Below are positions 1-64,000 of a stretch of DNA of 64,000 bases, in pieces (the stretch's first letter is position 1; each line of letters starts with the position of its first letter). The DNA comes from Mesaphorura yosii. Its lineage: Eukaryota; Arthropoda; Collembola; Poduromorpha; Tullbergiidae. A model generated the notes under the pieces. It was not told the origin of the DNA. It did not search any database and was given only the letters and a program-made list of their open reading frames with translations. The translations under genes and the position numbers were made by a program. Location: positions 1-64,000 of the forward strand of contig WIXG01000212.1 in NCBI GenBank assembly GCA_009869945.1. Direction: 5' to 3'.

Positions 1-1075
1 ACACCACCATTCACTTGGCGCACTACGCAGAGGGTTCCAGCGGCATCAGCTCCAGGCAGCATCAGCGGCTGGTCTACCCTCCCGTGTGGAGTCTACAGCG
101 AGGCTGGAGTTCCGCACAGGGAACTTACAACTCCCTGGCGCCAGCTAGCTCGTGCATGTACGGACGAAGGCGTACATAAGGCTTACCCAAGCATTAGTGT
201 TTTGCGGCCGCGTAAGCGGATACTTGAATTGGAATGAGAGTGGAACTTGATTTGATGGATCTGGATTTAGATTTGCAGCGTTGACTGATAACCCACCATT
301 TCTTTATACTTTCCAGAACGACGATCACGGGAACGGCGACGTGCACGTCATCAACGTGGCTGTGCCCATGTACATTCCCTCCTCCCACAATAATAACAAC
401 GACCAAGTCAAGCCGCCAGACTACGACGTCGTCGTGTGCAGTGGCGGCGGCTCGAGCGCTGAACCCCCGCCGTATGACGAAGCCATCAAGCTCAACCCGG
501 GCTCGTTGACGACGGCGTCTTCTGCCCCGCCACCGCCAATGCCAACGGCTACGATAGCACGGGAGAGAGATCGAGAACGTGAGCGATCTGCAAGCAGCGC
601 CACACGGCAGCCACTGGTACTGGCTCCAGCTCCAGACAACAACTACTTTCGAAGGTCCACCATTTCGAGCTCGGCGGCGCTGTACCAGAACCACGCCCAA
701 GCCCGTGAGCGTGACCACCCACGTCGACCGATAAGCAACAGCAACCTGAACGACAAAGAGTTAGAGCGCCAACGCAGAGGGGCGACGACGCCCATGCCGA
801 TCGTGTCTTCGAGCAGCAATTCTAGTCTTCTGTGTCTTGGTAAAATGAATTCAAATTCGATCGCCAACGTCAATGCCCACAATAACAATGCGACTCTACC
901 TCCTCCTCCGTACAAGTCCACCGCCGACTCTACGTGTTACGACCTTCCCGTGAACGTGACCACGGCTGCTCTAACTGCAAGCAAAAATGCAACGAACGCC
1001 AACAACTCGAGTCAAGCGAGGCGCCTGAGCCTGGAGTCATTACGAAGTACGAGCAAGAGCACCTTCATTCCGTGA
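1..1075 (+). CDS. 3' end of an unidentified PPxY-rich gene
   Basis: I do not recognise this gene. Its last coding exon probably starts at 317, after a pyrimidine-rich acceptor ending ttccag, and runs to the TGA at 1073-1075, about 252 codons. The protein is disordered in character: rich in Ser, Asn and Pro, with an Arg/Glu repeat (RERDRERER). It carries three PPxY-type motifs: PPDY near 420, PPPY near 470 and PPPPY near 905. PPxY motifs bind WW domains, for example of Nedd4-type ubiquitin ligases, so a cytoplasmic tail or adaptor role is a reasonable inference. A second coding-like stretch, with GC-rich third positions, occupies about 3-157 in the frame starting at base 3. How it joins the exon at 317 is not resolved: no donor between them clearly fits both phase and consensus. 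The gene continues left of the window. Confidence 0.6.
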
Positions 1076-1317
1076 TTACTGTGATGGCGATCCTCTGTTT
1101 ACTAACTTAATATCAGTAATTTATTATTCACTGTTCACGTGTTACCAGATGATGATGTTATGAAACTACGAGCTGTTAATTAAAATCATTAGTTCAGAAA
1201 GAAGTTCGCGAAACTTTTTTAAGCGTGGTTTATTTGTACATCAAAGTAAAAGGTTCAACGGCATTTTAAAACTATAAAGCATTTGGAAAGCTTTTCTGTA
1301 TATCAGCGTAGCAGTCG
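1076..1317. other. Convergent 3' UTRs of the PPxY gene and ERCC6
   Basis: This 242-base spacer separates the stop codon at 1075 (+) from the stop at 1318-1320 (-). On the plus strand ATTAAA at 1179-1184 is a likely poly(A) signal for the left gene. On the minus strand AATAAA (TTTATT at 1229-1234) is a likely poly(A) signal for ERCC6. The two signals point at each other about 50 bases apart, so the 3' UTRs probably overlap. Confidence 0.5.
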
Positions 1318-4300
1318 TCATCGAAATTCTGGTTTGAGCCTCCAAAGCCGCTTTCCCTCGACTTGGCGATGTGTGCAGAGTTGTTCCAGCATTTTCTTGA
1401 AGAGCGGCGACTTTTGAGGAGGTAGTTTACTCCCGAACTCTGCGATCAGCTCCTCTGTCGTGGCTTGGCCGTCAATCATGGCTCGGAATGCGATGAACTC
1501 CCGAATGTCACGGAGGAGTTCAATGTTCTCGTCATTCACAGGAGCGGGCGGGCCCTCATTGTCCTCGTCCTCGTCATCTTCGCCGGGCGGACGTGCTGCA
1601 GGAACTGCAGCTGCACGCACTGGATGTGGGTTGCGCGCGCGAATCATCGCAATCAAATCGGCGGACGTCAGTGTTTGAGCCGAAACCGAAGTGGACGGCG
1701 TGAGCTGTGGGTGGCTAAAGAATGATTCCGTTTCCTCATTCTTACTTTGTGAAGCTGGTGCAGGCGCAGGCTCCTTGCGCGCCTGTCTCTTCTGCCCGAA
1801 TCTTGGCAAAGACCTGAAAACGTCAATGAAAAGATAAGGCATATTGTAAGTCGAAATGCAAGCGGCTAGCCAACTTTGATTGAGGAAACGATTGTAGACG
1901 ACATACTTTTTCTTTGGAGGCGGTGTCGCCGTATTAATTTCTCCATGTGCTCCGGTCCACGTAACTCTGCCGGACTCTGCACTCCAGCATTGACTCCGGG
2001 ACTTCTTCAGCGCCTTCACTGCGTCTATCGCCACTTGCTCCGCCTCTCGCTCCACCAGCAAATAATCCGACTCACCCTGGTCTACAATCTTGTCATGGCG
2101 GAGTGCAGCTTCGACGCCTGACTTCTTAAACAGTTTGCTGAGGACGTACTCATCCTGGCTTTTGTTTGCGTCCGCGTCCTTGCTTGGTCCTGCAACGGGT
2201 TCTTCTGCTGCCGCCTCCGTGTCTGCGAGCGGTCGCTGCTTGACGAGGTGTGGAATTCGCTTCAGTTTGCCAGACGCTTTCTCCGTGGGTTTCTTCATCT
2301 TGACCCTGGAACCTGTCCCAGCAAAGATGGCTTCTGACTCTGTACCCTTTGTCCCTTCGTTGTACGTGAATAGTTCGAGCATATCGTTGCTTTTGAAGAA
2401 ACGCCTTTGCTTCGGGTTCTTCAGCACTCGGTTGGTGAGGAATTGCTTGAAGATTTGACGGTGATAAATCTTCTCTTCGACTGTCCCCGCAGTGATTAGT
2501 CTGTAAATTGTCACTTGTCTCTCCTGCCCAATACGCCAAGCCCGTTCTCGTGCTTGGACGTCAGTGCTCGGATTCCAGTCGGGATCGAAGAGAATCACTC
2601 GATTTGCACCAGTCAAATTGACTCCGAGGCCACCGACTCGAGTCGTCAGCAGGAATACGAATATACCAGGATCCTGACGAGTCAAAAGCAGCAGTAATTA
2701 ATTAAGATTAGCGACTACTAATTTCGACCTTAATCTGGGTCAGGGCTTAGGTTCAAGTTCATACTTGATTGAATTTTGCGATGAGTGGCTGCCGAGTTGC
2801 GATGGGAGTCCCTCCGTCGAGTCTCAGGTACGAATATTTCTCCTTTCGAACAAAACTTTCCAAGATGCACAGCATCTGAAAATTGGTAAGTCGCAAATTA
2901 AGGTAAGGCACTAATTTTGCAATTATCACAGGTTCTTAATCCCGCATTACTTGCATACCTGTCGACTCTGTGTGAAAAGAAGTACTTTATGCTGCTGTTC
3001 CTTCCACAGCTTGAGCAAAGTCTTTATCACAATCATCTTCCCCGACTTGGTCCAGTGTCCAAACACAGTTTCACTCTCGTCAGAACCTGCGCCAGTGGAT
3101 GTTGGTGTCGATTCGCTCTTCTCGTTGTAAGCAGACGCACACGATTGCACTTTGTTCTTTGGAATTCTGCTTTCGTCCCTCTGTTTGAATACTTTCGGGC
3201 CTCCATCAAACAAATGAGGATGGTTGCATATTTTGCGGAGGTTGATCAGGCCCACGAACACGTTGGCGTCCCCTTTCACTATGTTGTTGATTTCTTTGGA
3301 GCTGATGTAACCCAGGTAGAGTTCTTTCTGTGCGGGAGTCAGCTTGCAGAAAAGAACCTGCTCATTCTTGGCTGGCAGGTTCAGATGCTTGTTGACGTCG
3401 GTCTTCATTCTTCGCAGCAAATATGGACTGATGATATTTCGGAGCATCGTAGCGCACTTGTAGGCGGCAGCGACTTGAATCTCCGACGCGTTCGAATATC
3501 CGCCTTGGGTGATTGGAACTGCGAACTGTTCAATAAACGTCGGCAGAGTGCCCAGCTTCCCAGGATGGATGAAGTCAAACAAGGACCACAACTCCTTCAG
3601 ATTGTTCTGCAAAGGCGAACCTGAGAGAAGGAGCCGATGAGGAGTTGCAATCTGCTTCAACGCCAACGTCACTTGTGCGTCAGGATTCCTCATTTTGTGC
3701 CCTTCGTCAACGATCACGTAGTGCCACTTGTGTTTTAGGATTTCGTTCTGGTTGTTTACAACTCCAGCGTAAGTCGTGATCAGAATCCCTTTGGATGTTT
3801 GTATGTTTCGAATGAGCACTTGCTTGTAACCCTTGAATGACCCAGACTCGTGAAGAATTGCAACGCGAAGAGGTGGCCACCAAACGTGGAATTCCTTCAC
3901 CCACTGGTGCATTACGGTGGCGGGGCACACGATTAAAGTCGGACCAAGCCCGCGATGCCTGCGAAACAAATGAATCTGCCTGTTGAACTTGTTGCCAAAT
4001 TAAGTTTATACATTCAGATTTAGTTACGTTACTGACTCAGTAAATCTTCCGAGTAAATCTGAGCACACGAGTCCGGCCAAGAATGCGATGACTTGGATTG
4101 TTTTGCCCAACCCCATTTCATCACCCAAAATTCCACCCGTTCTCTGCTGGTGTAGCTCCCACAACCACTTCACGCCTTCTCGCTGGTAACTTTTCCACAA
4201 ACAGACACCACAATGTCAACTTACCAATCAATTAATAAGCTCTTATGTTGTTGGTTGGCTGTTCTGCTCACCTGTACAGGTTTTCCCACAAATACTTTGG

Positions 4301-5875
4301 GATTTTAAAGCCACCATCAATTGAATGAAAATCTGCCGTGAGTCGAGTTTCGCATTGCTTCCACTCTTCGATCCTTTTTTTGTAAAATGTTGCGTTTCCA
4401 TCATCGCCCTCCTTCTTTCTCCCTGCAGTCAAATTATGCGATTCAATAATCGCCAATTGTCTCATGTCCAATCGTCAACAAAGGGAGCAAGCAAAGACAT
4501 TCTGAAGGGGGGTCACGCAAACCGGGTTCCCGTAATAGGCGTAATACCCTTTCAGAATGCTTGGCGCGGGGGAAGCATTACTTGTGGACGTCGACTGGCT
4601 TGGCTCGGTGTCGAAAGACAGATCTGAGTCTGATTCCGACTCCATAAATCTCCTCCTCGCTGCTCTGGCACTTCTTTGCTTTAATTTTTCTTTGACCTGT
4701 GCGGCTGATTCATCTGGAATATTAAATTATTTATTTAGGTCAAACAGCATTTATTAGAAGGCTGATCTGATTAGGCTGGACGCTGGTCGGGTTACCTTTA
4801 TCACTATCGTCCAATGAGTCGTAGTCACTTGGAACGTATTCACTGTCATCGCTCTCATTCAGGTACATGGAAGTAGTTTCCGCTAAGCTCTTGCCAGGTC
4901 TTCTTCTCTGATCACTAATTAATTAGCGAAGAATTTAATTAGTTTAGGATATCAACTCTTAACCATGTAATCATGTCCTCAGTTTAACTTTTACCTCGGA
5001 TCTTGACTCTCGTAAGTACCAATCTTTGGTATCTTGCTCTTCTTCTTAGGAAATAAGATATTAGCGTCCAATGCTTTCCTCTTTCGTTTCTTTTTCAAAC
5101 TTGATGTGGACGGTTTAGACTTGGAATCCGAATGTGAATCTTCAGCCTGTTTACTTTTAGCCTTGTGTTTATGAAATATTTTCTTCATTTCTCGTTGATT
5201 TTGCAAGTATTTGGATAAGTCCAGGTAAGAATCACTAGCATAATTAAGAAGTTAATTCATAGTCATCATATATAGTTCATAAACCATCGAAGAGAATTTA
5301 TGCAGTCGTACAGTCTTCCACTTACATCGTTTTATTAGTCTGTGGTCCAGGTCCTCGAGGTGCACTTGACTTGGTTTTGTCTGGCATGGATTTCTGGCGG
5401 TCCTTCTGAAGCGCATTTCGCAAAATGCTGGAGCTTCCTTGAAGCGCAACTGCAGTATCATCTCGTGACTGTGGTCCTGGGGAAACTGACTCCACCGGCT
5501 GGACCGGGGTTGGCTCCGTCTTGTCAGCAGAATTCGATGTGGACTCCGCCAGTTCTGCCGTCGTTTCAGGATTTTCTGTTTCCTCATTTGCTGAATTCGA
5601 GCTGGAGATTTCCTGATCAAACTGCAACTGGAGGTTGTTGATAAATTCAGCTTCAAACTCTTCTCTGTCGACAAGGTCCACGCCAAGAGACGAAAGAAGG
5701 GCCGAGTCAGTGTCTACGGATTCCGTCATCTGAGTCATCTCCATCTCCAAACCAGGAACCGAGGCGTCCTCCTAGTTCACAAACACAAACACAGAACACA
5801 AACCATTAGGTTAGAATCATGTCGATGGCCCTTTTTAATTACAAGCTAACTGACACTGACCTCGACGGACTCCAT
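1318..5875 (-). CDS. ERCC6: ERCC6/CSB transcription-coupled repair SNF2 ATPase
   Basis: Cockayne syndrome B (Rad26) homologue: a nuclear SWI2/SNF2 ATPase that recognises RNA polymerase II stalled at DNA lesions and starts transcription-coupled excision repair. Coding exons, 5' to 3': 5875-5861, 5771-5326, 5234-4995, 4905-4796, 4713-4582, 4422-4272, 4189-4033, 3975-2959, 2875-2765, 2673-1907, 1813-1318. The phases close to give 1213 residues, against about 1490 in human. The first coding exon has only five codons; the start is the ATG at 5873-5875. Visible helicase motifs are DEMGLGKT (I, near residue 390), DEGH (II, near 505), LSGSPLQNN (III), the [17 protein letters not shown] segment and AWRIGQ (VI). 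A basic linker (KKKRKRK) precedes the ATPase core. The C-terminal winged-helix-like end, with IREFIAF and RLWRLKPEF, matches CSB. The exact acceptor of exon 4 (4905 or 4907) was chosen by phase. Confidence 0.95.
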
Positions 5876-6245
5876 CCCGGCTGCAGATGCACACCGGTCG
5901 CGATATTTGAGCTAATCAGTCAGAAAATCCATAAAAGGGAAGGCCTCACTAAACGCTAACTACTAATTAGACGAATTTCAAATTATATGCAAGAAAATGC
6001 AGAAATCACTCACTTCAAAGTGCTGTAAACTAAGTAATTAATGGAAATTAGTTAACGTGAAACATTAGAGTCTAGCGTATATTCAACAAGAGAAGAATAC
6101 GTAAAAACTCTATACTGTCGAAACGATAAAATGCATCGACAGACGAAACGACAAATAACGTCGGCGTATTCAAAAGATGCGCGATTCGGCTTCAGAAAGC
6201 GACGTTTGGGCAATCTGATTTCAAAATACTGAAACAAAGCGTTTA
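5876..6245 (-). other. ERCC6 5' leader and promoter region
   Basis: These 370 bases lie upstream of the ERCC6 start and downstream of an orphan coding-like exon (6246-6362). There is no TATA box close to the start. The 61-codon open stretch on the minus strand at 6052-6237 lacks coding-like third-base usage and I treat it as chance. The region probably holds the ERCC6 transcription start. Confidence 0.3.
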
Positions 6246-6362
6246 TCAGTCCTGCTTGGCTTGCAGTCCGAACTCCGAAAGCGTTTCGAGTTTTAGATCA
6301 ATGAATTCTTTGACTTCCGGTAACACCAGCACCTGCTGATCATGTCGCCCAAAGGATCGGGG
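6246..6362 (-). other. Orphan coding-like terminal exon
   Basis: On the minus strand a strong acceptor (eight or more T residues followed by TAG) ends at 6363 and opens a 38-codon frame that runs to the TGA at 6246-6248. The codons look coding (GTG CTG GTG, GAA GTC AAA GAA, CTC GAA ACG), and the peptide is amphipathic, including VLPEVKEFIDLKLETLSEFG. No upstream exon is evident nearby: the sequence immediately 5' is the 3' UTR of the protease gene. It could be a last exon of an unidentified gene whose other exons lie further right, an alternative exon, or a decayed remnant. Confidence 0.35.
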
Positions 6363-6553
6363 CTAAAAAAAAAGAATGGAAAACGGCTTGGTGCAGATTT
6401 TACGATGTGATGTTAATTTGTTAGACTGAACTTCGCTGTGCAGCTGCAGTCGTGATTGTATTTAATGCTTAATTGTTAATTTAATTGAAAGGATACATGA
6501 AGCAAGTGGTAGTCTATGGTGGTAGTTTGCCAAAACACGTTCATACTTATGGC

Positions 6554-8211
6554 TTAGGCGGTGGTGTTCTTCGTCATGGCCACGAGAGCATTGGCAGCGC
6601 GGAGGGCGTTGACACGTCCGTATCCGAAAGTGTAGTTGGGCCAGGTGCTGTCGCTGACTCCGGAGCAGACTTGGCCAGAGAAGGAGAGGTTGCGGTCAGA
6701 GTTGTTCTGGAGGATGGTCTTCACGGTGGCGTAGCTCACGTTGCGGTTCCTTCCCCTCAGCAGACCAATGAGACCAGCTGCAGAACAGAAGAAACGGACA
6801 ATTAGTAAATTATATCCAAATTAGCTTATTTGACTACTTTGACTTAATTTGCTTAATGAGCTTACCGACATGAGGGCAGGCCATTGAAGTTCCAGACATG
6901 GTAGCGTATGCAGTGTTGGAGGTGTGGCCGGCGGAGCGGATGGAGTTACCTGGAGCCGAGACCTGTGGCTTCTGTGCACCGCTGTTGGCTGGTCCACGGG
7001 AGCTAAAGGAAGCGATGGCGTCAGTGCTCGTGGTTGCACCCACACCGATGACATCAGCGGCGCTGTCGGCTGGCGAGCCAGTCGTGCGGCAACTGGGGCC
7101 GCTGTTAGCGTTGGCGAAGACTGGAATGACACCGGCAGAGTGCCAGGCACGGATGGTGCTGTCGTACCTTCAGAATGAAAAGAGTTGCATTAGAATTTAA
7201 CAACTGGATAGTTTTAGATGCCGGTGAGCAATTACAAAAGTGAAAACTTACCAGTTGGATCCGCCAGTGCCTCCCCAGGAGTTGCTAGATACATCTGGGG
7301 CCAAGCTGCAGTCTGGGTTGGTTCCTTGGTAGTTGTGTGGGCAAGCCATGAACTGACCACAGGCGATCAGGGCAGCGTTGGTTCCAGAGCCGTTATCTTG
7401 TAGACCCTTGCATGAAATCCACTTTGCTCCTGGTGCGACCCCGATGCCGCCACTACCAATAAGAAGATTTTTAGTACAATACCAGAATGAGTTTGTGAGA
7501 ATAAGATTGTCGAATTTACCTTCCAGCAATCGTTCCGGTGACATGTGTGCCGTGACCATGACCGTCTCCTGGGTTTTGGGTTCTTGTGTACGGGTTGTAC
7601 CACGCATGGTTTCCGCCTCTGTACCCAGCGCTGATCAAATTGTGAGTGTATCTGGCTCCGGTGTCGATAACCCCGATGACAGCGCCGGTGCCCTGGCCAA
7701 TAGCGGCCCATGCCTGTTCGGTCTGGATCTTGTCAATACCCCATTCAGCCTGGATGGTGCTGTCCTCTGGGTCGGCCTCTGGCTCCTGAAGGTACACGAT
7801 TTCTTCTTCGTCGATGGCGGAGACATCGTCCATCTCGGCGAGGGCTTCGATCAGGTATCTGTCGGCGCCCTGGATGTAGATCTGATTGGAAATCCAGAAG
7901 CTCTCGACGTTGATGGCGAAGAAACGCGGGGATTTGAGCATTTCGAGGACGGCGGCCTGCGACTTGTCGGCGTGGGCCTTGAGTGAAGTGTAGACAGCAG
8001 TGGCTCTGTCGCCACGGGAGGCGAATGAGCGAGCGTCGACCTGGTCGAGAACGGCGTACGTGTCTTCCTTCATCGAGACAAGGATGTTTACGCGCTGCTT
8101 CGTCTCGAGTGTGCGGACAAGCAGCCGGTTGATCTTGGCGTTGTTGGCTGGAGCAGCCAAGACACTGGCGAGGATCGCCATGAGGCAGAGAGAGACGACG
8201 AGTCGGGCCAT
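6554..8211 (-). CDS. Secreted subtilisin-like serine protease, copy 1 (family S8)
   Basis: Preproenzyme of 472 residues in four exons: 8211-7520, 7452-7252, 7167-6866 and 6777-6554 (ATG at 8209-8211, TAA at 6554-6556). Residues 1-20 are a clear signal peptide ending in LAAP. About 25-145 form an inhibitor-type prodomain, and the peptidase unit follows. The catalytic triad is complete: Asp183 in VIGVIDTGA, His220 in GHGTHVTG and Ser392 in GTSMACPHV, with the oxyanion Asn288 in SSNSWGG. The domain layout resembles bacillopeptidase F-like S8 proteases found in arthropods and bacteria. It should be an extracellular, probably digestive endopeptidase; tissue and substrate are inference. It is head-to-tail with a broken copy and a second intact copy to its right, and shares exon sizes 692, 201 and 302 with the latter. 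The likely poly(A) signal is ATTAAA on the minus strand (TTTAAT at 6461-6466). Confidence 0.93.
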
Positions 8212-8310
8212 GTCGGAGTCACAGCGAGCAAGGGTAGGGGCAAAGGCAAGGGCAAGAGCGCAAAGTCAACCGAAAAGTTGAACTGAAGCGAGAACCGGGC
8301 TGGCTCCTGA

Positions 8311-8317
8311 TTTTATC
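8311..8317 (-). promoter_or_regulatory. TATA-like box of protease copy 1
   Basis: GATAAAA on the minus strand, about 100 bases upstream of the ATG at 8211. It sits in the same context (CTGATTTTATCCC on the plus strand) as the TATAAAA box of protease copy 2, where the corresponding plus-strand text is TTGATTTTATACCC, so position and flanks are conserved between paralogues. Confidence 0.5.
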
Positions 8318-9138
8318 CCCAAATTTCTACCTCGCCAATCTGCCAACTGCCAATCATCGGATCAAGTGTTTGTGACAGCTGCTGCGTGGCAGTAATTAAT
8401 TTGCCAGTATTACCTGGTCGAACTTGCCCGAGTGTCCACAAATTCGTTTGCACACGATCCGTGTCAGATTCATTAGAAACTAGTACCGACTTTTGTCGAG
8501 TGTGTGTGGGAATCCCAACATCTGAACATCAGCAGACCAGTCAGCACTTGACTCTTGAGAAATTCTATTTCGATTTCGACAACGATGATGGATTCTGGAG
8601 TTGACATTGACAATGGCAATCAAGCAACAGACTGGAGCATGCTTATCTTTGTCAATGTCCAGCTGCTACTACTGCCTTGGTCTTCAGGGTGTCAAGTGTC
8701 ACTCGTGCGGGTTGCGAAATTCCAACAACACTTGATCCGACTCTGAATTTGAAAGCAACATTCAGAATGGCACTTGATGCCTGTGTTATTCAAGGCAAAA
8801 ACGCAATGTAGCAATCACGATCAGGAGCCAAAAGTGAATTCCATCTTGAGTGGCTGAAAATCTAATGAGAACCACAGTGCGTGTGAACTCACAGGACAAA
8901 ATGCACATGGCGTCTCGCGCGGGCGTGATGAAGCACTTCACAGGCATTCTAAGCATTTTAGCTGCGTAAGTGCACGTGGACTTTCGCTATTCAGGAAGGA
9001 ACGTCAACAACATCAAGCAAATTAGAAATCAGGAAATTGAAGCGCCGCAGGACCACAAATAGTGACAAATTAGTCGATTGTCGATGATTCAACTGTTGCG
9101 ATAGGCTGCGCAGTTGAAAAGTATGCGAAGTTTGATTT
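8318..9138. repeat. Upstream flank of protease copy 1, part of a tandem duplication
   Basis: No gene is seen here. About 8560-8690 is clearly related to about 9710-9840, upstream of the broken copy, and more weakly to about 12060-12150, upstream of copy 2. Shared landmarks are a GATTCTATTTC-type run, AGTTGACATTGACA and CATGCTTATCTTTGTCA (CATGCTTACCTTTGTCA in the second flank). The duplicated unit therefore includes several hundred bases of upstream sequence. CTTATC in the landmark is a GATA-factor site on the other strand. Confidence 0.5.
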
Positions 9139-9360
9139 TTATTTACAGTAATTCACTGTGCAATTCACAGTTGAAGCTTTGCCAGGCAGCAAAGTGTTCA
9201 TATAAACATTCTTGGTCATGGCGAGAAGAGGGATGTTGACACGCTGCTTGGTTTCGAGTGTCTTGACCAGGAGTCTGTTGATCTTCGTGTTGCTGGCTGG
9301 AGCAGCCAAGACATTGGCGAGAATCGCCATAAGGTAGAGAGAGACGACGAATCTGGTCAT
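9139..9360 (-). pseudogene. Broken subtilisin copy: 5' end fused to 3' end
   Basis: The ATG at 9358-9360 opens a 73-codon frame. The first 43 or so codons match the start of the two neighbouring proteases, including the signal peptide and KINRLLVKTLETKQRVNI. The text then jumps to LLAMTKN, which corresponds to the very last residues of those proteases (ALVAMTKN and ALRAMTK). Everything between is gone: the rest of the prodomain, the whole catalytic domain and all introns, about 1.5 kb judged by copy 2. The ancestral stop is also lost, so the frame reads on into former 3' UTR, where TATGAAC and TTGCCTGGC-like text matches the neighbours' 3' UTRs. It stops at TAA 9139-9141, inside an AATAAA signal (TTTATT on plus, 9138-9143). 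It cannot be a protease; a secreted 50-residue peptide is possible but unproven. Confidence 0.85.
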
Positions 9361-9390
9361 GTCGAAGGAAGTCGGAACTGGTGAGGGCAA

Positions 9391-10086
9391 GAGTACTAAG
9401 TCAACGGATGCGTTCAGCTAATTGCAGAGGAGATCATTCTCCCAATATTTTTGCTCAGGCTCCGAGGTTTCCATTTGACACCGATCGTCCCTTGTGACAA
9501 GTGTGCTTACGTAGACGCTTCGAGAGAACTGGGTGACAGTATCAAATTGTGAAGTGGCACTTGGTCAGACATGTCCATAAATGCTGTTGCACGCGGGTCA
9601 CACCAGATTCAATAAAGTTTGCACCAATGGTCCTAGTTACTCTTTTGTGAAGAACTCAACATTTCTCTTTCGTCGCAGCGTATCAGCAGATCAACACTTG
9701 AATACTGCGCGATTCTATTTCTATTTCGGGTTTGACTTTGACAAGCATTCTGTGGACTTGAAAATGACATTAAGGGCATGGTCCACAACATGCTTACCTT
9801 TGTCAGTCTGCTGCTACAGACTTTCGATTCTCTCGTGCGCGTGTGGAAGCTTCATAAATCGAAACCCCACGATTCTAATCAAAATATGTTGACGACTTTA
9901 CTAATACTGCAATGTCCCTGGATGCAAGTTGATTGAGAAACATCATCGAATACTTGAGAAGTGTTTTGATTTGCAATTACAAAGCTGGATTTTATTAACT
10001 GCTCTTTACACTGAAATATGAAATTAGACATTGAAGGAAAGGGATCACTGGGGACAATTTGTTCATTTGCTAGCCAGGCAAGACAT
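9391..10086. repeat. Spacer with duplicated upstream flank of the broken protease copy
   Basis: No gene is seen here. It contains the paralogous upstream block described for copy 1 (about 9710-9840) and the 3' UTR of protease copy 2. An AATAAA signal for copy 2 is present on the minus strand (TTTATT at 9991-9996). The TATA-like box of the other copies is degraded upstream of the broken copy: an A/T-rich AATATT near 9446 is all that remains. Confidence 0.4.
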
Positions 10087-11755
10087 TTAAGCCTTTGTCA
10101 TGGCGCGGAGGGCGTTAACTGATCGGAGGGCGTTGACACGTCCGTACCCGAAAGTGTAGTTGGGCCAGGTGCTGTCACCGACTCCGTTGCAGACTTGGCC
10201 AGAGAAGGACAAGTTGCGGTCGGCGTTGTCCTGAAGGATGTTCTTGATGGCTTCGTAGCTCAAGTTGGGGCGACCAGATCTCAGGAGAGCGACAAGACCA
10301 GCTGCAAAAAAAGGCGAGGCGATCAGTTTTCACGACTCATGATTCTGGCTGGCTGTCTCATTAAAATGCGGGACTGACTTTTGTAATCTACTTACCGACA
10401 TGAGGAGTGGCCATGGATGTTCCAGACATAGTGGCGTAGGCGGTGTCGCTGGCGATACCGGCGGAGCGGACTTGGTTACCTGGAGCAGCGACCTGTGGCT
10501 TCTGAATGCCAGAGTTGGCTGGTCCACGGGAGCTGAAGGAGGCGATAGCGTCGGTGTCGGTGGTGGCGGCAACAGCAATGACATCAGCGCCAGAGTCACC
10601 TGGTGAAAGGGTACTGCGGCAAGTGGGGCCATTATTTCCCATTGCAATAACTGGGATAACACCAGCGGCGTGCCATGCGCGGATGACGGGGTCGAACCTG
10701 TGTATGTCAATTAGCATTAGAAAATGGTGTCACCTGTGCTTATACGGCTTATAGCAAAGCAACGGTGAGGGCTCACCAGGTCTGTCCACCGGTACCTCCC
10801 CAGGAGTTGCTGGAGACATCTGGAGCCTGGTTGCAGTCTGGGTTGTTTCCTTGATAGTCGTGGGGGCAGGCGATGAATTCACCGCAGGCGATTAGAGCGG
10901 CGTTGGTTCCAGAGCCGTTATCCTGGAGACCCTTGCAGGAAATCCACTGTGCTCCTGGTGCGACTCCAATACCACCACTTCGAATGGCAGAATGTTAGAT
11001 TAGAACGTAAAAACTTAGAAGAACGTAAAAACGTAAGAATTTTGCTAGTGATTAATTGATTACCTTCCAGCTGTAGTTCCGGTGACGTGTGTGCCGTGAC
11101 CATGACCGTCTCCTGGGTTTTGAGTTCTGCCGTATGGGTTGAACCACGCCCGGGTGCCACCTCTGTAGTTGGAGGAGATCAAATTGTGGGTGTGTCTCGC
11201 TCCAGTGTCGATGACTCCAATAACAGCGCCATTTCCTTGAGAGCCAAGAGCAGCCCATGCCTGTTCGGTCTGGATCTTGTCAACTCCCCATTCGGCTTGA
11301 ATCGTCATTTGTGGGTCGGCGTCAACCTCTGGAAGGTGGACAATTTCTTCCTCCTCGATGGCGGAGACGTCATCCATCTCGGCGAGGGAGTCGATCAGGT
11401 ATCTGTCAGCGCCCTGGATGTAGATCTGGTTGGTGATCCAGAAGCTCTGGACGGTGATAGCGAAGAAGCGTGGGGATTTGAGCATTTCGAGGACGGCACC
11501 CTGCGACTTGGCGGCGAGAGCCTTGAGCGAGGTGTACACGGCAGTGGCGCGCTCTCCGCGGGTGGCGAAAGAGCGGGTCTGAACCTGAGCGAGGGTGGCT
11601 TCGGTGCCCTCGTTCATGGAGACGAGGATGTTGACACGCTGCTTGGTCTCGAGTGTCTTGACCAGGAGCCTGTTGATCTTCGTGTTGTTGGCTGGAGCAG
11701 CCAAGACACTGGCGAGGATCGCCATGAGGCAGAGAGAGACGACGAGTCGGGCCAT
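10087..11755 (-). CDS. Secreted subtilisin-like serine protease, copy 2 (family S8)
   Basis: Preproenzyme of 469 residues in four exons: 11755-11064, 10977-10777, 10697-10396 and 10301-10087 (ATG at 11753-11755, TAA at 10087-10089). Intron positions and phases are identical to those of copy 1. The signal peptide is identical over its first 24 residues, followed by a prodomain and a peptidase unit. The triad is complete: Asp183 in VIGVIDTGA, His220 in GHGTHVTG and Ser392 in GTSMATPHV, with the SSNSWGG oxyanion motif. It differs from copy 1 in the prodomain (NEGTEATLAQ), at the residue after the nucleophile motif (Thr for Cys) and in a shorter C-terminus (RAMTKA). It is a secreted endopeptidase from a recent tandem duplication; different substrate preference is possible but not shown. 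Confidence 0.93.
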
Positions 11756-11822
11756 TTTGGAGGTTAGTGAACTAAGTCGACCAAAAAGTGGACTGAGTGA
11801 AGAGCAAGAAGTTTGCTCTTGA

Positions 11823-11829
11823 TTTTATA
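11823..11829 (-). promoter_or_regulatory. TATA box of protease copy 2
   Basis: TATAAAA on the minus strand, about 70 bases upstream of the ATG at 11755, leaving room for a leader of about 40 bases. It is the best core promoter element in the window and is conserved in position with the box of copy 1. Confidence 0.7.
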
Positions 11830-13239
11830 CCCACTGGCCTGGCGCTACCGCGTCTGGTTAATCGCTAATGATTCGGTATCGGCAGCAAAGATCAGCATTG
11901 CGTGGAATTGCGTAAATTTCCTTCGGCTCATGGCTGTTGACAGCTTTCAATCCGTATCAGTTTCATTGAGTTCGGCCTCGACTTGTGGCCGAGCTCGAGT
12001 GGTCCAGTGCGGAAAAACCATCTGATTTGGTCAGCAGTGCGGCACTTGAGGCGAGAAATCCCGAGTTTAGTTCTGGTTTTGACAGTGACAATGGACAATC
12101 GAGTTGACATTGACAGTGACTATCGGCTTGACCAGGCCAGGCCATCCTATCTTAATCGCTATCGCTATAAAGCGTGACGCTGACTCGTTACTATAATTTT
12201 CAAGTGCTGCGCGAGCTGAGCGACCATCACTCGTGTGCCCGTGCCGATTCCACCTGTGAATTAAAAATAAAATGTGGATTATAAGATTTAAGGCCTACAG
12301 CTAAAACCTTGCTTAAGCAAATAAGGAATCGGTCGCGTCGTAAAGCTGACGGAATTCCCTGCTCGTGTGCCTGAATAACAATTAACAATTGAAGCGTGCG
12401 GGATTAACGTAAGCGTAATTGCCTGACCCCGGCTCGCGCGATAGCTAATAACGTGAAACCCGACACGATGAAACTGAAGGCCGTGAATTTCCCGATGATG
12501 GGAAAGAGATTAACGCATTAATTCTAATTCGCCGGTCAATGAGTGAAGGACGACGGGCCGGGCGATGTGATGGGCCAGGGAATATCCGCATTCGTAATTC
12601 GTAAAGCCCCAAGTGCATTGAACGGGATTAGCATTTGTAATTCCGCATTTCGTAATTGCGCATCGCTTGCGACGCGACTTACTTAGGTCGCGTCGTTCAA
12701 AACCAGCGCCAGCACATGCAATCATGTTAATGTTCTTGTTCTTGTTTACACAAGGCGAATGACATAATGGAATTATGGAGGGGAAAAGTGGAATATCGGA
12801 ACGTCGGGCTGGAATCCTGGAACCGAAAGAAAAGTGTTTATTTTATCGTTTGTCTTGCGTAGTTTATTGCGCCTGGAATAATTGCGTGTCAGTCGTGTTC
12901 AATCCATTTCCAATAATCAATCCTACTTATTCCTATTCCTTATTACTACCCTACGCGACATGACTATTTTGACTATAACTATGACGTGACCACTTTGGAA
13001 GTTCCTTTTAGAAAGGTGTCCGGGTTGTTTCTATTCCATTCTAAGCGCTGCACTCTCCGCTGTCAGTGGTCTGACAATTATTAGGCGACGGAACTCTTCC
13101 AGCAGCAGGCGAGAAAGAAACAGACAACATGATTCAACCGCTCAACGCGTCTTCTTAAAAGGATGACTCATCTCGATTTTAGGCTCTTATCCCTAAACAT
13201 CTGCTCAAATTGCAATCAATTGTGTAATTATTAATCGGC
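11830..13239. other. Divergent intergenic region between protease copy 2 and the GPS-like receptor gene
   Basis: I see no gene in these 1.4 kb. The left 350 bases carry weak similarity to the upstream flanks of the other protease copies (AGTTGACATTGACAGTGAC near 12099-12117). The remainder should hold the regulatory sequence of both divergent genes. Short open frames here have no homology that I recognise. Confidence 0.3.
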
Positions 13240-16221
13240 ATGGAGTGTGTCATTCGTTCGTTAATATTGTGCTGGATCTTGTCTTCACATTTCGACCAGG
13301 CATTCAATCAGGTAACTCATCATTTCAGTTAATTCGAGCCGTCACTGGTTTTCTTTCATCGACAAACAACTGATAGCCAAGCTTCGGTTTTTTGCTTTTT
13401 AGATTCCAGCTCCAGCTCGTGATGATGCAAAAGCGGGAATGAATCGAATGGCAGTGGCACAACAGTCGACTGTTACAACGCAAGGTGCGACTGCGACTGC
13501 CATGAGTGTAAATGATGTAAGTTACTTGAACCTTGACCAGCAATGCAAATTGTACGAGCGCCATACTCGTAAAGTAATCTGACACGTAAAGTTGCTGTGT
13601 CAAGTCTCTGACAGAACTGACAGTTCTAGATAACGTCCCCATTACGAGATTCATTGACAATTAGTCTAATTATGATTCAGTTTACAGTCAGCGATGTTTG
13701 TGATTGTGACAATATGTCCTTGATAACATGAAACAAAAGAAAACATAAGTTAATACGGAAAATAGAAAAAACACCCGTAATCTCGTGGCTAACAAACAAT
13801 GGTCCAAAATAAGTACGAATTAGAGTAGAGTGGACGTTATCGATCGATCGATATTCGACCTCGACGTGACACGACACGAGTCGGGTGCAAAATACGATTA
13901 CTCGTATTCCATTAAGTAAAGTGGATCGATTGTTTGAGTTGAGTGCCTGCAAAACACTAAACACTTGACGTGACACGCTTAGAAACTTTTTGAGTATCAC
14001 ACGTAAATTGACGTAAATGGCAAATTTGTAAATACGGCGACCTCATTAAATGCGTCTCATGCTGCTATTTTAATGTCAAATGCAAAGTGAACGCAAATTT
14101 AAAAATTCAGACTGAGGCACACAAGCGGGCCAGGACCAACGAAGACGAAGGGCATCATGATGGAGACGGGCTAGACGTAAACTTGGACGACCTGTATCCG
14201 GAAGTCGACTCTCAACTGTTGCATGATCGTGATCAGAGAAAGAACTTGACAAAAGAAGAGATCGCTGTCTGGCTACGCGATTCGGGACGGCTCTTCGTCC
14301 AGAAGTTGAATGCGTCCACGTCAACTCACGCCGAGGATGACCTTGAAGAATTTCTGTTTGTCCTGCATGGATCTGCCGAGGCAGCGTGCCTCCTGGCCAA
14401 GGCGAAGAGCCAGCAGGGCGACGAGGATGCGGGCGTGACAATTTCTGGCGAGATGGTGAATTTGCACGTGGAGTTCATCACAAAGAAGTTGGAAGCCCTT
14501 CTCAGTCGACAAAAGCGGAATCAGAAGCCGACGCGTACATCAGGCACCCGATTCGAAGTTGAGATTGGTGATTCGTTGTCGCAGTACTGCTCCGAGGTCG
14601 ACGAAGGCCTGAGTTACGTCTGCTATGAACTGTGCTTGGCAACTATTCACTTTACACACGACCTGCTCAGCGGCCCGTCGCAGTATGACGAAGGCAGTAT
14701 TGGTTCACTTCCACAAGAAGAGATTTGGGACTCGTTTCTAGTGGGCGCGGATGAGGCGTTGATCATCGACCCTGATACTCAGGCGTTTGTGCCCGTGCAT
14801 AAACCAATCGTGTTCCGGGTTTCAGTACCTCATCTGAAACGAGGGCACAAAGCAAAGGTGAAGCAAAATGGCGGTCTTCCGGAGTGTCTTTGAAAAATAA
14901 TGACCGTAGCTGTTTTGATTTTTGATTGCTTTCAGTGTTTAAGATGGAACTTCTCACATTGGGATAATTCCACCTGCTTAGAATCTCACCAACTTTCCGC
15001 GACGGTTATCGAGTGCCGATGTCTGCAATTCGGATACTTCAAGTATGCTACGCTTTGTCACCACTTTTCCTGTTTCCTACCTCTTGCAATGACTTGTATT
15101 CTTTGTCTTTTATAGAATCCAATATCTTGTAAATGCTAAAAGTGAAGCCGAGTGCACACTGTTGGAATTCAAGTACGTTTCGACTGTAAATTGACAAATT
15201 GACAGCATTCGACTTGCTTAACAAAATGGTTACTCTTTTAGAGTTTTGAACGCGAGTGACAACTCTTTGAATACGACATTGATCGGAAATCAAATTCTTC
15301 ATCAAATTAATCTCAGCATCGTAAATGAATCGTGCAAGTGGACTATTGTGAATCTCAAATTCGTAGATACAGCTAAGAAAGAAAATCGGACGGCAATTTT
15401 AATCAGGTTCCAGTTGAAGCATTCTGGCCCTGAAGCTGATTCCGCCAATTCAGCATGCAAGGAAAATTGGAAGACAGTCGTGGATCACATTGACGTCCTG
15501 TTGCAGAACGAAAGCCTGCATATTTTTGATACGGAAGAAAAGCGCGTAGTTGTCCCCCGCCAAAAATTACACTTGATTGATTCAGACGATGAACGTAAGA
15601 ATTGCTGGTCAGCCGTTCATAACTAATTTGTGCGTTAATCGTTAATTGTGTTCATTGTGGCTTGATTTGTAGGGAGATTTTTGACTGAGATGGAGCACAT
15701 GAGTCTTACAGCTGCCGTGACCATTCTGATCCTCTTCGGTGTAGTCCTTGCCGTTATTGGAGTTGCGGCCATCCGAAAATACAGGCGAAAAAGGCGAAAT
15801 TCAGTCAGAGTGCTCAAAGTGCGTACGATTTAAGTTGAACAAAGAATTCGAAAAGTATTCAATGTCGATTGTCTTTTCACGTTCCGTCGCAGGTTGGCAA
15901 TGGCAATTCGTTTGACAGATCGCTCGTTTCGGTGTCGGCTCTCCGCTCAAATTCCATTCAGGCACCGCCGTCTGCGTCCAGAGGGCAACCGAAAACAAAC
16001 GGTACAGCAAGGAAACAAAATGCTTCAATTTTTACAGCGCGTGTGACATTTGACTGTGAAGTCTTCTCTTTTTGGCCGATTTAGTGCGGAGGATGAGCTT
16101 CAATTTTCCGGATCAGAACCAGAATTCCTTCTCAAATGCCGTAGCAAACCCTGTCGGCCTCGGCGCAGATTCCACCATGACGCTGAATCTGCACGCACTT
16201 CCAAACTCAACGCTTGACTAA
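13240..16221 (+). CDS. Single-pass membrane protein with GPS-like motif, unrecognised family
   Basis: Nine exons close in phase to 613 residues: 13240-13311, 13403-13516, 14111-14857, 14936-15042, 15116-15172, 15242-15594, 15673-15818, 15893-16001, 16085-16221. Residues 1-20 form a signal peptide (RSLILCWILSS). A large extracellular part has ten N-glycosylation sequons and Cys residues. Residues 312-346 read like a GPS motif, the end of a GAIN domain: Cys312, Trp315, Trp320, Cys325, Cys338 and Cys340 in CxxW...W...C...CxC order. The usual His-Leu/Thr-Ser cleavage triplet is absent (LQF), so self-cleavage is unlikely. About 140 more extracellular residues lead to one hydrophobic helix (about 495-517), then RKYRRKRR and a 95-residue tail. 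Polycystin/REJ and adhesion-GPCR proteins carry GPS motifs, but seven-helix or PLAT parts are missing here. Function unknown; receptor or adhesion role is inference. Confidence 0.75.
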
Positions 16222-16527
16222 CTTCCGATTAGGAACCGAGAATTGACATAATCGAATATGAGATCGAAAATCGAAATATCTTCGTATTTATTTACTAAAC
16301 TCACAAATTCAAATTCAAATTCAAAATTCAGACATTATTGGAATCTAAAGATTCGTATTGAAATTAAGCACAATCACATACAAAGATTATGAGCATCAAA
16401 ATTATAAAATTGGTTAAGAGTAAATTAAGTAAAATTGTACGTTAATGACGTTAAAAGTTAAAATGCGCGCATGCTGCTTGGGCTTGATTTTTGCTTACAA
16501 AATTGAGCGAGAAGTATAACAAATTGC
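16222..16527. other. Convergent 3' UTRs with a CAAATT repeat
   Basis: This 306-base spacer lies between the stop at 16221 (+) and the stop at 16528-16530 (-). It is A/T-rich and contains a short tandem run of AAATTC units at about 16304-16326. No clear AATAAA was found for the plus-strand gene; TATAAA-type variants are present. Confidence 0.35.
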
Positions 16528-18842
16528 TTAGACGAGTGAGCTGTCATTGTGACCGTAGCCGAAACCAACCAGGGGAATGTATGACACGAAACTCAGACGT
16601 CGGGAGCTGTCTTTGTCACGTTCTGCGAGTGGATGATTCATAAACTCCAGCCGCAGTTTGCCAACAGCCTGCCCACTTTCCTTCGGTCGAAATGCAATTC
16701 GCATAACCCGATTTTCGCCACTCTTGATAACGCTCTTCGCATTTGGGAAGAATCCGTTGCCCTGTGCCTTCATGAATATCTGCAGTAAAGGAAATCATAC
16801 GAATTATAACGACGGGATGGACAGAAATCATATTTAATAGAATTTTGGCATTTACCATGAAGATGTCACGGTCGGAGTCTGCAAATGTGCATTTGACGGT
16901 CAAATCCGACTCGCCCTTGTTGGACACGGCCAGCTTCTCGACTGTGTGTCCTCCCACGTGGCATCCCTCCCAAACAATCGCCAATTTATTGATGAACAAG
17001 TTGGGCTTCTGAAAGTCTTCATCCTGAGGTACGTTTTCCTTGTACTCTGACAACCCGTCTTCCCTTTCTTTGCGTACTGTTTCTCTGGCTTCGCAAGTGA
17101 GCTGGTGTGCATTCTGAGCAATTTGTGGCTGATTCTGAGTTGAGGTTGGGATAGCATCAATTGGCTGCATTCCTGTTACTGGCAGAGGAGGAGGAAGTTG
17201 AGGAAATTGAGGAGCTGGTGGTTGAACATAAATTGTTGGTCCAGGCATCGATATCGCCTGTTGTTGATGAGGTGCTGGAGATTGTCCAGCGTACGGGTAA
17301 TACACTTGAATGACAACAGGAGGCCCATACTGAGCGGGAGGGTACTGTTGATAAGCGCTCGGACCCGCCGTCGTACTTGAATATGTTGAGGTAGAAGCTG
17401 GAATTGAAGCTGCAGCTGCGGACGGTTGCGGCTGTTGATGTTGATACTGATATTGAGGCATGACATTTTGGAACTGCGATTGCATTAATTGTTGTGACTG
17501 TGACACGGATGGTTGAAGTGATAGTTTATTGCTAGGCTTATCTTGCAACAAATCCGCGTTGCTCTTGCTTATCGGTTTGTTCAACTTCTTGTGCACGACG
17601 ACTGATTTCTCGTGAATGCTTAGGTTCAGTTGGGTTTTAGATTCATGGCGTACGAGGCGCATTCCGTTAGTATTCGTTTTGTGCTCGTTCGGTTTGACGA
17701 AGGACGCAAGCGTGGAAGTCGTGCTCTGGTTCAAAGCAACCGCATTTTGAGTACTTGTTCGGATGTTTATCTTGACAGGTGACTTGGGCACCTTTGGCGG
17801 AGGTGGAGCAGATGTGGAGACACACTGTGGCGGTTGCGGTTTCAGTTTATTGCAGTAGTCGAGCACGTAGTCAATCATTGAGTCCTTTCTTTTCCCATCT
17901 GACTGAGGCCCCTTGAAATAGTCATACAAGGCGACGATGCTCTCGTTGGCAACGAAGTTCGGTAGCTCCATCACACTTTCGTCGTTGTCCAACGAAGTTT
18001 GGGACCGGGCTAACTCTTGTCTGAGAGGTCTATGCGGAAGCGGCGTTGAGGAACTCAGCGAACGAGTGTTGTCAAAGTCTCCAGGAATTGTCCTGTCCAT
18101 AAAAGTAGTCTGAAAGGTCAAAGCAGTCAACAATCGAATTGTCACATGCATTGCAAAAATTAAATTAAACATCAATTTATTGCTTACATTGAATATAGCT
18201 GATTCTTCCGCAAGTCCTTTGACAGGATGTGATGATCTCCGCATGAAATAAGCACCAAGTGATTCGTCAACAGTCCTACAAAACAAAAGCATTTCAGGAT
18301 GAGCATTTCTGATTCCTCCAGTTAACGGAATTAATTTAGTAGCTTACCCATTCATATTTGGTGGCTGAATTTCACTAGTGTCCAGTTGAGACGTCAAGAA
18401 TTCTATTCGGTCTTTGGCGTCATTGTCAAATAGTTGCCGTGCCTGTGACTCGGACAAACTGGCAAACGAGTCACTTGCTTTCTTCGAAAAGGAAGATCCA
18501 CTCATTCTGTTGGTGTCAAATTAGCCAAAACATGTTCATTGAATAATTAATTCCGATTAATAAAGCAACCAAACGGGACTACTGGACAACTCACCTATTA
18601 AAACTGGAATTGGGCGCATCTCGACGTGACTTTTCGACCGCAGTCCCGGCAATCGAAGGAGCCTGCTGCTGCTGAGTTCTATTCGACATGGACGTGGATC
18701 TGATCGATGTCGAACTGGAAGGGCGTGAGCGTGATGTGCTTGTGCTCGTATTGGCATCTTCCGCCGATCTTTCCATGATGACAGACAGTGGCGCTGGAGG
18801 CTGATGCTGGTGACGCTGGAGCAGTTTTGCAGCGGATTCCAT
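16528..18842 (-). CDS. Short SPD-2/CEP192-like protein (centrosomal family, tentative)
   Basis: Five exons close in phase to 666 residues: 18842-18595, 18506-18348, 18275-18188, 18109-16856, 16779-16528 (ATG at 18840-18842, TAA at 16528-16530). The N-terminal 540 residues are disordered: Ser-rich, then a long Pro/Gln/Tyr-rich stretch with many PPxP runs. The last 125 residues form one beta-sandwich-like module with VGGHTVEKLAVSNKGESDL, GENRVMRIAFRPKESG and a final IPLVGFG. This resembles the ASH-type repeats of SPD-2/CEP192, where an IPLYGYGG-like string ends a repeat. SPD-2 recruits pericentriolar material and the Polo/Plk4 kinases at centrioles. Known members are longer (over 1000 residues in fly, about 2500 in human) and have several such modules; here only one remains before the stop. 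Other ASH-domain proteins are possible. Confidence 0.5.
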
Positions 18843-20070
18843 GATATCCTGGCCCACACCTAAACCTGGTTAAATTTAAACCAAGCAATACTTTAATTAA
18901 ATCCTGATTACGACCGTTATTTCAAAAAGCCAAAGCCAAGCGAGAGATGATTCACTGCAGTGCACTTCGCCGCTTTTCCTTTCTAATTTGCACCAATGAA
19001 AGCGCTCGACTGTTGTTGTGCCTGCTCGTGTTCATTCGTTTCTTACTGCTGCTGTTGATGGAGTTCTCCTCCTTTTAGTCAAGTGCTACTATTTACTATT
19101 AAAGACTCTACTTTACTCCCGTCGCTGCTGTTGCGCTCTGCTTTTGCTCTGCTGCTGCACGAACGACGATAAAAAAAGTCTATGGACAAGTCTTTTATTA
19201 TGATTTTTATCACAATAAATCTCTTTCTTTCTTCTCTTCCTATCCACCGTCTCCGTCGATCCCAACAATTACAAATGCATGAAATTAAAACCGAGAACCG
19301 AGTCCAGTGACAAGTGAGAAGTGGGCAGTGAAATTAAGTTTTGCACTGAATTTATTCGTTGCGGGTGCAATTTGGGCTTGGTAAGTCATAACGTTCGAGT
19401 AAGCGATCAATCTTGAGGTTCATATTGCTTTTGAAGAGATCTTCAAAAAGTTATTATCGGCACAATTCACATCTTTTCATACGTGAGAATTTTCTTGCTG
19501 GAAACCTGAACTAAATTAGACTGGATCTATTTTTTGATTTTTAGATTGAATCTGGGGCTTGGTTGGCAGAAATCGTCGACGTCGACTGCATTTGTCAACA
19601 ACGTACACGGAAGACAGGAAATTTTGGACTAATTGGATGCCTAATGTAAATGTTTAATTGATGTCTTACCAATCGAGTCTCTTCCGCTCAAATTCATCCC
19701 CAGACTCCCAGACAGATTGTGGTCTTAGTCGTGCCCGTTCCGTATCGTGAAATGAAAGAACTGGAACTGGAACTTGATCTCAGAAGAATTTGTGAAGAGA
19801 ACGTGGATCTGAGCTTTAGCCTTTATCAGTAAATTACTTGTGTTCGTAAACGTAGCCGTATCGTAGCGTATACTTATTGATAAATTAATGTTCGAATAGA
19901 AAGCGATACCAGAAAAGCCTCAGACTACGACGGCCTCAAGAATCAAGATGTTGTGACTGATGGGAATGACAGATATGTGTTCGTGAAACTCAACTAGATT
20001 TCTCTGTTCGAATTCTGCATAAATTCAATTATTGTTTGATGAAACGATACTAACAGAGCTTGAATTGAAG
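18843..20070. promoter_or_regulatory. Divergent promoter region between the SPD-2-like gene and Dip2
   Basis: About 1.2 kb separates the two divergent start codons and should contain both promoters and 5' leaders. A coding-like stretch at about 19711-19831 (IVVLVVPVPYREMKELELEL, then a stop) has no flanking exons in phase with Dip2. I take it as leader sequence or chance. T-rich runs with CTGCTG occur at about 19030-19160. No TATA box is convincing. Confidence 0.35.
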
Positions 20071-23000
20071 ATGGCTGCAGAACCGAACATTGATTTGGCT
20101 TCGTTGCCGCAAGACGTGCGGGACAAACTGGCTGAACTCGAGCTGGAATTGTCTGAAGGTAAGCTCAAATCAATCATTAGCATTCTGGCTCATTTAACTT
20201 AGCTGCTCTTCGGGCTCATTTACACTGCTTGCCTGCGCTTTCCATACAACTTGCATTGCATTGCTTCTATTTTGCTCTCTCGAATATTGAAACCATGCAG
20301 AATGCATTCCCAATTTGAATTTCATAAGCCGAACTGCCGAACATTCCACAAGTCTGAAAATATGCAATTGTGAACGGATTTTTGTCTTTGCTTATTAGCA
20401 TAGCTCTTTGCCATTGCAAGATGATAATGACAATAAACGCTTTAAGAACCGACGTAACGATAAGTGTTTGCCGTTTGCAACTAGAAACGAAATTTTAATC
20501 TTAAGTAAGATTATTGCGAACTAGAACGATTTATACGACCTGTGACTTAGCGGCAGGAGACATTTGGGACCCGGGTATATTGCATGCATGTGCGCGTATG
20601 AAGCACATGCAAATATACAGCCACTCATGAATGGCATTTCATTTTATAATCTGCAAGACCGAAACGGCTCACGACAGTGTCAACACCACTCGTTGTTTAA
20701 CCCCCACTGCATTTAGGTTCATGTAACCTCATTCGTCCCTCTGTGATCCCTTTGTCGACTCTCGCCACAGTTTCAATGACACTTTACCCCATAGCTCCGT
20801 CGGGAGTCGAGGGATGTGGTTGAAAAACAATCCCAATGTTACTCTTGGCCCCGAAAATATATCCTGAAATTTTCATTCAAATCCGATCAACAGTTCCCGA
20901 GATAACGTGGACACAGATTGATGGTGTCTAGACCATGGCAAATCTATTATAATTGCAAGCAATTATAATAAGGGAAGATGAGCTTGAAGATGAGACCAAG
21001 AGCATGTGACATGGCGCGACGTTACGAGGCGAGATTGATGATGTAATTTAATGTAAATATGTTTTTTTTTAATTATTATAACGCGAGCGCCCCAAGGTTG
21101 GCTTGCATGAAGCACCATGAAGTGTGTTGTAGCTTGTGGGAGAGATTTACGTTAATCTCAGCTTCTACAACTCAATGATTAGCTTAAGTATTCTGGACTC
21201 CAAGTCAGACGGAGCTAAGCCATAACACGCGATACGCGACGACGAAAGAGAGAATCTCTTTGCTCTCGCATTTCGCATCTGCCTTCCAAGAAATTTCCAT
21301 TGCGTGATTGCGTGCATTTGTGTTTTTATCATGTCATTGTCGCTAGTGTGACTGGGCTTATCGACCTGCTGGCTTTTAATGCAGAGCTCAGAGCAGAGAT
21401 TCAAATTCAATGATTCACGAAGCGGTGACGCTGGCTGGGCTGAGCGCTGTTGCCGCTCATGAAATAGACCGGGTCGGGCCAGTACGGTGAGTCATTCGTC
21501 ATTTTATTCATGTTGATGTCGGCCAGAGTTCTGACAACAATGGAATGCGACGTCGACGTGAGAGTTTATCTCCAAATGCACAATATTGATGGTATGCAAT
21601 GCTAAGCTGGTCTGTTATTTAGTGTTCAGATGGCAGACGAAATCAAACAGTGGCTGAACAAAGAGTTGTCAAGCCGAGGCGAGGCCCCGTTTTGCTGATG
21701 CTTTTTGTTATGCAAATATTGCTCTTCTTAAATTGGCTTCTTCCTTTGAATATGCATTCAAATTACAAGCGCAATAAATTACGGCTGGGTTGCTGGCTGG
21801 TTAATTCAGGCTTTGACTAAGTTTCTGCAGAGCGCAGTGCAGTGCAGACTACAAAGAAGCTGTGGGACGTTGGCATTCAATTAGCAAGTCCGAACCGAGC
21901 TCGAGCCCGAATTCAAAGGGAAAGGATCTTGTTTCTTGTTTCTGCAAAAGTGCAGTTTCTTTTATGTTTGACGATGAGCTGAATGAGATGCTAATTCTAT
22001 TCTAGTAATTCAGTATCAAACTGTAAAATGCTGGTGCCGGCCATTTGCAGTCTGCAGTCGTTTGAGGAAAATGGTGCCGTTACTTAATTTGGTTAAGAAA
22101 TCAAGACACAAAGGAATCGCAGGACAGGAGAGAGACACAATCTGAATTTTGTTGAACGTCAAGTCAAGTCCGGCGTGGCCCGCTGGCCAAGCACACAGAA
22201 GTTACGGGTTCATTACTCATTCGCTTTTCCTTATTGCTTCTTGACGGTGACGATCTTGACCCGGGCCCGACGAGCTAGACCACAAATGTTGTCAATGCGA
22301 TGTCAATTGGAGTTCAGTGCAGTGTAATGCCAAATGCAAAGCAAAGAACAGTATTGAGATTCGAAGTTCAAGATTAAATAAAGTCATAAATCACTGGGAA
22401 CAAACATGTAATTACTGTTTGTGGTCACATTTAACATTTGTATGAGTACAAAATCGTGTATCGTGCTTGTGTACAGCACAGATTGCAGTGCAGTTCGTGA
22501 ATGTTCGAATTGGAATGCTGCTGCTGCTGTTTAATTTCTTGTTTCTTTGTTCGCTCGGATCCGTAACCTGCGTCTGTAAATCAAATCAGAGATTCATGAC
22601 AAGCCGGACAGGGCGAAGATTGCCAGAATCCTAGTCTTCAGGCTAATACGAGTATGAATATGAATACGAATGAATATTGAATTTGCGTTTGGCCTCTGCT
22701 GCATTGAATATCAATTTGTCTGTTTCGCACGTTAAATGCACCTTAATTAGCATTTCACTCATAACCAACTGCAAAATGCAATTAGTCGCATCGCTTTCAA
22801 TAAACGTACGGTGAATGAATGAAAGAGACTAAATTCTGTGTTCTGTCCCGTCGCGTCTCGTCTCGTCCCCTTGCCTGAACTGAATTTAGCAATTTTGACT
22901 CAAGGCTTCAAATTCTACTTCGACTTCGGGCTGTAAATGGACGGTGACTGACCAAATTTAAATGGGAATCAATATGAAATGCAAATGCGAATCTCTCGCA

Positions 23001-26000
23001 TCCCCGTCCAACTGATCTGGCACGACACGACACGGTAAATTACTCTTTGATGAATAATGAATCTTTCATTACCCACGGCCGGCAAGGCACAGGCTGCAAA
23101 CGAGAAATCCAATTTGTACTATGTATGAAAAGACGAGGCGACGCGATTTCACGTTCACCGTTCACGCAACAGATTGAACCCAGCCCTACCCAGAGCAGCT
23201 TCTTGAATCTTGCCATGCCGATGCCGTGTGTGTGAGTCGAGTTGTGGGATGCGGAAATTAATTATTCGCGAGCCGCATGAAAGTAATTAGTATGTATGAA
23301 TACGAAATTGAAATCTGGCTGAATGTTGGTCTGGTCGTGAAAGAAGGGTTAACGCAGTGCGGAGTGCGTGCGTGTCGACTGGCAAAGTTATTTAACCTCT
23401 CCAATGGCTTGAGGCGACCTTTCTGAAGGTCATTCCGTATTCATATTTCATCTTTCGCATTTCGCAGTGTGAGCGAGCTGCGTATTGTTGTATTACGATT
23501 GCGGGTTCATTAAATTTACTCTACAACAATGAAAAACGGTACTTTGAGTGTTGAAATTCGTGTAATTCGTGTAATCATGTTGCAGTTGCGTGTGATTCAA
23601 TTGAGATTGCATTGTGGATTGTCAATTGCGAGGTTTCTTTAATAAACACAAACGCGGTATTGATTTACGTTTATTGGTCTGACCACTCAATCGACCAGCC
23701 GGCTGGAGTGTCCCTTGGGTTGAAATGACTTGCGAGCAGTTTGTTCATTATTTCTCATTTCTTGTTTATTGTGGGATTTCGCGTTTCGTGCGCGCGTTTA
23801 TGATTCTGATTTCAAAGACCTACTTTTCAACTGAGGCCCGGCGAAAATAAACAACAGCAATCCAATTTGACAAAAATCTGTTCGCGTCGATTTTGATCAT
23901 AATTTCATATTTCGTGTTTCATGTCGCAACTCGCAATGTTTGGCGTTGGCTTGAATTTACTTTGCAACTGTCAGACTTCAGTGCAGACTGCTTTGAAGTT
24001 TGGGCAGGGAAAGAAATTCGAAGAAGATTGGCATTCTATAAATAGGCATCAAATGACAGTTCAATCTCAATCCCATCTGCACTGCAGTGCATTGCACAGC
24101 AGCCTGAGAATTCACTGTGGCGGCAGTACGACAAGAATGGCGTGGCATGAAATTGCCCAACAATAAATTGTAATTGTAATTTAGATTTCATGTTGAACGA
24201 TGAACGCCTTAACGCAAACGCCAGCTGCCTGTGCCTGTGATTGCAATGCAAATGGACAGCCCAGCTCAGGCTGCCCAGAAGAAGACAACAATCGTTTAGC
24301 TGTGGTCAACAATCACGTCGTCACATCTTCACACTTCACAGCTCATGATCCGCAATACGCGCCTTGCCATCACAATCACAATACCAAAGCTGGCCTGGCT
24401 GGCCTTCTGTTTCATACCCAAATCGTAGACGCAGAGGCAGACTGACGTGCAGGGTGGGCGAAGCTAATTTGCTTTGATGCTGCCAACACAAACATCTACA
24501 TTCTCTCCACGCCACGCCAATTCTGATGTATCTGTTGCCGTTGCTATTATTATCTTCCCATTAATTCTTTCCCAGTCCTGTCCAAGCTGAGTCAATCTCC
24601 TCAATCAACTTCCTATAAACACAAACTTCCTCGTACGCCAAACATTTTTATTGTAAAAGATCCGCTTTGGCTTTTGGAATTGAGATCTGCCTTTCCCACA
24701 CAATTTGCTATACCTCATTAGTAAATTAACTTGACACGAAGCGAGAAATCTCCGTGATTTGATTCGGGTTTGGCATACGCGTTCTGAGAAGCCTTGAGTG
24801 AGAAGAATCAAGCCGACGCCGCAAATAGCCGCATCCGCATGAATGGCAGTTGAATGTGTCTCAGGGTTTATGAAATATGTTTTTATAAATAAATCGTGGC
24901 GAGGCGACTGATTGTCAACCGCGAACGGGTACGCGTACGCGAAGACGGTCGACAGTCGTGAGCACAATTAAGGTTAAATTTGAAGGCATCGTGATTCGCG
25001 AGTATCACTGCAACAGTTTCATTGTTCGCCTAAATACCTTCTGCCTCAGCTACACTAAATAGTGCCCTTGTGACATAAATTCGTCGTGATTCGACCCATT
25101 TGCTATTCGCATTCCCATTCGCTTTGGTCTTCGTCATCTCCGCGTGCTTTTGTTTGTTCTGGCTTGGCTTGTCCTCTTGGCTTCGCTCGGAGGACGAACG
25201 ACCGATTGTTATCAAAGAATTGATTTTGGAGCCAACAAAACAAAGGAAGTATTTTATTTGGAATTAAATCACAATTCACATTCACAGCGCAGCGCCGCTG
25301 CCGCTGTGGCTAGAACAATGGCCCATTTTTATTCAGCATTGAAATTGAAAATGAGTCTCCGGCATGCTTGACTTGGCTTGGCTTCGATTGTGTTGCGGCA
25401 TTGCATCAATTCCATTTTGGTCTAAAATCCACAGCCAAATTACGCTTGCAATTGCAATCTCCAAATTGGAGGTTATTCTCATAAAAATTAAATTAAATTA
25501 CCACTGTGACGCTGCGGCGTGTTTTTTGGGTGTCTGTGAGGCTAATTGGGAATTTATGACCGAGCTTTCGACTTTTACTTTACCCAAACTTTTATTTAAC
25601 ATTGCATTAACTCCATTTATGCCACAAACTTAATTTCATGCTAAGTTAATGATTTATTGCCAGCAAAGTGGTATCGAATTAAGATCATCATGAAAATGTA
25701 ATGCAAACGGCAAACAGCAAACACCGCTCGCTGCGCCAGGGAGCCTGAGCCTGCAGGAGCGAATTGCAATTGCGAATGTGAGATGACTTCATTCATTGTT
25801 GTACACCAAACGCTCCTCGACTCATCGCTGCGTTGAAGAGGAACGAATTTAAATTTCAGGTTGTTGCTAACCTTGAGCCTAGAATTTGAATTGCAATTTC
25901 ATTGCCGAGTGAAATCGTGCATTTCAGCATTTCCCAAACGCGAAACAGCAATTCGTTGGCTTGGCAAGCACCCAAAAGCCAAAAGTCAGACAGGCATTGT

Positions 26001-29000
26001 TTGAGTTTTGCAGCAGCAAACAGCATGAATGAATGGGTTTGGGGTTTTTTTGGCTTTGCATTTTGGAGAAACTGAAAGCGCATTAAATTGGCAATTTGAA
26101 TTGTGTTTCGATTTTTCTGCTGCAAACAGGCCAGGCCAACATGGTTCACATTGAGCCATTGCTGGCTTGCTGGCTGCCCTGTCAATGCATTGCATCATTA
26201 TTGACTTAATTGATGGCTGAGTGCAATGGCAGGCAGGCAGGCTGACCACCGGCCATGTAAGTACTGTTGTAATTACTGGCCGAACCTAGAAAAGAAAAGG
26301 GCGAAGACACAGGGCACGTTCATCTTTGCCTTCGAGTGTGGTGATCTCTTTCTTGATCTGTCGATTGTGTCGTGATGCAGCGATGCTGTGCTCTGAATAA
26401 GGAAACTGCTACGCTGAAGGCTTGACGTTGACTCCCACATAACCGGGCTGAATAATGAGAAAATTGCCATTGCTGCATTGCGAAGCAACTCTGACCAGAA
26501 TACAATGCATCACTTCTGATTCTGATTCTGTTTCTGTATCGTTTCGTTTAATGAAGGTTATTGTGTTGGCAATTACCACATAGCCACATTCTAATGCAGT
26601 GTAAACGTGAGTACGCGTACGACGCGGACGCGCAAGGCGATGGAGATGAAGATGATGATTGTTGAGTTGAATGGTGCATGCTGTGGCTGTGGCATGGCTG
26701 AAGCTGAGGTGAAGGTACGGACACACATGAAGCTCTACGATAAGGTACATCAACAATGCCTATGCAATTCGATGCTGACTTGACGCTGACGTTGTTGAAA
26801 AGGGGTGGATGTGGATTTAAATGTGCTTTATCTCAGCAGCCGCCAACAGTCAAGTCAAACATTGTACTCGTACTGTGGAATGACCTGGCTCGCTGGTGTT
26901 TGATATCAAATTCAAATGCCAAATGCGTCGTGGCTTCGCTCGTCGGTCGAGGAATTGATAAGATTTCTTAGCGCTCGCCCTGGCATTTGTGTGTTGACTC
27001 GGCTCGGCGCAAGTAAACAAGTCAGAAATAGTGCCAATGCAGTGCCGAGAATTTTTGTATCGAATTGAATATTGAGCTCCATTCATTTTACGTACGTGCG
27101 CTGATCGACAATCGTCCGCGTTCCATGCAGTTGTAAGTTATAAATAAATATTACAAATGCAAATGAGATTCCTGACTCCAGTACCAGTTTGCCAGTTTAC
27201 GTTGTTACGTAACGTGTTGAGTGTCGAGTGTCGAGTCGTGACTGCATTGTTTCTTGACAAGCATAAGCATAAGAAACCTGGCTGAATTAATCAAAAGCCG
27301 CTGCTTCTTCGGCTTCGTCTTCAACGTGGACTTCGTGTGACTGCATTCATTTGTGATCGAGGGTGCTGGCTGCACGTGTTGTGCAATGAAAAGCGTGTAA
27401 ATTCTTAATTCGTAATTCGTAAACATCGCAAGTCAAGTCAAGCCAGTCAGTTAGGCTAAAGCTTAATTCATTTCATTGCAGTGCAGTTCAGTTCAGTTCA
27501 GTGCTCGAGTTGCGTCTGCGCTGCTGCGTTTAAGTGAGAATTATGATGACGAGGACGGAAGTTGAGAAATCTCAGTAAACTGTAAACTCAACGCTAAACA
27601 AGTGAAGTGAGATTTTGATTATTGTGCTGCAGTGCGAGTGGGTCTTGTGAAATGATTTCATGGATTTCATACGCGTACGCGTACGCATTTTGACTGGCGA
27701 GGCGCGTCTGCAGCGTGTTCGTCTAATTTCCCAAGACAGGAAACAGCAACGGCAAGACGAGTGCATCCAATCCAATTGTATTTTTATTGTGGGAGAAATT
27801 CAGCGATTGCGATTGTTGTAATAACTGTGAATTGTTGACCTGTGATCTCTTCTCTCTTCTGCCGTGCCTTCTTATGCATTTGCTCTCATTATGCACATTA
27901 GCCTGAGCGAATTCTCGTGTTTGTGTTGCTCTGAGACAGTTACACAGTAATTACTTAAGTTGACTCGCTGCGCTGGCGTGCGTGGACGTCGAATCGCGTC
28001 GCGTATTTGGTATTTTATTAGTCAACAATTGTGCATTGTTTCTGGTCGTGTGAATTCGAATGTCGTCAAACACAATCGCGTTACAATTGCTTTGCTACGA
28101 TTACAATTACAATTACAGTGACGATTTACAATTCCAAATGTGCGTGGAGTGAACAGAGCCAAGTCGAAGTGAGAGCGTGGCCGAGTCAAGTCAGTTCAGT
28201 CTGTCAAAGACTTAAGCAAAGCAAAGCAAGGAATATCATATTTTTATTTCTGCCTGCGATTTACGACTTGTGATTTACGATTGTGATTGTGCATTCAAAT
28301 TTCAGTTCAGTTCACAAGAATTTCACGTCGTGTTCTGACCAACTCACACATTTCTCATTGCAAAATTGTGTAAAGCAGGCAAAAGCAAAAAAAAAGGCTA
28401 GAACTCTTCTCAGACAGCAATTTTGCAGTTGGAATTTCGATTCGGGTTCGTAGAATTGCTTGGCAAACTAGAAATTCGGCTGGGCTAAGGCAAATTAAAA
28501 AATTGCAGCTTGTAATTAAAATACGAGGACTAGGGATACGACTGCGAGTAATTTGATCCTATCTCGTCTCCGTCGTGCCGTGCAGTGGTGCTGTGCACAA
28601 ACATAAACAGAGAGCGACATGAGTAATTGTCTAATTGTAATTAGTATTCATCAATTCAGTCGCTGGCTTGACTGTAATTGGCGATGTTGGTTCATGTTTA
28701 CACGAGCAGTTGCATAATCCCAAGACAGACGACATATCAAAGGCAGAGCTCTACCAGTCAAAGCCAAAACAACGCTGCCGCGCTGAGATAATGAGATAAG
28801 AGCCAAGATGTGTGGAATGAAGCGTGACGTTAATTAAATCTGTGATTGCGAATTGCATCTTCATCTTTGTCCACGCAAGTCGCAGTGTAAAGTGAATGTG
28901 CAAGCAAAAATTGCTGCGAGAATTGCAATTGGAATTGGACTCTTATTAATGTGGAACTGCTCTTAAAAGGACATTCGATACTCGCAGTTAATTTTCAACG

Positions 29001-32000
29001 TGACACTCGGCTCGGCTAAAGGCGCAGTAGGAAATTGATGACCTACGTCGACGGCGAGATAATTTATGGATCCGTTCGTATTCCATAAAAGTCAAAATAA
29101 TCAAACAATGCTAATTATCTCGCGCTGAACTGATTTACTCAAATTTCACTTTTTGGTTCACGTATTAAGAGTGCATGTCGCATGTGATGCGTTTCGAATG
29201 CTCGTGACTGGCAAGGACTTTAGTGCGCTTTGAATCATCGACTCGTAAACAGTAAACAGTGCACACGTCGAAATGAAGGCGTTGACGTGGGACAAATTTC
29301 GTCGGCTGATGGGCGGCAAGAAGAAGGCAGACGACGGCAAATCACCGGAAATTGATTCGGCCAAGTTTCAGAGAAGTTATTCATTCAAACGAGCTTCGGT
29401 GCGGAAAAGTGCAAAGCGAAGTCAAGTTCAGAGTCAGAATTCGCATTCGCAGCCGACAAACGATTCGAGAGGAGCGTCATCGCCCATGACGTCTTGTGCT
29501 CAACCGAGAATCAATCAAAATCCTCATGGTCATGGACATATGCAGCGGGTCCCTTCTCAGCCTGACTTGGACTCACACCTTCCTACGCGATGCCACGTGC
29601 GCGTCCGCCAGCGACAGCGTGTGCCCTTTGACGAGTCTCCGCTTTCTCCTCCGCCAGCGATGGCAGCCGCACCCGCGCCAGTGTCCTCCACCTCAGCTCA
29701 CCATGAAAAATGGACCAGACTCGAATCTCCTCCATCCGAAATCGATATCGAAGACGATGATGAGAGAACAAATTGGATCCTGCGTAGACAAAGGGAAGAG
29801 CAGCTGCAGGCGCAGGAGCATTTGACTCAGCAATTTAGTCAGATTGCGATTGGGCGGAGGGCAAGAATCCAACGGTTGCTCAGTCAAGAGGCTGAATTAG
29901 AATTGGAAGGCGACCATGATCAGGACTCCGAGCTGGTCGGCTGCGTCACGAGACAGAGCACAGGCGATTCGGCGTTGTCCAGAATGAGCGTGCACTCCTG
30001 CAGCAGTGCAGGCGCAGGATCGGGCTCGGGTCCTGGCGCTGGAATGGGCCACAGCCGCATTTACCAGCGCAGCAACTTAAACGTGTCCTCGTCGCTGGCG
30101 TCATCGCATCAGCATGCGAGCAAGCCAAATTCAGTCGTCGCAGCCCGCAGCAGAAGTCGCCTCAGCATGTCCGCCCTCAACCTGCTGGACGAGTCCGTCG
30201 AATACACGCAAGACATGCCGTTGATAACCGCAACTTCGTTGTCTTCCGAAGGAAATCGGCGTTCCTCCCGAATGAACGCATCCACTGACTCCGTAAACTT
30301 TGAAGATAGAAAATGCGTGTCTGCGCTTGATTCTGGCTGCTTTCTGAGCAACAGCAACTCCAACAGCGGAAAGTCATCAGCCGATATCCCTAGCGCCAGC
30401 GTCAGTGCAGGTGCGGGTGCAGGGCTTGGGCCACTTGGGGGCAGCCGTCTGAATCTGAGCAAATATGACGACGAGGACCCACCACGAAGCTTCTGGTGGA
30501 CACATCAAAAGGCTGGGTCCACGCTTACAACTTCGTCTGCCGCGTCGAGGGATTCGGGCTACTCTTATGGTGGCAGGGCGCCTAGTCGCAACGGTTGGGT
30601 GTGGGGCAACCTGGCTAATAAAATGTTTGGACGTGGACAAAAGCCAAAGGGCCCGACGCTGAGTGTGAGTAAAGAAGGCTATTTCCAGCGAACCAATCTC
30701 AGGCGATCTTCGTCAAAGGGAAAGAAAGTCAAGCTCGCGACGCGGTCGTCGGGCAGGCTCCGTAAGACGCCGAGTGGGCGAAGAAGGAAGATAACCCCAA
30801 CGCCGAGTCAGACGGAAGGTCAAGAAGTGCTGTCCGCCGGCGCCAACGCCACCGCTTGCTCGCCATCTTTCGAAAACTTCGCACAAGACGATGGCACAAT
30901 CGATTCGTCGAACAACAGCATTTACCAATCGTACGTTCCCCTCATGCGCCGAGACCAGCTTCATTTCAGCGGATCCTCAACCGCGCTCTTCCAGCAGCAG
31001 GTCGAGCTTGTCCTACCCGAAAGGAGAAAGTCGAAAAGTAGTTCAAGTGAAGATGCACGTGAAACCCACGGCGCCGCCGCCGCGGCCACGCGATCAGCAG
31101 CGCCAACGCGCTTTGAAATGGCCGAAATTCGTCTGCCACGACTCAAGTGTCCAAGCCAAAGCCCCACCAGCCCAAATCCCAATCCATGCTGTCTAGTTAA
31201 TCATAATCTCGCCATCGCCAATTTGGATCGTTACGGGCATAATTACGGTTATCATGCAAATGCAGATCATCACGGTCATAATGAGACTGAGAATTGTGAT
31301 GAAAGTTGGGACCAAGTTGGGTGCTGTGAGAAAATGCAAAGGGAAATGCAATTGCAAGCCGAAGATCGAGATCGTGACGGATCATCTTCTCACACTGGCG
31401 TGAATGCGTCTGCCGCAAGCAGCAATCATCTTCGTAATAAGAGCAGCAGCAACAACAGAGTGAGAGTGATTGTTACAAAATCAAGCCTTCTTCGCGCAAA
31501 ACAGTCACACACACTTTCGAGGCGCAGACGACAAGCCAGAATGGCACTGGCAAATGCGAGTGCGAATCTGCATGCTATTAATAACCAGCAGCAAGCAGCA
31601 GTCAAAAATTCCGATTTGTTCGTGTTACCAAGACCAAACCTCAGCCTCGGCTTGAGTATGAGTACGAGCAGCAGCAAAATGGGTAAGAAGCGCCCTGGCT
31701 TTGGCTAGTTAATCACGCTTAATTGGGCCAGCTGTCATGAAAATTTGAAAATGCAGCCTACATTGGTGCATTGCATTGCTGGCGCCGGGAAACGAGGCCA
31801 AGACAATTAAGTCAGCTTACAATACACAAATGACAGCAAACAGCTTCAATTGTGTACCACAATTGAATTTGTGGCTCAGACTTGAGCCGTTCATCAAACT
31901 CAAACTCGATGATGATAATTGTATGATGAGTAATTAAAGAATTGCCCAACTCGGTCGGCCAATTTCTTTAGGCCGCCGCGCCGTTTCAATAATTTGCAAA

Positions 32001-35000
32001 TTATCGTCTTTAGGTTACTGCTGTAAAGTTTATACTCTCGTTCTAAAGCGGATTTTGATCTTGCGTCTTTGCTTCTTGCTGATTAGAATTTAGCTCGTGT
32101 GCTCACTGTTCGCTGTTTACCTTGTTTATTGTCATTGATTGAATGGTGATGGCTGGCCCCTTTGGAGACCTGCCATCAGACGTTGTTTGGACTTTCATTT
32201 GTCTCATTCCGAGTTTCCGACTGCCGTCTGCTGCCGGCCCGTCAAAGTTAAGTTAACGGGCTTCATGCACGCGCATGTGCTCGTTATGGCTTCGGCATGG
32301 GCTTCCGTGACTGGTGACAATAGCGCTGCGGACTGCCTGGACTGCTTGGGCTACAATACAGCAAAGAGTGAATTGTGTATCAATTTAGATTTAGATATAC
32401 AATTCGCTTAACCGAAATACTTACAGCAATTGCCCATAAAGTGAATAAAGGTAAGGAGAGACGTCAAATGTCGAAATGTCAAGGCGTATCGCGTGTCGAA
32501 GATGGCGAGACGATGGTCGGACCTCACGCCCGCTTTTTATTGTGGCGATTGGCCTTTTCTACATTTTGCTAGGCATTTCCAGCAGAAGTTGATTGAGGAA
32601 ATTCTACTGAGGGTTGAAGGTTCATAAGCTCAGAGATTTGAGTTAAATTAGTTGGCGTTTGTGATGGCGACGACGACGGTGAATTGAAAACATTCGCCTG
32701 ACATGATACAATCTCGCTACTAAATTGCAAATTGTCAACTTCACCTGGATAGGAAATTACTTTCTCAAGATTCGAGATTGTTTGTATCATTCAAGGCTTG
32801 AATGCATGAAACATAGAAAGAAGCACGAAGCACTTTCTCCGTAATAAGAAACTAATCTCCTGTACTCTGGTATTGTCATCTCTCAAATTCGCACGTACTG
32901 GTGGCACAAGCAGAAGAAGGTAATCTCTTACGTGCGTCGTGTTTATGACCACATCCGAAATTGTTGATTGCTGAGACGGGGCGCGGCAGATTGAGCTCAG
33001 CGTAATAAAACCTCGTCCGCGACCCGTCTCGTCTCGAATTTTCACAATAATTCCGACAAGATTGAGGCTCATAATGTCATAAAAACTTTGTCGTCTGTCT
33101 ACAAAGCCAAGGCGAAGCCGCCGTGGTTGGCTGGCTTTGGCCATTTGTTTCGTAGGAAATGCGGCCAGACCGGGCTTGAATCAGAGCTAAATTAGGCTCA
33201 AACTATGTATTTATTGCAGGCACAAGTGGCAGTGGCAGTGAAGGCACGAAATAATGAAATGAGGTTGATCATCTTCCATCCAATTGCCACTTGTGTCCAC
33301 ATAACAGACACAGACAGAATGCACGCACATATGGAAATGGAAATAGAAGTCTAAATATGAACAAGTTGATGAGAAACATGAGAAACGGGGCCGCCATGGA
33401 TGATGGAGATGCTTATGTCTAACTTGACCATATTCCTTCCTTAATTACACAAAATGCTCTGCTTCTGCTGCCGCTGGTGTGAGTGAACTAGATACGAGAA
33501 TAACGAACGAAACAGTGCAGTGAGGGCTAGTCAAGTTCACTTTGTAGTTCATATTTCGTGTATCGAGTACGTGTGGGAGTGTGATGCGGCTGGCAAGTCG
33601 AAGTCCAGAAGGGGAATTATTTGTTTTTCTCCTCGTTTGTGGGTCCATGCCCCAAAGTAACTGGCTAACTGGCCTGATGCGTGAAAATATGATTGCAACA
33701 TATGCTCTGCTTCAGTTTTTTTTTTACCAGCAAGCACGGATTCAAGGAACGACCAAAGTTTTACACATTTTATCCGGCTGCTGTGCTGCAAGTGTTTATG
33801 ATGATCTCGTTTCTCGAGCCTCGAAGTCCCCGATCGACCGATTAACTTCTGTAAACGCTTCGGTGCGAGCGAGCTCCTCGTTGTCATTATCGCACATCGC
33901 ACATTGCGTTGCCTGGCTTTGTTGTGATTCTTGCATTTGGAGTCTCACATTTGAGTGACGCTCCGTGTACTTGAGAGATAAAGATACAAAGATTGTTTTT
34001 GAGACAGAGATTTGAATCTGTCTTGTTTATCTGAAGCTGAAGCAACAGCAGAAACGACATTACTCCGAAGTGTACTTGTAACATGTACGGGAACTCTCAT
34101 TCTTTATTCATGACATCAACATTCTTCGGCACTGCACTGCATTTGGACGGGATGGATTTTGGGCTCTTGACTCCGTGCATTCAGTGTCTGTTTCTGCTCT
34201 TCTGCATTTGAGTCTCGTCTGGAACTGGAACCCATCTCATGCGAATGTGAAGTGCGTACGTGGCTGCGTAGTGCTTAGTCGCAGTCAAATCAAGTCAGTC
34301 TTTCTCCGCTCGCTTTCGAAGAAAGATGACGAGCTTCTCCTTCCGAGTGCGTGCATTGCATTTAGCCAGCGTCTTTTGTTGTGTAAATCCAGTGCGGGTG
34401 TGAGAGCACCGGAAACAAACGACGCGACTCATTTGAGTCATATGTGCTGCGCGTAATTCGGGAATTCACTGAAAGTGACTTATCTCTGCTGTGCTCGAGA
34501 TTTCTTTATCTCCTTGTGATGTGATAAGTGATCCATGGTGCTTAATCTGCCCTGCTCAGGGGCTACAGTCACCGATTACGAACGAACCTGTCAATAAGAA
34601 AGTGTGTGATTGTGAGACAAGTGAAACTGGAACGACACACGAATGAGAATTGTCATGGTCAAGTTTCGTAGAAGCTTATCTCGTTTTACACATTGAGCGT
34701 TTACACAAGAGTGAGGATTGAGATTCTTGGAAATGTCAACAAGGCTTCGCTCACGCCATCACGCGTGCGATTGTGACCAGGCATTTTGTTTGCCTCAATT
34801 ACTAAATTCCCTCGCTCTGGCTTAAATGTCAGTCGAGTTATTTTTGATGGACTGGGCTGGACTGGGCTTTCGATTTTGACAGGCAATTGGGTCATTGCTT
34901 TGCTATTGCTTTGAGTGATGGATGGGCACTTCCGGTCCACGTATTATGCATTAGCATTACGATTCGTATTGTGCAATATAATGCAATGGGCCAATCCAGG

Positions 35001-38000
35001 ACATTGCCGTGCTCGCTCGCGTATGAGTTGTTGGTTGTTGATTTGTGCCTGAATAATTCAGTGCCTGCCTGCCTGTCTGAATTTAGTATTTGGTTCATTC
35101 CACTTGATTTGTGCCGAATAAACAAAAATCAGCACTCGAAATCTACACAAGCTGGAAATTCTTTTGAGTTTTGACAGACGCGACGCACAAGAGGCGGACC
35201 GACAATTTCAAAAGACACGAAACACGAGTCTGGCTTATTCGGCATTTAGCATTTAACGTGGCGTTTTAAACAAATTCTTGTACTGTACTGCATTTAATCT
35301 TGATGACTAGGCTCATTGGACTCATGCAGACTAAAGCTACAAGGCGTCGTTGTTTATTTTTATTTCTGGAATTGGAATTTATACATCGTAATTTATGTCC
35401 CGCAAAATCACTATCACTATCACTGGCATGGTTCGGCTCGGCATATCACAAAATGTCAAGGCGGTCGTAAAACGAGGAACACACGGAATCTTGTGTCTTG
35501 TCTTGTTAAATTGGTCATCACTCATTTCTGATTTTTCGCTTCGTTGCGAGCCGAGTACGAGCAGAACACTGCGTCGTAGTCAGTCGTTCGTACGTTTGGC
35601 TTGACCTTTTGTGCGGCCTGGCAATGTTGGCAATGGCAAGATGATTAGAGTACATTTTTCGTACGTTTATCGTTAATTCGTCGATGCATCATCTCAATTA
35701 AATTATAATACGTACATGTGCATGTATTTTGAGTTCAATGCCATTTAACGCAAGCCAGCGCATAAAAAGTGTCAAAGGAGAAGAGAAGATGCGCTGGTTG
35801 CTTCAACGAAAACGAGATTTTATTTTACGAGATTGGATGATGCGACTTTTAAGATTGGTTTTGACATTTTTAACACATACTCAAAAAGAAGTACGAGTAG
35901 AGAGGCAACAAAGAAGAAGCTGCAGCTCCTCGTTGGTATAGTAATGAGCTTCATGCAATGCTGTGCAGCGCGGAGGAAGTGGAAGACTGATTTACATGTT
36001 GCGTGTAATGTGTCTTGTCCCGAGACATTAACGACGATATTGTTTGTTGTATCTCGGATTCACTTTGTCCCCGAAACACAAAACAGCGACTCCTCCAACG
36101 CATCTTGCCGTCCTTTTTGCCGTGATTTGACTTTCCCATTACCAGCCTCAGCCTGGCATAGGCAAAGTAGTTGTAGTTTGAGTCGAGTTTAGGTTGAACC
36201 TCTTCTGGAATGAGTCTGGGGCAAAAAATGCCAATGCGAAATAAATCTGAGCCACCATCTGTCGCACTTCCCTTCATTGCACGCTTGCCGGCATTGCAAG
36301 CTCCAGGAATTCTCTCCGTCGTCACTCCACTCTACTTCTTTATCCTTTAACTGCCGCGCTGTGGGCTGTGGGGTTGACTTGGCTTTTTGGGTTAAAAGTA
36401 CGAAAGTTCGTCGCCTGGCGCCTTATGCCTGTCTCCATTTTAGGCAGGCAAATACTAAAATACCAGAAATAGACAGACGGTAATCCATTTCTTGATGTAA
36501 TGTACGATCCCTCGTCTGTGAGAGGTCAGTTACTCCACGCCGTGTTGTATTAGTGAGGCGACAGGCGAAGGCCTGTCGTTATCGTCATGGTCTTGTCGGT
36601 ATGAAAAAGTGTCAAATGCATTTTCGTTTTAAAATATCAACCCGTGAATGGCAGACAGAGTTTATTGCCTGGATGAGTCATGCCAATCTGCCATCGCATT
36701 ACGAATACGAACCTCAGCTCGGCCGGCCGGTCGGCCGACGTTGGCAGTTATGAGTTGACTTGACGTTGACACCAAAGTGAGAACTGACAAAATGAAAGTA
36801 CAGTGAAGGGATTTGAGATTTGAATTTGACAGACGACGACAATGACAATGACAATCAAACAGTCACTTTGGTTATTCACGTACGACGTGGCTTGAGGACA
36901 AACGCGAAAAGGCTAAATTTGATCATAAAATGCTGTATAAGTGCTGAGTACTGGAAGGAAAAAGGAAGGAAGGAAGTGGCATAGCATTAGCAAAGACCAA
37001 AGACACAGTTGCATCTCGGCATTTCGCCGTCAAGTTTTGGCCGCACGCCTAATTGCTCGCACTCACATGTGCCATGCCACGCCATTTGCGGGCGCGGGCG
37101 GTTTGGTTTATTATGCAGGTTGGGAGACAGAAGACACAGACTGCGTCGTGCGTCTGAGACAATTCATGATTGAGTTTGATAAATGGGTACATGTAGCATG
37201 TATTATGTAATGAGAGCATGTTATCTTGCCAAGGCGGCGGCGGCGGTGCGGTTTCTTGACTCTTGGCCAAACGCAGCACGCATTGGAGCATTGAAGGCTT
37301 GGCCACGCCAAGCCGCTGAATGATGCAGTAATGAATGTAATGATGTGCTGTGTAGGCCCAATAATTGATGAGCCCACATTTCCAATAAAAATGCACGAGC
37401 ATTCCGAGGCCAAGTGTAAATTTTGGGGAATGAGAGTGAAAGCCATAAATTTCAGCGTAAAGCAAAGGCGAAGGGGATGCCAAAGGTTAAAGAACTGGCT
37501 TCTAGACAAGACAAGAGGCTAAGAGAGGTCGGTCTGTACTCGGTCGGGATACCAAAAGCCAAAAATGGTCCATGAGTTTATGGGACTGTAAATCTTCATC
37601 ATGCAATTGGACTAATTATCGAATCGAGAAAGAAGCAAGGAGCAAGCAAGCAGGGCGTTGTGCGGCGCAGGCCGCAAAGTAAACGACGTCTGACGCCTTT
37701 TGTTTTCATACTTGCACTTGTGAGATAACAAATTGAGCCAATCAGCTGCTGTATTTGTACTTATGCACTTGGTCACAGCACGTACGAAGATGGCCATAGC
37801 CTTGAGCCAACCTGAAGAGCCGTTTAATTACACGTTGTTTGTTGCTATTGTTGTAGCTCATAAAGATGTTGATAAGATGACTCACTCAGTGCACAGCCTC
37901 ATTACTGTGTAGGTGGATTGGCCGCACTTTCAATGAAATTTTATTATAGCGAGCCATGCCAGTCGTCAAGCCGTCTTTTCTTTGTGTGATGATCATTTTC

Positions 38001-41000
38001 TTTCCATTTCAGCGTGCAGACGCAGTGCAAAATAGCAAAATGCAGCGTCACTTCAGTTCAGTACGTTTGTGCAGTGGCTGGCTTAAAAACTGCTTAAATT
38101 GTGTTCTTTGACGTTTGTGTTTTGCGTTATTGCGAAGTTGAGAGAGTTTTGGCGATGCGATACGCAGTTTGATCTCTGCTTGCATTTGAGTGGTAGTCAT
38201 AGTGTTGCCTCGTTTGTATCGTAATTCACAATTGCAATGGAGATTAGGTTCTAATTACGTTACGAGCTCGTTGGTCTTTGTCTTTGAAGTTGAGTTTGAG
38301 TTCAGTATGAGATAGAGTTCGAGTTGAATGTGGGAGTTGGTCGACGTCGACTGTCGACCCTCTGCGCTGCACTGCTCTTGTCTTCTCATCTGTATTTATT
38401 ATTGTTAATAATTCCACTCCAGTCAGTTGAAATAAGATTTTGATCTTGTGTGTGTTGTGCCCGTGCATTGCATTGCGTTGAAGGCTCGACCAGAATTTTT
38501 ATTACTCGCTTCTATTCTATTCTACGCACTCGACAAGCTCGTCTTCATTTGTTTATATCAAAATACACGTACGAGCACACGTACGTGGATTTTGAGATGA
38601 TGGTCAAGTGAAGAGCAGACCAGTCAGCAGTGAATAAGAGGAAAGAGTGCGATGTGCGAAGCAGAGCGCAGAATGCAATTGGCATTTAGTGGTTTGGTTT
38701 CATTCTGTACACACGTACGCAACGCTGCACGCTGTACGCATTCGATACGGGCTTTCTTAATAGCTGTCCGCTGTATTTGCGTATAATTTATGGTAATAGC
38801 GGAATTAAGTAAGAGAACAAGTCGATCCTGAATCCTACGTCCGGCCAAGCAGATGGCTGTTAACAAGAATCTCAATTAAATCGGTTTCTCAAATTTCAAG
38901 TTTCTGGGAGCGGCGAACAGCCAACAACGAGCGACTGAGAACATTGACTTGACCATGATCGTTCTTTAATCTTAGGCAGTCTTGAATTCAGCGTCCAGCA
39001 GCGAACATTGTGAGTGAGTGAAGTAAAGGCCAATTTCATTGGAAGTGCGAATGCGAATTCTTGTGCGTACATATCATCAATCACAATCACAGTGCAGTTC
39101 AAAGTGTTTATGTTCACGGTTCACAGATTTTAAATCGAGTAACTCACAATTCGCGCCTGACATCGATCAACTCCAATCTTGCCATTGCCACGAAGCCTTG
39201 AGCAAAGTGATTGTTGAGTACATTTAATAATCACCGCGAACTCGAGATATTTTGGTACAAGGACAACGCTGACGCGGCCGCGACCACACGTGTAGCTTAA
39301 TTGTGGCGTGTGGTGTAAGTTAATTCATCCGCCGAGGTGTGAATTACAATTTACGAGCCGTTTGCCACACACGAACAGGCCAGCAAAGGCACCGCACCGC
39401 GTCCACGTGCGAGTTCAGTGCGTCTCTTTTAATTAAATCCATCATCATCTCGTTCTTGTTTAGGCTCGTAATAAGAAATTAAATGAGGTGGTGCTTCGAA
39501 TTCCAAATAAAGCCAGAGCACGTCAGAGTCACTCAGTCTGAGTTTTCCTGTGCGTGGTGCAACTTTTTAAATCTTAATTCTCAAATGCTAAGATCCAATT
39601 TTGGCGAAATGGCCGAGTTTTGAGGTGCATGCGGCAGTGCGGGCGATAAGCCGACTTACGACGATGACGAGGAAGTTAAAACTCAAACTCATTGAACTGA
39701 AACGCAGGCCAAGCCACGCACGAGCACACGCATTTGATAACGAAGTAGCTACTGTGGCTTATGGCATGTGGCACGACTCATCTGCCGTCTGCTCCTTCGC
39801 TTAAGTCCCTTCATGGGCTCAGCTCTTTATTATGGTGCAAAGTTCAATCCAATCCACTGCCTTAATGTGTAATGTGTGCAGCAACAGCAAGTAATTGCCA
39901 ACACTAACGCCGAGTGTGATAACGCACAAATTACAATCACTGCAACGAACGCAACAACAGCAACATGGTGCATGGTTCCTGCTCTTCCTCGTTCCGTTGT
40001 GCGCCTGCACGTGGACTTTTGGTCTGCCTGTGGTTAGGCGAAGCTGGAGTTGGTAGAAACTTTCTTAATTAACTAATTGAGACTGGCAAGGCAAAGATTA
40101 AAGAACGGGAACTTGGCAGTGGAAATGAACTGTGACTGTAGGCCTAGTCTAGTTGACTCGAGTCTCGATCTTGTGACAGTGACGCTGACGCTGATTGGAA
40201 CGTGTGGTCCTTGTCTTTGCCTCAGTCCTTGGCCGCCGTGACCGTGACTCGTGTGTCCTGAGTCATGTACCACAACGGCTCGGCCTCGGCCGGAAGTGGC
40301 GGCAGCGGTGGATCGAGCAGCTCCATCAGTGCAGCAGCCAGTGTGAGCGTGAAGTCCAATGGAGCCGCCGGCCACGTGCATGTGCCAGCGCCCCATCACC
40401 TCTTCAGCGAGAGAGACCCCGGTTCCGCCGGCAAGAAGAAAGTACACGTGCACATGAGCAGTCGGCTTATCAACTCCGACAATTGGAACCCCAACCCAGC
40501 CGCTCTTCCACCGCCACGTCAAGTTCAGGCGCATAGTCACGTGCACGCACATGCGCTTGGTGGCTCGTCGTCTTCGCTCTTCAGCCAGCTTTCTGCGTCT
40601 GCCATCAAACGAGAGCGCGAACGTGAACGAGAACGTGAGCCGCGTCCCCGTGTGAATCACAATCACCGGCATTCGAGCGTCCACAGCCACGGCCACAGCC
40701 AAGAAGCATCTACACAAAGCGGTCTGCTCGTCCGGAGCTCATCGGCCCGCTCCACGATTCCGTCCGAACCCCCACCCATCATCCCCTACCCGCGGGTCGT
40801 GTCCACGAACCCTTGCATTCCTTCACAGCCACAGCCACGATCTTCGGTGCTGAGCATGAGCAACTACGGAAGCGGCAGCTCGGGCGGGAGCGGCAGTGGC
40901 GGCCCGCAGAGCGACAACTGGGTGGACCTCGAAGAGCTGTACCGCTGGCTGCAAGAGCTGGAAGACACAAAAGTACCTGCACCTCCACAGAGACATTTCT

Positions 41001-44000
41001 CCTGCAATTGCCGAGGCGTTGGCATCGGCGTCGGCGGTAGTTTCAGTGATGAAGATAATAATTCGGGTAATCTTGACCTCATTCACTGCCCGCTCTGTGC
41101 ATTGCAACCGAGAAACGAGTAATGTGTCGGGAGGCGAAAGTCGATTCGATTCGAGTATTTTTGTCTACCCCGTGAGTTTGCAGTTTGCAGGGCACAAAAT
41201 CTTGCGTTTGAGAAAAACAGGATTGAGAAATGTAATTACAAAAGTTTCAGTCTGACTGGGATCGCGGTCCAGAGCAGAGCAGGGATATAAAACCGAACCG
41301 AACGGGGCTTACTCTTTCTGGTCCGACTCCGTACTCCATAAGAATTAGGATGAAAGATGAAAGAACAAAATGAAAAATGGAGTCTAATAAAAGCCGTTGC
41401 TCGCGGACGAGATAAATCATCCTGGCTGGCTTTAATAACCGACTCGAGATTAAAATTAAATTACTGCCTGCAATGCTTGCTTGGTCGATATTCGCATTCG
41501 CGATTCCTGCTCGCCATTCTCGCTCTCATTAAATCGGTTTGTTGTTTCGCGTATGGTATTTCGCTGGCCTTTGTTAACTTTCATTGCACTGCATTATAAT
41601 ATGTCTGCCCGCCGGCTGAAGTCAAGTCAAGCACTTTCACTGCCGGTATGCATGCACTTTGCAGTAGACACGAATTCGAGTGTGTAATTTGAGTAGGTGT
41701 TTGTCTATTTTTGTATACTTGGATGACGCACTTCAAAGTTAAGCGAATTTGTCAGGTTGGTTGATTCCTTCATTCATTTGAGCAACTTTTCCCGACGTGT
41801 CTCGTCGTGTCGCGTTGTAAAGTTTGCCTTTGTAGTTTGCATTTCGCATGTTGACAGTCTCCTTGACCCTGAAATATGAAAATGAGAAGGTGGGCCTGTC
41901 TGGTGTGGACGGACAGATCGATGGGTCGATCTCAGCCCTCAGCATCTCCTTCATTGTTAAAATGGCCATTATGTTTAAGCGCTGCAGTGATGCAGGTTTG
42001 CAGTGTGAAGTGTGCTTTATATCCTGTGCTTTGCTGTGGTGGTTCCTGTCCCACAAATTGAGATTTATCCGAAGCCTCGCCATTTGTTTTGCAATAAACT
42101 TCCAATTTTATTACGAATACGGCTATGACTCGATTTTGCGCTGACAAAAGGCTATATGTTTCAAGCGTTGGTGTATTTGTGTGTTTGTATGGAATCTGCA
42201 CGACACAAATCGGATCCTCTCCCGCTGTGATGTACGATCCATAAAAGCAGTTGTCCAGTCCACCGGTGTGGAAATAAACTCGACCAGGCCAGAGACTGAA
42301 GCTGCGAGCCAAATTGTAATTGTGATGATTTTGGCTGACTTTGGAATTGTCGTCTGCCCGGCCGGTGTTGGCTATGGCTTTGTTGTCGTTCGCTGATCTT
42401 TTTAATAATTTTTGATTGAATGGAATGAAATTCGCCACAAAAAGCAAATCAAACGCAAAAAAAGGTTGGCTTGGTTTTGCACTGGAAATGGCAATATTTT
42501 TCTTTGAAATGAAAGAGAAAGAGAAAATCCACGTGTGGAAGAGCCGCTCGTCAGAAGAAAGTCGCCCGTCGCGTCAGGAGAAAGCCATTTGAGACGGCAA
42601 CGTGCTCGCGTTCCCATTTCATTTGTAGTAAAGATAATGTCAGTGTCGAGTCGAGTCGAGATCCTCTGTCGCATATGTCGGATGAGAATGAGATTGGATG
42701 AATGTTGGTTGGTTGTTGGCTTGGCTTTCGCTTTGCTTGGTGAAGATGTTGTTCAACAATTGCGTTTGTACTTATTAACAAGCTACAAGCTACAATGTAC
42801 GAGTTTATCTTGTCTTCCTGTTTTGTTTTCGTGTACGAGAATGCGGGAGCCGAGCTCTTGAGTGCGGGTCTCGAGAATGTGGAGGCAATAATAATGAATC
42901 TGGTTATCTGCTCCACAGCTCGACAAACTCGGCTACTCTCTCGATCTTTCTTCCGCGTCCGCATTTCGTGTGGATAATTTCTGATTAGAGCAGACTAAGA
43001 TTCATGGGGAGACCGGCGAAGAACGCAATTTCTCATTCGATCCCCGCGAGACTCATTTTCTTCACCTTCCTTGTGCATCCAGGAGTATTGTGCCGTGCGG
43101 CTTCGCTACACTGTTTTCGTGTTTCTGTCTCATTATGACGACTGCATAAGACTTTGTGTTCCGCATGCACATAAAATTGGCAGTATTCATCCGATTTTAG
43201 TTGTAATTATCCGCTCTTCTATTTCGAGACCATTGTTTAGCCAAGAAATGCTTTAGTTTCTGGATTCGCCACTCACGACGGCGCCACGACAAGAATTATT
43301 GTGTATTGGAATGAAGTTGTAGACAATGTGTGGGAGAAGTTAAATTTCTTAGCCCCAGTCAGCACAATGCCGAATGCCGGCAGGGCAGTGGCGGTATTGA
43401 TAATCGATAAAAGCGGAAATTCCACACATCACACTGGAACTGCAAATTCTTGACTTGACTTGGCTGTGTCTGTTGGCTTCGGTTTCCTGTAATTGAAATT
43501 GAGCTCAAGCACCCGGCACGCTGAACTGAGTACGCAGAAGGCAGAAGACTACGACTACGAATCGGTGTGCCGATTGCGAATCTAGGTTATAAATCGATCT
43601 AATCACCATCACCATCATCATTAAAATAGACAAGCGTTGGAATGTTTCATAAACTCTAGACGCGGGTCTCGAATGCCGGCGGGAGAGCGAACGGACGGGC
43701 GATTATGAAATAAATACATAGACTGAAATGTGAGATCGATTAAGTTGCTCGAGTTCCAGCTAGGAAACTAAATTCAACGTGAATGTGTACATTATGAAGT
43801 ATTTATGGTCTTTGAAAATGAATTGGATGACTACAAACGTGAAGAGAGCAATTTATGGTGCTGGTCGCGGCTTTTGGGCTTGACGTTGCCCTTATTTATG
43901 CAATTTATGCTGTACGCTTGGCTTAAATCTTGCACTACACGCTTGAGCTTGCGAAATGCGAATACAAATAAAAATCGAGCAACCGCAAAAGTACGTACGA

Positions 44001-47000
44001 GTTACGCGCGTTTAAGCCTTCACTAATTTGATTTATGTTCTTGTCTGACTTACAGGTGATATTACACAGAAGGGATACGAGAAGAAGAGATCGCGGATCC
44101 TCGCGCCGTATCTGCCTAAGCAGTCTCTCGGTAAGTACCTGCCGTAGCGTATTCACTCCATTAACATTATTAATGCCCGTGTATTCGCGTGCCGGATCAA
44201 AAACGCGACGCGTGGGAGACAAAATTGAGCCCATTTTCCCGTTCCGTTCCGGGCCGCTGTCGGAAATTGCAATTATTGTAATTCGAGTTGTGGCGTTTCC
44301 ATTTAAATTCATTTCGCGAGTGCAACGCGACCCATAAATGTAATTCTGCAATATTTACGTGGCGAGCACGAGAGTTATTGTGCTCGCTACTCTGCATACG
44401 AATTGTGAGCCCGCATCATGCGCGAATAATAACCGTCATAATGGATGCGCCGTGCAGAATCAGAATTCTGTGCCTGCCTGCGTGGAAATAAAGCACTGGA
44501 ACATCTTCCACCACACAATAGACTTGAAGAAAAGAAAAGATCACGGCTAAGAACGAGAATGGGAATGAGAAAGGAGTTGTCTGAGTTCTAAATGCAGAAC
44601 ACGAGAAACCTCTTCTCTTTCGCCCTTTCTCTTGCTGCTTACGCTGCGCCCGATGCTTGGGGTCTTGTATTAGTTTTTAATGTAACCGAAGAATGAGCAC
44701 AGTCGAGGAGAAGAATCATCAAGATTTTATAGGAATAAAATACGCGCGAGGCGATGGGGGCTGGGGGCACGGAATTAAAGTTTTATTTTTAACTTTAGTT
44801 TCAAAGGCGAAGAAAGCAAGTCGCGAAAACTTTGGAAGACGAAAGCGAGCACCAAAGAGAAAGTAAAGTAGTTTTGGATCAAATTAGTTTCGAATCCTTC
44901 CACTTGATCTGTCACGCGGCGAAAACCCGACGCACGCAGCATAAAAGAAAAGGCAAAAGCAAAAGGCACAGAAGAAATCTTGACAGATTGCAAAAATCCT
45001 AATTTGCTGATTCACGATTCACGTCTTTATTAATCGCGTTCTTTTCCATTTTAATTTCAGCTCCAAAGTCAAATGAGGGGTCGGCGAGTCCGAGCACTCG
45101 CGCCAAGCGGCGGGCGCATCGTCGGCTCACGCGGAATGAGAGCAGATACCACTCAGGTAAGTTTTTGTCGATGCTCGATAGACTGGATTTCCTCAGGAAT
45201 TGTTGTGATGACTGTGACACCTAAATTGACACTGACACTCGTGCGTGTACGTATACGTGACTTCATTCATTTCTTCTTACATTCACGCACACATTCTTCT
45301 TCACAACAAAAGCAGAGATCTGTAGACGTGAGATTCGCGCTAATACACTACAAAACTGAAAGATTCACTTTTCATTGATTTCGAGTTCAGCCTGTCAGAG
45401 TTTTGGCAATGAAATACGTTTCAGTATTTCGTATTTCTCGCGCAGGCTCGTCCGAAATCAAGTATTTTGCTATTCTTTCCGAATGCTTTTTCTGCAAGCG
45501 TGGTTTATCATTCATAGAATTTGCACAAAATTACTCGATTTGACATTTTTAAAGCTTCTCCCTGCATGACATGCGACATGGCAAGCAAGCGTGCGTATGT
45601 GCGAAAGTGCGTGCCACCCGTTTTATTGTTACTGCGCCAAATGCCAAGCTAAACCAAAGCAGTGCTGTGCGAATAATTGGACCCAAACTTTGCTGCTGCG
45701 CGCAAGTTCCAGAATTTATTCACCGTAGCGTCGCCAATACACGAGCGGGCGGTGACGCTGAGAAACTATTTTAATGAGAAAAATTTATGTAAAATTCCGA
45801 CCGAGTTTCGTGACATTTTCTGTTTTCTGGAATTTGCACTTTTAAGACTTTTATGTTGTGCTATGCTGTGAAACCAGTCGCAGCAAGTGACGGGAAGAAG
45901 ATTGCCGATTGCCGGCTGCAGATTGTAGGTATTCCCAGATGCTATTAACTCGTCCCGTCGTCGTATCGCATGTACACTCGAGATTTGCAATCAAACGTGT
46001 CCGTGTCGCCTGCATTCATTCCGTGACGTGGCGTGTGTTGTAAACCGTCTCCCCTGCATTGTTAGTGTAGGTGGATAAGATAAGATAAGACGTCTAACAT
46101 GAGAAGACACGAGATGAGCATGGCGTGGCGTGGCGTGGAGCGTGAAATCGTGTTTTGATGAAAGGCTCCACTTTTACATTTTACTTCATTCATTGCCACT
46201 TGCCTCTGCTCCTGCAGAGTTTTATCGCCTGCTTTCTCCTCCAACGCACGCATTGTGTTTTGTAACGCCGGAAAGGAAAGGCGTCATAAAACGGCAGCAG
46301 CGAAGAGCGCATGTTATTAAAATGGATAAGGACACAAAATACGCGTACATTGCAGGCACGCTGTAAAATTCACGGAACAGCACAGCAAAGCAAGGCAAGG
46401 AATTTGATGCACCAATTTGTTTATCCGTGCTCATATTTTATAACAAAGCCAGGCAGCACGTTTGTTTGTGAGTCCCACGTCGGCAAATAATCATGTCAAC
46501 ATGTGGCGAAATGCGAAATTGCGTATTGCAAATTCGATCTACAAACACAAAAATGATCGCAATCTTAGCTAAGCCGTTCATTGTCATCTTGCAATCTGTT
46601 TCTTTTCCACACTTCACAAATCCGCGTCGTAAAAGCCGGATTTATTTTTGCATTTCTATTTGCAATGAGCAATGAATCTTCGGGCACTTTTATTCAGGTT
46701 TCGTATTTCGGGTTGAATGGGCAGTTCAGGTACAATATATTACAATGCAGCAGGGTTTAGGAGTTTGGAATAGAAATCTTTTAATGCGCATCAATTTTTA
46801 AGCAGGGGGTCTCAACTTTTGTAGTTTTCTGGATGCGTATTAGCATTATTTGTACTTTGTGCTGTCCATTGGACTGTCGTCTATTTGTAGATTCCATTTT
46901 TTCCGCGCCGTGACGGTCGCGACGTTTATCCGTTTCCAGGCTGAAGATGAACAGGAAGTTCGAGGCAGCAGCTGAGCAGCTGCCTCGTCTCGTAAAGTTC

Positions 47001-50000
47001 CTTTTCCGTAAATAGTAAATAAATGCTCAAAGTTCAAGTCGAAGAAGTGCAGTTGAAATAAAATATTCCATTCCCTACGCAAAAGAAGCTTTGGACTTGG
47101 ACATTAAAGAATAATCTCCTTCCTTCTGCTTCCTTTTAAAAAATCTCTTGTATTCGTGAAAAATGCGCTCAGCAGCAGCAGCAGCAGCGCAGAGGAGACG
47201 GCAACATTAATTTTTTGCTCGGCAGTCTTTCGTGGTAGATTGATTTCGGCCGTGGGCAATTAGATCAGAGATTTGCTGCGAGGCTGAGATGCAAGCGAAG
47301 CGATCTCAATTAGCGCGAATTCTCGGGATGAGTATTACAAAGAAACAAAAGGCTGGCTAGGCAGGCAGGCCTAGGAACTCAATTTCAAAGATGAGTTTTT
47401 TATTGATTTTATTATCCTCCATTGCACAGGCTTGCGCGTATGATTTAATAATGAATTTATTGAAGATGAACCAGATTAAGCCTTTCAGTGTTCAGCTTAT
47501 TCAGTGCAAGCGAGCGCCTTTACCTTGGGGTCATCATTCTCTTCTCCGAATAATGCACCAGCAATTTGCAATTTACAAAACCACTACACTCTTAAATCTT
47601 AAGTGCTTCAATAAATCCAAATCCGACCGTTTTTTCATTGGACGCTGTGCTATTTGCTTGTCTGAAATGAAAGGTGACTAAACTCAACAAATTGTGCGTC
47701 TCGATTTCGGGTTGCGATTTTCTTCCTGTGCATTTTGAATTTCGAATAGCAGGTCACGTTCGCATTTTTTATTCATTAACCCAAACCAAACCAGACTCCA
47801 GACGAATGACTAAAAGTTTATATAAGTTTTGTTTAGGTTTTTGTTGTGAATTGTTCATGCGAAAAGCGAAACTTCATTTGTGACATTTCGAATTTTGATA
47901 TTCCATGCCTGTTTGCTTGTTCGTGTGTTTGCGTATTGCATGTGCCATTGAATTTGCGGGAATTAATGTCAATATTCTGTCTCGTCTTTTGTGCAGCCAG
48001 TAGGCTTGTTACCGAATGACAATGACTACAGTTTGTCAAATGAGACTATTCAACTTTTACTTTATGTTTATGTCAAATGAGCAGCCAGCCAGCTCAATTG
48101 CTTACTTTTACGGCTACGCACGGCACAAAGACAAGTTAAAGTCAGTAGTCTGCTCTGACATTTTGGTAATTATTACCTTTGAGTCTGCTTTGCTAGACAA
48201 ACTGACTGCGACTGTGACTGCACAATTCAAGTCAGCAGAAAGCGATATGATACATGATACGTGAAACATGATACTCGACTATTGACTGGATATGAGTTGT
48301 GATTGTTTCATTTTGTATGGAAATAATTCGCCCGTACTCTGTGCTCGTGCCCAACCCGTATGCGCATCAGAAAAGAACAAAAGAGAGTTCGCATCGCATC
48401 TTGTGCGTGTGTCAGTGCAACTGTAACTAAACTAACTGCACTGCGACTGTGAAAAATAAGCAATACAGACTAGACAATGTCTGCAGAGAGCTTGCTTGCA
48501 CGGCACGGAGAGATGATTTATACACAATTCGTGATTTATTGTTCTATTTTTACTTGACTTGACTCTTGTACTGTGTGTGCTTCCGTACCCGGATCATGAA
48601 TCTATTTCATTTTGGTGATCTGCTTGCTTTTTGCAGAAGTGCGTCAGGAAGCTGTTCAGCAAGCGCTGGCTGCAATGCAGAGTCGACCGAAGCCTTCGCT
48701 GCCAATGCCTTCCAAACGGACGTCAGTCATGGGAAAGGCCGCTCAAGATCACGCACAACACGAATCAGGTACGAAACACAACTGACTTTCTTCGCTCATG
48801 GATGCCTGAACTCCACCGTTGAATTTGTGAAGTGATATTTTATGAGACAACAGCTGGCTCATAATTTCGCCCGAATATTCCACAAACAAGGCCCGAATTT
48901 CCTTGTCAGGTCGTCTGCGTCGAATGTCGAACCACGCCGTGTCGGTCTGGTCTTGTTTCTGTACGTGTTTCCGGCTACGGGCTTCTCCTGTCACTCCTTT
49001 CTCCCTTTTTGCCCGTTTTCTCGGTCTCTCACACTTCTTTTGTGCTCTGAAGCCCAGGCAGTACTGTAAGCCAGTAAAGTAAAGAATTCTTTGAATTTGA
49101 GCACCACTTTTTGCTTTCCCATTAATTTGTTGCTGAATTTATAATTTTCTGTCCTGTTTTTGTTCTGCTCTGTTCTACTTTTGATACCCGAGACTCGAGC
49201 TCGCAGTCTTCTTTGTCTCAGGCTTCAGCTTCTTTTGTTCTCCTGTTGTCGATTTTGATTCCAATCTCTCCACCGTCTCGGGTTCCATAATTATTTTCTA
49301 CCGGCCCGACCGTGAAATGTGAATTAATGAAACCACACAAATTGCCATTGCCACTCGGCAGCCTGTCATACTTGATACGTCTTTTGTTCCAACCAAATTA
49401 CTTGCGTTTGGTAAATTAAAGAATAGAAAGTAAAGAAGCATGGAAGCAAGCAAAAACAAAAGTGCTTGGTTGGCGAATTTTGTGGGTATTTCGCCTTCGC
49501 GTAAGGAATGAGCGCATCAGCGATCTGGCGGCGGTGGTGACGATTCGTCACTGACGAGATCATGACCATGATCCATGACCATTAATAATTGCATGATGAT
49601 TACGTTGCACATTAATACATTACTTTACACGGCACAGAATGAACTAATTCCACTGTTCGACGAGTTACGCTGTAGCGTAGCCGGATTTCGATGTTTACAA
49701 AACCTTATCTCATCCTTTCGTGAGTTCAGCACTAATCGAACGGTGAACGATCCTGTTCTGTCCTGTCCTGGGTTGGGCCGAGCCAGCTCAGGCTAAACTG
49801 GCAATGGCACTGGCACTGTCGTGCTAAGAATCGCAATTCGCATAATTCGCAAATCGGAATGCAATCAAGTTGTACTGTACCATCTACTCGAATGAAGGAT
49901 TACGAAGAAATTATTATTTAAATATGTAAATACAAGAAGAGGTACTCGTTGCCGTCGTCGTGTGGTAAACTGAGTGAGTCAACGAGCAAGCCAGCCAGAG

Positions 50001-53000
50001 GATTCCGAACATGAACATCTGAAATGAGCCTGTTGTGTTGACAAATCGCATTCATATTTTAACAACTGCCGACTAAAGTACTCAACATCTACATCTACGT
50101 ATCTTTGTGAAGTGCACGGTGCACGGCGCGCACGTGGATTAATTAATTAGTTTGGAACCCGGCCAGGAGCGAGACCCCAGTTAATTGAATCGCTTATCTA
50201 TCACTCGGATCTTCGGAGTGGAGGAGCTTCGTTACTTTGCTTTGGTGAGTGTGAGGAAATTGACGACGGTATCCGCATGCCTTCGTCAGCTTGCAATACT
50301 TGCAAATCGCAATCACCATCAAATCGTAATCGTAGTAATCGTGCCGTAATTTATTGCGTCTTCATTCCAATCCCGTGCCCGTGGCTAAGTTCATCTTTGC
50401 AAAGATGAAAGATCCTGCAACTACTCGGCTTGTGATCGAGTGTAGTGCAGTAACCTCAATCCAGGCAGGCAAGTGAAGTTAATTTGTGGTCGTGGTCGTC
50501 GATTCTTTGCGTTCGCGTTCTTTGCTTTGTGTACCCGCCAGCCTCCATGAAAGATGTTATTTTGGTCTTTGGGTCGGTCGTCGTGCCTGATTTGTGCTGC
50601 TGCTCCGATGCTGCTCTTTCCAGTCAAGTAGTTTCCAAAGGAATGCCTCTTCTTTTCTGCTTCTCCGAATTGGCCTCGCCAGCCACATGAATGTATCATC
50701 GAATCCAGCACGACACTGGAATGGCCAGCCAAGATGGATTGAGTTAATCTTGAAATGTGTCATCTCATATGTCTTCTTCCTCTTTAAGCCTGGGCCTGGT
50801 CTGGGCTGCTTGTCTGGCTTCCTATACTGTCATTGCAGGAAATTCGTCGTCGTCTGTTGTCAAAGTTCTATTGCCTTCATCATCGTCTTCGTCTTTCATC
50901 CATTCTTCTATTCTGCTTCTGGCCCTGGCTTGGCTTGGCTCAGGTAGATACGGCATGGAATGTCATCCGAGCATTCCGCACCAGTGAATCTGTTCATGTC
51001 CATGAGCCTGTGATCCCGAGCACAATTTGTGGACAGTCACGAGTCGAGAGTCGGAGCACGAATCACGATCACAAATTAATGGACCAATTTCCTATCATTG
51101 AGTCGAGTTCGAGTTCTTCGTACTCAATAACATGCTGTTATGAATTTGGGAAATGAACTCTAATTCTGTTACACTGCGAATCGCGAATGGGGTCACTTGA
51201 CGTGACAAAAATGGCTTCATTTCAATCTAATGCGACTGCGACGTGTAAACATTAACATTTAGATTCATTTTATGTCTGTTTGGCTCTGAATTCATAAACC
51301 AGATTTCGGTTCGATGCATTGTTAATAAAAGTTTTAATAATAAAGGTTTAAAATTTCGCCTGAGGTCGGAATTTGCATAACAAATAAAACTCCAATTTCA
51401 TTTCCTGGAATTTAGCTAACTGTAACTGAGGCTTGAATTTATTAATGCAATTCATATAATTTTGATTTTCTGTTGCAGGTGACTCGAGCACTGATGATGA
51501 CGAGAGTCTTGGGCCAGAAGAGGCTGAATTGGACGTGAGTGATTCTGGATCTGCTCTGGAGCGTAGCAATTCACGCACTGGAGGCGCCGGTGGTGGTGGG
51601 AGCGGAAGTGGACATCGACCACCCTCGAATTCCAACAATGAGACACAGCAGAACATTCTAGTGCATTCCGACAGCAGCAGCACGGGCTCCAATACCAACA
51701 TTCAGAATCAGACTCCATCGCCTGCTTCTTCAGCCGCTATGCAGAAGCCGCCGAAACTTCCGGAGCGAAATCGTGTATCGAACGGCACTCCCGCCGGTCC
51801 AGCAGTGCTCACTTACTCCAATCTGGGCAATTTGTCCGGTGGCAAGCTGAGTTGGGACGAGCGACCGACGTGCGTGGTGCCCAGCACGGGGCTTCCAGCT
51901 CCGTCTCAGCCACAACCTGCTGTTGCTGCTGCCCAACCCCACCACAAAGAGCGGGAGCGAGCCAAGGATGAGAGCGGAGGCAGTCGCAAGAGCCAGCCGC
52001 CGCTGGCGCAAAGTCAGTCCATCGCGGAGACGCCACCACAGCCGCAATCACAACCGCAGCTCTTCGGGGCGTCACACGCCCAACAAGCCAGGAACAATCG
52101 TGCAGCTGAAATGACAGATCTCGCAGAAGCAATGCAGAACCTTCGAACTCGTAAGTCAAACTGACACTAATGCGCCAAGCACACGCGCTGCGCATGAATT
52201 CGTAATTTCCTGCTCGTAATTAATTTATCCAGAGCGTTAATGCGTTGGTATACTGCGTACGAGCGTGCACGTCCATTTAGTCCATGAATTTAGAAGGATT
52301 CCAAATGTCAAACCATGTCCGTATGAATTAATGAACAAGACGAGACGCAGACCAAGTAAAAGTCTTGCCTGATATAAGAAATGGAATTGTCAGTCTAAAT
52401 GAACTCGGACGAGCCAAATAACTCACGTGTCACACTGTCACGTCTTATTACACGTCTGAAGCAGAAAAATGGACAACACGCATAAATACTAGGAACGGGC
52501 GCGGTAACACAAATTCGGTTGAAGTGGTAATTAATTTAAATGGCCCAATTTGCTGCACGCAGACCACACTGACTCGACTCCCAACAAATTGTAAACACTT
52601 CCAAGAAGCTCGGATTAGATGAGTAAGATGAGTCTCGGCGACTACTTTGTACTTTGTTCGTTATAAACTCGATGGCCAAAGGAAGTGGGTTTCCTTCACT
52701 GCCCTGCTACTCAGTGCTCATTGCCGTAATCAACACGAGACGAGACTCAATTCGGAAGAAAATTATTCATTTTCCCCGAATTCGTGACATGCGAAAGGGA
52801 AATGAATAGCAATTGCGATGCGAATTTTATGCAATGTTTACTTACTCGAGTCGTGTCACGGTCAGCAGCTTTTCGAGACGTCGATTTCTTGGTTGGCGAC
52901 ATTTTCTGTTCAAGCAGTCAATATTTAACAAACTAGCCGTGAGGGCTTTGCAAAGCTGATTCACTGATTGAATCCATTTAATCAAGTGAGACAGATAGAA

Positions 53001-56000
53001 AGAAGCGGCAGGTTCAGGTTTTCAGGCGAGAGGCGAGGATTTTAATTAAGGTTTATTGCTTTAATCTCCAGATTGAATTTTTGCATTTTGCATGAGGAAA
53101 AATACGACAGCAAGATCGCATTTAGATAATCAGACGCACTCGCGCTTCATTTCTTTCCTCGCTCTCGCCTCGTCTTATTGTGATGTTAATTTTATTTGCA
53201 GACTCATCTCAGAGCAGCCAGCCTCCCGACGTGACGTCCAACGCTCACTCTCGACGCCCGCCCGCCGACCGACTCAATCGCCTCAACCAGAAGCGCTCTC
53301 TGTCATCGTCACTGGACGACGGTTCGGGCACCGGCCGATGGAAAGTGTCCGCCAAGATCCAGCAGCTGTTGAACACTCTCAAGAGACCCAAACGCCGGCC
53401 TCTGCCCGAGTTTTACGAGGACGACGACATCGAGCTCGAAATGGCAGCTAAGAACCGCGACCCCAACGCCCCGAAGCCAGAAGGATCCATCATGAGCCCG
53501 GCCATCGGAGAACAGCTCGTCGTAAGTCAAATATCCAAATCAATTCAGATCGAATTCGAAGTTCGAAAGCACCGCAAATGCAAAAAAAGGAAGCTAGGAA
53601 ACGTAATTCTGAAACGACGAGAATTGTTTCGTCGTTGTTTACAGTTTTCGAGATTCTCTTTGCGCTTGCATTTCTCTTCTTTTTACTTTACGCTTTTACG
53701 CATTGAAACTGCACTTGTTTGCTTTCCTCGACTTGGCTTTTGATGTCAATACTCGAGTCGAGCTCCAAGAAAGTCAATAAGCAAAGGCAAAGGCGGATGA
53801 ATAAGAAAGGGGAAACTTCTTTTATGAATGTTGTGTTTGTTGTTTGCAAATCATAAAAGATGTTTTGTTGTTTACCACCCGCCCGCAGATTCCTTCTGGT
53901 CTTCCACGCAACTTGGAGGCTGCTGTCCAACGCTACGGCTCGGCTACGTTCAAGGCTCCGGTCGCGACGGTTTTGGACCCGAACGGCAAACTCACAATCA
54001 CTCTATCGTATGGTAAGCGACGATACGACACAATACGCCAATGCCAATACGTGAAATGTGATAGGCAATAGGATATCTGTTTCTTCTTGAGAATGTCCAC
54101 GTTCAGATGGAAAAGGAGAAACAGAAATGTAATCAATGGCGCAATGGAACTCTTTATGATATTTGTATTTTCTCCATTGCAGGTAAATTGCTAAGTCGTT
54201 CTCACAAAATTGCATTCGCCCTGCTCAATAAAACTAGCCATAAAGGCGAAATCGTGCTGAAGTCTGGCGATCGCGTGGCGCTCGTGTTCCCCAACAACGA
54301 CCCCATCAACTTCATCTGTGCGTTCTACGGTTGTCTCTTCGCGGGCATCGTTCCTGTACCCATCGAAGTTCCTCTCACCAGAAGGGTAAGTTTCTCATCA
54401 ACTTTGTGTACATTAAATAGTTGTGACACGCATTGATGCATTAATTATTGTTCCAGGATGCCGGTTCTCAACAAATCGGATTCTTGCTTGGAAGTTGCAA
54501 TGTGCAAGTCGCTCTCACATCAGAAGCCTGTCTCAAAGGTCTTCCCAAAACTGCGACCGGCGACGTGGTCGCTTTCAAAGGCTGGCCGAAGTTGTCTTGG
54601 TTCGTCACTGAACATTTAGGCAAAACATCGAAGGACTTCTCGCCGTCGCCACGCGTCACCGACGAGACTTCAGCGTACATCGAGTACACGACAGACCGCG
54701 ATGGTTCCGTCATGGGAGTGACGATAAACCGCGCCACGATGCTCGCCCACTGCAGAAGCCTCACCACCGCTTGCAACTACACCGAGGGCGAAAATATGGT
54801 CTGTGTGCTGGACTTCAAGCGAGAAGTTGGGCTGTGGCACTCCATCCTGACTTCAGGTTAAATGTTAAACGTATTGTGGAAGCACTACAATACTAACAAT
54901 ACTAATGTATAATTTCTTTGCAGTGTTCAACGGAATGCACGTCATTTTCATTCCATATGCGGTGAGTAATTCAAAATGAGTAGTTCACTGTTTACTTAAT
55001 TGTTTTGTTTAACTGTTGGCTCTCTTACTCACATAGTCTCATTTGTTAATGGTTTATGCTTTATTTATTGCAGCTCATGAAAGTGAACCCCGCGTCGTGG
55101 ATGCAGATGATCACCAAGTACAGAGGTCGGTTGCTCCATACGCCCAGTATTTCATTATTTCCATTTTTGTCTCGGTCTCCGAGGTTTCGTTTCCCATTCC
55201 TGTCCCACTTTCATTTCCACTTGTAATTGTAACCTGATCAATCTCGTTATTCGTTTCTTCTCGTTATTTATCAAATCTAATTTAGTGCAAAGTTTCCGAT
55301 TTCACCGTGCCTGTGCTTCTGAGTTGCACGGAGTTGACCCACATTCTCTCACTTATTTGATAATATTCTCAAACTCATTTATTCCAAGTATTCTTCTGGG
55401 ACTTGAGCACTGCTCGCTGAGCCCAACTAAAGTTCTTTGTCCTCGAGTATCGTGATTCAATTCAAAGTAAAACTAAACCAATACACGACGGCGCGACGCA
55501 ACGCAGTGAAGTTCGTTCCATTTGGGGACTAAAGTGCGTTTAATGGTTTTTATGAGTCTCCTCTTAATAACGACAACGACGAGCGGGCATTATACATTAC
55601 GCTAAGACCTGTTATTACATTCTTATTCTTTATGTCTCCCAGTAATAACTGGTAAACTGTTGTGTGCCTGTGTTGTATTTTGTATTCTCTGCATTGCAGC
55701 GAGCGTGGCCATAGTCAAGTCGAGAGATCTGCACTGGGGCTTATTAGCAACGCGAGACCACCGCGACATCAGTCTCGCCTCCCTGCGGCTCCTTCTCGTC
55801 TCGGATGGAGCGAATCCCTGGTCGCTTTCCTCCTGTGACCAGTTTCTATCCGTTTTCCAGAACAAAGGACTTCGACCCGATGCAATTTGCCCGTGCGCGT
55901 CGTCTTCCGAAGTTCTTACTGTTTCGCTCAGGAGGTAAACGAATCTTGCGGCGAACACGCAACACGAACCAAATGTACTTGTAAATTAACTGACAGAGAC

Positions 56001-59000
56001 TGATTTTCGGCGGATATTTCCTGAATTTGTGATTTAGGCCCGGTCGTGCTGGCGTAAATGCAACTGGTCGCGGTGTGCTCTCCATGCAAGGCTTGAGTCA
56101 TGGAGTGGTTCGAGTTGATCAAGAGAATTCACTGACATCGCTCACACTTCAGGACTGTGGGCAAGTTATGAATGCCGGTAAGTCTGACAAACTTGTGGAA
56201 TCGGAATTGCGGAGGTACGAGCGTATAGTATCAGAGTATTAACGTGAAGTTTGTTGTTGCAAGATGTTGCGTCAGACAGTTTTATTGGTTTTCACAAGAT
56301 TTATTACCTCTTTATTGAAATTCGGTCTTCGTCGATCTGATATGACAGCAAGTAAGATTTACGGCGTGATTTGCATTTGAATTTGCAGCTGTGATAGTCG
56401 TTGTACGCATGGATGGACCACCCTTCATTTGCAAAACTGACGAAGTCGGCGAAATCTGCGTGCACTCCTCAGCCACTGGCTCTCATTACTGGGGACTCCA
56501 AGGATTGACTAATAACACGTTCAAAGTGCAGCCAATGCAGCCCGATGGAACCGTAATGCCAGACTCGGAGTACGTGCGAAGTGGATTGCTTGGATTTTTG
56601 GGACCGGTGAGAATCTTATGAGCTTGCTGTTGCTCGAATGCGGGATTTAACAATTTAACTGGATTTTGGTTTAGGGTGGACTCGTCTTCGTCTGTGGCTC
56701 TCGGAATGGGTTGATGAGTGTCAGCGGAAGAAAACACAACGCCGACGATATCATCGCAACTGTGCTCGCTGTGGAACCCATGAAATTCATTTACCGTGGA
56801 AGAATTGCGGTGTTCAGCATCAAAGTGCTCCGTGATGAGAGAATCTGTGTCATTGCAGAACAACGACCGGATTGCAGCGAAGAAGAGGTACGTGACCCGA
56901 AGCTGCCACCACCACAAATTATCAAATGTAACTTGAATTTCGTTTGCATTGCAAAATGTATGATTTTGATTGGCGCAGAGTTTCCAGTGGATGTCTCGCG
57001 TGCTGCAAGCCGTTGATTCAATTCATCAAGTGGGCATTTACTGTTTGGTTCTGGTGAATCCAAACTGTCTGGTAGGTTTCAAGATACGGAGTAATGTTTT
57101 ATCTACAACGTTTACGAGTCGAGATTACAAAGGGAGTTTGACCTTTGACCCACTCTTGTCTCTTCAGGCCAAGACCCCACTTGGAGGAATTCACTTGTCG
57201 GAGACCAAGCGGAAATTCCTGGAAGGAACACTGCACCCAGCCAACGTATTGATGTGTCCTCACACTTGCGTCACGAATCTTCCGAAACGTAAGTTTAATT
57301 CACTTCTACACTAATCTAACTGAAATTGAGAAACTGAAAGACTTTCCTGAAGAACAAAACTTTACAAAACAACGCATACAGTTCGCGGCAATTTGATCAT
57401 TTCAAATCATTTCATTAGCACGGGAAATCCACTCTGACATCGGGCCGGCGAGCGTGATGGTCGGAAACATCGTGCAGGGCAATCGTCTGGCGACGGCTCA
57501 TGGTCGAGATCTCGGAGTGGTCGACGAAGAGTCGGACTCCGCGAAAAAGGTAACCACGCTCGACGTTCGCACGAGGCAGGCCGGAAAGCTTGATTAATGG
57601 CTCCGGATCATCGCTATTCGCCGCTGCATGTAGGCCCGTGATTTATTCATACTTCTGTTGCCTGCTTCACAGTATCAATTTATCTCTGAGATATTAAAAT
57701 GGCGCTCCACGTCAACTGCTGATCACGTCATCTTCACGCTGTTAAACTCGAAGGGAACTGCGACGATGACGCTCACATGCTCGCAGCTTCACAAGAGAGC
57801 CGAGCGCGTGGCCTGTCTGCTCCTGGAACGAGCAAAGATCAACACCGGCGATCATTGCGCTCTCGTCTATCCACCAGGGTAACTTTCTCTTACTTTTTTA
57901 GCATACGCACGCACCACTATGCGATGCACATGATTTATGAACACGGAAATTAAACGTCTGAAAGAATGCACTACGCAACTACGCACACATCATTCAACCT
58001 GAAATGAGACTGACTGTATTTATTTTTCAGGCTGGATCTCATTGCTGCTTTTTACGGCTGTTTATACGCGGGTGAGTAAACATGATGATGTATCTGGCTG
58101 GATGAAACTAAATAATGGAGAGAATTCTCATTAAATGTGCGGTTTTGGGGTTTCCCTCATTTTAGGTGCTGTTCCGGTGACCGTTCGACCACCTCACCCA
58201 CAAAACCTACAAACCACGCTTCCGACAGTGCGCATGATTGCAGAAGTCAGCAAATCCGTGCTTATCCTGTCAACGCAAAATGTCATCAAGCTCCTCAAGT
58301 CGAAGGTAACCTAAGCCAAAAGCCAATTTACCGCGTGCTCGTGCTTCAGTTCAATTTATTGTGCCTGGGTCCTAAAATGGTCGTGATATTATTTTAGGAG
58401 GCGAGCAACGTTGTTGATATTAAATCATGGCCACTGACACTCGACACTGATGATTTACCCAAGAAGAAGCTGCCAAACCTGTACAGAGCTCCAACGGCAG
58501 AAATGATTGCATATCTCGACTTCAGGTGAGTTTTCTTAACTTTACTGTTTCTTTTGGTGTCAATTTTGGGCTGGGTTGATTTTCTAATTCGTGACGCAAT
58601 TTATTTCTGCAGTGTGTCCACAACCGGAATGCTGGCTGGTATCAAAATGTCGCACGCTGCCGTTACTTCACTGTGCAGATCCATGAAACTCGCTTGTGAA
58701 TTGTACCCTTCTCGACACGTGGCGCTCTGCTTGGATCCGTACTGCGGGCTGGGGCTCGTTCTCTGGAGTCTCAGCAGCGTTTACTCGGGGCACCATTCGA
58801 TACTCATTCCACCTTCTGAAGTCGAAGCGAACCCCGCGTTGTGGCTGAGTGCAGTGAGCCAGTACAAAGTCCGAGACACTTTCTGCTCCTACGGCGTCAT
58901 GGAACTCTGCACCAAAGGACTGGGCTCTTCCGTCAACCTGCTCAAGCAGCGAAACGTGAATCTAGCGTGTGTCCGAACATGCGTCGTCGTTGCGGAGGAA

Positions 59001-60470
59001 AGACCGCGGATTAATCTGACAAACAGCTTTTCGAAATTGTTCTCAGCGCTGGGGCTCAGCCCGCGAGCCGTGTCGACTTCCTTTGGCTGCCGTGTCAATG
59101 TCGCCATTTGTCTTCAAGTAAGTGAACAACAATGGACAATGAAAAGAGCAAAAGCATTAACACATTTTTTGCTAATGAATAATGTATCGAGTTGCCCCGC
59201 CTGTTAAGTAGCGTATAAAAGCGAGTTTCCTTACACTGCTACCACTGCACAAAAGTGGAAGCGTGTTCGCTTACTGCGTGAATGAGCCCGGGTTCAAATC
59301 CGGACGGCAACTCTTTATTTGTTGCATGCGAAATAAGATATGATGACTTGTTATACCGCCCCAGTCTGAAATTAACTGTTGAGAGGTATAAACCTGATCT
59401 TATTTTTGCTGCAGCGGACATACATCTTCATGAACGCTGATGCGTGCCCACCTTTCTGTGTCTAACACTGAATTGCTTGTGTTTAACTTCGCAGGGAGCT
59501 TCTAGTCCAGAACCTTCCACCGTATACGTAGATCTGAGGGCACTCCGCAACGATCGAGTGACATTGGTCGAAAGGGGAAGCCCACACAGCCTGTGCGTCA
59601 TGGAGTCAGGAAAACTGCTGCCTGGTTGCAAAGTGATCATTGCAAATCCGGAGACGAAAGGGCAGTGTGGAGATTCACATTTGGGAGAGGTAAATAAATC
59701 CTCAATTTCAATCATTTTTATGCTGTAATGAGCAGTAATTGAGATTAATTCATATATTATTTCCAATTTCCTTTCTTCAGATTTGGGTTCAGTCCCCTCA
59801 CAATGCAAGTGGATATTTCACGATATTTGGCGATGAGAGCAGTTACGCGGATCATTTCAATGCGCGGCTGGTCACCGGAAACACGGGTGAAGTTTACGCG
59901 AGAACTGGATATTTGGGATTCCTCCGAAGAACGGAAAATGTCCAGTCAGATGGAGGTAAATTCCCAATTTCCCGAGTTTAATTACAAAATCTGAAGCCTC
60001 AGCATCGGAATTTCGTTGATTTAGAATTGCATGACGCGGTATTCGTCGTTGGCGCCTTGGATGAAACGATCATGCTACGAGGAATGCGGTATCACCCAAT
60101 CGACATCGAAAACAGCATTCTACGATGCCACAAAAAAATTTCTGAATGGTAAAAAAAAATTAATACCCCAATGTTCTAATTTTTTCATAAAATTAATTAA
60201 ATGCTCATTTATTGCAGTGCTGTGTTCACGTGGACGAATTTGTTGGTCGTTGTCGTCGAGCTGGAAGGCAATGAGAGCGAAGCTCTTGACGTCGTCCCAC
60301 TCGTGACAAATTGCGTCCTGGAAGATCATTTCCTGGTTGTTGGAGTGGTTGTGGTTGTTGATCCTGGTGTTGTTCCAATAAACTCACGCGGCGAGAAGCA
60401 GCGAATGCATTTACGCGATGGATTCTTGGCCGATCAGTTAGATCCCATCTTTGTAGCTTACAACATGTAA
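20071..60470 (+). CDS. Dip2: Disco-interacting protein 2 (DIP2), complete, 27 exons
   Basis: Exons: 20071-20158, 44056-44130, 45061-45156, 48637-48768, 51479-52150, 53202-53521, 53889-54012, 54183-54385, 54457-54856, 54924-54961, 55074-55125, 55700-55934, 56038-56177, 56389-56606, 56675-56887, 56979-57071, 57168-57288, 57419-57549, 57673-57878, 58031-58071, 58166-58305, 58398-58525, 58613-59117, 59495-59689, 59781-59955, 60025-60148, 60218-60470. Phases close to 1705 residues. The start has the DMAP1-binding module (LAELELELSEG, then GDITQKGYEKKRSRILA). Exon 5 encodes a 224-residue Ser/Pro/Gln-rich linker. Two fatty-acyl-AMP-ligase-like domains follow, about 462-1117 and 1118-1705, with FAFYGCL-type and GDRVALVFPN segments, MSHAAVTSLCRS, AEERPRI and RTGYLGFLRR. 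The end, RDGFLADQLDPIFVAYNM, is that of all DIP2s. DIP2 acts in neuronal morphology and in diacylglycerol/lipid homeostasis in other species. Introns are short except the first four and some near exon 12. Confidence 0.97.
20690..20990. repeat. Candidate old interspersed repeat with a hairpin end
   Basis: This block differs in texture from its surroundings, being less A/T- and CA/TG-rich. It holds a phrase (AAATCCGATCAACAGTTCCC) typical of dispersed repeats and ends in a perfect 12-bp inverted repeat: TATTATAATTGC at 20945-20956 and its complement at 20959-20970, with a 2-base loop. I see no second copy in this window, so the call rests on style alone. Confidence 0.2.
27671..27686. repeat. Alternating CGCGTACGCGTACGC tract
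   Basis: A short self-complementary purine-pyrimidine alternating run inside Dip2 intron 1. A relative (GGTACGCGTACGCG) occurs near 24928-24940. Such words could form Z-DNA or cruciforms; no function is implied. Confidence 0.5.
29273..31708 (+). CDS. Large basic low-complexity ORF nested in Dip2 intron 1
   Basis: An uninterrupted 811-codon frame from ATG to TAG; I do not recognise it. Its length makes chance implausible and its codons look coding. It starts MKALTWDKFRRLMGGKKK and is Ser/Arg-rich. A central segment is the most globular and probably the conserved part: RSFWWTHQKAGS, RDSGYSYGG, NGWVWGNLANKMFGRGQK and then GYFQRTNLRRSSSKGKKVKL. Ser/Gly and His-rich patches flank it. Many RxxS sites suggest a kinase-regulated scaffold, which is inference. 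A strong donor (ATGG|GTAAGAAG, intron start at 31683) lies nine codons before the stop, so the frame may really be an exon 29273-31682 ending in phase 1. It could then join the ORF at 40263 or Dip2 exon 2 at 44056, both of which accept phase 1. Confidence 0.6.
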   Translation: MKALTWDKFRRLMGGKKKADDGKSPEIDSAKFQRSYSFKRASVRKSAKRSQVQSQNSHSQPTNDSRGASSPMTSCAQPRINQNPHGHGHMQRVPSQPDLDSHLPTRCHVRVRQRQRVPFDESPLSPPPAMAAAPAPVSSTSAHHEKWTRLESPPSEIDIEDDDERTNWILRRQREEQLQAQEHLTQQFSQIAIGRRARIQRLLSQEAELELEGDHDQDSELVGCVTRQSTGDSALSRMSVHSCSSAGAGSGSGPGAGMGHSRIYQRSNLNVSSSLASSHQHASKPNSVVAARSRSRLSMSALNLLDESVEYTQDMPLITATSLSSEGNRRSSRMNASTDSVNFEDRKCVSALDSGCFLSNSNSNSGKSSADIPSASVSAGAGAGLGPLGGSRLNLSKYDDEDPPRSFWWTHQKAGSTLTTSSAASRDSGYSYGGRAPSRNGWVWGNLANKMFGRGQKPKGPTLSVSKEGYFQRTNLRRSSSKGKKVKLATRSSGRLRKTPSGRRRKITPTPSQTEGQEVLSAGANATACSPSFENFAQDDGTIDSSNNSIYQSYVPLMRRDQLHFSGSSTALFQQQVELVLPERRKSKSSSSEDARETHGAAAAATRSAAPTRFEMAEIRLPRLKCPSQSPTSPNPNPCCLVNHNLAIANLDRYGHNYGYHANADHHGHNETENCDESWDQVGCCEKMQREMQLQAEDRDRDGSSSHTGVNASAASSNHLRNKSSSNNRVRVIVTKSSLLRAKQSHTLSRRRRQARMALANASANLHAINNQQQAAVKNSDLFVLPRPNLSLGLSMSTSSSKMGKKRPGFG
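40263..41122 (+). CDS. Second nested ORF in Dip2 intron 1, Ser/Gly/His-rich
   Basis: A 285-codon frame from ATG 40265 to TAA 41120-41122; I do not recognise it. It opens with Gly/Ser-rich sequence, then His/Val repeats (HVHMSS, HSHVHAHALGG), an Arg/Glu run (REREREREREP), a Pro-rich stretch, and a more structured tail with DNWVDLEELYRWLQELEDTK and two cysteine pairs (SCNC and CPLC). The tail might be a small metal-binding or helical interaction module. An AG at 40261-40262 could be an acceptor placing the frame in phase 1 after the exon ending at 31682, which would make one nested gene of about 1089 residues; the pyrimidine tract there is weak. It could equally be an independent intronless gene. 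Confidence 0.5.
46073..46090 (+). repeat. GATAA tandem repeat
   Basis: GATAAGATAAGATAAGA gives three overlapping GATA-factor core sites within Dip2 intron 3. This may be a microsatellite or a homotypic GATA site cluster. Confidence 0.45.
47170..47188 (+). repeat. CAG microsatellite
   Basis: About six CAG units in Dip2 intron 3, in no open frame of note. Confidence 0.6.
48769..51478 (+). other. Dip2 intron 4, 2.7 kb, no gene seen
   Basis: Donor gtacga at 48769, acceptor tgttgcag ending 51478. Nothing in it looks coding or like an RNA gene. T-rich and simple-sequence patches dominate. Confidence 0.65.
52151..53201 (+). other. Dip2 intron 5, 1.05 kb, no gene seen
   Basis: Donor gtaagt immediately after the Ser/Pro/Gln-rich exon 5, acceptor tttatttgcag ending 53201. 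No further features are recognised. Confidence 0.65.
59189..59313 (+). other. tRNA-like element in Dip2 intron 23
   Basis: A perfect 8-bp inverted repeat, GAGTTGCC (59189-59196) and GGCAACTC (59306-59313), bounds 125 bases that contain tRNA parts in order. There is an A-box-like TGCACAAAAGTGG (59245-59257). Next is a 5-bp anticodon-type stem TTCGC/GTGAA (59266-59270 and 59278-59282) around the 7-base loop TTACTGC (anticodon would be ACT). A B-box GGTTCAAATCC (59291-59301) lies in a T-arm with a mismatch, and a T-rich run follows the 3' arm. The 5' acceptor arm is about 50 bases too far from the D-like arm. It is therefore not a normal tRNA: either a decayed tRNA with an insertion, or a tRNA-derived SINE remnant. 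Confidence 0.4.
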
Positions 60471-61758
60471 ATGTAAACTGTAGTTGTACATAATTAGGCT
60501 AGATAGGCAAGGACAATGCGCAAGAGCTTTTTATTTCCCCAATAATCTCAAGACTACTACGACTCTGACTATTAGAATGCAGCTTTATTGCATACAGTTT
60601 AATTGTAATCAAGTGACTCGGACGGACGGACCGGACGCTGAGTTAATTAAGTTTTACGCTTGCTTACTCGTTTCGTTCTGTTTCTGTTTCCATTTTTTTC
60701 AGTCTTGTGTTGTGATGAACTTGAACTTCGTTTACCATTTCTTTAATTCCTTACATTTGTACAAACTATCAATCAACTATAGATTGATTTCCTCCCTTCT
60801 TTGAGTCCGCTTAATTAATTAAGGCGGCTTAGCTAATTGAGCATTAGTCAGACGCATTCAACCAAGACAATGTTTGATTAGTCGATATTAATGACATCAT
60901 CTTGTAACATTGTAATTAGCTTTTTACGTATGACTGATTGAGTTGCTAAAGCTAAAGTTTACGATTAAGGATTATAAGTTTACGTGAAAGCCTTCAACCA
61001 TGGCAAAGCACAGTCAGTAACTTAAATTAAGAATTAGCCTAAGCTTAGAATTAGCCGTAGCCTTCTTGCGTTTTGCGTAATGACGAAGAAAAGAAAACGA
61101 ATAAGCTGTAATCTGTAATAGTAATATGCAACTGCCAGCGCCAACTCTTGGAATTCTGTTAGCTTACTTTAGCTTTCCGGCAGCGCTAAAGAGCCAGCCT
61201 TCTGTTACTGTAAAGACAACTTTTGCAGATGTGCGACTTGCGATTTGCAGGTTAACTGATGCCATAATTAATTAGGCTTTTAGTGGCTTGACAAAAATGT
61301 GCAAACTGCGAATTGCGAATTACCTCATTTTGATTTACAATATGCGAATTTCCATTTGATGATTGATGATTCGCTTGTTGTGCAGCAGTTAAGGAAGTCA
61401 GACGTGAAGACAAATGACAGTCAAGTCACAGACAACCAAGTGTAAGCTTATATGATCAATTAAGTGTCTAAGGAGCTGGTTAATTTATTGGTACTTTGCT
61501 ACACTCAAATGCCAATTTGTACATTACTAATCATTCATACTACTAAATAAACATTCAACAGGTTCAAATACCCTGCTTGATTGTTCCCTTCACATCACAA
61601 TAAACATTGTTTGGGTAAGTTTCCGGTTTCCGCAGCGCACCACAATTATTCCACGCCTCGTTCAGTCCCTCAGCTGATCGTGGCACAGGGACGGACGTGC
61701 CAAAATTTGGACAACATTTGAATTTGAGTCGATAAGCTAAGCCACGCACAGCACAGAA
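60471..61758. other. Dip2 3' UTR and promoter region of the DHHC-type gene
   Basis: 1.3 kb between two genes in the same direction. No coding-like frame is seen. The left part should be Dip2 3' UTR and the right part the promoter and leader of the next gene. AATAAA at 61546-61551 and AATAAA at 61600-61605 are present on the plus strand, late in the spacer. Confidence 0.4.
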
Positions 61759-63920
61759 ATGTTCATCTTTCGATCCAATCGAGTCGGTGTCGGCGTGTCA
61801 TCATCGCCATCACCTTCACCACTCGCAGGCGCAGCTGTCGCTGGTGTGGCTGCAGGCCACGGCCACGATAAGGCAAGAGGAGAACTGCAAGTAAACGTAG
61901 AGAACGCTAACGCCGAAGCAGCAGCAGCAATCGTCGATGTTGACGATGCCGATACAAGGAAGGTCCCCACTGTTGAACACGGGCTTTGGACTCCCTCAAG
62001 GTTCGGAACTCTCATCAGATGCAGGCAATGGCGTGTGTTGGGCAGTGGTTTCCGGTTCATACTCGATGGGAGGCTGATGCTTGGCTCGAGCACGTCCTTC
62101 TTCTGGATAAGTTTGGCGATTTACCTGATTTCGATCGTGGTCGTATTCATCTACTTCGAGTAAGCACTTGATTGTGATTGGCAGCGTTTTTCATTGGATA
62201 CTGATAACAAGCCAGAGCTTGTAGCAAGTTCGTATTTCATGTTGCAGGACGACGGCTTTCGATGACTGGGCGAGTGTTCTTGTGGCGCTGATAGGCATCC
62301 TGACGATTTACAACCTGGCGGCAGTGCCTTGCATGGATCCCGGCTGTATTCCGAAGGCTTCCGAAGAGGAGCGTCTTAATAATCTGATTCGATGTATGAA
62401 TCCTACTTATATTCATGCTCCACTTGCCACCTGCAGGGCTTACTGTTCTCATAGATCAACTAGAAAAGGAGCCAGGCGCTGACAACGTCGAGAAGCTGAT
62501 GACCATACACGGCAAAGAGGAGCTCTGTGATTTCTGCACCGCCTGCTGTCACTTCAAACCCAAACGAACAATTCACTGCGAAATGTGTGGATTCTGTATC
62601 GGTACGACGCGTAGGCCGTATGTAGATTCTGTAGAGTGCTTAATTGCAATTTTTACTTGCTTAATAACTCCAGATCGGCTGAGTTGCCACTGCTTCCTCT
62701 TCGGCACATGCATCGGGCGAAGGAATTACGGGCACTGTGTCAAGTTCCTCTTCTTCGTCAACATTCTGGTCATGACGATGTTCACCGTCTCCATTTACAA
62801 TCTTGTGACACGTAAGGCGAAGGCGTGGGCTTAAACAAAGCAAAGGCTTAAACGAGCACAAATTAGTCACAAATTCGCCACGCCAGAAGCCAATTTATAA
62901 TTTGCCATTTGCAGTGTCAAATCAGTTCGGATTCGCGTATGCCGCCACCGCATCACCGACGACCTTCGTCCTGCTGACCGGATTGCTGTTTCCGGTACCC
63001 TTCGGACTTTGTCTGATGCCATTTGAATTGGTCCAGCATTTCGTATTTTCGTTGCTGGATTTGTCGTACATCGAATCCGTAAGTATAGAATGAGAAAATT
63101 CAGTTGAAACCAAATGACGTCTCTCAAGGTTCAATAATGCGTAAAATCTATTTAAGGTTCATTTGAAAACTGGCTACTTCTGCTGTCTCAAGGGAAAAAC
63201 GTTCGGTGACGGAATTCGTTTCGTAGCTGCCAATTTCTATCACTGGGTGATAGCCAAACCTCCAGAAAGCCTTCTCGGTAAGTCGGCGACAAAGAAATAA
63301 CTTACACCTGGATTATGGTGTTAACATCTTTTTCAAAATGAGTATATAAAATGCAATTTTTTTTTTTATTTTTACATTCAGCGCCGCGAAGCTACGTTAC
63401 AGTTCATGCAATTCCACGCCAAGAAAGCAAGAAATTCGCTGGACCCACGCCCAAAACGCCCATGCGCCTACCCGCCAGCAGTAGGCTTTGGATTTGCCGA
63501 CGAGGATTCGACGTGGGCGTCGGCGTCAAAAGCAACGCCTTAGCAGTAGACTCCAATCGCAGCCGCAGCACCCATGCAGTGACAATGACAGCCGCAGCAG
63601 CAGGCAAGTCCAACGCTAAAGCTGCCTCCAGTGTCAGCGCGAATCTGAACCCGAATTCATTTGTCGACGAACGCGCTCCGAAGACGCGCGGCGTGTACAC
63701 ACTTCCAAGTCATCGCCGATCGAAGTCCATGCGCACCAGCGCTCAGAGTCTGAAAAAGAAATTCACGTTCGAGTTCGTTCGGAAATCCTTTTCAAACATC
63801 AGCAGCCGAGTTCCAGCCCTCCGGACAGAGGCAGCGGAGCCCGCACCGACACCAGCGCAAATTAGGCAGCAACAGCATGAGTTGGCAGCGGCAGCGGGCC
63901 AGAATCTTCGTAACATTTAG
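61759..63920 (+). CDS. DHHC-family (ZDHHC9/14/18-type) protein with degenerate SCHC signature
   Basis: Seven exons close in phase to 557 residues: 61759-62159, 62248-62393, 62437-62601, 62674-62811, 62915-63078, 63157-63277, 63382-63920. The layout is that of S-palmitoyltransferases. The pre-TM1 segment with ILDGRLMLG and the later DPGCIPK resemble ZDHHC9/14/18 and fly approximated. TM1 is about 112-133 and TM2 about 142-160; the zinc-finger domain is about 213-260, TM3 about 262-283, and TM4 lies in exon 5. Zinc ligands are kept: Cys216, Cys219, His229, Cys230, Cys233, Cys236, His243, Cys250. The acceptor Cys244 and the CIGRRNY string remain, but DHHC reads Ser241-Cys242-His243-Cys244 and the following PW is FL. 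The TTxE motif after TM4 is also not clear. The tail is Ala/Ser-rich and basic. It probably sits in Golgi, endosomal or plasma membrane; enzymatic activity is doubtful. Confidence 0.88.
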
Positions 63921-64000
63921 CGTACTAGCCTATTTCGAGTATTTTAGTCGAATACGACAGTGCAAGTGGGGCGAAATGTGAACTAAAATGCAGTGTGCAG

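Follow-up and report, generated by a model that had tools for sequence, protein, structure and literature searches.

A DHHC-family gene of Mesaphorura yosii with SCHC in place of the catalytic tetrad: a possible pseudo-palmitoyltransferase of the ZDHHC9/14/18 type

What can a DHHC-family protein still do when the Asp and the first His of its catalytic tetrad are gone? A gene of the collembolan Mesaphorura yosii (contig WIXG01000212.1, 61759-63920, plus strand) raises this question. It has SCHC (codons AGT TGC CAC TGC, 62682..62693, plus strand, in exon 4) at the place of DHHC, and we refer to it and its product as the SCHC gene and the SCHC protein. The window is the whole stretch of DNA that was analyzed, 64,000 nucleotides from the start of the contig. 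In DHHC20, as described in PMC8059564, Asp153 polarises His154 and His154 deprotonates Cys156. PMC4192757, which compared members from yeast, worm, fly and human, found the Asp absolutely conserved, and the natural departures from DHHC given there are DHYC (Akr1, Akr2 and Pfa5), DQHC (ZDHHC13), Arg at the second position (CG17197) and DHHS (GABPI). Among the papers listed in searches of mostly open-access literature, we found no report of a member of the SCHC type; that is, one that has lost Asp and His and kept the Cys and the zinc ligands.

The SCHC gene is modelled as seven exons that encode 557 residues (1671 coding bases). Exon 1 (61759..62159) has the start codon, a low-complexity N-terminus and the first predicted transmembrane segment, TM1 (residues 113-131), and exon 2 (62248..62393) has TM2 and the DPG motif (residues 164-166). 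Exon 3 (62437..62601) encodes the initial portion of the cysteine-rich domain, with CxxC, HC and CxxC. Exon 4 (62674..62811) contains the SCHC motif, the last zinc Cys, GRRNY and TM3, so that 62437-62811 runs from the start of exon 3 to the end of exon 4. Exon 5 (62915..63078) contains TM4, exon 6 (63157..63277) a region whose match to the PaCCT/CCM region was set by hand on an exon end, and exon 7 (63382..63920) a long C-terminal tail and the stop. All are on the plus strand. All six introns are GT-AG and there are no internal stops or frameshifts, in agreement with a preliminary description of this DNA that reported an intact frame with good splice sites. That description also placed SCHC where DHHC is expected across the exon 3/4 junction, and the joined frame, CDFCTACCHFKPKRTIHCEMCGFCIDRLSCHCFLFGTCIGRRNY, confirms this. 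At 43 bases, intron 2 is short. It would grow to 61 bases with an in-frame alternative acceptor 18 bases into exon 3 (start at 62455), a change that leaves the SCHC motif unaffected. Intron 3 (62602-62673, plus strand; 72 bases) is in frame and has no stop, and a transcript retaining it would encode 24 extra residues, placed where the cysteine-rich domain is split between exons 3 and 4.

Other genes are recognizable elsewhere in the window. Two similar open frames on the minus strand (7519-8265 and 11063-11824) share a signal-peptide-like stretch and both contain the start of a subtilase (Peptidase_S8) domain, and the pair appears to be a local duplication. Frames of an SNF2-family helicase (1321-3999, minus strand; PF00176 E 2.1e-69, Helicase_C E 2.8e-12), which we take to be ERCC6-like, are also present. 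Upstream from the SCHC gene is a frame with an AMP-binding domain (58530-59204, plus strand; E 2.8e-11) that is presumably DIP2-like.

Splicing in other ways did not restore DHHC. We considered 39 GT-AG joins around the motif, the modelled one among them, with donors in 62540-62679, acceptors in 62560-62739 and introns of more than 40 bases. None gave DHHC or HHC, and we therefore rejected restoration by other splicing. One join gave DCHC, with inserted residues and with the C-x4-D spacing broken. Neither DHH nor D[HQRYC]HC was found in the three plus-strand frames from 61701 to about 63980. By the codon table, AGT is at least two base changes away from any Asp codon and TGC at least two away from any His codon, which makes at least four in total, so a single base error does not explain SCHC. 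A second copy or allele was also rejected, as a DNA search of the M. yosii genome returned the window alone.

The SCHC protein belongs to the DHHC family. It matched Pfam DHHC (PF01529) with 58.5 bits (cut-off 28.7) and no other Pfam family above cut-off. Among solved structures it matched human ZDHHC9 best (E 2.3e-19); ZDHHC5, ERF2 and DHHC20 came next. Hydropathy windows gave hydrophobic segments at residues 113-131, 142-160, 260-278 and 300-318, as expected from the four membrane helices predicted earlier. Members of the family have four or more transmembrane helices, the domain lying between the second and the third, and the predicted arrangement fits this. DPG, which some members lack, and GRRNY are both present. 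The spacing of the cysteine-rich domain is C216-x2-C219-x9-H229-C230-x2-C233-x2-C236-x4-S241-C242-H243-C244-x5-C250, and the stretch from C216 to C250 aligned without gaps to ZDHHC9, ZDHHC5, ERF2 and DHHC20, bearing out the gapless signature noted before. By alignment, all eight predicted zinc-ligand positions (C216, C219, H229, C230, C233, C236, H243 and C250), which we presume to be the zinc-binding residues of this protein, are present. The acceptor Cys (Cys244) is present too, and the proposal that zinc ligands and acceptor are retained holds at nine of nine positions. The DHHC fold described in PMC8059564 has two zinc sites, each with three Cys and one His.

Within the tetrad, Ser and Cys have replaced Asp and the first His. 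The preliminary description held that only these catalytic residues were lost, apart from the Pro-Trp after the acceptor Cys, whose loss we also saw in the alignment to solved family members. Within the tetrad this is correct, but more is missing. TTxE, a motif that not every family member has, is absent from exon 5 and from the whole 557-residue protein, the Asn preceding the last zinc Cys is lost, and so are the C-terminal cysteines for pairing with GCP16. A C-terminal cysteine motif (CCM) is needed by the ZDHHC9 group to bind GCP16, as reported in PMC10076531. The SCHC protein has NFYHWVIAKPPESLL where C54, an intact ZDHHC9/14/18-like gene of M. yosii, has NFWHILCGPTSPSAI; the two were aligned by hand on the exon end that they share, because automatic alignment leaves gaps there. 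The lost cysteines include the one most needed for GCP16 binding. The NF-aromatic-H of the PaCCT region is in the SCHC protein as in C54.

We compared the SCHC gene to C54, which keeps DHHC and matches ZDHHC9 with E 4.8e-89 and 48% identity. The SCHC protein is 26% identical to ZDHHC9. Five of the six introns of the SCHC gene have counterparts in C54 of equal phase and, judged by eye, at the same position. Near the end of TM1, a phase 2 intron splits the codon that follows F. Three are in phase 1: one ahead of the motif, directly behind C-V/I, one within the Leu codon that precedes S-N/S-K, and one behind SLL/SAI. The remaining one, in phase 0, follows YIES/TTNED. Alignment is poor in the region of YIES/TTNED and SLL/SAI, and for SLL/SAI the C54 side is an exon end alone. 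The sixth, between exons 2 and 3, is a phase 1 intron at 19 residues counted from the Asp of DPG; it is absent from C54 and is found in another locus, C62. Given the introns shared with C54, a splicing error is an unlikely source of SCHC. The proposed affinity to ZDHHC9/14/18 is favored by these introns and by the best solved match.

A tree built from eight sequences (198 columns), however, placed the SCHC protein, C62 and C256 outside the group of C54, ZDHHC9, ZDHHC5, C36 and Erf2 (support 95.5/88), with no resolved order among the three. Their branches were 1.68 substitutions per site for the SCHC protein, 1.32 for C256 (a model joined across a gap) and 1.24 for C62. It is possible that the placement outside the C54-ZDHHC9 group reflects long-branch attraction.

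There are at least 15 DHHC loci in the M. yosii genome. DHHC is kept in 12 of the 15 (C36, C2, C54, C10, C26, C70, C355, C290, C92, C348, C62 and C256), and the tetrad departs from it in three: the SCHC gene, C35 (CHHC) and C459 (DQHL). The ZDHHC9-like loci seen were C54, C62, C256 and the SCHC gene, and the SCHC gene alone among them has lost both Asp and His. C62 resembles the SCHC gene in its exon 2/3 intron. Unlike the SCHC protein, it keeps DHHC (DHHCPVFGGC); as modelled it ends shortly past TM4, and it is 22% identical to the SCHC protein.

Several of the other loci are themselves unusual. In C35 (L013 1582-1593), presumably ZDHHC16-like, Cys replaces Asp (CNRCVLCMCHHC, then PWVNNC); the motif is otherwise canonical, PW is kept, and the Pfam score is 79.6 bits. 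C459 (46915-47188, minus strand; L016) reads CVRRQDQHLMLGGTCVGQRNF across a splice and has lost the acceptor Cys and the first His. RDHHC is kept across a splice in C348 (L018 1385-1530), where an expected upstream Cys is Phe (CRTCQSFIEGRDHHC). C256 (L029 3224-3700) keeps RFDHHC; by hand there was no in-frame GT-AG join to DACVGIRNF, and this locus is probably broken or misassembled after the DHHC exon. The genome also has three Erf4-family matches. One of these (C367, 63544-63882, plus strand; L055 1045-1383) is in a 251-residue open frame and matches Erf4/GOLGA7 with E 8.9e-21; its product could be a partner of divergent ZDHHC9-like proteins. We take the other two to be GOLGA7-like (C386) and CHIC-like (C73).

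We looked for signs of constraint in the SCHC gene. In the stretches that align, 35 columns are invariant in C54, ZDHHC9, ZDHHC5 and Erf2, and the SCHC protein keeps 22 of them: all nine of those for zinc ligands and acceptor Cys and 13 of the 26 others (Fisher P 0.013, from a small sample of non-independent columns). In simulated neutral drift from C54 to 53% residue identity (a rough value, 26% over 48% identity to ZDHHC9), 2 of 1000 lineages were free of stops, which is all that the simulation counts. Starting from the SCHC gene itself (500 runs), the frame was open in 28% at 5% residue change and in 7% at 10%. The simulations thus disfavor long unconstrained decay and leave room for a recent death; the constraint may have acted either earlier or later than the loss of Asp-His. 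The earlier statement that this is not simple decay stands for long-standing decay and not for a recent death.

Base composition was in line with a coding sequence. GC3 was 0.59 overall (0.56 in exon 3, 0.76 in exon 4 and 0.65 in the two together), and exon 4 had a GC of 0.37 at codon positions 1 and 2 as against its GC3 of 0.76. Introns of the gene had a GC of 0.27-0.44, and a GC3 above the intron GC points to coding. Codon-usage scores were non-discriminating; in the true frame they hardly differed from zero, and in two of the seven exons (3 and 6) they fell below another frame. Viral contigs gave five pattern matches, and none was a relative. As to the source of the DNA, 66 Chitin_bind_4 matches in the genome indicate an arthropod, and 4 PBP_GOBP matches (best E 1.8e-5) gave nothing narrower. 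A nematode origin was rejected; Col_cuticle_N had 0 matches, but it had none in any control genome either, so these 0 matches do not demonstrate absence.

Published mutants bear on what the SCHC protein could do. According to a review (PMC8107437), mutation of Asp-His in Akr2 abolished both autoacylation and transfer, and Erf2 with a mutated first His no longer acylated Ras. When this His is changed to Ala, Erf2 is described as retaining autopalmitoylation and losing transfer, and ZDHHC13 (DQHC) as retaining activity (PMC8059564). Swf1 and Pfa4 with the acceptor Cys changed to Arg lost activity only partly (PMC8107437). Given the mechanism in DHHC20 and the Akr2 and Erf2 mutants, acyl transfer by the SCHC protein is unlikely. 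Cys244 is kept, unlike the acceptor Cys of GABPI, so the protein could hold an acyl chain, though it is doubtful whether Cys244 becomes acylated.

These results can be read in more than one way. A wrong splice choice or an assembly error might mask a normal DHHC. The 43-base intron 2 would fit such an artefact, as would intron 3, since it is open and in frame and the form that retains it is open too. However, four base changes would be required, none of the 39 joins gives DHHC, the intron before the motif agrees with C54 in place and phase, and the genome search found no second copy. We consider an artefact very improbable. Early gene death, in which a duplicate lost catalysis recently and is now drifting or unexpressed, is a better candidate and still an unlikely one. 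The fast branch, the loss of most catalytic and partner motifs, the related locus C256 that is apparently broken past its DHHC exon, and the fraction of frames left open by short neutral drift are all consistent with it. The 1671 coding bases with good splice sites and neither stop nor frameshift, the preferential keeping of zinc ligands, and the GC3 above intron GC argue against it.

Just as unlikely, or very slightly less so, is a residual enzyme or acyl holder, in which Cys244 is acylated slowly or spontaneously and transfer is lost or altered. Such a protein could be an acyl-loaded decoy or sensor, or a slow enzyme that uses another general base. Cys244, the zinc His and DPG are there for it, and it has parallels in the first-His mutant of Erf2 and in ZDHHC13 (PMC8059564) and in the partial activity of Swf1 and Pfa4 (PMC8107437). 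C35 is otherwise canonical, so loss of Asp may be tolerated in M. yosii. On the other side, Asp and His are lost jointly, a combination reported dead in Akr2 (PMC8107437), and the protein is also without TTxE, PW and the Asn that precedes the last zinc Cys. We regard as quite improbable a working S-acyl carrier or transferase without Asp-His, in which Cys242 or the zinc-finger environment would activate Cys244, in a lineage with recurrent Asp loss (C35).

The explanation that we favor, and hold to be somewhat probable, is that the SCHC protein is a folded pseudo-palmitoyltransferase of the ZDHHC9/14/18 type that acts by binding, as GABPI does. In this view a duplicate of the ZDHHC9/14/18 (fly approximated) type, with introns and a fast rate of evolution, would have become a pseudo-palmitoyltransferase. 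Its two-zinc domain would still fold and sit at the membrane, and Cys244, without proper activation, would transfer no acyl chain to substrates. By analogy with GABPI, the protein would bind a client or partner membrane protein and pilot or retain it. That zinc scaffold, helices and frame have all been retained suggests a folded, binding membrane protein, and the PAT-independent functions of approximated speak for the same reading. As counterpoints, selection on Cys244 may continue, and much else has drifted (a branch of 1.68; 22 of 35 invariant columns kept). The activity left in ZDHHC13, in the first-His mutant of Erf2, and in Swf1 and Pfa4 without the Cys, as well as the non-discriminating codon-usage scores, also count against it. 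A pseudoenzyme that serves as a scaffold or dominant regulator had been proposed. By sequence a pseudoenzyme is likely, but a regulator that competes for GCP16 is less likely because the CCM cysteines are gone, and we rejected GCP16 competition as the mechanism for this reason, though three Erf4-family matches exist.

We compared the SCHC protein to known members that it resembles. Fly GABPI (CG17257) is described as a non-enzymatic DHHC-family pilot and activator of the glycosyltransferase beta4GalNAcTB (PMC6258472, PMC9374236); it too is a DHHC-family membrane protein judged non-enzymatic, as we propose for the SCHC protein. GABPI has Ser in place of the acceptor Cys (PMC4192757), whereas the SCHC protein keeps Cys244 and has lost Asp and the first His instead. 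In addition, GABPI is described as six-pass (PMC6258472, PMC9374236) and the SCHC protein has four predicted segments. ZDHHC13, CG17197 and Akr1/Akr2/Pfa5 are, like the SCHC protein, non-DHHC with the Cys kept, but all of them keep the Asp that it has lost (PMC4192757).

ZDHHC9/14/18, approximated and yeast Erf2 have DPG, the zinc ligands and four helices in common with the SCHC protein. The SCHC protein differs from ZDHHC9/14/18 in being without DHHC, TTxE and the CCM cysteines, and in its 26% identity compared to 48% for C54. Approximated (app), the fly protein most similar to ZDHHC9/14/18, is reported to have PAT-independent functions (PMC9374236). The same source describes nine DHHC genes of the fly as testis-only, five of these being apparent recent duplicates. 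These testis-only genes offer a parallel for the SCHC gene, not evidence.

By sequence comparison, loss of Asp and His with the Cys and all zinc ligands kept appears to be an unusual variant, and dead DHHC proteins already have precedent. The SCHC protein joins the few odd or dead members already known and opens no new class. At least one family-wide survey, as described in PMC5359973, dropped matches without the DHHC motif before analysis; with surveys filtered by motif, members like the SCHC protein may be undercounted. A natural SCHC member would separate structure from catalysis in the DHHC family, and this protein would be a ready-made means to ask which DHHC functions need no catalysis.
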